The notes: a model not told the origin generated them from the sequence alone. DNA of 37,993 bases from Candidatus Buchananbacteria bacterium (GCA_903863425.1 CAIPBY010000067.1:1-37993); one strand, 5' to 3'. Shown: positions 1 through 37,993, counted from the stretch's first letter. Translations and numbers: made by a program.

Positions 1-1
1 A

Positions 2-1228
2 GCGAGGGAAATTTTGGATTCTCGTGGGAATCCGACAGTGGAGGTGGAGGTTGTATTGGATAACGGACGTAAAGCTTGGGCTGGAGTGCCCTCTGGCGCC
101 TCAACTGGGTCTAGAGAGGCTTTGGAGCTTCGAGACGGCGATAAGTCGCGCTATCTTGGCAAGGGCGTGCTCAAGGCAGTCGCTAATGTAAATGATCAGA
201 TTGCGCCGAAATTAATCGGCCTGGATCCAACTGATCAAAAGGCGATTGATGACTTAATGATTCAATTGGACGGTACAGAAAATAAATCAAATTTTGGCGC
301 TAATGCCATTCTTGGCGTTTCCATGGCCGTGGCTCGTGTAGCTGCGTTTACTTCCGGTCAGCCATTATATAAATATTTAAATGGTAAATATTGGAGCGGC
401 AAGGAATTAACTTTCCCTACTCCTATGATGAATATTATGAACGGTGGCGCTCATGCCGGTTGGTCTATTGATATTCAGGAATTTATGGTCACCCCTCAGC
501 AGAAGAATGTTAAGGAGGCTGTCAGATGTGGGGCTGAAATTTTCCACGCTTTGAAGAAATTATTGGCTGAAGGTGGCTATCCGGTTACTGTCGGCGATGA
601 AGGCGGTTATGCTCCGAAGTTGCCTGGCAATGAACAAGCCATGGAATTGATTGAGAAGGCAGTGGGTGTTGCTGGATACAAAATTGGGGAAGAAGTGAAT
701 TTGGCCATTGATAGCGCTTCATCTGAATTTTTTGAAAATGGTGCCTACAATATGAAAGCTGATGGCAAGATTAGAACATCTGAGGAAATGGTGGAAATGT
801 ACGCTGAATGGTGCGAGAAGTATCCTATTCAATCCCTTGAAGACGGTTTGGCTGAAGGTGATTGGGACGGCTGGGCTAAGTTGACTGAGAAATTGGGAGA
901 AAAGATTTCTTTGGTTGGTGATGATCTGTTTGTGACTAATCCAAAAATTTTGAAAGAAGGAATTGAGAAGAAAGTCGGTAATGCAATTCTTATTAAATTA
1001 AATCAAATCGGCACGGTAAGTGAAACTATTGAGGCGATGCAATTAGCGCAGGCGAATAATTATAAATTGGCAGTATCTCATCGAAGCGGAGAAACTTGCG
1101 ATGACTTCATCGCTGATTTGTCCGTGGCTTCCGGAGCTGAATATATCAAGACTGGATCATTATCGAGAATGGATAGAGTCGCCAAGTATAATAGGTTGAT
1201 GGAGATCTGGGACGAGTTGGGGAAATAA
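2..1228 (+). CDS. eno: Enolase (phosphopyruvate hydratase), 5'-truncated by window edge
   Basis: Frame is open upstream of the listed start ([17 protein letters not shown]); contains enolase motifs ([38 protein letters not shown]). Confidence 0.97.
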
Positions 1229-1277
1229 TTTATTCTTTTAAATATTTTAATACAGTCAAATAGAACCCCACAATTTT

Positions 1278-3080
1278 ATGAATGAGTTAAAAAGTCAGGA
1301 GTCAAATAGCAACAATACTAATTTCCAACAAATTATTGGTCGCCTCAATGAAATCAATCAAAAGATTGAGAATCAGAATTTAAGATTGAATAAATTAGAG
1401 GCCCAGTCATCATTAAGGATGCCCATGTCTGGAAATCAGAACGTTACACAGAGGAGTAATGATGAATTTTCTAAGCCATTAACTCAGCCCGTTGTTGCAA
1501 AAGTTCCTGAAACTCCCGTTCGACAGGAAAATATAGAAGAGAAAATAGCTGGCAATTGGTTTGCTAAGATTGGGATTCTGGCCGTGGTGATAGGTGTGGC
1601 TTTTTTTCTTAAATATGCTTTTGATAATAATTGGATAAACGAATATTCGCGCATTGCTATCGGAGTGATTCTTGGCGGGGCTCTTTTTGCTGTGGGTATC
1701 TGGCTGACTAAGAAATTTTTTGTTTATGGCCAGATTTTGGCTGGGGGCGGTTTGGGTATTTTGTACCTGTCGTTTTTTGCGGCTTATAATTTTTATCATC
1801 TTATTTCTTATCCTGTATCTTTTTTGGCTATTTCAATAGTGACGATCATAGCAATTTTGTTTAGTATCTATAGAGATACGCCCTCTCTGGCGTATATTGC
1901 GGTTATTATGGCTTTTTTAACCCCATTTTTACTTTGGAGCGGTGAAAATAATCAAATCGGATTGTTTACCTATAGCCTTATTTTGGATTTAGCTATTATC
2001 GCGATTTCTTTAATAAAAAAGGAACAGGTTTGGGGTTTTCTTAGCTGGTTAGGATTTATCGCTACAGAAGCAGTTTTTTTGGTCTGGCAAACGGCTTATT
2101 GGACTCAGTCTCAATTTTCTTTGACTATGTTTTTTCTGTGTTTGTTCTTCTTGATATTTTCCATTTTGCCAATTATTAAGCTCGCATTGAATAGGGATTT
2201 TATTAAGGAGGAGAGTATTGCCTATAGCCTGATAGTGGGTGGTGTATTTTTTCTTCATGCTTATTATTTAATGTTTAGCGGTAATATGGAAATCAGTGTA
2301 CTACCTTTGTTTTTGGCCGTATATTATGGCGTACTTTCTTTATTTGCTTATTTAATCAATAAGACAGAAAAGAATTTTTACAGCTTTTTTATCGCCTTAA
2401 CAATACTGTTTGCAGTTGTTTTTATTCCAATTTATTTCCATGGCCAGATGATTACTTATTTCTGGTTGTTGGAGCTTGTTTTGGTGTCTTTCTTGGCGAG
2501 TCGGTTCAAAAATGTCTCGTATATGGCAATGACAGCAATTATTGGGGTGCTTGCAGTTGTAAGATTGTTCTCTTTTGATATCTCGATAACGGGAGATTTC
2601 TTATTTAATGGAAGATTGGCATTATTTCTAACGGCTACGATTGCTTTTTATTTATCCGCCATATTTTTTACGATAGGTAAAAGAACAACAGAGAGCAAAG
2701 AAGAATTTTCATATTTCAGATCAATGCAGATAGCTGCTATTACCATGGCAAATCTTTTTACTATTTATGCCTTTAATAGAGAGATAGAATATTATTTCCA
2801 ATCAATCGACAATCATGACGCTGGAGCGATTGCTTTGTCACTTTGGTGGCTTATTTATAGTATTGTGATAATTGTGGTTGGTTTTGTCGGTAAATTTAAA
2901 AAGTTACGTTTAGGCGGATTGATTTTATTATTCTTGGCAATACTTAAGCTTTTCTTCTACGATTTGTGGAGTTTGGGTCAATTATACAGAATAGTTTCTT
3001 CCATTGCTCTTGGTGTTGTCCTATTGCTTGTGTCTTTCGGTTATCAAAAATACAAACATTTAATTAACGATTTGATTTAG
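1278..3080 (+). CDS. Multi-pass membrane protein, DUF2339 family
   Basis: N-terminal coiled coil, then IAGNWFAKIGILAVVIGVAFFLKYAF and many hydrophobic helices; C-terminal FFYDLWSLGQLYRIVSSIALGVVLLLVSFGYQKYK typical of DUF2339. Confidence 0.8.
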   Translation: MNELKSQESNSNNTNFQQIIGRLNEINQKIENQNLRLNKLEAQSSLRMPMSGNQNVTQRSNDEFSKPLTQPVVAKVPETPVRQENIEEKIAGNWFAKIGILAVVIGVAFFLKYAFDNNWINEYSRIAIGVILGGALFAVGIWLTKKFFVYGQILAGGGLGILYLSFFAAYNFYHLISYPVSFLAISIVTIIAILFSIYRDTPSLAYIAVIMAFLTPFLLWSGENNQIGLFTYSLILDLAIIAISLIKKEQVWGFLSWLGFIATEAVFLVWQTAYWTQSQFSLTMFFLCLFFLIFSILPIIKLALNRDFIKEESIAYSLIVGGVFFLHAYYLMFSGNMEISVLPLFLAVYYGVLSLFAYLINKTEKNFYSFFIALTILFAVVFIPIYFHGQMITYFWLLELVLVSFLASRFKNVSYMAMTAIIGVLAVVRLFSFDISITGDFLFNGRLALFLTATIAFYLSAIFFTIGKRTTESKEEFSYFRSMQIAAITMANLFTIYAFNREIEYYFQSIDNHDAGAIALSLWWLIYSIVIIVVGFVGKFKKLRLGGLILLFLAILKLFFYDLWSLGQLYRIVSSIALGVVLLLVSFGYQKYKHLINDLI

Positions 3081-3095
3081 GATAATAAATTTTTT

Positions 3096-3485
3096 ATGAT
3101 TTCAAAAAGTAAAAAATGGATTCTGTTTTTGCCATATTTATATTTAATTATGGTCATAATTTTGCCAATCATTCTGATGACTTTAACTCAAAATAGCAAA
3201 ATAAATATATTAGAAAAGGGAGGCATAGATTATGTGGAAATTTTCAATAATAGTTTAGATTTGATAGCCGCAATTGGTTCAATTGTATTATTTGTTTGTA
3301 CATTAATTTTTTCTTTGTTGTATATAAAAAATAATTGGAGAAACAGTAGAATAAAAGTGATTAATACTCTTGCATGGATTATTATTTATCTATTAATAAC
3401 CCTACTTCTTTTTGGTTTTTATCTGTTTATATTTTCACCGATGTGTGGTTCTTGTAGCGCTTCATTACCTATCAATACTTTTTAA
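3096..3485 (+). CDS. Small membrane protein, function unknown
   Basis: 129 aa ORF with about three hydrophobic helices; collinear and closely spaced with neighbours. Confidence 0.6.
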   Translation: MISKSKKWILFLPYLYLIMVIILPIILMTLTQNSKINILEKGGIDYVEIFNNSLDLIAAIGSIVLFVCTLIFSLLYIKNNWRNSRIKVINTLAWIIIYLLITLLLFGFYLFIFSPMCGSCSASLPINTF

Positions 3486-3499
3486 AAATCTCAAAATAA

Positions 3500-5065
3500 A
3501 TGCCAACTAAAAAACTCAAAACCTTCAAAAAAGTCATGCTTCTCATTCTCGACGGTTGGGGACTAGGCAAGGATGACGCGAGCAATCCCATTTACTTGGC
3601 GAAGACGCCATTTATCGATTCGCTTTATAAGAAATATCCCTGGACTAAACTTTGCGCTTCTGGAAAATGCGTGGGTTTGCCATCAAATCAGGTTGGTAAT
3701 TCCGAGGCCGGCCATATCAATCTTGGTGCCGGCAGAATTGTGGAGCAAGATGTGATTAAAATTTCTAAACAAATTGATACTGGAGAATTCGCCAAGAATT
3801 CGGCATTTCTCTCAGCTATTAAGCATGTGAAGAAAAATAAAAGCGCTCTTCATATCATGGGTTTACTTAGTAATGGCCAGAGTCCGCATAGCGATCCGGA
3901 TCATCTCTTGGCTCTACTTACAATGCTTCGTGAACACAAAGAAATTAAAAAAGTATATTTGCATTTATTTACTGACGGTCGTGATTCTCCGCCGAGGTCG
4001 GCGCTTAAGTCAGTCGAGGCTTTGGAGAGATTTCTCAAACCGCACGAGACAATTTGCACGGTAATTGGGCGGTTCTATGCTATGGACCGGAAAAAGGCTT
4101 GGGATCGGACCATGTTGTCGTACTATGCCATGATTGATGGTCGTAAAGCGCACAAAGCCAAGAGTCCACAGGAAGGAATTACTAGAGCTTATAATGGCAA
4201 CGTAACCGATGAATTCATCGAGCCCGTTGCTATATATCAGAAAGGCAAGATGACTCGAAGGATCTCTGACGACGATGCTATTTTATTTTTGAATCTTCGG
4301 TCTGATCGCGCCAGGCAAATGGCTAAGCCTTTTGTGCAGGATAATTTTGAGAAAAATAATTCAGGAGCGCCGAAGCGTAGAAAAGTTTTGCATAATTTAT
4401 GTTTTGTGGCCATGACCGATTTTGGCCCTGATCTTGATGGTATCTTGACTGCTTACCCATCGGAAGATGTGAAAAAAACTTTACCTATGCTTCTCGAAGG
4501 CAAAAAACAAATTTATATCGCCGAGAGCGAGAAGTATGCTCATGTCACCTTTTTCTTCAATGGCGGTTATGCTGATTTAGTCGATGGTGAAGTGAGGGTA
4601 AATATCCCATCTCCCAATGTTAGATCTTATGCGGAAACTCCAGTCATGTCCACAGGTAAAATCGTAAGTAAGATTATTTCTAGTTTGAAATCATATGATT
4701 TTATTTGCGCCAATATTGCCTGTCCGGATATGATAGGACATACTGGCGATATGAAGGCAGGAATCAAGACAGCTCACGCAGTTGACAGTTATGTTCAAAA
4801 AGTGGTCAGGTCAGCGCTAAAATTAGATTATGTCTTGATAATTACAGCAGATCATGGTAATCTTGAGTATAAGCTCAATCTAGAAACAGGGGAAATAATG
4901 ACCGAGCATACAACCAATCCAGTTCCCTGTATTTTTGTCGGTCATGGATTAAGTAAAGATTTAAAATTAGCCAAAAATTGTGTGCTAGGAAATGTAGCAC
5001 CAACAATTTTAAAACTTTTTGGTGTCAAAGGAAACAAGTTAATGAATAAGGAAAGTTTGATATAA
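3500..5065 (+). CDS. gpmI: 2,3-bisphosphoglycerate-independent phosphoglycerate mutase (paralog 1)
   Basis: LILDGWGLG, GNSEAGH (catalytic Ser), DGRDSPP, GRFYAMDR, NIACPDMIGHTG, ITADHGN, EHTTNPVP. Confidence 0.95.
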   Translation: MPTKKLKTFKKVMLLILDGWGLGKDDASNPIYLAKTPFIDSLYKKYPWTKLCASGKCVGLPSNQVGNSEAGHINLGAGRIVEQDVIKISKQIDTGEFAKNSAFLSAIKHVKKNKSALHIMGLLSNGQSPHSDPDHLLALLTMLREHKEIKKVYLHLFTDGRDSPPRSALKSVEALERFLKPHETICTVIGRFYAMDRKKAWDRTMLSYYAMIDGRKAHKAKSPQEGITRAYNGNVTDEFIEPVAIYQKGKMTRRISDDDAILFLNLRSDRARQMAKPFVQDNFEKNNSGAPKRRKVLHNLCFVAMTDFGPDLDGILTAYPSEDVKKTLPMLLEGKKQIYIAESEKYAHVTFFFNGGYADLVDGEVRVNIPSPNVRSYAETPVMSTGKIVSKIISSLKSYDFICANIACPDMIGHTGDMKAGIKTAHAVDSYVQKVVRSALKLDYVLIITADHGNLEYKLNLETGEIMTEHTTNPVPCIFVGHGLSKDLKLAKNCVLGNVAPTILKLFGVKGNKLMNKESLI

Positions 5066-5081
5066 ATCTCTAAATTATTTT

Positions 5082-6680
5082 ATGTCCGATTCAAATAATT
5101 CTTCCACTCGTCCCAAGCCGGTCATTCTTATGATTCTTGACGGTTGGGGAATTGCCCCACCATCAAGGAGCAATGCCATTACTCTTGCTAAGACCTATAC
5201 CATTAGCAATTTAATTAAGACTTATCCCGCCATGACGCTTCAGGCTTCCGGAGAAGCAGTTGGTTTGTCTTGGGGTGAAATTGGCAATTCTGAAGTGGGA
5301 CATCTAAATCTTGGTTCGGGAAAGCTGGTTTATCAAAACTTGCCCAAAATTGATAAGTCTATTACTGATGGAGCGTTTTTTAAGAATGAAAAATTTTTGG
5401 CGGCCATTGATCACGCGCGCAGCAACAAATCGGCCATTCATCTTATGGGACTGGTTTCTTCTGGCAGTGTGCACAGTTCAATCGAGCATCTCTACGGCTT
5501 ATTGGAATTGTGTGCTAAGGAGAAATTCAAAAAAGTATTCATCCATGCCTTTCTTGATGGACGAGATATGCCTTTTAATTCAGGCATTGATTTTATTACC
5601 AAGATACAGCAGAAAGTGAATGAGTATAAGACTGGAAAAATTGCCACTGTTTCCGGCCGGTTTTATGCCATGGACAGGGATAATCATTATGAAAGAGTAG
5701 CGTTGGCTTATAATGCCATGGTTAATGGCGAGTCAGTAGAAAAGTTTGAAGACCCGATTGAAGCAGTAAAAGCTTCTTACGATAAAAAGGTTTATGATGA
5801 AGAATTCATCCCGGTGGTAATTACTGATGGCGGTCAGCCGATTGCCAAAATTTCTGATGGGGATAGCATAGTTTTTTTCAATTATCGTAGTGATCGAGCC
5901 AGGGAAATCACTAAGGCTTTTGTCCTTCCTGGATTTGATAAATTCGAAAGAAAATATTTGGAAAATATATATTTTGTAGCCATGACAGAGTATGAGAAGG
6001 AGCTTCCTATTGAAGTCGCCTTTCCCCAGGAAGATATTAAGGAGCCAATCGCTAAGACGATTTCTGAAGCTGGGCTTAGTCAGTTGCATATTGCTGAAAC
6101 CGAGAAGTATGCGCATGTCACTTTTTTCTTTAATGGCGGTAGGGAGGATAAATTTACGGGAGAGGATAGGATTTTGGTGCCATCGCCTCGAATTTCTTCA
6201 TATGCGGAAAAGCCGGAAATGTCTGCCAAGGAAGTTACCAAAAAAACGATCGAAGCCATGATGATAGATAAGTATGATTTCATTGTGCTTAATTTTGCTA
6301 ATGGTGATATGGTGGCTCATACAGGTAATTTGAAGGCAACCATAAAGGCTTGTCAGGTTTTGGATGATTGCGTCAAACAAATAGTGGAAATGGTTTTGGC
6401 CAAAGGAGGCGTAGTTTTGATTACGGCAGATCATGGAAATGCTGAGGAGTTAGTTAATTTGCAGTCTGGCAAAATAGATAAAGAGCACAGCACTTATCCG
6501 GTTCCCTTGATTATAGTTGGCAGGGAATGGGAAGGCAAAAATGCCGGATTAAGCGAGGTACCGAATTCTGATTTGAGTTTGGTTCAGCCGTCAGGATTGC
6601 TATCAGATGTGGCACCGACCATACTTAGGATTATGAATTTACCTCAACCGGCGGAAATGACAGGTAAAAGTTTGATTTAG
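5082..6680 (+). CDS. gpmI: 2,3-bisphosphoglycerate-independent phosphoglycerate mutase (paralog 2)
   Basis: MILDGWGIA, GNSEVGH, DGRDMPF, GRFYAMDRD, NFANGDMVAHTG, ITADHGNAEE, EHSTYPVP. Confidence 0.95.
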   Translation: MSDSNNSSTRPKPVILMILDGWGIAPPSRSNAITLAKTYTISNLIKTYPAMTLQASGEAVGLSWGEIGNSEVGHLNLGSGKLVYQNLPKIDKSITDGAFFKNEKFLAAIDHARSNKSAIHLMGLVSSGSVHSSIEHLYGLLELCAKEKFKKVFIHAFLDGRDMPFNSGIDFITKIQQKVNEYKTGKIATVSGRFYAMDRDNHYERVALAYNAMVNGESVEKFEDPIEAVKASYDKKVYDEEFIPVVITDGGQPIAKISDGDSIVFFNYRSDRAREITKAFVLPGFDKFERKYLENIYFVAMTEYEKELPIEVAFPQEDIKEPIAKTISEAGLSQLHIAETEKYAHVTFFFNGGREDKFTGEDRILVPSPRISSYAEKPEMSAKEVTKKTIEAMMIDKYDFIVLNFANGDMVAHTGNLKATIKACQVLDDCVKQIVEMVLAKGGVVLITADHGNAEELVNLQSGKIDKEHSTYPVPLIIVGREWEGKNAGLSEVPNSDLSLVQPSGLLSDVAPTILRIMNLPQPAEMTGKSLI

Positions 6681-6685
6681 ATAAT

Positions 6686-8212
6686 ATGAAAGAAGCTACA
6701 GAAAAAAAGTTATTAGAAATTTTTCCGGCCCTAACTGTTTGGGTCACTTTTGTTATTGTGATAATTATTTCTTTTATAAGGCCGTTGTGGGCTATTTATT
6801 TTGTTATTGTTTTCTCGGTTTATTGGATTGTGCGATTATTTTATATGATGTATTGGCTTATCCAGTCTTGGATAATTTATAGGCGGGATAATAGAGTTGA
6901 CTGGATGGAAAGGGTTAAAGGATTAGATAAAAACTATCTCGATTATTATCATGTCGTAACCTATCCTACGCATTTGGAACCATTTGAAGTAGTAGAAAGA
7001 TCACTCTTAAAATTATTGGAAGTTGATTATCCTAAGGATCGTATTATTGTGGCTTTGGGCGGTGAGGAAAGAGACGGTGAATTTTTCCAAGATGTGGCCA
7101 GGAGGATTAAGGAAAAATTTGAAGGCAAGTTTTTTAGGTTGTTTATTACAACTCATACCTTGATGCCGGATGAGTTGGGCGGTAAAGGTGCCAACGTACA
7201 TTGCATGGAACTTAATCTAAAGAAAGAGATAGATGCTATGGCTATCCCTTATGAAAAAATAATCGTCTCTTGTTTTGATATTGAAACATTGCCCCATGTG
7301 CATTATTTCTCTTGTTTGACTTATAAATATTTGACTCATAGGAATCCTACTCATGCCAGTTATCAGCCGTTGGTTCTTTACAACAACAATATTTGGGAAT
7401 CAAACCCGGTTATAAGAGTTGTAGCTTGCGCTACCACATTTTGGCTTTTGACTGATCTGTCTAGGCCGGAGAAACTACTCACTTTTTCCTCTCATAGTAT
7501 GAGTTGGAAGATGCTAGTTGATGTCGGTTTCCATGACAAAACTATTGTGACGGAGGATTCCAGGATTTGCTTGCAGGCCATGGTAAGGTACGATGGCGAT
7601 TACGAAGTGGTTCCCATGTTTACTACCGTATCCATGGATACTGTTTATGTAGGTAAGTTTTGGAAAAGTGCCATGAATCAATATAAACAGATGCGACGTT
7701 GGGCTTGGGGCGTAGAACATTTTCCTTGGATGTGGGATAATTTTTTTGGCAAACATAAAAATACTAAAATTACATTGCGCAAGAGGTCGGCTTATTTATG
7801 GAATCAACTCGAGGGCATGTATTCTTGGGCGACAGCGCCATTACTAATTCTCATAGTTGGGCGTTTGCCTTTGTGGCTGGCCTCGCCGACTGATAAAGCC
7901 TCGGCTTTTTTCCAAAATGCTCCTAAGTCATTGGAAAATTTAATGACTCTAGGCATGATTGGCCTCATCCTTAATGCCATAATGTATACATTGATGCTTC
8001 CTAAGAAGCCGAGAGAATATAGTTTCGTAAATTATTTGATTATGGTTGCCCAATGGGTGATCTTTCCCGTTACTATGATAATTTTTGGATCCATACCAGC
8101 CGTAGATGCCCAAACTCGATTATTACTGGGAGGCAAATGGAAATTGGGATTTTGGATAACTCCAAAAATAGTTTCTAAATCAACAGTTTTAAATTCGCAA
8201 GCGGAAACATAA
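6686..8212 (+). CDS. Membrane glycosyltransferase, GT2 / cellulose-synthase-like
   Basis: N-terminal TM helices, processive-GT-like QMRRWAWGVEH (QxxRW) motif, C-terminal TM helices. Confidence 0.8.
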   Translation: MKEATEKKLLEIFPALTVWVTFVIVIIISFIRPLWAIYFVIVFSVYWIVRLFYMMYWLIQSWIIYRRDNRVDWMERVKGLDKNYLDYYHVVTYPTHLEPFEVVERSLLKLLEVDYPKDRIIVALGGEERDGEFFQDVARRIKEKFEGKFFRLFITTHTLMPDELGGKGANVHCMELNLKKEIDAMAIPYEKIIVSCFDIETLPHVHYFSCLTYKYLTHRNPTHASYQPLVLYNNNIWESNPVIRVVACATTFWLLTDLSRPEKLLTFSSHSMSWKMLVDVGFHDKTIVTEDSRICLQAMVRYDGDYEVVPMFTTVSMDTVYVGKFWKSAMNQYKQMRRWAWGVEHFPWMWDNFFGKHKNTKITLRKRSAYLWNQLEGMYSWATAPLLILIVGRLPLWLASPTDKASAFFQNAPKSLENLMTLGMIGLILNAIMYTLMLPKKPREYSFVNYLIMVAQWVIFPVTMIIFGSIPAVDAQTRLLLGGKWKLGFWITPKIVSKSTVLNSQAET

Positions 8213-8220
8213 AATTAATA

Positions 8221-9258
8221 ATGAATAATAAAAAAGTCACAATTCAGATAGTCACTTGGAATAGCTTAAGGTATCTGCCGGAATGTCTTAATTCTATTTT
8301 TGTTCAAACCTTTCGAGATTTTCATGTGTTAATTATTGATAATAATTCTTGCGATGGGACAGTGCAATTTTTGAGGACTAATTATCCTGATATTTCTATT
8401 ATTCAAAACAATAAAAATTTGGGATTTCCCAAGGGCAATAATCAAGGCATTAGATTGGTTAATTCCCCTTATCTGGTTTTGTGCAATCCTGATATTATTT
8501 TGGAACCGACTTGGCTAGAGAAGGTGGTTGAGTTGGCTGACTTGCCGGAGAATTATAAATATGGTTCTTTTGGCGGAAAGCTTTTGAAGCTCAAAGTTAT
8601 CGGTGGAGATTTAAACGAAGTAGAGAAGACTGAAATTATAGATTCTTGCGGATTGAAATTACTTCGAAATCATCAAGTGGTGGAATTGGGTGGAGGTGAG
8701 GATACTAGAGCGGTTCTGACCAAACAAGATGTTTTTGGACATTCAGGAGCGTTGGTTATGTATCGCAAAGAAGCCTTGCATGATTGTATTATGAAATATA
8801 ATGGAGCGCCAGACGGAGAATGCTTTGATGAGGATTTTTTTCTTTATAAGGAAGATGTTGATCTTGCTTGGCGCATGCAATTGATGGGTTGGAAGTCATT
8901 AATGGATCCCAGTATCATTGCCTATCATGTGAGATCAACAAGCGGATCGGAAAATCAGAAAATGAAAGAAATACTGAGCAATAGGAAGACGCAATCTAAG
9001 CAGGCTAAGTTTTATTCGTATCGCAATCATTTTTTGATTTTAATTAAGAATGAATCTTTTCCTAATTTGTTGAAGTATTTTTTGCCTATTTTCTGGTATG
9101 AATTGAAAAAATTCTGCTATATTCTTTTTTTTGAAGCAGAAAGTCTGGGCTCGATAAGGCAGGTATTTTCACTTTGGTCCAAAATGCAGAAAAAGAGAAA
9201 ATTTATTTTTTCTACCATGAAAGTGGATGTTAATTATCTCAGAAGGTGGATAAATTAA
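8221..9258 (+). CDS. GT2 family glycosyltransferase
   Basis: IQIVTWNSLRYLPECLNSI, VLIIDNNSCDGT, NLGFPKGNNQGI, LVLCNPDI, FFLYKEDVDLAWRM. Confidence 0.92.
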   Translation: MNNKKVTIQIVTWNSLRYLPECLNSIFVQTFRDFHVLIIDNNSCDGTVQFLRTNYPDISIIQNNKNLGFPKGNNQGIRLVNSPYLVLCNPDIILEPTWLEKVVELADLPENYKYGSFGGKLLKLKVIGGDLNEVEKTEIIDSCGLKLLRNHQVVELGGGEDTRAVLTKQDVFGHSGALVMYRKEALHDCIMKYNGAPDGECFDEDFFLYKEDVDLAWRMQLMGWKSLMDPSIIAYHVRSTSGSENQKMKEILSNRKTQSKQAKFYSYRNHFLILIKNESFPNLLKYFLPIFWYELKKFCYILFFEAESLGSIRQVFSLWSKMQKKRKFIFSTMKVDVNYLRRWIN

Positions 9259-9261
9259 AAT

Positions 9262-10047
9262 ATGGAAATATCGATTATTATAAATAATTACAAGACGAGG
9301 GGACTACTTAAGCAATGCTTGAAGGGAATTTTTGCCTTTCCTCCGTCAGTGCCGTTTGAGGTGATTGTTGTGGATAATAATTCTGGTGACGGTTCAGTTG
9401 AATTGGTGAGAGAGAAATTTTCTCAAGTAAAATTAATTGATGCCAAAGAAAATTTGGGTCATCAGAAAGGTAATAATTTAGGCATAAGCAATTCAGCTGG
9501 CAAATATGTTTTGATTCTAAATACGGATATTGCCATACTGGATAATGTTTTTGATAAGATGTATAGGTATATGGAAGCCAATTCTAATGTGGCGCTTGTC
9601 GGGCCCAAACTCAAGAATCCTGATGGATCAGTGCAAATGTCTTGCATGCGATATCCTACAACTTTTATGCCAATATATAGGAGGACATTTTTGGGACGGA
9701 TTCCTTGGGCAAGAACCGCGATTAGCAGTTATTTGATGGAAGATTTTAATCATAATGAAATTAGGGAAGTGGATTGGATTTTGGGCTCTTGCGAGCTTGT
9801 TCGTCGGAGTGCGATCGATAAAGTTGGTGGAATGGATGAGGATTTTTTCATGTATTTCGGCGATGTGGCTTGGTGCCAGAAGTTTCATACGGCCGGATTT
9901 AAAATAATATATTTTCCCGAAGGAGACATTATTCATTATCACAAAAGAGAATCCGCTCAAGGCGGAATATTATCCAAGATTTTTTGGATTCACATCAGTG
10001 ATTGGATTAAATATTTAAAAAAATATCCACAAAAAAATGCTGTTTAA
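9262..10047 (+). CDS. GT2 family glycosyltransferase
   Basis: ISIIINNYKTRGLLKQCL, VIVVDNNSGDGS, NLGHQKGNNLGI, VLILNTDI, FFMYFGDVAWCQKFH. Confidence 0.92.
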   Translation: MEISIIINNYKTRGLLKQCLKGIFAFPPSVPFEVIVVDNNSGDGSVELVREKFSQVKLIDAKENLGHQKGNNLGISNSAGKYVLILNTDIAILDNVFDKMYRYMEANSNVALVGPKLKNPDGSVQMSCMRYPTTFMPIYRRTFLGRIPWARTAISSYLMEDFNHNEIREVDWILGSCELVRRSAIDKVGGMDEDFFMYFGDVAWCQKFHTAGFKIIYFPEGDIIHYHKRESAQGGILSKIFWIHISDWIKYLKKYPQKNAV

Positions 10048-12034
10048 GAAAAAAACAAACATTCTTGAAAAAGAATACTCCGCTATGGTAAATCTCATAA
10101 GCCATAATGGGCGCAAGAAAAAAAATAAGACATTGTTTAAGTGGATTTTTAGCATTTTTCTTATTCTTTTTTTGGCTTTAATTATTATTATTGCTCCTGC
10201 TGGCATTGAAGGATATTTAATTTTGCAAAAAGCTAAAATTATTGAGGCTAGAGCTGGTAATATAATGCAGATGGTCAAAGAAAATAATTGGAATGGAGTA
10301 AGCTCTGGATTGTCTCAGACTAAGGATGATCTTAATTATATCCAAGCGCGTCTTCATCGCTTGGGGTTGGTTTCTTATGTGCCGCAGGTGGCTAAGAAAA
10401 TTAGCGTGGCTGATCATTTAATAACCGCTTCTTTAGATCTTTTGTCAGGCTACGGCGAGGCTCTAGGAGTAATGAATAGCATTAATGTGACTTCAAATAT
10501 CAATACTGTGGCCGTAGGTCTTAGCGGTTCTGGATCAAAGAGGGATATCTTAATGGCTATTAGCAAGAATAAAGATGCTTTTCAGAAGATGGCTGATTAT
10601 TTAAATAAGGCTAAGGCCGATTTGGCTGATATAAGCGCCGATGATATGTCAGGTAAATGGAGCTCCCAGTTTTCCCAATTGAATATTCTATTAAATGAGG
10701 CGATAGGCGATAGCCAGGAGGCATTACCGATTTTGGTGCATTCCCCGGAGCTTCTTGGCGCTGATAAAGAGAAAACATATTTGTTGGTATTTCAAAATAA
10801 TATGGAAATGAGGCCGACCGGAGGATTCATCGGCAGTTATGGCCTGGTCACGGTTAAGGATGGAGAAATTACCAATATGTTTACAGATGATGTTTATAAT
10901 TTGGATAAGTATTCCAAAGAGAAATTAAACGCCCCATCGCCGGCTCCTATAGCGGAATATTTGAAACAGAAATTTTGGTTTATGAGAGACGCTAACTGGT
11001 CGCCCGATTGGCCGACTTCGGCTAAGCAGATACTTTGGTTTTTTAATGCCGAGCGATCTATAGCCGGCTTGCCTCCGCAGAAAGTTGATGGTGTGATTGC
11101 CATTTCCCCGGATTTGATTTCCAATACGCTTGCCTTAGTTGGATCCATTGATATTAACGGCAATAAATTTGACAGCAATAATTTTGCTTTGAGTTTGGAA
11201 AAATTTGTTGAATCTGAGTACGTCGATCAAGGCATCACTATTAGCGATAGAAAATCTATTATGGGTCCGATAGCCAAAGTTATTTTTGAGAGGATACAAC
11301 AAATGCCACCTTCGGAGCTTCTCAGGCTTTGGACCGTACTTAAGAATGATATTGATTCTAAGCAGGTATTGGTATATATGATGGATAATGATTTGCAAAA
11401 TTATTTTATAGATCACAATTGGTCGGGAGCGGTCAGTCAAACCGATGGTGATTTCTTGATGTCGATTGATGCTAACTTGGCAGCCTTAAAGACTGATTCC
11501 GTCATGAAGAAATCAACTAAATATGAGGTGAATACGGATAGTAATGGCAATTTAACTGGCAAGGCTTCAATTATAATTCAGCACAATGGCAAATATATAA
11601 AGGATCTTATTTCTTTGTACCGTGATTATCTCAGGGTTTATATACCAGACGGATCAGCGATAAAGAAAGTATATATTATAAGCGAGGATGGCACGCAGAA
11701 TCTGCAGATTCCGGCGGATGTTGATATAGGAGAAGAGCTGGGCAAAGAATATGCTGGCATCTTTCTAACTGTAGAGCAAGGCAAGACCAAGACATTAGTT
11801 CTAGAGTATCAACTGCCGGAGAAAATTCAAAATGATTATAGAAATGGGGTGTATAAATTATTTGTTCAGAAGCAACCGGCGACTAGTGGACATTCCTTGT
11901 CGGTTGATTTAAACTTCAATAAGAATGTTATAGCCTATCAATTCGACTTGCCACCAGCTAAATTAAGAGGAGGAAATATTAATTGGCAGACAGATTTGGT
12001 TTTCGATAGGAGTTTTTCTCTTAAATTACAATAA
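10037..12034 (+). CDS. DUF4012 domain-containing membrane-anchored protein
   Basis: N-terminal TM helix; KTYLLVFQNNMEMRPTGGFIGSYGLVTVKDGEI is characteristic of DUF4012; overlaps the upstream GT gene by 11 bp. Confidence 0.85.
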   Translation: MLFKKKTNILEKEYSAMVNLISHNGRKKKNKTLFKWIFSIFLILFLALIIIIAPAGIEGYLILQKAKIIEARAGNIMQMVKENNWNGVSSGLSQTKDDLNYIQARLHRLGLVSYVPQVAKKISVADHLITASLDLLSGYGEALGVMNSINVTSNINTVAVGLSGSGSKRDILMAISKNKDAFQKMADYLNKAKADLADISADDMSGKWSSQFSQLNILLNEAIGDSQEALPILVHSPELLGADKEKTYLLVFQNNMEMRPTGGFIGSYGLVTVKDGEITNMFTDDVYNLDKYSKEKLNAPSPAPIAEYLKQKFWFMRDANWSPDWPTSAKQILWFFNAERSIAGLPPQKVDGVIAISPDLISNTLALVGSIDINGNKFDSNNFALSLEKFVESEYVDQGITISDRKSIMGPIAKVIFERIQQMPPSELLRLWTVLKNDIDSKQVLVYMMDNDLQNYFIDHNWSGAVSQTDGDFLMSIDANLAALKTDSVMKKSTKYEVNTDSNGNLTGKASIIIQHNGKYIKDLISLYRDYLRVYIPDGSAIKKVYIISEDGTQNLQIPADVDIGEELGKEYAGIFLTVEQGKTKTLVLEYQLPEKIQNDYRNGVYKLFVQKQPATSGHSLSVDLNFNKNVIAYQFDLPPAKLRGGNINWQTDLVFDRSFSLKLQ

Positions 12035-12039
12035 ATATC

Positions 12040-13047
12040 ATGTTAATAAGAAAAATAGGTATTGATCTGGGAACAACTAATGTCCTGGTGCATTTGCCTA
12101 AAAGAGGCATAGTTATAAATGAGCCATCAGTAGTGGCTATTTCTAATTTTGATAAGAAAATCATCGCCGTCGGAGCGGAAGCCAAAGAAATGTTGGGCCG
12201 AACTCCTGATACCATTATTGCGCAAAAGCCACTTAAGGATGGTGTGATTGCTGATTATAAAACAACTGAGGCGATGTTAAGGTATTTTATCAATAAGGCT
12301 CTGGGTGGTGTCAGGCTTTTTCGTCCCGAGGTCATGGTGGCAGTGCCCGCGGGCATTACTTCGACAGAGCGAAGAGCCGTGGTGGATGCTACTATCGCGG
12401 CCGGAGCTAAAGCCGCTTATATTATTAAAGAGCCTATTGTGGCAGCCATAGGAGCCAATATCCCCATTGGTTCGGCTTCAGGCCATATGATCATTGATAT
12501 CGGCGGAGGCACATCAGAGATTGCAGTTATTTCCCTTGGCGGAATTGTCAGTTCTACCTCAGTACGAATTGGAGGTAATAAATTTGATTTGGCTATCACT
12601 GAATATATTAGGAAAAAATATAATTTAGCTATTGGAGAAAGGACAGCCGAAGAAATCAAGATTAACATCGGTTCGGCTATGTATCTTAATGACCGTCTGT
12701 ATATGGATGTCAGGGGCAGGGATATGATTGCCGGACTTCCGCGTATTGTTACTATTTCTTCGGATGACATTACTGATGCCATTCAGGCTGAGTTGGAAGG
12801 AATTGTCTCGGCCACTAAGACCGTGCTTCATAATACTCCGCCGGAGTTATCCGCGGATGTAATTGATAAGGGGATTGTGATGTCTGGCGGATCAAGCTTG
12901 CTACGTAACATTGATAAGTTAATTACTCAGACTACGGGCATCTCGGCTTATGTGGCCGAAGATGCGCTGTATTGCGTAGCCAAGGGGACTGGCATTGCTT
13001 TGGAGAATTTAGAGAGTTATAAGCGCTCAATATTGGCTACCAAATAA
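12040..13047 (+). CDS. mreB: Rod shape-determining protein MreB (paralog 1, canonical nucleotide-binding motifs)
   Basis: [64 protein letters not shown]. Confidence 0.93.
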   Translation: MLIRKIGIDLGTTNVLVHLPKRGIVINEPSVVAISNFDKKIIAVGAEAKEMLGRTPDTIIAQKPLKDGVIADYKTTEAMLRYFINKALGGVRLFRPEVMVAVPAGITSTERRAVVDATIAAGAKAAYIIKEPIVAAIGANIPIGSASGHMIIDIGGGTSEIAVISLGGIVSSTSVRIGGNKFDLAITEYIRKKYNLAIGERTAEEIKINIGSAMYLNDRLYMDVRGRDMIAGLPRIVTISSDDITDAIQAELEGIVSATKTVLHNTPPELSADVIDKGIVMSGGSSLLRNIDKLITQTTGISAYVAEDALYCVAKGTGIALENLESYKRSILATK

Positions 13048-13056
13048 TTTGTATTT

Positions 13057-14169
13057 ATGACCATAGGCATAGATGCCTCACGTGCCAACAAGGATTTCAA
13101 GACTGGCACGGAGTGGTATTCATATTACATCATCGAGGAACTCAAAAAAATAACACCTGTCAATACTCAGGTGATTTTGTATACCAATGAAAAGTTGAAA
13201 GGCGGATTAGAGAAAATGCCGAATGAAAAGTGGCAGGAAAAAGATTTGAAATGGCCACCGAAATATCTCTGGACACAGATTAGGCTATGGTGGGAGTTAT
13301 TTATCAACCCGCCGGATTATTTTTTTGTTCCCGCTCACACCATTCCCTTTCTTCCGCTTCGCAAGAAGACGAAAGTCTTGGTGACTGTCCATGATGTAGG
13401 ATTCAAGAGATCACCGGAATTGTACAAAAAAATTCAGGTTTTGTATCACGACTCTACTATGCGACGCATTAAACAGAGAGCGGATGTTATTATTACTGAC
13501 TCTGAATTTTCTAAAAATGAAATAGTGGAATTATATAATATTAATCCCGAGAGAATAAAAGTGATTTATTTGGGATATGACAAGGAAAAATTTAGAAAGA
13601 TAGATGATGTGGATAAATTAGTTTTGGATAAATACAAGATTACTAGGCCATATATTTTATATATCGGCCGGATAGAGAAAAAGAAAAATGTGGCCAACAT
13701 GATCCATTCCTTGGCATTAGTTAAGGACAAGCATCCAGATTTGAGATTGGTTCTCGCTGGTGGAAGCGGGTTTGATTTTGAGGCTGTCAAACAAATTATT
13801 ACTGATTTGAAATTAGAAAATGAAATAATTATTCCAGGCTATATCGACGAAACTGATTTGCCGCAGGTCATCGCTTCAGCAGAAGTATTTCTTTTTCCAA
13901 CTTTGTATGAAGGATTCGGCCTGCCAATTTTGCAAGCCATGGCTTGCGAGACGCCGGTAGTAACTTCAGATATGGATCCTCATCGTGAAGTGGCCGGAGG
14001 CGCAACGCTTTTAACTGATCCTAAAGATGCTCAGGCGATTGCTGATTCTATTAATTCTATTCTAGAGAATGATTCTTTGCGACAAAAATTAGTTCAAAAA
14101 GGAATTGCCAGGGTAAAAGATTTTTCTTGGACCAAAACGGCGGAAAGTATTTTGGCGATTATGAAATAG
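13057..14169 (+). CDS. GT4 family glycosyltransferase
   Basis: ILYIGRIEKKKNVANMI, LVLAGGSGFDF, FLFPTLYEGFGLPILQAMACETPVVTSD. Confidence 0.93.
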   Translation: MTIGIDASRANKDFKTGTEWYSYYIIEELKKITPVNTQVILYTNEKLKGGLEKMPNEKWQEKDLKWPPKYLWTQIRLWWELFINPPDYFFVPAHTIPFLPLRKKTKVLVTVHDVGFKRSPELYKKIQVLYHDSTMRRIKQRADVIITDSEFSKNEIVELYNINPERIKVIYLGYDKEKFRKIDDVDKLVLDKYKITRPYILYIGRIEKKKNVANMIHSLALVKDKHPDLRLVLAGGSGFDFEAVKQIITDLKLENEIIIPGYIDETDLPQVIASAEVFLFPTLYEGFGLPILQAMACETPVVTSDMDPHREVAGGATLLTDPKDAQAIADSINSILENDSLRQKLVQKGIARVKDFSWTKTAESILAIMK

Positions 14170-14182
14170 TTAACGAGTTGCT

Positions 14183-14210
14183 TTGACGACTTATTCTATG
14201 TTATTATATA
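14183..14210 (+). promoter_or_regulatory. Candidate sigma70-like promoter for holB
   Basis: TTGACG (14183-14188), 16-nt spacer, TATATA (14205-14210); ATG at 14215. Confidence 0.45.
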
Positions 14211-14214
14211 AACA

Positions 14215-15246
14215 ATGAAGGCAGATTCGTATAATTTAAATTGGGATGTTTGCGGTCAGAAAAGGGCCACTAGGTTTCTGCAATCAGCCATCCAAAATAA
14301 AATGCTTAGCCATGCCTATTTATTTTATGGTTCCCAAGGAGTAGGCAAATATACATTAGCCAAGGAATTTGCCAAAACAATCATGTGTGTCGCAACAAGC
14401 GGTGAAAAGCCGTGTGGCAAATGCTTTTCTTGCAAGCAGATGAATCACGGTAGCCATCTGGATTTTTTTATCATAGAGAGAATGGCGGATGAGAAAAAAG
14501 GCAAGCTGAAAAAAGAGATAGTAATTGATCAAATTAGGGATTTGAAATCTAGGTTACAGCAAGGGACACTGCTTAATAGTTATAAGGTGGCGATTATTCC
14601 CGAGGCGCAATATTTAAATGGGTCGTCGTTCAGTGGAATGTTGAAAATTCTAGAAGAGCCGGCTCCCAAAAATATTATTATTTTAATAACGGATGATATT
14701 AGTAGGATGCCTCGAACCATCATTTCTCGTTGTCAGACCATAAAATTCGGTTCCGTAGCTTCTTCTGAGATAGAGGAATATCTGATCGGTAAAAATTTCA
14801 ATCAAGAAGAGTCGAAGCTTCTTTCCAAAATAGCTTGCGGCCGTCCAGGCAAGGCACTCGGTTTGGCTTATAATCATGATAGGCGCGAGAAATATTTTTC
14901 CGGCATTAATTTATTCTTTGAAATTTTACGAGTGAATTTACATTCTAGATTTAATTTGATAAATAATTTTATGGATTTTGAATCGGGAGATGCCGGCGAT
15001 AAATCTAGAGCCGGCAGTCTGCTGGAAGATTGGCAATCCATAGTGAGAGACATAATTTTGTTTCAGAATAATTCAGAGGAGTTAATTTCCAATTTTCAAA
15101 ATATTTCTCAGATAGAGCAGGCTGGATCAGTAATTTCTCCATCAAAATTAGAAAATTTTTTATATGGCATAGACCAAGCCAAACGATATCTTGGCCTCAA
15201 CATTAATCATAAATTAATTATAGAAAACTTAATTATAAGATTATGA
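14215..15246 (+). CDS. holB: DNA polymerase III subunit delta' (clamp loader)
   Basis: SHAYLFYGSQGVGKYTLAKEFAKTIMC, CGKCFSCKQMNHGSHLDF, MLKILEEPAPKNIIILIT, SRCQTIKF. Confidence 0.88.
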   Translation: MKADSYNLNWDVCGQKRATRFLQSAIQNKMLSHAYLFYGSQGVGKYTLAKEFAKTIMCVATSGEKPCGKCFSCKQMNHGSHLDFFIIERMADEKKGKLKKEIVIDQIRDLKSRLQQGTLLNSYKVAIIPEAQYLNGSSFSGMLKILEEPAPKNIIILITDDISRMPRTIISRCQTIKFGSVASSEIEEYLIGKNFNQEESKLLSKIACGRPGKALGLAYNHDRREKYFSGINLFFEILRVNLHSRFNLINNFMDFESGDAGDKSRAGSLLEDWQSIVRDIILFQNNSEELISNFQNISQIEQAGSVISPSKLENFLYGIDQAKRYLGLNINHKLIIENLIIRL

Positions 15247-16322
15247 ACAAAAAAAATTATTTCAGAATTATTTTGGGCCTGGTTCTAGCAGTCTTGGCTT
15301 CCGGTTGCGCGGTAAATATAGGAACGGCTCCAACCGCCACCGTCATTGATGGCGGAATATGGAGAAGCGGTGACGCCGGAAAAACTTGGTCTCAGGACAT
15401 TGCTATACCTACGACTAATGGCAAAATAGCCACTATTGGCAATATTGATGTGAGAAAAATAATTTTTGATCCTAGTGATCCTAATGCCATTTATCTGACT
15501 ACGGAGAATAATGGGATAGTTTATAGCTACGATGGCGGTAGCAGCTGGCAACAATTTAAGAGGCTTAGCAGTGGCATGATTTATGCTGTTGCCATTGATC
15601 CGAAAAATAAATGTGTACTGTATAGTTTGGCGGGAAATAAGCTATATAAGTCATTGGATTGCGGACGAACTTGGGATACTCCATATAATCACCAAAATCC
15701 AGGAGTTGTCTTGACGGATCTAGTGATTGATTTCAGCAATACATCGGTTTTGTATGTGGTTGATGGAGCGGGAGAAATTATAAAAAGTACTAACGGCGGG
15801 GTATCTTGGGATACGATTTTCAGGGAGAGAAACGGTTCTTTGTTTTCTGATATTATAATGGATCCAGCGAACAGTAAAATTATCTATGCCACGACCTTAT
15901 CTAATGGTATTTACAAGACGATTGATGGTGGTGTTACTTGGAGTTCTTTGAATGAAGGATTAAGCCATTATTCTGGAAGTTTGACATATAGGAAGTTAAT
16001 AATAGACAGAGCAACTCCCGGAGCATTGATTTTGGTCTCACAATTCGGAATACTAAGATCCAGCGATGGCGGAAGTACTTGGAGTCCTCTTGGTCTTCTG
16101 CCTGCGCCAGGCACTATAACCTTGTATTCAGCCGCTGTAAATCCCAAAAATAGCCAAGAAATTTATTACACCACAGCTACGACATTAGTAAAGACAACAG
16201 ACGGTGGCAATACTTGGTCATCACGGGCCTTGCCTTTTTCGCGAATTCCCAATACTATGGCCATAAACCCAGCTAACTCAAATATCATATATATTGGAAC
16301 AAAGCTTCCACCTAAGAAATAA
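15243..16322 (+). CDS. Lipoprotein with repeated Asp-box (BNR/sortilin-like) motifs, predicted beta-propeller
   Basis: Signal peptide with lipobox (LVLAVLASGC); seven SxDxGxTW-like motifs: RSGDAGKTWS, YSYDGGSSWQ, KSLDCGRTWD, KSTNGGVSWD, KTIDGGVTWS, RSSDGGSTWS, KTTDGGNTWS. Confidence 0.85.
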   Translation: MNKKNYFRIILGLVLAVLASGCAVNIGTAPTATVIDGGIWRSGDAGKTWSQDIAIPTTNGKIATIGNIDVRKIIFDPSDPNAIYLTTENNGIVYSYDGGSSWQQFKRLSSGMIYAVAIDPKNKCVLYSLAGNKLYKSLDCGRTWDTPYNHQNPGVVLTDLVIDFSNTSVLYVVDGAGEIIKSTNGGVSWDTIFRERNGSLFSDIIMDPANSKIIYATTLSNGIYKTIDGGVTWSSLNEGLSHYSGSLTYRKLIIDRATPGALILVSQFGILRSSDGGSTWSPLGLLPAPGTITLYSAAVNPKNSQEIYYTTATTLVKTTDGGNTWSSRALPFSRIPNTMAINPANSNIIYIGTKLPPKK

Positions 16323-16331
16323 TTGATAAAT

Positions 16332-16883
16332 ATGAACATTATTGAAAATCATAATTCAGAATTCAATTCTGCAATAGAGCATTTCAAGCAGGATATCGCT
16401 ACACTCAAAACCGGCAGAGCTAATCCGGCTATTTTCGATTCTTTGCGGGTTGAGGCGTATGGAACACTTAATCCTATAAACGCCATCGCCTCTGTCTCTG
16501 TGCCCGAGGCCAGAAGTATAATTATCGTTCCTTGGGATAAGAATTTACTCAAAGATATTGAGAAGGCGATTAGGGATTCTGATCTGGGGCTGAATCCATC
16601 AAATGAAGGTGATAAAATTAGAATTTCTATTCCGCAAATGACCGAAGAGTCCAGAAAAGAAATTGTCAAGCATTTAAATCAGAAAGCGGAGCAAGCCCGA
16701 ATTTCCATTCGTATGTTAAGAGATAGAATAAAAGAGGAAATTTCTGAAGCGGAAAAAAACAAGGAATTCGGAGAAGACGAGAAATATTCTTTGATGGAAG
16801 ATTTAGATAAGAAGACCGGAGAACTGAATGACTCGATCAAGGAAATAGTCGGACAGAAAGAGGTAGAAATAATGACTATATAA
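16332..16883 (+). CDS. frr: Ribosome recycling factor (ATG at 16332 preferred over the TTG at 16323)
   Basis: LKTGRANPAIFDSLRVEAYGTLNPINAIASVSVPEARSIIIVPWDK, IRISIPQMTEESRKEIVK. Confidence 0.96.
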   Translation: MNIIENHNSEFNSAIEHFKQDIATLKTGRANPAIFDSLRVEAYGTLNPINAIASVSVPEARSIIIVPWDKNLLKDIEKAIRDSDLGLNPSNEGDKIRISIPQMTEESRKEIVKHLNQKAEQARISIRMLRDRIKEEISEAEKNKEFGEDEKYSLMEDLDKKTGELNDSIKEIVGQKEVEIMTI

Positions 16884-16887
16884 ATTA

Positions 16888-18183
16888 ATGATTATTACTA
16901 TAATAATATTTGCTGTAATACTTTCTTTGCTAGTGTTTGTGCACGAACTGGGTCATTTTGTGACGGCTCGAAAATTCGGCGTAGGCGTGGAAGAATTTGG
17001 TTTTGGTTTGCCACCTAGAATTATTGGATTGCAGATTTTTCGCAAGAAAAAGATGGCGCGTATTATTACAGAAGAGAAGAAAACAGAGATTTCAATCTCG
17101 GAGATGGATGACGGTACAATAGAAGCCAAGGAAATAACCAGTGATGAAATCAAAGAAGTTGACAAAGTAGTAGTTATAGACAAAAAATGGCGTTGGGTTG
17201 GCGGCAAATATAAATCTGTTGATGGCGAACCGGTTATCTATTCTCTTAATTGGATTCCTATAGGAGGCTTTGTCAAAATTAAAGGCGAAGAAGGTGGGGA
17301 TGGCGCTGATCCGACTTCTTTTGTGGGTAAGCCAATCTGGAAAAGATGTATCATCTTGGCAGCCGGAGTCATTATGAATGTGCTTCTCTGCATGGTTTTA
17401 CTTTCTATCGGATTTGGAATTGGCATGCCGGCGAGTGTTGATGGCCAGCCCAAAGGCGCTATAGTTACTAATGGCAAAATACAAATTATAGAGGTTCTTG
17501 ATTCTAGTTCAGCGAAGTTGGCAGGACTCAAGGCTGGCGATGTCATAGCTTCCGTTGATGGACGCAGTATTGCCAGTGTAAATAATTTACGTAATTATTT
17601 CGCCAACAAAGAAGGCCAGACTGTTAATATTAGTATTATCCGTCAAGGCCAGGAAATTAAGAGTAATGTAAAAGTAGAAAAGCAAAAGGATTATGTCGGC
17701 ATAGGTGTGGGACTGGCAGAGACAGCCACAGTCAGATATCCTTGGTATCTGGCGATTTGGATGGGTATTAAGACAACATGTATTTGGATTCGTGCTATTG
17801 TGGTTGCTTTTGTCTCTATAATTAGGAATTTGATAATTAGAGCACCGATAGGAGTGGAATTGGCTGGTCCAGTGGGTATCGCTGTGATGACGGGCCAAGC
17901 CGCCAAGATGGGGATTGCTTATGTCTTGCAATTCGCTGCTTTACTTTCTATAAATTTAGCCATAATTAATATTTTGCCGTTTCCGGCTCTCGATGGCGGA
18001 CGCATATTATTTTTGGTTATTGAGAAGGTCAGGAGAAGGGCGGTTAAGCAGGAATTGGAGAATTTAGTCCATAATATCGGCTTTATTCTGCTTATGATTT
18101 TGGTTCTTGCGGTCACTTACAAAGATGTGGTAAGATATGGCGGACAGATACTGGGAGCCTTAAAAAAAGTCATAGGAGCGTAA
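16888..18183 (+). CDS. rseP: RseP/M50 site-2-type zinc metalloprotease with PDZ domain
   Basis: HELGHFVTARKFGV, NWIPIGGFVKIKGE, PDZ (AGLKAGDVIASVDGRSI), NILPFPALDGGRIL. Confidence 0.93.
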   Translation: MIITIIIFAVILSLLVFVHELGHFVTARKFGVGVEEFGFGLPPRIIGLQIFRKKKMARIITEEKKTEISISEMDDGTIEAKEITSDEIKEVDKVVVIDKKWRWVGGKYKSVDGEPVIYSLNWIPIGGFVKIKGEEGGDGADPTSFVGKPIWKRCIILAAGVIMNVLLCMVLLSIGFGIGMPASVDGQPKGAIVTNGKIQIIEVLDSSSAKLAGLKAGDVIASVDGRSIASVNNLRNYFANKEGQTVNISIIRQGQEIKSNVKVEKQKDYVGIGVGLAETATVRYPWYLAIWMGIKTTCIWIRAIVVAFVSIIRNLIIRAPIGVELAGPVGIAVMTGQAAKMGIAYVLQFAALLSINLAIINILPFPALDGGRILFLVIEKVRRRAVKQELENLVHNIGFILLMILVLAVTYKDVVRYGGQILGALKKVIGA

Positions 18184-18185
18184 CC

Positions 18186-18557
18186 ATGAAAATAAATATT
18201 CCAGCCAGCCTTAATCCTATTGATATTATCAGACGAAGTGGTTATGGTTCGGTTTTGGATCGTCGTGCCACCGAACCGAGTTTCTCCAGGCATTTGGGAC
18301 GGGGATTATACCCTCGTTTTCATGTTTATATTAATGGTAATGTTTTGAATTTGCATCTTGACCAGAAACAGGCGAGCTACGAGGGCTATTCGGCGCATAG
18401 CGGTGAGTATGATGGTGATACTGTGGAGCGCGAAGTTGTCAGGATGGAAGAAATTATAAAAAAATTGGAGGCAGAAAGGGATGAAATAATTGAGGAAGAA
18501 TTGAAAGTTCCGGAAGGATTTTTTTCAAAATTATTTGGAAAAAAGAATAAAAACTAA
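18186..18557 (+). CDS. Conserved-looking hypothetical protein (123 aa)
   Basis: Collinear ORF in a tight operon context; AGGAG 8 nt upstream of the ATG. Confidence 0.65.
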
Positions 18558-18562
18558 TTTTT

Positions 18563-20068
18563 ATGAAGGAAGAAAAAATTAAACAAAATAATAGTGAGGA
18601 AAGTGATCTGGCTATTACCAAAAGAAGTAAAGATTATTCACAGTGGTATTTGGATGTTATAGAAGCGGGCAAGCTGGCCGATAATTCTCCTGTCCGCGGT
18701 TGCATGGTAATTCGGCCGAATGGCTACGCTATTTGGGAAAATATGCAAAAGGTGATGGATAAGATGTTCAAAGAAACCGGAGTAGTTAATGCCTATTTCC
18801 CATTATTTATTCCCATTAGTTTTCTTAATAAAGAGGCTAAGCATGTGGAGGGTTTTGCTAAAGAGTGCGCCGTAGTCACTCATCACCGTTTGGAATTAGA
18901 TGCGGATGGAAAATTACAACCAGCCGCTAAATTGGATGAACCATTAATCGTCAGGCCGACTTCGGAAACCATAATGTATGATACTTATTCTCGTTGGATT
19001 AATTCATATCGAGATTTGCCTTTACTTATTAATCAATGGGCCAATATCGTAAGATGGGAAATGAGGACTCGGCCGTTTTTGAGGACTATGGAATTCCTAT
19101 GGCAAGAAGGGCACACTGCCCATGGGACCAATGAAGAGGCCGATGAAAGAACACTGCAGATGGTTAATGTTTATAAGAAATTTTGTGAAGAGTATATGGC
19201 TATTCCGGTTATTGCCGGAATGAAGACGGAATCTGAGAAATTTGCTGGAGCAGTTTATACCACTTGTATTGAAGCTATGATGCAAGACGGCAAGTCGCTT
19301 CAGGCTGGTACTTCACATATGCTCGGTCAGAATTTTGCCAAAGCCTTTGAAGTTAAATTCCTTGATCAAACTGGTGAACGCCAATATGTCTGGCAAACCA
19401 GTTGGGGCGTAAGTACCAGGCTCATTGGAGCATTGATTATGGTTCATAGTGATGATAATGGATTAGTTTTGCCCCCAAAGTTGGCCCCTACCCCCGTTGT
19501 TTTGGTTCCTATTTGGTCTTCGGAAGAGGAAAAGGCGAAAGTTTTGCCGGTGGCTAGTACAATTGCCAAGTCAATCTCTGAAAAATTGAATATTAATATT
19601 AAGGTTGATGATCGCGAGATGAGACCTGGACCAAAATTTTATGAATGGGAGAAAATGGGAGTTCCTTTGCGTTTAGAATTAGGCCCGAAGGATTTGGCTA
19701 GTAATTGTGTGGTGGCAGTTAGACGCGATAATGGAGAAAAAGAAAAAGTGGATCAGGATAAAATTATAGAATATATTCCCAAAGCTTTGCAAAACATACA
19801 AGATAGTTTATTCAACAAAGCGTTGAAATTTCAGAAAGAAAAAACAAAGAAAGTTGACTTTTATGATGAGTTTAAAAAAATAATGGATGGTGACGGTGGG
19901 TTTGTGTTGGCTCATTGGTGTGGTAACGCCAGATGCGAGGAACAAGTGAAAGAAGAGACCAAAGCTACCATTGCTTGCGTTCCTTTCGATCAAAAGAAGG
20001 AGAAAGGCAAGTGCATATATTGTGGTGAGGAATCGGAGGGTAGGGTGATATTTGCGAAAGCTTACTAA
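18563..20068 (+). CDS. proS: Prolyl-tRNA synthetase, archaeal/eukaryotic-type architecture
   Basis: [54 protein letters not shown]-terminal [26 protein letters not shown]...GKCIYCG...AKAY. Confidence 0.93.
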
Positions 20069-20076
20069 AATGTGTC

Positions 20077-21117
20077 ATGTTTAAAAAATTTTTTGGAAAA
20101 TTTAATAAAGGTTTGGGCATTGACTTAGGTAGTGCCCATACTTTGATTTATCAGCAAGATCGCGGGATAATCATCAGCGAATCCTCAGTTGTTTCCGTCA
20201 ACACTAGGACTGATCAGATTTTGGCTGTGGGAGACGAGGCTAGGAAAATGCTGGGCAAGACTCCGCCTCACATTATTGCCACCAAACCGTTGGAATATGG
20301 TATTATTTCTGATTTTGAAATTACCGAGAAAATGCTTAAGTATTTTTTCAATAAAGTCCGGGCTTCGGAGAAGTCATTTTTTTCATCTTCGCCTCGGTCG
20401 GTTGTCGGAGTGCCACTCGATGTCACGGCCGTAGAGAAGAAGGCAGTGGAAGATGTAATCATGTCTGCAGGATCTTCCAAGGTATATCTGGTAGAAAATA
20501 TCATGGCTTCGGCTGTGGGTGCGAGAATTCCAATTCAAGATCCGTCCGGAAATATGATTGTGAATTTGGGTGGCGGTTTAACTGAGGTGGCTGTCGTCTC
20601 TCTTAGTGGTATTGTAAATTGGAAAGTTTCTAGAATTGCCGGATCAACTTTGGATAGGGATATTATAAATTTTGCCAGAGAAGAATATGGCTTAGTGCTT
20701 GGTGAAATGGTAGCAGAGGATATTAAGAAGAAAATCGGTTCAGCTACTGAGCTTTTAGAGGCTGTGGAAATGCCTATGCGAGGACGAGACGTTTTGACCG
20801 GACTTCCTCGGGAAGTGATGATCAATGATTTTCAGATTAGAAAGGCCATAAACAAATCTGTCCAAAAAATGCTTGATACTATCAAATCGACGTTAGAGAC
20901 AACGCCACCAGAGTTGGTGGCAGATATTTATCAAAAAGGAATTGTGCTCACCGGTGGTACGGCTCAACTCAAGGGTTTGGATCGGTTCATTGCCGAAGGG
21001 ATTCAGATCCCGGTTCATATCGCCGATGACCCGCAGACTTGCTCAGTCCGTGGCATGGGCATGTTCCTGGATAACGAGCCATTACTCCTCGATATTGCTG
21101 TGCCATCATCCCAATAG
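20077..21117 (+). CDS. mreB: MreB paralog 2 (mreCD-linked, divergent active site)
   Basis: GIDLGSAHTLIY, VENIMASAVGARIPIQ, MIVNLGGGLTEVAVVSLSGIV, IVLTGGTAQLKGLDRFI. Confidence 0.9.
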   Translation: MFKKFFGKFNKGLGIDLGSAHTLIYQQDRGIIISESSVVSVNTRTDQILAVGDEARKMLGKTPPHIIATKPLEYGIISDFEITEKMLKYFFNKVRASEKSFFSSSPRSVVGVPLDVTAVEKKAVEDVIMSAGSSKVYLVENIMASAVGARIPIQDPSGNMIVNLGGGLTEVAVVSLSGIVNWKVSRIAGSTLDRDIINFAREEYGLVLGEMVAEDIKKKIGSATELLEAVEMPMRGRDVLTGLPREVMINDFQIRKAINKSVQKMLDTIKSTLETTPPELVADIYQKGIVLTGGTAQLKGLDRFIAEGIQIPVHIADDPQTCSVRGMGMFLDNEPLLLDIAVPSSQ

Positions 21118-21124
21118 CAAATAT

Positions 21125-21919
21125 ATGACTAAATGGTTAAAACCGACCGTTGTAGGCTTAGTTGCTATTTTTTTTGTAGCTGTTTTGCACTATATCGGTT
21201 GGATCAAGCCGGTAGAAAATTTGTTAATCAGGGCCGTTTCTCCTGTTCAGGAAAGAGCCTATTCTTTGTCGCTTGGCATAATTTCTTTCAAAGGAGATTG
21301 GCTGACTAAGAGAGATCTATTGGCAGAGAATAAGTCACTCAGGGGCCAACTGATTGATTTTCAAATGGATTTGTCCAGGATTAATAGCTTACAGGAAGAA
21401 AATGATTTACTTAAACAGGAGTTGAATTTTGTTAAAGAGTCAGGGCACAAATATGTTTCAGCCAAAATTATCACCGGAGTATCCGATCCTTTGTCTGAGT
21501 CGGTTATTATTAATCGCGGTTCTAGTGACGGGATAGCCAAGGGTCTTGCTGTGGTGACAGGAGGAGGAATTATGGTCGGTAAAGTCTCTGAGGTGCAAAG
21601 TAATTTCAGTAAGGTATTGCTTTTAACTGACAATAAAAGCAAAGTTGCCGCTACCATCCAAAATATCAACCATACGGCAGGACTTGTCGAGGGCCAATTC
21701 GGACTAAGCTTTGCCATGACCAATATTCCTCAGGATGAACCTATAAAGCCTGGAGATCTGGTAGTCACTTCCGGCCTGGAGGGGCAAATCCCGAAAAATT
21801 TACTTATTGCCAAAATAGAGAGAGTGGACAAGATTGAAAGTGAAATTTTTAAAACCGCCATACTGGATCCGATTGTGCCACTGGGCAATTTAAGCGATGT
21901 TTTAATTATAATTCCCTAG
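21125..21919 (+). CDS. mreC: Rod shape-determining protein MreC
   Basis: N-terminal TM helix; coiled coil (LLAENKSLRGQLIDFQ...LQEENDLLKQEL), SVIINRGSSDGIAKGLAVVTGGGIMVGKVSEV; start refined to ATG 21125 within ORF 20942..21919. Confidence 0.9.
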   Translation: MTKWLKPTVVGLVAIFFVAVLHYIGWIKPVENLLIRAVSPVQERAYSLSLGIISFKGDWLTKRDLLAENKSLRGQLIDFQMDLSRINSLQEENDLLKQELNFVKESGHKYVSAKIITGVSDPLSESVIINRGSSDGIAKGLAVVTGGGIMVGKVSEVQSNFSKVLLLTDNKSKVAATIQNINHTAGLVEGQFGLSFAMTNIPQDEPIKPGDLVVTSGLEGQIPKNLLIAKIERVDKIESEIFKTAILDPIVPLGNLSDVLIIIP

Positions 21920-21921
21920 CT

Positions 21922-22440
21922 ATGAAATACAATATTGCCACTTATATATTATTTTTTATTTTAGTCATTGTCCAGGTGGCTTTTTGGGGAAGTTTTTCTT
22001 TTTTCTTGTTGCAATTCAATCTTATTGTAGTCGGCCTGGTGCTATTATTAAATTTGTTTCCTTTTGAGAAGTTCCTGCCCGTGGCTTTGTTTTCCGGCGT
22101 CCTGATGGATATCTATTCGAGCCTTCCTTTCGGTACTTACACCTTGACTATACTAGCCACCTTCGTCGTGCTGGAAATTTTGTTTGTTAATTTTTTTACT
22201 AATCATTCGCTTTATTCCATGGTGCTTTTGGGCGTTATCGCTACTGTGGTTTATAATTTGGTATTTATACTTCTTAATGGCTTGATGTATCTGTTGAATT
22301 TCAGCAATTATATTTCCGGGTCAGGTTATTTACTGAATTGTCTTTTTCAAATTATGGACAATACTATAATTATTATTATTTGTTTCTATATAATTAATTC
22401 TATTTCTAGGAGGTTTAAGCCAATATTTCTTAGATCATGA
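21922..22440 (+). CDS. mreD: MreD-like membrane protein
   Basis: Hydrophobic 172 aa protein directly after mreC; FSGVLMDIYSSLPFGTYTLTIL. Confidence 0.8.
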   Translation: MKYNIATYILFFILVIVQVAFWGSFSFFLLQFNLIVVGLVLLLNLFPFEKFLPVALFSGVLMDIYSSLPFGTYTLTILATFVVLEILFVNFFTNHSLYSMVLLGVIATVVYNLVFILLNGLMYLLNFSNYISGSGYLLNCLFQIMDNTIIIIICFYIINSISRRFKPIFLRS

Positions 22441-24353
22441 ATAAACCAGGTCCATTTTATACGCCGAAAAGCATTGATAGCGGACGTCGCAGCTCTCTTC
22501 GCTGGGTTGAAGATAGCGGTGATTCGGCTTGGTTTAATGGCACCTCAGCCAATTCTGATTTTTTGAGCCTGTCTTTGTCGAGTAAGAAAATTAGAATATT
22601 TTTTTTGGTAATTATTGTTGGCTTATTAGCGCTCTTGGGCAAAGGTTTTTATTTGCAGATCATGAGAGGAAATTATTATTTTTCCCAGGCTGAAAACAAC
22701 AGGACCAAAACTGAATATATTCCCGCTCATCGAGGAATTATTTATGATAGAGGTGGGAAACCGTTGGTGCAGAACGTATCCGGTTTTTCTCTGATTGTCA
22801 CGCCATCACAGTTGCCTCAGGATTCAACACAATTGCAATTAGAGTTGGGGCAAATTTCTCAGTTGGCTGGCATCTCTTTGGAAGATATTAGTAGCGCCTT
22901 GCAAAAAAATAAGGCATATTATTATCAGCCAATAGTCCTCAAAACCGGAATAGCTTATGATGATGCCATGGCCATAAAAATCGCCAGTGTAAATTGGCAG
23001 GGCGTGGAATTGGATAATGATTTTTGGAGGAATTATCTGGATAGCGTCAATTTTTCTCACATTTTTGGCTATGTAGGAAAAATTAATGCCGATGAGTATG
23101 ATGCCAATAAAGATAATTATTTTTTGACCGACAATATTGGCAAGACGGGATTGGAAAAATCTTATGAAAGCTATCTTAGGGGCCAATATGGCAAGAATGA
23201 ATATGAAGTTGATGCCTTAGGAAGAATTCAAAAAGTGATTTCTCAGACGCCATCCGTCTCAGGTGATGATTTGATCCTTTCGCTTGATTCTGATTTGCAG
23301 GATTATATTTATACCGATGTCAGCGCCAAAATTCACAATAGCACCGGTGTGGTTGTCATTGTCTCCAATCCGCAAACGGGCGAGATTTTGGCCATGGTGG
23401 ATTATCCCAGTTATGATAATAATTTGTTTTCCAAAGGAATATCCAAGGATGATTATAAGAAGTTAATGGATGATCCGCTCAATCCGCTTTTCTCCAGGTC
23501 TTATCAGGGTGAATATCCATCCGGCTCTACGGTCAAGATTGTGGAATCGTCTGGCGCTTTGCAAGAAGGAATAATTACCAAGAATACCACCGTGCTCAGT
23601 ACTGGTGGCATTCATATCCAACAATGGTTTTTTCCGGATTGGAAGGCGGGCGGGCACGGCGTCACCAATGTCATCAAAGCCATCGCCCAATCAGTCAACA
23701 CTTTCTTCTATTATATTGGAGGCGGTTATGGCAATTTCAAAGGTTTGGGGCCGGAGTTGTTGGATAAATATTTCATCATGTTCGGATTAGGCCACAAGAC
23801 TGGAATTGATCTTCCTGGAGAGCGTTCTGGATTTGTGCCCACAGTTGATTGGAAGAATAAGGTCGTGAAACAGCCATGGTATATTGGCGATACTTATCAT
23901 TTGGCCATAGGACAAGGAGATCTTCTGGTAACGCCGTTGCAGGTTAATTTGTATACTCAGATTGTGGCTAATGGCGGTACGATTTATAAACCGCATTTCC
24001 TTCATCAAATTAATTTTTCAGATGGTAAATCGCAAATAATTCAGCCCGAGGTGGTAGGCCATGTGGCAGTTAGTCCGGAGAATCTAGCCATAGTTCGCCA
24101 AGGCATGAGGGAAACTATCGTGTCTGGGTCAGCGCGTAGTCTAGCTACTTTACCAGTTGAAGTGGCTGGCAAAACTGGGACCGCCCAATGGAATACTACC
24201 AAGCCGAATCATGCTTGGTTTACGGCCTTTGCCCCATATAACAATCCCAATTTCTGCATCACGGTTTTGGTTGAGCAGGGAGGGGAAGGAAGTAGTATTG
24301 CCGCCCCCATTGCTAAGGATATAGTTAACTATTGGTTTACGAGGAAGGAATAA
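22437..24353 (+). CDS. mrdA: Penicillin-binding protein 2 (transpeptidase)
   Basis: PAHRGIIYDRGGKPLVQNVSGFSLIV, YPSGSTVKI (SxxK), SVN, KTGTAQ; 4-bp overlap with mreD. Confidence 0.93.
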   Translation: MNKPGPFYTPKSIDSGRRSSLRWVEDSGDSAWFNGTSANSDFLSLSLSSKKIRIFFLVIIVGLLALLGKGFYLQIMRGNYYFSQAENNRTKTEYIPAHRGIIYDRGGKPLVQNVSGFSLIVTPSQLPQDSTQLQLELGQISQLAGISLEDISSALQKNKAYYYQPIVLKTGIAYDDAMAIKIASVNWQGVELDNDFWRNYLDSVNFSHIFGYVGKINADEYDANKDNYFLTDNIGKTGLEKSYESYLRGQYGKNEYEVDALGRIQKVISQTPSVSGDDLILSLDSDLQDYIYTDVSAKIHNSTGVVVIVSNPQTGEILAMVDYPSYDNNLFSKGISKDDYKKLMDDPLNPLFSRSYQGEYPSGSTVKIVESSGALQEGIITKNTTVLSTGGIHIQQWFFPDWKAGGHGVTNVIKAIAQSVNTFFYYIGGGYGNFKGLGPELLDKYFIMFGLGHKTGIDLPGERSGFVPTVDWKNKVVKQPWYIGDTYHLAIGQGDLLVTPLQVNLYTQIVANGGTIYKPHFLHQINFSDGKSQIIQPEVVGHVAVSPENLAIVRQGMRETIVSGSARSLATLPVEVAGKTGTAQWNTTKPNHAWFTAFAPYNNPNFCITVLVEQGGEGSSIAAPIAKDIVNYWFTRKE

Positions 24354-24364
24354 ACCCATAGCCC

Positions 24365-24393
24365 TTGACAGCCTTTTAGTGTTGTGGTATCCT
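24365..24393 (+). promoter_or_regulatory. Candidate sigma70-like promoter for greA
   Basis: TTGACA (24365-24370), 17-nt spacer, TATCCT (24388-24393). Confidence 0.6.
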
Positions 24394-24469
24394 TCTATCA
24401 ATATTTAACACATTTTCAGAAGAGTCAAAAGGAGGAGTTTTTTATTTTTTACTAAGTAAACAATAAGGC

Positions 24470-24931
24470 ATGAAAGATAATTATATTTCCAAGGATGGTT
24501 TGGAAAAAGTGAAAGTTGAGCTTGAACAATTAATAAATATAGAAAGACCGGAGGTTATTGAGAGGATTGCCAGAGCTAGGGAATTGGGTGATTTGTCGGA
24601 GAATGCCGAATATCATGAAGCGCGCGAAAAGCAGAGTTTCATCGAAGGTAGGATTCAAGAGTTAGAATATCTGCTCAAGAACGCCACCATCATTAAGGCG
24701 AGCAAGAAGACGGATGCGGTTTCCATCGGCTCTACGGTTCACGCGTCTTGTGATAATGGCCTGAAACTCAAATATACTATTGTTGGACATACTGAAGCCA
24801 ATCCAGGCGAAGGGAGGATATCCAATGAGTCTCCTTTGGGGCAGGCGTTTATTGGCAAGGGCATTGGCCATGAGTTTGAGCTTAATGTCCCAGCTGGCAA
24901 GATTAAATGCAAGATTACACATATTGAGTAA
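24470..24931 (+). CDS. greA: Transcription elongation factor GreA
   Basis: YISKDGLEKVKVELEQL, ARELGDLSENAEYHEAREKQSFIEGRIQELE, ESPLGQAFIGKGIGHEFELNVPAGKIKCKI. Confidence 0.96.
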   Translation: MKDNYISKDGLEKVKVELEQLINIERPEVIERIARARELGDLSENAEYHEAREKQSFIEGRIQELEYLLKNATIIKASKKTDAVSIGSTVHASCDNGLKLKYTIVGHTEANPGEGRISNESPLGQAFIGKGIGHEFELNVPAGKIKCKITHIE

Positions 24932-24939
24932 GACACGCC

Positions 24940-25043
24940 CGTCATCCCGGAATTTTAATGTAATCATTAAAATATCCGGGATCCAGGTTTAAATAATTCG
25001 GGTCTGGATCCCGGATCTCCGCTCCGCTACGTCTGGGATGACG
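24940..25043. repeat. Nested palindromic (REP/MITE-like) intergenic element
   Basis: Outer arms CGTCATCCC (24940-24948)/GGGATGACG (25035-25043); inner arms ATCCGGGATCCAG (24974-24986)/CTGGATCCCGGAT (25004-25016); internal TTTTAATG-TAAT-CATTAAAA (24953-24972). Confidence 0.8.
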
Positions 25044-25045
25044 AA

Positions 25046-25068
25046 AGCGGTGTTTTTGGTTATCCACA
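25046..25068 (+). repeat. Left copy of 23-bp direct repeat bracketing the TA module, ends in a DnaA-box 9-mer
   Basis: AGCGGTGTTTTTGGTTATCCACA; 21/23 identical to 25603-25625; TTATCCACA at 25060-25068. Confidence 0.75.
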
Positions 25069-25141
25069 GACAGGAGTTTGCTTAATAATCAGGTTTATGT
25101 TAAGGTTATGTTAACGTTAACTAAAAATATATTTAAATATT

Positions 25142-25363
25142 ATGTTCAAAGACAATCTGATAACCATCAAGGAATTGCGCCAGGATTTGCCATCAATTAT
25201 CAATAAGGTCAAGCGGGGCGGGGAGTTCTTGGTTTTGAAAAAGTCCCAGCCGGTTTTCCGCCTGTCATCGCCAAAAGCTGATGAAACCTGGGAAACAGTA
25301 ATTGATTTCACCAAAATTAAAAAAGGCGGAATTGAAATTAATGAGTTAATCAAAGCTTTGTAA
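25142..25363 (+). CDS. Phd/YefM-like antitoxin
   Basis: TIKELRQDLPSIINKVKRGGEFLVLKKSQPVFRLSSP; directly upstream of a RelE-like toxin. Confidence 0.75.
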   Translation: MFKDNLITIKELRQDLPSIINKVKRGGEFLVLKKSQPVFRLSSPKADETWETVIDFTKIKKGGIEINELIKAL

Positions 25364-25364
25364 T

Positions 25365-25604
25365 ATGGATAAGCTGGCTAAGGCCTTGGCAAAAATGCCT
25401 GACAATGAGCGGCAGAAAATACAAGCGATCTTGATCAGGATCCGCGCCCTGGATTATACTAACATGGATTTTAAGAAGCTATCCGGACGCGATGATATTT
25501 ATCGAGTACGGCATGGCGATTGGCGGATAATCTTTTATTTAATTAAGAATGAGGTGCATATTTTAGCCGTGGAAAAGCGGAGTGACAATACTTATAATTT
25601 TTAG
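25365..25604 (+). CDS. RelE/ParE-superfamily toxin
   Basis: FKKLSGRDDIYRVRHGDWRIIFYLIKNEVHILAVEKR is a RelE/ParE-type C-terminal half; 1-nt spacing from antitoxin. Confidence 0.85.
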   Translation: MDKLAKALAKMPDNERQKIQAILIRIRALDYTNMDFKKLSGRDDIYRVRHGDWRIIFYLIKNEVHILAVEKRSDNTYNF

Positions 25605-25625
25605 CGATGTTTTTAGTTATCCACA
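25603..25625 (+). repeat. Right copy of 23-bp direct repeat bracketing the TA module, ends in a DnaA-box 9-mer
   Basis: AGCGATGTTTTTAGTTATCCACA; begins in the toxin stop codon; TTATCCACA at 25617-25625. Confidence 0.75.
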
Positions 25626-25657
25626 AAAAATCCCAGCCAATTGGTTGGGATTTTTTT
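25625..25657. terminator. Bidirectional intrinsic terminator between TA module and gyrB
   Basis: AAAAAATCCCAGCC-AATT-GGTTGGGATTTTTTT: hairpin with A/T tracts on both sides, in a convergent intergenic region. Confidence 0.85.
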
Positions 25658-25705
25658 GAAAATTGTAAAATTAAAAATTGTTTGAAAATTGGAAATTGAT
25701 AATTG

Positions 25706-25735
25706 TCCGCCAGAGGCGGATCCGCCTCTGGCGGA
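25706..25735. repeat. Perfect 30-bp palindrome built from two 15-bp hairpins
   Basis: TCCGCCAGAGGCGGA|TCCGCCTCTGGCGGA; each half is itself TCCGCC-N3-GGCGGA. Confidence 0.85.
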
Positions 25736-25745
25736 AAAATTTCCA

Positions 25746-27887
<2,142 letters not shown>

Positions 27888-27913
27888 TTATCATTTTTTG
27901 GGGTTTTGTGCAA

Positions 27914-28020
27914 TCCTACAAATTACAAATAAATACCGAATATACAAATGATTAAAAAATTAAAATGAAAAATGAAAAATGAAAATTTGTATATTTGTAA
28001 TAAATTTGTAATTTGTAGGA
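27914..28020. repeat. AT-rich MITE-like inverted repeat
   Basis: TCCTACAAATTACAAAT (27914-27930)/ATTTGTAATTTGTAGGA (28004-28020), 17-bp perfect arms; nested ATATACAAAT (27940-27949)/ATTTGTATAT (27985-27994). Confidence 0.8.
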
Positions 28021-28045
28021 GCTGATCGTAATTTGTAGAGGTTTA

Positions 28046-28054
28046 TGTTATAAT
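28046..28054 (+). promoter_or_regulatory. Extended -10 promoter element for the 28063 gene
   Basis: TGTTATAAT (TGn-TATAAT); the -10 ends 8 nt before the ATG at 28063. Confidence 0.55.
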
Positions 28055-28062
28055 ATTTATAT

Positions 28063-28896
28063 ATGGATAAGACTTCCTCTTCCGATCTGACCGATAGCCA
28101 GCTCAAGCTCAGCTATTGGTATGTCACTCATAAATTATCTTTGCGCCGGGCATGGAGAATATTTGTTATCGTTGTAGTTTGCCTTGTCTGGCTGTATATA
28201 ATTTGGCAGTTAGTTATTTTTGGTATGACTTATAAATCGCTCCAGCAAAATATCCAAACTATGCTTTTTTCTCCGGACATGTCTTTGTCCGCCATAGAGA
28301 AATCGGCGCCGCAACCGCTTTCTATTTCTGATATGAACGTATTGGGTTCAAATAACGAATATAATTATCTGGTGCAAGTTAATAATTCCAACAATAATTG
28401 GCTGGCTCAGTTTCAATACCGATTTACTACGCCAAGTTCTACGGAGCAAGATTTCCATTCGGGATTCGTCTTACCAGGCGATCATAAGTATCTAATGGAT
28501 TTGAGCAAGGCTTCACCCTCGGCTAGCTTGGAAATAAGGGACATGAACTGGTCAAAGGTAAATAAATTTGAGCTTACACAAAACAAGATGTCTCAGTTTA
28601 TAATTGACAATATTGATATCACTAAGCCGTCCAATGCTTCTGATCCTACCAAAGTCTATTTCACCATTAAGAATGATTCTGCCTATAGTTATTGGGAGGT
28701 TGATTTGCAGGTGTTGCTTATGAGTAATGGTTCTATCGTTGGTATTAATCATATCATCCTGAATTCATTTAGGTATGGTGAAAATAGAGGAGTGAATATA
28801 CTCTGGAACAATCCGGTGTCCAATGTTGATTCAGCAATTGTTATTCCTAATCTTAATATCCTCGACGGTAGTAATGTTATGCCTCTGAGCCAGTAA
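28063..28896 (+). CDS. Hypothetical protein with a single N-terminal TM helix
   Basis: 277 aa ORF, IFVIVVVCLVWLYIIWQLVIFGM TM segment, own promoter and terminator. Confidence 0.75.
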   Translation: MDKTSSSDLTDSQLKLSYWYVTHKLSLRRAWRIFVIVVVCLVWLYIIWQLVIFGMTYKSLQQNIQTMLFSPDMSLSAIEKSAPQPLSISDMNVLGSNNEYNYLVQVNNSNNNWLAQFQYRFTTPSSTEQDFHSGFVLPGDHKYLMDLSKASPSASLEIRDMNWSKVNKFELTQNKMSQFIIDNIDITKPSNASDPTKVYFTIKNDSAYSYWEVDLQVLLMSNGSIVGINHIILNSFRYGENRGVNILWNNPVSNVDSAIVIPNLNILDGSNVMPLSQ

Positions 28897-28923
28897 AAAT
28901 TGTTTTTTTGTGATATTTATAAT

Positions 28924-28957
28924 GATCCCGAAAATTTGGTCTCGGGATTTTTATTTT
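28924..28957 (+). terminator. Intrinsic terminator of the 28063 gene
   Basis: ATCCCGA-N10-TCGGGAT followed by TTTTATTTT. Confidence 0.8.
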
Positions 28958-28962
28958 GCCTA

Positions 28963-28991
28963 TTGACAAGGATTTATAAATTCTATATATT
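28963..28991 (+). promoter_or_regulatory. Sigma70-like promoter of hrcA-grpE
   Basis: TTGACA (28963-28968), 17-nt spacer, TATATT (28986-28991), immediately upstream of CIRCE. Confidence 0.75.
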
Positions 28992-28995
28992 TATA

Positions 28996-29022
28996 TTAGC
29001 ACTCAAACAGTGAGAGTGCTAA
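28996..29022. promoter_or_regulatory. CIRCE element (HrcA operator)
   Basis: Perfect TTAGCACTC-N9-GAGTGCTAA upstream of hrcA. Confidence 0.97.
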
Positions 29023-29051
29023 TAGATAAAAGTATTTAAATTTAGATAAAA

Positions 29052-29747
29052 ATGGACGACAGGCAAAAAAAATTGCTTAAGGTAATTGTCGAAGAATATA
29101 TTAGTTCGGCCACTCCTGTCGGCTCCGGAATTATTGCCGAGAAATATTTCAGTGATTTGAGTTCAGCTACTATTAGAAATGACATGGCTGAATTAGAAGA
29201 AATCGGCTATATTTCTCAACCGCATACCTCTGCCGGAAGAATTCCGACTTTGGCCGGTTATGGGTTTTATTTAGAAAATTTTGTCGCCTCTGGAGAGATT
29301 AATTCCAAGCACAGAAAAGTAATTGAAGAAACGCTTCGTTCTATCGGTAAAGATGAAGAGGGAATAAAAACTTTAGCCAAGACTTTGGCCGAATTGTCCG
29401 GTGGTGTTATTCTGGTAGGATTTTCGCCTATAAATGTGTATTATACGGGAATTTCTAACTTATTCAGACAGCCGGAATTTCAGCATAATAACTTAATGTT
29501 TTCCATGTCGGAGATTATAGATCATTTGGACGAAGTCATGGCTATGGTTTTTAATTCAGTTAATGAGCAGGTTATGGTGCTAATCGGAGAGGATAGTCCG
29601 TTCGGAGAGTTTTCTTCAGTGGTTATAGTCAAGTACGAGTTTTCAGGACAGGTTGGCCTTATCGGAATACTAGGACCGAATAGGATGAATTATCGGCAGA
29701 ATATGGGACTAATTCAATTAAGTCAAGAATTATTAAAAAATATTTAA
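29052..29747 (+). CDS. hrcA: Heat-inducible transcription repressor HrcA (short form, 231 aa)
   Basis: DDRQKKLLKVIVEEYISSATPVGSGIIAEK, SSATIRNDMAELEEIGYISQPHTSAGRIPT, GLIGILGPNRMNYRQNMGLI. Confidence 0.93.
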   Translation: MDDRQKKLLKVIVEEYISSATPVGSGIIAEKYFSDLSSATIRNDMAELEEIGYISQPHTSAGRIPTLAGYGFYLENFVASGEINSKHRKVIEETLRSIGKDEEGIKTLAKTLAELSGGVILVGFSPINVYYTGISNLFRQPEFQHNNLMFSMSEIIDHLDEVMAMVFNSVNEQVMVLIGEDSPFGEFSSVVIVKYEFSGQVGLIGILGPNRMNYRQNMGLIQLSQELLKNI

Positions 29748-29758
29748 AGCTAAATATT

Positions 29759-30268
29759 ATGGCAGAAGACAAAAATCAATTAACGGATGATCTCTCAGGA
29801 GTAGACATTGAAGAATTAAGAAAGGAATTGGAGCTGACGAAAGTGATGAGCGAGGACCATTTGGCAGGTTGGCAAAGAGCTAGGGCGGATTATTCTAATT
29901 TGAAGAAAGAACACGAAAGAAGACAGCAGGAAATTGCCGAATTCGCCAATGCAGCCACTATGGCAGAGATTATTCCCATTTATAATTATTTCAAATTAGC
30001 CTTGAAGCATATTCCAGAAGATTCCAAGAAATTGGATTGGGTCAAGGGATTGGATTTTATCCAGAAGCAATTTGTCGACTTCTTGAAGAAATTCAATATT
30101 ACAGAGATTCTGACTGTGGGCGAGAAGTTCGATCCTAATTTCCATGAAGCGGTGGAGTGTGAGAAAAAGGATGGATGCCAAGAGGGAATAATTTATGAAG
30201 AAATTACGCCGGGATACATGTTGGGAGATAAGGTGATTGAGCCGGCGAAAGTGAAAGTAGGTAAGTAA
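29759..30268 (+). CDS. grpE: Nucleotide exchange factor GrpE
   Basis: WQRARADYSNLKKEHERRQQEIAEFANAATMAEIIPIYNYFKLAL, FDPNFHEAVE, GYMLGDKVIEPAKVKVGK. Confidence 0.95.
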   Translation: MAEDKNQLTDDLSGVDIEELRKELELTKVMSEDHLAGWQRARADYSNLKKEHERRQQEIAEFANAATMAEIIPIYNYFKLALKHIPEDSKKLDWVKGLDFIQKQFVDFLKKFNITEILTVGEKFDPNFHEAVECEKKDGCQEGIIYEEITPGYMLGDKVIEPAKVKVGK

Positions 30269-30278
30269 AAGTATTTTG

Positions 30279-30315
30279 AAAAAAAAGAGCGCTCCGGACG
30301 GTTGTCGCGGAGCAC
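30279..30315 (-). terminator. Intrinsic terminator of the antisense ACP cassette
   Basis: On the - strand: GTGCTCCG-CGACAACCGTC-CGGAGCGC-TC-TTTTTTTT (8-bp stem with one G.T wobble, T8 tract). Confidence 0.85.
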
Positions 30316-30359
30316 GGGAACAAGGGACGGGTGAAGGTGCGGGTGGGGAATGCTATGCC

Positions 30360-30542
30360 TCAGCGTAATACTTTCCGTTGTTTGATGAGGAGTTGAACCT
30401 CTAAGATGGTTCCCTCGGGTTCGGTTTTTGTCGCAATTGCGCCGACACTCATCAATCCCTGCATTTCGCATGGAGTTCCCTTCGTGAAAATGATCGTCAC
30501 AGTTTTGTCTCGATCGTGTTGCGGAACGGGTTCGAAGTTCAT
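30360..30542 (-). CDS. 60-aa hypothetical protein translationally coupled to ACP
   Basis: ATGA overlap with the ACP stop; AGGAGG (30550-30555) 7 nt upstream of the ATG; followed by intrinsic terminator. Confidence 0.7.
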   Translation of the reverse strand: MNFEPVPQHDRDKTVTIIFTKGTPCEMQGLMSVGAIATKTEPEGTILEVQLLIKQRKVLR

Positions 30543-30826
30543 ACGTGTTCCTCCTGTTGCGTTTCAGCCTGTTCGGCGCTTTTGCAGATGAAGTCGGTGA
30601 TGCCACTAAGGGTGAGTTCATCGTAATCGAAGTAATCGAGTAAGCCGAAGTTGGCAGTGGGGAATTCCCTTTCCAACTTCACTATGATTTCCGCCTGATC
30701 CAGTGAATCGATACCCAAGTCATTGGTTAATCGTGCTTCGGGGGTTAGCGTTGTGTTGCTGTCCCCAGTGGTTTCCCTGACAGTTAAATACACTATATCC
30801 AATACAGTATCATGATTTAACAACAT
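30539..30826 (-). CDS. Acyl carrier protein
   Basis: LTNDLGIDSLDQAEIIVKLEREF (DSL phosphopantetheine site); AAGGAG (30836-30841) 9 nt upstream of the ATG. Confidence 0.9.
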   Translation of the reverse strand: MLLNHDTVLDIVYLTVRETTGDSNTTLTPEARLTNDLGIDSLDQAEIIVKLEREFPTANFGLLDYFDYDELTLSGITDFICKSAEQAETQQEEHV

Positions 30827-30879
30827 TATTGTGGTCTCCTTAGAGCCTTGTTGTAGACAGTACGGTAACTAACATAAGA

Positions 30880-30908
30880 ATCATAAACCATTTAAAGATT
30901 ATTTTCAA
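30880..30908 (-). promoter_or_regulatory. Sigma70-like promoter of the ACP cassette
   Basis: On the - strand: TTGAAA (30908-30903), 17-nt spacer, TATGAT (30885-30880). Confidence 0.65.
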
Positions 30909-30945
30909 ATTAATTAATTATAAATATAAATAAAGAAAAAATACT

Positions 30946-32874
30946 ATGAGTAAAATTCTAGGAATCGATTTGGGCACTACCAATAGTGCCATGGCCATTA
31001 TGGAAGGAGGCCAACCCAAAATTGTGGAAAACAAAGAAGGAGCCAGAACCACGCCTTCAATTATCGCAGTCAGCAAAACTGGCGAGCGCATGGTTGGTGT
31101 TTCTGCCAAAAGACAAGCGGTTACTAATCCAACCAATACGCTTTTCTCCATCAAGAGATTGATTGGTAGAAAATGGGAAGATCCGGAAGTGCAAAGGGAT
31201 TTATCTTTAATGCCTTTCAAAATTCAAAAGTCTGGTGGCGGAGTGAAAATCGTTATGGGCGACAAAGAATATAGCCCTCAAGAAATTTCTGCCATGATCC
31301 TGACAAAGTTAAAGGAAGACGCAGAAGCCAAGCTGGGTGAGAAAATAACTGAAGCTATTATCACAGTTCCTGCTTATTTTGATGATGCACAAAGACAAGC
31401 CACCAAAGATGCCGGAGAAATCGCTGGGCTTACTGTGAAAAGAATTATTAATGAGCCTACGGCCGCTGCCCTAGCTTATGGTTTTGATAAGAAAAAAGGC
31501 GAACAGATTGCGGTCTATGATTTGGGTGGAGGAACTTTTGATATTTCTATTCTTGATGTCTCCGAGGACACGGTCGAAGTGAAATCCACCAATGGCGATA
31601 CTCACTTGGGCGGTGATGATTTCGATCAAAAGATTATGGATTGGATTATGGGAGAATTCAAGAAGCAAGAGGGAATTGATTTGTCCAAGGATCAGACTGC
31701 GCTTCAAAGAGTGAAGGAATCAGCCGAGAAAGCCAAAATCGAGCTTTCTACTCAAATGGAAACCGAAATCAACCAGCCTTTTATCACCATGGGAAGCGAC
31801 AGCTCACCCAAGCATCTTAATTTAAAGATGACTAGATCACAACTCGAGAGTTTGGTTATGGATTTAGTGGATAAGACTTTTGAGCCAGTCAAAAAAGCGC
31901 TTAGCGATGCCGGCATGACTACTTCGCAAATTCAGGAAGTGGTTATGGTTGGTGGTATGACTCGTATGCCATTGGTGCTTAAGAAAGTTGAAGAATTTTT
32001 TGGTAAGAAACCAAACATAACAGTTAATCCTGACGAAGTGGTAGCTCTTGGCGCGGCCGTACAAGCTGGTGTGCTTCAGGGCGATATTAAGGACGTGTTG
32101 CTTCTCGATGTTACTCCTTTGACTCTTGGTATCGAGACTTATGGCCAGGTGATGACACCACTAATTGATAGAAATACTACTATTCCTACTTCCAAGTCAC
32201 AAGTATTCTCGACTGCTGCGGATAATCAGCCAGCCGTAGAAATCCATGTGCTCCAGGGAGAAAGACCAATGGCGACTGACAACAAGACCCTGGGTAAATT
32301 TGTGCTCGACGGTATCCCGCCAGCACCTCGAGGCGTACCTCAAGTCGAGGTGACTTTTGATATTGATGCCAATGGAATTCTAAATGTCAAAGCCAAAGAC
32401 AAAGCTACCAGCAAAGAACAGCATATCACCATTACTTCATCTTCCGGATTATCCAAAGAGGAAATTGAACGTATGAAGAAAGAAGCCGAGTTGCATGCTG
32501 AAGAAGATAAGAAGCGAAAAGAATTAATTGATCTCAAAAATCAAGCGGAAAATTTAATTTTCACAGTTGAAAAGACTTTGAAGGATGCGGGCGATAAGGT
32601 TGATGCCACCACCAGAAAAGATATTATGGACAAGACTGAGGATTTGAAGAAGTCCAAGGATGGCACCGATAAGGAAATACTGCAGAAGAATTATGACGCC
32701 TTAAGTGAAGCCATTGGTAAGGTTGGTGCTGCTATGTACCAACAGCCTGGTGCTGACGCTGGTCAGGCTGGTCCTCAGGCTGGAGCTGGTGAACAAGCTC
32801 AAGCTAGTCAAACTGAGCAAGGACCAAAGACTGATGAGCCGGTTGAAGGACAATTTGAAGAAGTGAAAAAGTGA
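30946..32874 (+). CDS. dnaK: Molecular chaperone DnaK (Hsp70)
   Basis: [82 protein letters not shown]. Confidence 0.98.
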
Positions 32875-32883
32875 AAATTAATT

Positions 32884-33840
32884 ATGAAAATTGGCATCCC
32901 TAGAGCGGGCTTGTATTATCTTTACTTTCCATTTTGGAAGAAGTTTTTTGATGAATTGGGAGTTGAGGTGGTGGTATCGCCAAAAACGGATAAGCAAATA
33001 ATGGATATTGGACTTTCGACCGCTAACGGTGAAGCGTGTTTGCCCATTAAAATATTCTATGGCCATGTCAATTGGTTAAGGGCTAATGGAGCAAATATCT
33101 TTTTGTTTCCTCAGATGGATATAATGACCAACTCCCTTAAAAAGTTAGGAGAAAAATCATTTTTTTGTCCATATTTTGTGGGCATGTCTGATGTGATGAG
33201 GGCCGAATATCCGGAAATAGAAATAATCAGCCCCAAGATGGCTATGGATGATAAAACTATTGATCCTGAGTCATGGTTGGAATTAGCAGATAAATTCGGG
33301 AAAAATAAAGCAGAAGTAAAATCAGCTTTCGAGAAAGCTCAAGCCGAACATGTTTCTTTTATTGCCAGAATGCAGGCCGAACAATTGATGCCGGTAGAAA
33401 TTATCGACGGCATAAAGATAAATAGTTCCAGCAAAGACAAGATTGCCATAATTGGTCATCCATACTTAACTTATGATTTTCACGCTAGTTTGAATATTAT
33501 TGGTAAGATGATTAAAAATGGCTATTTTGTCAGGACTATGGAGATGATTACTGAAAGTGAGAAGGCTGAGGCCGTGGAATCGCTTTTCCTGCAACCACAC
33601 AATCATTGGTTTTTGACCAATGAAGAGCGAATGGCCTTGATGGCAGTTGCCAAAGACAAAGACGTCAAAGGTATAATTTATTTGACGCCATTTAATTGCG
33701 GGCCGGATTTTCTGATGGAAACTTTTGTGCTCAAGGATGTGAGAAAGTTGAAGCCCATTACCACCATCTCAATTGACGAGGCTAGTGGTGAAGCCGGACT
33801 CGCCACCAGGATAGAAGCCTTTATTGACGTTTTGAAATAA
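32884..33840 (+). CDS. 2-hydroxyacyl-CoA dehydratase-like / DUF2229-type protein (COG3580-like)
   Basis: MKIGIPRAGLYYLYFPFWKKFFDELGVEVVVSPKTDKQIM...GEACLPIKIFYGHV; three spaced Cys: ACLP, FFCPY, FNCGPD. Confidence 0.8.
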   Translation: MKIGIPRAGLYYLYFPFWKKFFDELGVEVVVSPKTDKQIMDIGLSTANGEACLPIKIFYGHVNWLRANGANIFLFPQMDIMTNSLKKLGEKSFFCPYFVGMSDVMRAEYPEIEIISPKMAMDDKTIDPESWLELADKFGKNKAEVKSAFEKAQAEHVSFIARMQAEQLMPVEIIDGIKINSSSKDKIAIIGHPYLTYDFHASLNIIGKMIKNGYFVRTMEMITESEKAEAVESLFLQPHNHWFLTNEERMALMAVAKDKDVKGIIYLTPFNCGPDFLMETFVLKDVRKLKPITTISIDEASGEAGLATRIEAFIDVLK

Positions 33841-33842
33841 TT

Positions 33843-34928
33843 ATGAAATACGCATCATACCACGGACTAAATCAACACATTGCCATGAGAGTGATGTTTA
33901 ATTATTTTGGTAAGAAATTTATAGAACTTCCACAGCTAAACGATAAGATGTTGAGGTGGGGCGAGGCCAATGCTCCTGAATATTCCTGTTTTCCTTTGAA
34001 GGCGTATATGGGATTTTTCAAGGCCTTGATAGATATGGATGTCCATGATTTCTTCGTTTATGGAGCAACAACCATAAGATCTTGCCGGTATATGGATTTA
34101 TGGGAAGGCGGAAAGAAAATACTGGCCGATAAGGGTTATGATTTTAATATCCACTATTGGGGTGGATTCGGCACCATGAATATTTTTAAGCAATTTCAGG
34201 GTATAATGGGCAAGTGCTCTAAAGCCAAAATTGCCGTAGGTATCTTGGTTTATGCTGATGCGCTTTATGCGGTTGATAAATTAAACGATGAAGCCAACAA
34301 ATTAAGGCCAAGAGAAGTCAAGGCCGGTTCTGTCGATGCTTGGCTTAAGAAGTGGTATGAAAAAATGAAGAAACAGAAGAAGCTTGGCAAGCCTGTCAAG
34401 ATCATGAATGTCGGTCTTAAGGATTTAAAGAACATCGAAATAGATAATGATAGGGAAATAATAAAAGTGGCCTTTGTCGGGGATGTGTTTAAGGTGCATG
34501 AACCGTTTTTCCATTTTGATACGATTAAAAAAATAAATAAGCTCGGTTTGGAGGCTAGACAGCCGATAACTTTCTCTTTATTTTTCTTTGGACAGAATCC
34601 TATTTTTTTCCGATCCGATATGGTGAAGAAATTTAAGAATTATCAGAAAAAAGCCAAGAAATATATGTCTTCTTCGCCGACCTCGTACTTGGATATTAGT
34701 ATAGGGGAAGTAATAGAAGATCTTGAAAATGGCGCCAAAGGCATAATTCATTTTCAGAGCTTCGGTTGTATGCCGGATATCATGTTTAAGCCGATTTTGG
34801 ATCGGATTGCCAAAGATTATAATGTGCCTATCATGCATTTCATGCGAGATACGCATGCTTCTGACGGCGCTTACCAGACACGGTTGGAGGCATTCTCAGA
34901 TTTAGTTAAGCGGAAAAGCAAAAAATAA
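33843..34928 (+). CDS. 2-hydroxyacyl-CoA dehydratase-like second subunit (COG3581-like)
   Basis: APEYSCFPLKAYMGFFKALIDMDVHDFFVYG...TTIRSCRYMD...FQSFGCMPDIMFKPIL; three-Cys pattern paralleling the upstream protein. Confidence 0.75.
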   Translation: MKYASYHGLNQHIAMRVMFNYFGKKFIELPQLNDKMLRWGEANAPEYSCFPLKAYMGFFKALIDMDVHDFFVYGATTIRSCRYMDLWEGGKKILADKGYDFNIHYWGGFGTMNIFKQFQGIMGKCSKAKIAVGILVYADALYAVDKLNDEANKLRPREVKAGSVDAWLKKWYEKMKKQKKLGKPVKIMNVGLKDLKNIEIDNDREIIKVAFVGDVFKVHEPFFHFDTIKKINKLGLEARQPITFSLFFFGQNPIFFRSDMVKKFKNYQKKAKKYMSSSPTSYLDISIGEVIEDLENGAKGIIHFQSFGCMPDIMFKPILDRIAKDYNVPIMHFMRDTHASDGAYQTRLEAFSDLVKRKSKK

Positions 34929-34939
34929 AGATAAATACC

Positions 34940-35968
34940 ATGGAGCAAAGTAATAATATTAATAACAATCAAATGGATCCAAATTTAAATTCTCACGAGA
35001 AAAAGAGGGCTTATCTTGGAATCGATGTGGGTTCAGTCAGCTGTAATGTTGTAGCTATTGATTCCAATGGGAAATTGTTTTTCAAAAGATATATCAGAAC
35101 TCAAGGTCAGCCGATTCAGGCGATCAAATTCGGATTGTTTGAAGCCAGCGAAGAGTTGAAAAAATATGAGATAGCCGGAGTGGGCACGACTGGAAGCGGT
35201 AGGATTTTGGCTGGATTTTTGGTGGGCGCAGATATAGTTAAAAATGAAATAACTGCTCATGCTACGGCGGCTGGAAGTGAAGTGCCGGAAGTCAGGACGG
35301 TTATAGAAATCGGCGGACAAGATTCTAAGATTATTATTCTCGAAGATGGCATTGTGACTGATTTTGCCATGAATACGGTTTGCGCGGCTGGCACCGGATC
35401 GTTTCTTGATCAGCAATGCTCAAGATTGGGAATAAAAATAGAAGACTTCGGAGATTTGGCTTTGCAGTCCGAGAGCGGTGTGAGTATCTCCGGCAGATGT
35501 ACGGTTTTTGCCGAGTCGGATATGATTCATAAACAGCAGATAGGCGCCAAGAGAGAAGATATTATCCGTGGTTTGTGTGAAGCATTGGTCAGAAATTATT
35601 TAAATAATATAGGAAAAGGCAAGGATATTGAAGAGCCGATTGTTTTCCAAGGCGGTGTAGCTGCCAATAAAGGCATCAAGGCGGAATTTGAGAAGGCTTT
35701 GGGCAAGAAGGTGACTATTCCGGAACACTTCGATGTGATGGGGGCTTTGGGTGCAGCGCTTCTAGCCAAGGAGGCAAAATTAGAAAAAAGTAAATTCAAA
35801 GGATTTGATATTTCTAAGCATCAATTTGAGACCACGGCTTTTCATTGCCCGGATTGTACTAATAATTGTGAAGTGGTGGAATTCAAGGAAAATGGAAAGG
35901 TTACGGCCCGTTGGGGGGATAGATGTGGGAAGTGGGCGGAAAATTTAGACAAAAGACCAAAAGTTTAA
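34940..35968 (+). CDS. BadF/BadG/HgdC-type ATP-dependent Fe-S activase (COG1924-like) with C-terminal four-Cys motif
   Basis: YLGIDVGSVSCNVVAID, VIEIGGQDSKIIIL, NTVCAAGTGSFLDQQ, SGRCTVFAESDMIHKQQ, FQGGVAANKGI; C-terminal CPDCTNNC...GDRCGKW. Confidence 0.92.
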   Translation: MEQSNNINNNQMDPNLNSHEKKRAYLGIDVGSVSCNVVAIDSNGKLFFKRYIRTQGQPIQAIKFGLFEASEELKKYEIAGVGTTGSGRILAGFLVGADIVKNEITAHATAAGSEVPEVRTVIEIGGQDSKIIILEDGIVTDFAMNTVCAAGTGSFLDQQCSRLGIKIEDFGDLALQSESGVSISGRCTVFAESDMIHKQQIGAKREDIIRGLCEALVRNYLNNIGKGKDIEEPIVFQGGVAANKGIKAEFEKALGKKVTIPEHFDVMGALGAALLAKEAKLEKSKFKGFDISKHQFETTAFHCPDCTNNCEVVEFKENGKVTARWGDRCGKWAENLDKRPKV

Positions 35969-35987
35969 TAAATTAATTTAGAAATAT

Positions 35988-36272
35988 ATGGAAAACCAGA
36001 ATCAAATGGAAATTAAAATCGCTGATAATTTGCCTGGCGGAGAATATGCTAATGCCATGCAGGTAGTGCATAACAAGGAAGAATTTATTCTTTCATTTTT
36101 TAATATTGTGGCTCCGGCTGGCAGAGTTTGCTCAAAGATTATTACCAGCCCGGGACATATCAAAAGAATGATTGCAGCTTTGGATGAAAATTTGAAAAAA
36201 TACGAAGTTCAATTTGGTTCTATTACTCAGGCAGAAAGTCCGAAGGCAGAAATAGGTTTTAAGGCAGAATAA
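35988..36272 (+). CDS. DUF3467-family protein
   Basis: GGEYANAMQVVHNKEEFILSFFNIVAPAGRVCSKIITSPGHIKRMIAALDENLKKYEVQFG. Confidence 0.8.
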   Translation: MENQNQMEIKIADNLPGGEYANAMQVVHNKEEFILSFFNIVAPAGRVCSKIITSPGHIKRMIAALDENLKKYEVQFGSITQAESPKAEIGFKAE

Positions 36273-36280
36273 TATTAATT

Positions 36281-37387
36281 ATGGCAACAGACTATTACAA
36301 AATTTTAGGAGTTGATAAGGGTGCTTCACAGGAGGATGTTAAGAAGGCTTTTAGGAAGCTAGCCCATGAACATCATCCGGACAAGGCCGGAGGCAATGAG
36401 AATAAGTTCAAAGAGATAAACGAAGCTTATCAGGTTCTTGGCAATGAAGATAAAAGGAAGCAGTATGATCAGTTCGGTTCTTCCTTTCAGAATAATGCTG
36501 GAGGCGGAGCAGGTGGTTTCAATTACTCTGATTTTGCTAGAGCGCAAGGAGGTAATCCTTTTGGCCAAGGCCAAGGGGGAGCTAGCTTCGATTTCGGCGA
36601 TATGGGAGATTTGGGTGATCTGTTCGGGTCGTTTTTTGGTGGAGGAAGTCAGAGAAAAACTAGACGTCAAACTCGTGGTGCAGACATGGAAGTAGAAATA
36701 ACTTTGGAATTTGAAGAGGCCGTGTTTGGTGTGGAGAAAAACATAAGGTTAAAGAAAAATATAAATTGTGATATTTGTAATGGAAGCGGTGCTGAGCCAG
36801 GATCAAAAGTAGAAAACTGTGCAACTTGCCATGGAAGCGGTTATGTCAGTCAAATTCAACAGACTTTCTTGGGCAATATCAGGAGCCAGGCAGTTTGCCC
36901 TAAATGCCAGGGAGAAGGCAAGATATATGACAAGAAGTGCCACAAATGTCATGGCGAGGGCACGGTTGTTAGTGATGAGGAAATTAGAGTGAAGATTCCA
37001 GCTGGGATTGATAATGGACAATCACTTCGACTCTCTGGAAAAGGCGAGGCCAAAGGCAAGGGAACGCCAGGTGATTTGTATGTCAGGATAAGAGTAAAAT
37101 CGAACACAAATTTTGTTCGCAAGGGATATGATATATATTCGAAAGAATTCGTCTCTGTTTCGCAGGCAATCTTAGGCGGGAAAATTGAAGTTGCTACTGT
37201 CGATGGTTTGGTAAATTTGAAAGTGCCGGAAGGCACTCAAAGCCATACGGAGTTTCGGCTTAAGGACAAAGGAATCCCGCATTTGGAAGGACGTGGCAGG
37301 GGAGATCATCTGGTCGAGATAATCGTGCGTATTCCCAAGAGCCTGACTAAACAACAAAGAAAATTAATTGAAGAAGCTGGCATATAA
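36281..37387 (+). CDS. dnaJ: Chaperone protein DnaJ (Hsp40)
   Basis: J-domain with HPD (HEHHPDKAGG), G/F region, four CxxCxGxG repeats (CDICNGSG, CATCHGSG, CPKCQGEG, CHKCHGEG). Confidence 0.97.
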   Translation: MATDYYKILGVDKGASQEDVKKAFRKLAHEHHPDKAGGNENKFKEINEAYQVLGNEDKRKQYDQFGSSFQNNAGGGAGGFNYSDFARAQGGNPFGQGQGGASFDFGDMGDLGDLFGSFFGGGSQRKTRRQTRGADMEVEITLEFEEAVFGVEKNIRLKKNINCDICNGSGAEPGSKVENCATCHGSGYVSQIQQTFLGNIRSQAVCPKCQGEGKIYDKKCHKCHGEGTVVSDEEIRVKIPAGIDNGQSLRLSGKGEAKGKGTPGDLYVRIRVKSNTNFVRKGYDIYSKEFVSVSQAILGGKIEVATVDGLVNLKVPEGTQSHTEFRLKDKGIPHLEGRGRGDHLVEIIVRIPKSLTKQQRKLIEEAGI

Positions 37388-37929
37388 TGATTATTTTCAT
37401 TTCAATAATTTTACTTCTAATTTGTGTGGTTGCATTTTTTGTCGTTATTTTCAATTTTGTCGGCTCATTTATGACCGGCGTGCCATTTATGTCTTCCGAT
37501 CAAAAAGGTGTTGATATTGTTTTGCCGACCATGGAGCTTGCACCCGGAAGCACTATTTGTGATTTAGGTTGCGGTAAAGCGCAGATACTTATTCATGCCT
37601 ACAAAAAATACGGTTGCCAGGGGATTGGCTATGAATTATCAATTTGGCCGTATATTTTGGCGAGAATAAATGTTTGGCTGGCTCGGGCGGATGTGAAGAT
37701 TTATTTTGCTAATTTCTTTCAGGCAGATTTAGGCCAAGTTGATGTGATTTATTGTTATTTATTTCCTAAGATTATGGAGAGACTTGAAGGTAAACTAAAG
37801 CGGGAATTGAAATCTGGGGTCAGGATGGTCAGTTATGTATTTAAATTACCCAGTATTAATCCAGAGAAAATTATAACAACTAATACTGATAAAGGGGATT
37901 TTGGTAAATTTTATGTTTATAGATTTTAG
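37387..37929 (+). CDS. Membrane-anchored class I SAM methyltransferase, FAM173/ATPSCKMT-like
   Basis: N-terminal TM helix; STICDLGCGKAQILIHAYKKYGCQGIGYELSIWPYILARI, YCYLFPKIMERLEGKLKRELKSGVRMVSYVF. Confidence 0.75.
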   Translation: MIIFISIILLLICVVAFFVVIFNFVGSFMTGVPFMSSDQKGVDIVLPTMELAPGSTICDLGCGKAQILIHAYKKYGCQGIGYELSIWPYILARINVWLARADVKIYFANFFQADLGQVDVIYCYLFPKIMERLEGKLKRELKSGVRMVSYVFKLPSINPEKIITTNTDKGDFGKFYVYRF

Positions 37930-37937
37930 GTATTTCT

Positions 37938-37961
37938 CCCCGCCTCACGCGAGAGGCGGGG
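37938..37961. repeat. GC-rich hairpin repeat at window end
   Basis: CCCCGCCTC-ACGCGA-GAGGCGGGG, followed by TTGGGGTGGGG; sharply GC-rich relative to flanks. Confidence 0.7.
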
Positions 37962-37993
37962 TTGGGGTGGGGTTGAAATTTTCTTAATTTTAT

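Follow-up and report, generated by a model that had tools for sequence, protein, structure and literature searches.

Three consecutive genes between dnaK and dnaJ of a Candidatus Buchananbacteria genome (GCA_903863425.1) probably encode a complete ATP-driven Fe-S reductase, in which an activase (P3) feeds a heterodimer of two three-cysteine subunits (P1/P2) that would reduce a difficult carbonyl. We base this reading on the observed gene order, domain identity, cysteine conservation and phylogenetic position, and from these we infer the types of cluster, the P1/P2 heterodimer and the route of the electrons. An earlier note on this DNA had likewise described a two-subunit Fe-S enzyme with an HgdC-type activase, akin to the large clostridial fusions, and our analysis upholds that part; its proposals that a DUF3467 protein belongs to the system, that the system serves the chaperones, and that the separate genes set it apart from Clostridia found no support.

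Gene order in the chaperone cluster

The window, which is the whole 37,993-nucleotide stretch analysed (CAIPBY010000067.1:1-37993), contains dnaK (30946-32874) and dnaJ (36281-37387), both identified by ORF calling and domain profiles, and these form the upstream and downstream flanks of the insertion. Between them lie P1 (Red1, a DUF2229 protein of 318 aa; 32884-33840), P2 (Red2, an HGD-D-like protein of 361 aa; 33843-34928) and P3 (Act, an ASKHA ATPase activase of 342 aa; 34940-35968), followed by a 94 aa DUF3467 protein (PF11950; 35988-36272) that we assign to the chaperone cluster and place outside the Fe-S system. All are on the + strand with intergenic gaps of 9, 2, 11, 19 and 8 bp, our ORF call agreeing with the earlier description of a tightly filled, same-strand interval. 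A perfect CIRCE element (28996-29022, + strand; 0 mismatches, chance expectation 0.01) is located upstream of hrcA-grpE. Terminator-like sites in the cluster number 7 against 6.9 expected, with none above chance between genes, so a single transcript covering the chaperone cluster and the trio is plausible, and heat-shock control of the trio from CIRCE would be possible by read-through only. An Rfam scan of the cluster gave no structured RNA match. We rejected the trio as recent foreign DNA on grounds of composition, as its GC and GC3 resemble those of its neighbours, and we also set aside an ACP-like gene in the grpE-dnaK interval as an acyl-carrier partner, as similar ORFs occur near dnaK in genomes lacking the trio (G001, G002 and G009).

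An activase of this type was detected in two of 38 genomes comprising the window's own and its relatives, the second being a Candidatus Buchananbacteria MAG (G005) with the identical order dnaK-P1-P2-P3-DUF3467-dnaJ. A scan of named genomes, with a two-row alignment, returned this Buchananbacteria relative as its sole match. Within the Buchananbacteria family the trio is present in 2/10 genomes, belonging to two genera, in each case between dnaK and DUF3467, while in all seven other members whose cluster could be read the order is dnaK-DUF3467-dnaJ, with no trio. DUF3467 is therefore rejected as a partner of the Fe-S system, which the earlier note had taken it to be, and it is also found beside or near dnaJ in several relatives of other families. 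Unrelated ORFs occupy the dnaK-DUF3467 interval in three genomes (G008, G021 and G036), and a tree of the chaperone genes places the window and G005 as sisters with weak support (41). The simplest account is a three-gene insert after dnaK, repeated loss being the alternative, with insertion presumably by horizontal transfer. Contrary to the expectation that the dnaK/dnaJ linkage would be kept in relatives, we found none outside the family among the trios examined, and the linkage is specific to the two Buchananbacteria genomes. As only two of ten family genomes carry the trio, the chaperone link looks incidental, and looks to be without functional meaning beyond possible shared transcription; tight packing within a heat-shock cluster need not imply a functional link.

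Families, cysteines and phylogeny of the three proteins

The profile searches suggested by the earlier note matched P1 to Pfam DUF2229 (PF09989; E 2e-47, 162 bits against a gathering score of 29.4, whole model covered) and the fourth ORF to DUF3467 (E 1e-16). P1 scored 24.4 bits against HGD-D, below the cut-off of 28.4, and P2 fell below both gathering scores (HGD-D, 28.0 vs 28.4 bits; DUF2229, 23.2 vs 29.4 bits), with a P2 relative in L041 narrowly exceeding that for DUF2229. Against the NCBIfam double-cubane model NF040772, P1 reached 17.8 bits for a cut-off of 350 and P2 gave no match. Profile searches of the PDB matched P1 to DCCP (E 2.5e-5 and 1e-4), which was also the best match of P2 (E 2e-4 and 7e-4), and both profiles gave a weaker match to the 2-hydroxyisocaproyl-CoA dehydratase beta subunit near the third cysteine. 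AlphaFold models built from a two-sequence alignment were of low confidence (pLDDT 67 and 53); Foldseek matched that of P1 to DCCP (probability 1.00, E 9e-8) and gave no significant structural match for that of P2, the latter being a point that we count against an ATP-driven reductase.

Conservation of the cysteines in homologues had been set beforehand as a test, and those of P1, P2 and P3 are kept in essentially all relatives. When free-standing and fused relatives were aligned, C95 and C272 of P1 were retained in 21/21 sequences and C52 in 20/21, the exception being a truncated ORF, while C49, C81 and C309 of P2 were retained in all 13 free-standing proteins and in 21 of 22 overall. P3 exceeds the cut-offs of the acyl-CoA dehydratase activase model TIGR00241 (193.4 vs 125.4 bits, E 5e-57) and of BcrAD_BadFG (PF01869; 164.8 vs 31.5 bits, E 4e-48), and is homologous across the ATPase domain to the solved activases 1HUX and 4EHT and to the DCCP reductase 7YYL. 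An alignment of 25 activases bore out the earlier description of two bridging cysteines and an extra C-terminal CxxCxxxC...C motif in P3: C148 and C187, whose counterparts in solved activases hold the bridging cluster of the dimer, are cysteine in every sequence. The C-terminal Cys4 motif (C303-C306-C310-C329) is complete in all 11 of the aligned activases that are free-standing or fused to P2. Most second activation domains of the fused enzymes carry all or the greater part of it, some of these segments having been trimmed short of the fourth cysteine; the two aligned BCR-type activases show it only in part, and E. coli YjiL lacks it.

The Buchananbacterial P2 is divergent. It carries substitutions at near-invariant sites, namely R79 for G, L86 for Y, D214 for E, H224 for N and S306 for P, and most of the residues replaced are otherwise near-invariant in the fused enzymes too. 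R79 is two residues before C81 and S306 is three before C309. The replacement of otherwise invariant residues was counted against the ATP-driven reductase. The cluster ligands are kept while their surroundings are altered, so this lineage may have a P2 with its own specificity or substrate. A scan of viral contigs in IMG/VR yielded one P2-like fragment, which lies at a terminus of what is probably a chimeric assembly resembling a phage contig. Compared with this 86%-identical fragment, P2 has a pN of 0.07 and a pS of 0.78 over 117 codons; it is under strong purifying selection and hence is not a chance ORF.

In three separate trees the free-standing set forms one side of a branch (SH-aLRT 94 for Act; 96/96 for Red1; 94/99 for Red2) and faces the second activation domain (Act2), Red1 and Red2 of fused enzymes, whose reference sequences were picked by architecture and organism and do not include the assayed PlsA/Ger. 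The trees thus place the free-standing set as a sister lineage beside, and not inside, the fused PlsA/Ger-like enzymes. We rejected the idea that the trio arose when a local fusion was split, as all free-standing sets group together, apart from the fusions of Patescibacteria. PlsA/Ger are defined by fused activation and reduction domains, in one polypeptide or as a PlsA-PlsR pair, and the trio consists of three separate genes with one activation domain; by architecture and tree position it is outside PlsA/Ger as defined, with PlsA/Ger-like enzymes its nearest relatives in the set tested.

Free-standing trios are not peculiar to the window's genome, and sets with matching gene order occur in several other Patescibacteria families and in Clostridia (Monoglobus). 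The latter undoes the contrast with Clostridia drawn in the earlier note, as Monoglobus has matching separate genes in matching order. A class-wide sample contained DUF2229 in 8/381 genomes, as free-standing genes in two and within open frames of 1,024-1,593 residues in six. In a phylum sample, P2 relatives were present in 10/380 genomes. Most of these belong to trios, pairs or partial fusions whose loci are unrelated, one example being the gyrB-gyrA interval of a single family. Partial fusions in relatives join Red1 to Red2 (G395) and Red2 to Act (G446). Class searches around G429, G437 and G401 gave no further split trio, and the other DUF2229 matches in a plasmid collection were fused enzymes or a plsA-plsR-like pair, with activases 32-42% identical to P3. 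Our literature search on COG3580, COG3581 and DUF2229 found nothing about the trio, nor did we find biochemical data for any free-standing set.

Electron transfer, substrate and rival readings

In the mechanism that we propose, P3 would form a homodimer bridged by one [4Fe-4S] cluster held by C148 and C187 of each chain, with ATP driving electrons to a very low potential. The C-terminal Cys4 motif probably binds an additional metal centre and would be the likely electron inlet. P1 and P2 would pair as a heterodimer, each with a cluster on its three cysteines, one cluster relaying electrons and the other acting on the substrate, a carbonyl or ester that resists reduction, by a ketyl-type mechanism. 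The electron source would probably be NAD(P)H, via a ferredoxin-reductase-like flavoprotein, or a ferredoxin. G429 encodes a 571 aa fusion of the activase with an FNR-like FAD/NAD domain, and the position of this domain directly behind Cys4 suggests that the motif is where electrons from NAD(P)H enter. In the window's genome there is a stand-alone FNR-like protein that is 28% identical (E 5e-29) to the fused domain of G429, a second FNR-like protein that adjoins a cysteine-rich Fe-S subunit, and several ORFs with ferredoxin domains; no second activase was found in it. The second FNR-like protein and its Fe-S subunit resemble part of a group 3b hydrogenase, as judged by eye rather than by a curated model.

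Our leading guess for the substrate, as yet unproven, would be the acyl ester of an acquired lipid; a substrate other than a CoA thioester, likewise unproven, would fit the kinship to PlsA/Ger. The trio might be regarded as a substrate-specific form of the ATP-driven reductase, a dissected glycerol-ester reductase that turns the acyl ester of an acquired membrane lipid into a vinyl or alkyl ether, and we put this forward tentatively, as possible but rather less than an even chance. PlsA/PlsR produces a vinyl ether from an acyl ester and Ger produces alkyl ethers, these being the characterised enzymes with a matching domain set (PMC9702350, PMC8788747, PMC13274423), and the sister position of the trio to PlsA/Ger-like Act2, Red1 and Red2 points the same way, as does the Cys4 motif common to both. 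No ketoacyl synthase was detected in the window's genome, with all 14 control genomes positive, and a PlsC-like acyltransferase is present, which together support a lipid substrate and mean that any such substrate would use acquired fatty acids. Furthermore, genes for a VTT/DedA protein and a PLD-domain protein lie close to the set in G429, and a P1-P2 pair in G401 is near a diacylglycerol-kinase-like gene. However, such lipid-type neighbours occur at these two loci and at none of the others, the set does not fall within the fused clade and has no second activation domain, P2 is divergent, and we found no lipid data on these bacteria in the literature. The broader idea that some Patescibacteria, having no detectable enzyme for fatty-acid condensation, turn acquired ester lipids into ether-type lipids by means of a free-standing trio, with the Red2 active site re-specified in Buchananbacteria, is more doubtful still.

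An enzyme acting on CoA thioesters, of the 2-hydroxyacyl-CoA dehydratase or benzoyl-CoA-reductase type, would account for the resemblance of P3 to HgdC-type activases and the HGD-D similarity of P1 and P2, but it appears improbable given that P1 is a DUF2229 protein below the HGD-D cut-off, that the activase groups with the PlsA-type side, away from YjiL and BCR-type activases, and that no CoA-metabolism gene adjoins the trio in the window. A DCCP-like reductase of small molecules would suit the finding that, among solved structures, DCCP was the top match for P1 both by profile and by fold, and the top profile match for P2. We consider this reading quite unlikely, as the activase does not group with YjiL, P1 remains far beneath the double-cubane cut-off, and two different subunits with three conserved Cys each stand in place of the one DCCP polypeptide. 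Least credible, to the point of being very improbable, is a device for redox protection or Fe-S assembly coupled to DnaK/DnaJ. The close spacing of the genes on one strand without terminator signals in excess of chance, the CIRCE element upstream of hrcA and the retention of the arrangement in two genera would favour it, but the seven family members with trio-less clusters, the unrelated ORFs in the dnaK-dnaJ interval of other relatives, and the trios found away from chaperone genes all argue against it. In particular, other Patescibacteria and Monoglobus carry their trios at sites unrelated to this one, and the chaperone-assisted or stress role suggested earlier is not supported. A role in anti-phage defence was also considered and dropped, there being no PADLOC match.

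Comparison with known systems

We regard the probable ATP-driven Fe-S reductase encoded by the trio as a dissected relative of the PlsA/Ger machine, with small separate subunits that would be easier to express and solve than fusions of 1,400 residues. The trio could therefore shed light on the workings of this group of ATP-driven Fe-S enzymes and on the role of the accessory Cys4 motif, and the activase-flavoprotein fusion of G429 hints at the electron donor. Should a lipid prove to be the substrate, reduced and probably host-dependent bacteria would be seen to remodel lipids.

The closest counterpart is the trio of Monoglobus pectinilyticus (Clostridia; NZ_OY725744.1), which has the same three genes, order and cysteines and an activase 56% identical to P3, but is located away from chaperone genes, and compared with it the window's P2 represents a derived subtype. 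It is annotated as 'acyl-CoA dehydratase activase-related protein / 2-hydroxyacyl-CoA dehydratase / acyl-CoA dehydratase activase', and to our knowledge no function is known for it. In PlsA/Ger-like fusions, the second activation domain with its Cys4 linker, Red1 and Red2 each have a homologue in the trio, although PlsA/PlsR and Ger are fused (or divided into PlsA and PlsR), possess an extra first activation domain and form a separate clade. The 2-hydroxyacyl-CoA dehydratases (HgdC with HgdAB, and relatives) follow the same logic of an activase and a two-subunit, three-Cys cluster enzyme, but the Red subunits are no more than remotely related to theirs and the activases of this kind tested lack all or part of Cys4. 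Likewise, DCCP and its reductase (YjiM/YjiL) form an activase-driven system with a fold similar to that of P1, but here the reductase is a single polypeptide, its NCBIfam model is missed by P1, and its activase belongs to another clade.

Short HrcA and the intervals flanking dnaK

The window encodes a short HrcA of 231 aa (29052-29747) with a perfect CIRCE upstream, and in an HMM search this protein scored 185 bits against a cut-off of 197, its 231 aa compared with 338 model positions. Between grpE and dnaK there is an acyl-carrier-like ORF with a DSL motif (30539-30826, minus strand), which lies antisense to the chaperone cluster. Comparable short ACP-like ORFs are found close to dnaK in three relatives (G001, G002 and G009), and despite this ORF no ketoacyl synthase was detected in the window's genome. 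On the other side of dnaK, the interval up to the DUF3467 gene behaves as if it were an insertion-tolerant site in several relatives, since unrelated additional ORFs occur there (L069 in G008, L070 in G021 and L076 in G036).

Elsewhere in the window, two tandem genes resembling cofactor-independent phosphoglycerate mutases (3500-5065 and 5082-6680) and two MreB-like paralogues (12040-13047 and 20077-21117) were recognised by eye.

A P1-P2 fragment on a viral-database contig

A P1-P2 fragment with 75% DNA identity to the window's P1-P2 was located at the end of contig IMGVR_UViG_3300021077_000171 (L092, 5517-6354), which also bears phage-tail-like genes. This contig is probably a chimeric assembly; alternatively, the fragment possibly arose by recombination.

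Fusions among activase and Red relatives

At locus L013 (G304, 6214-9279) a 1021-aa polypeptide joins two activation domains with Red1, and Red2 is missing from both the polypeptide and the adjoining genes. At L034 (G429, 9616-11331) an activase and an FNR-like FAD/NAD domain form one 571-aa polypeptide, a possible hint at the electron donor for the whole family.
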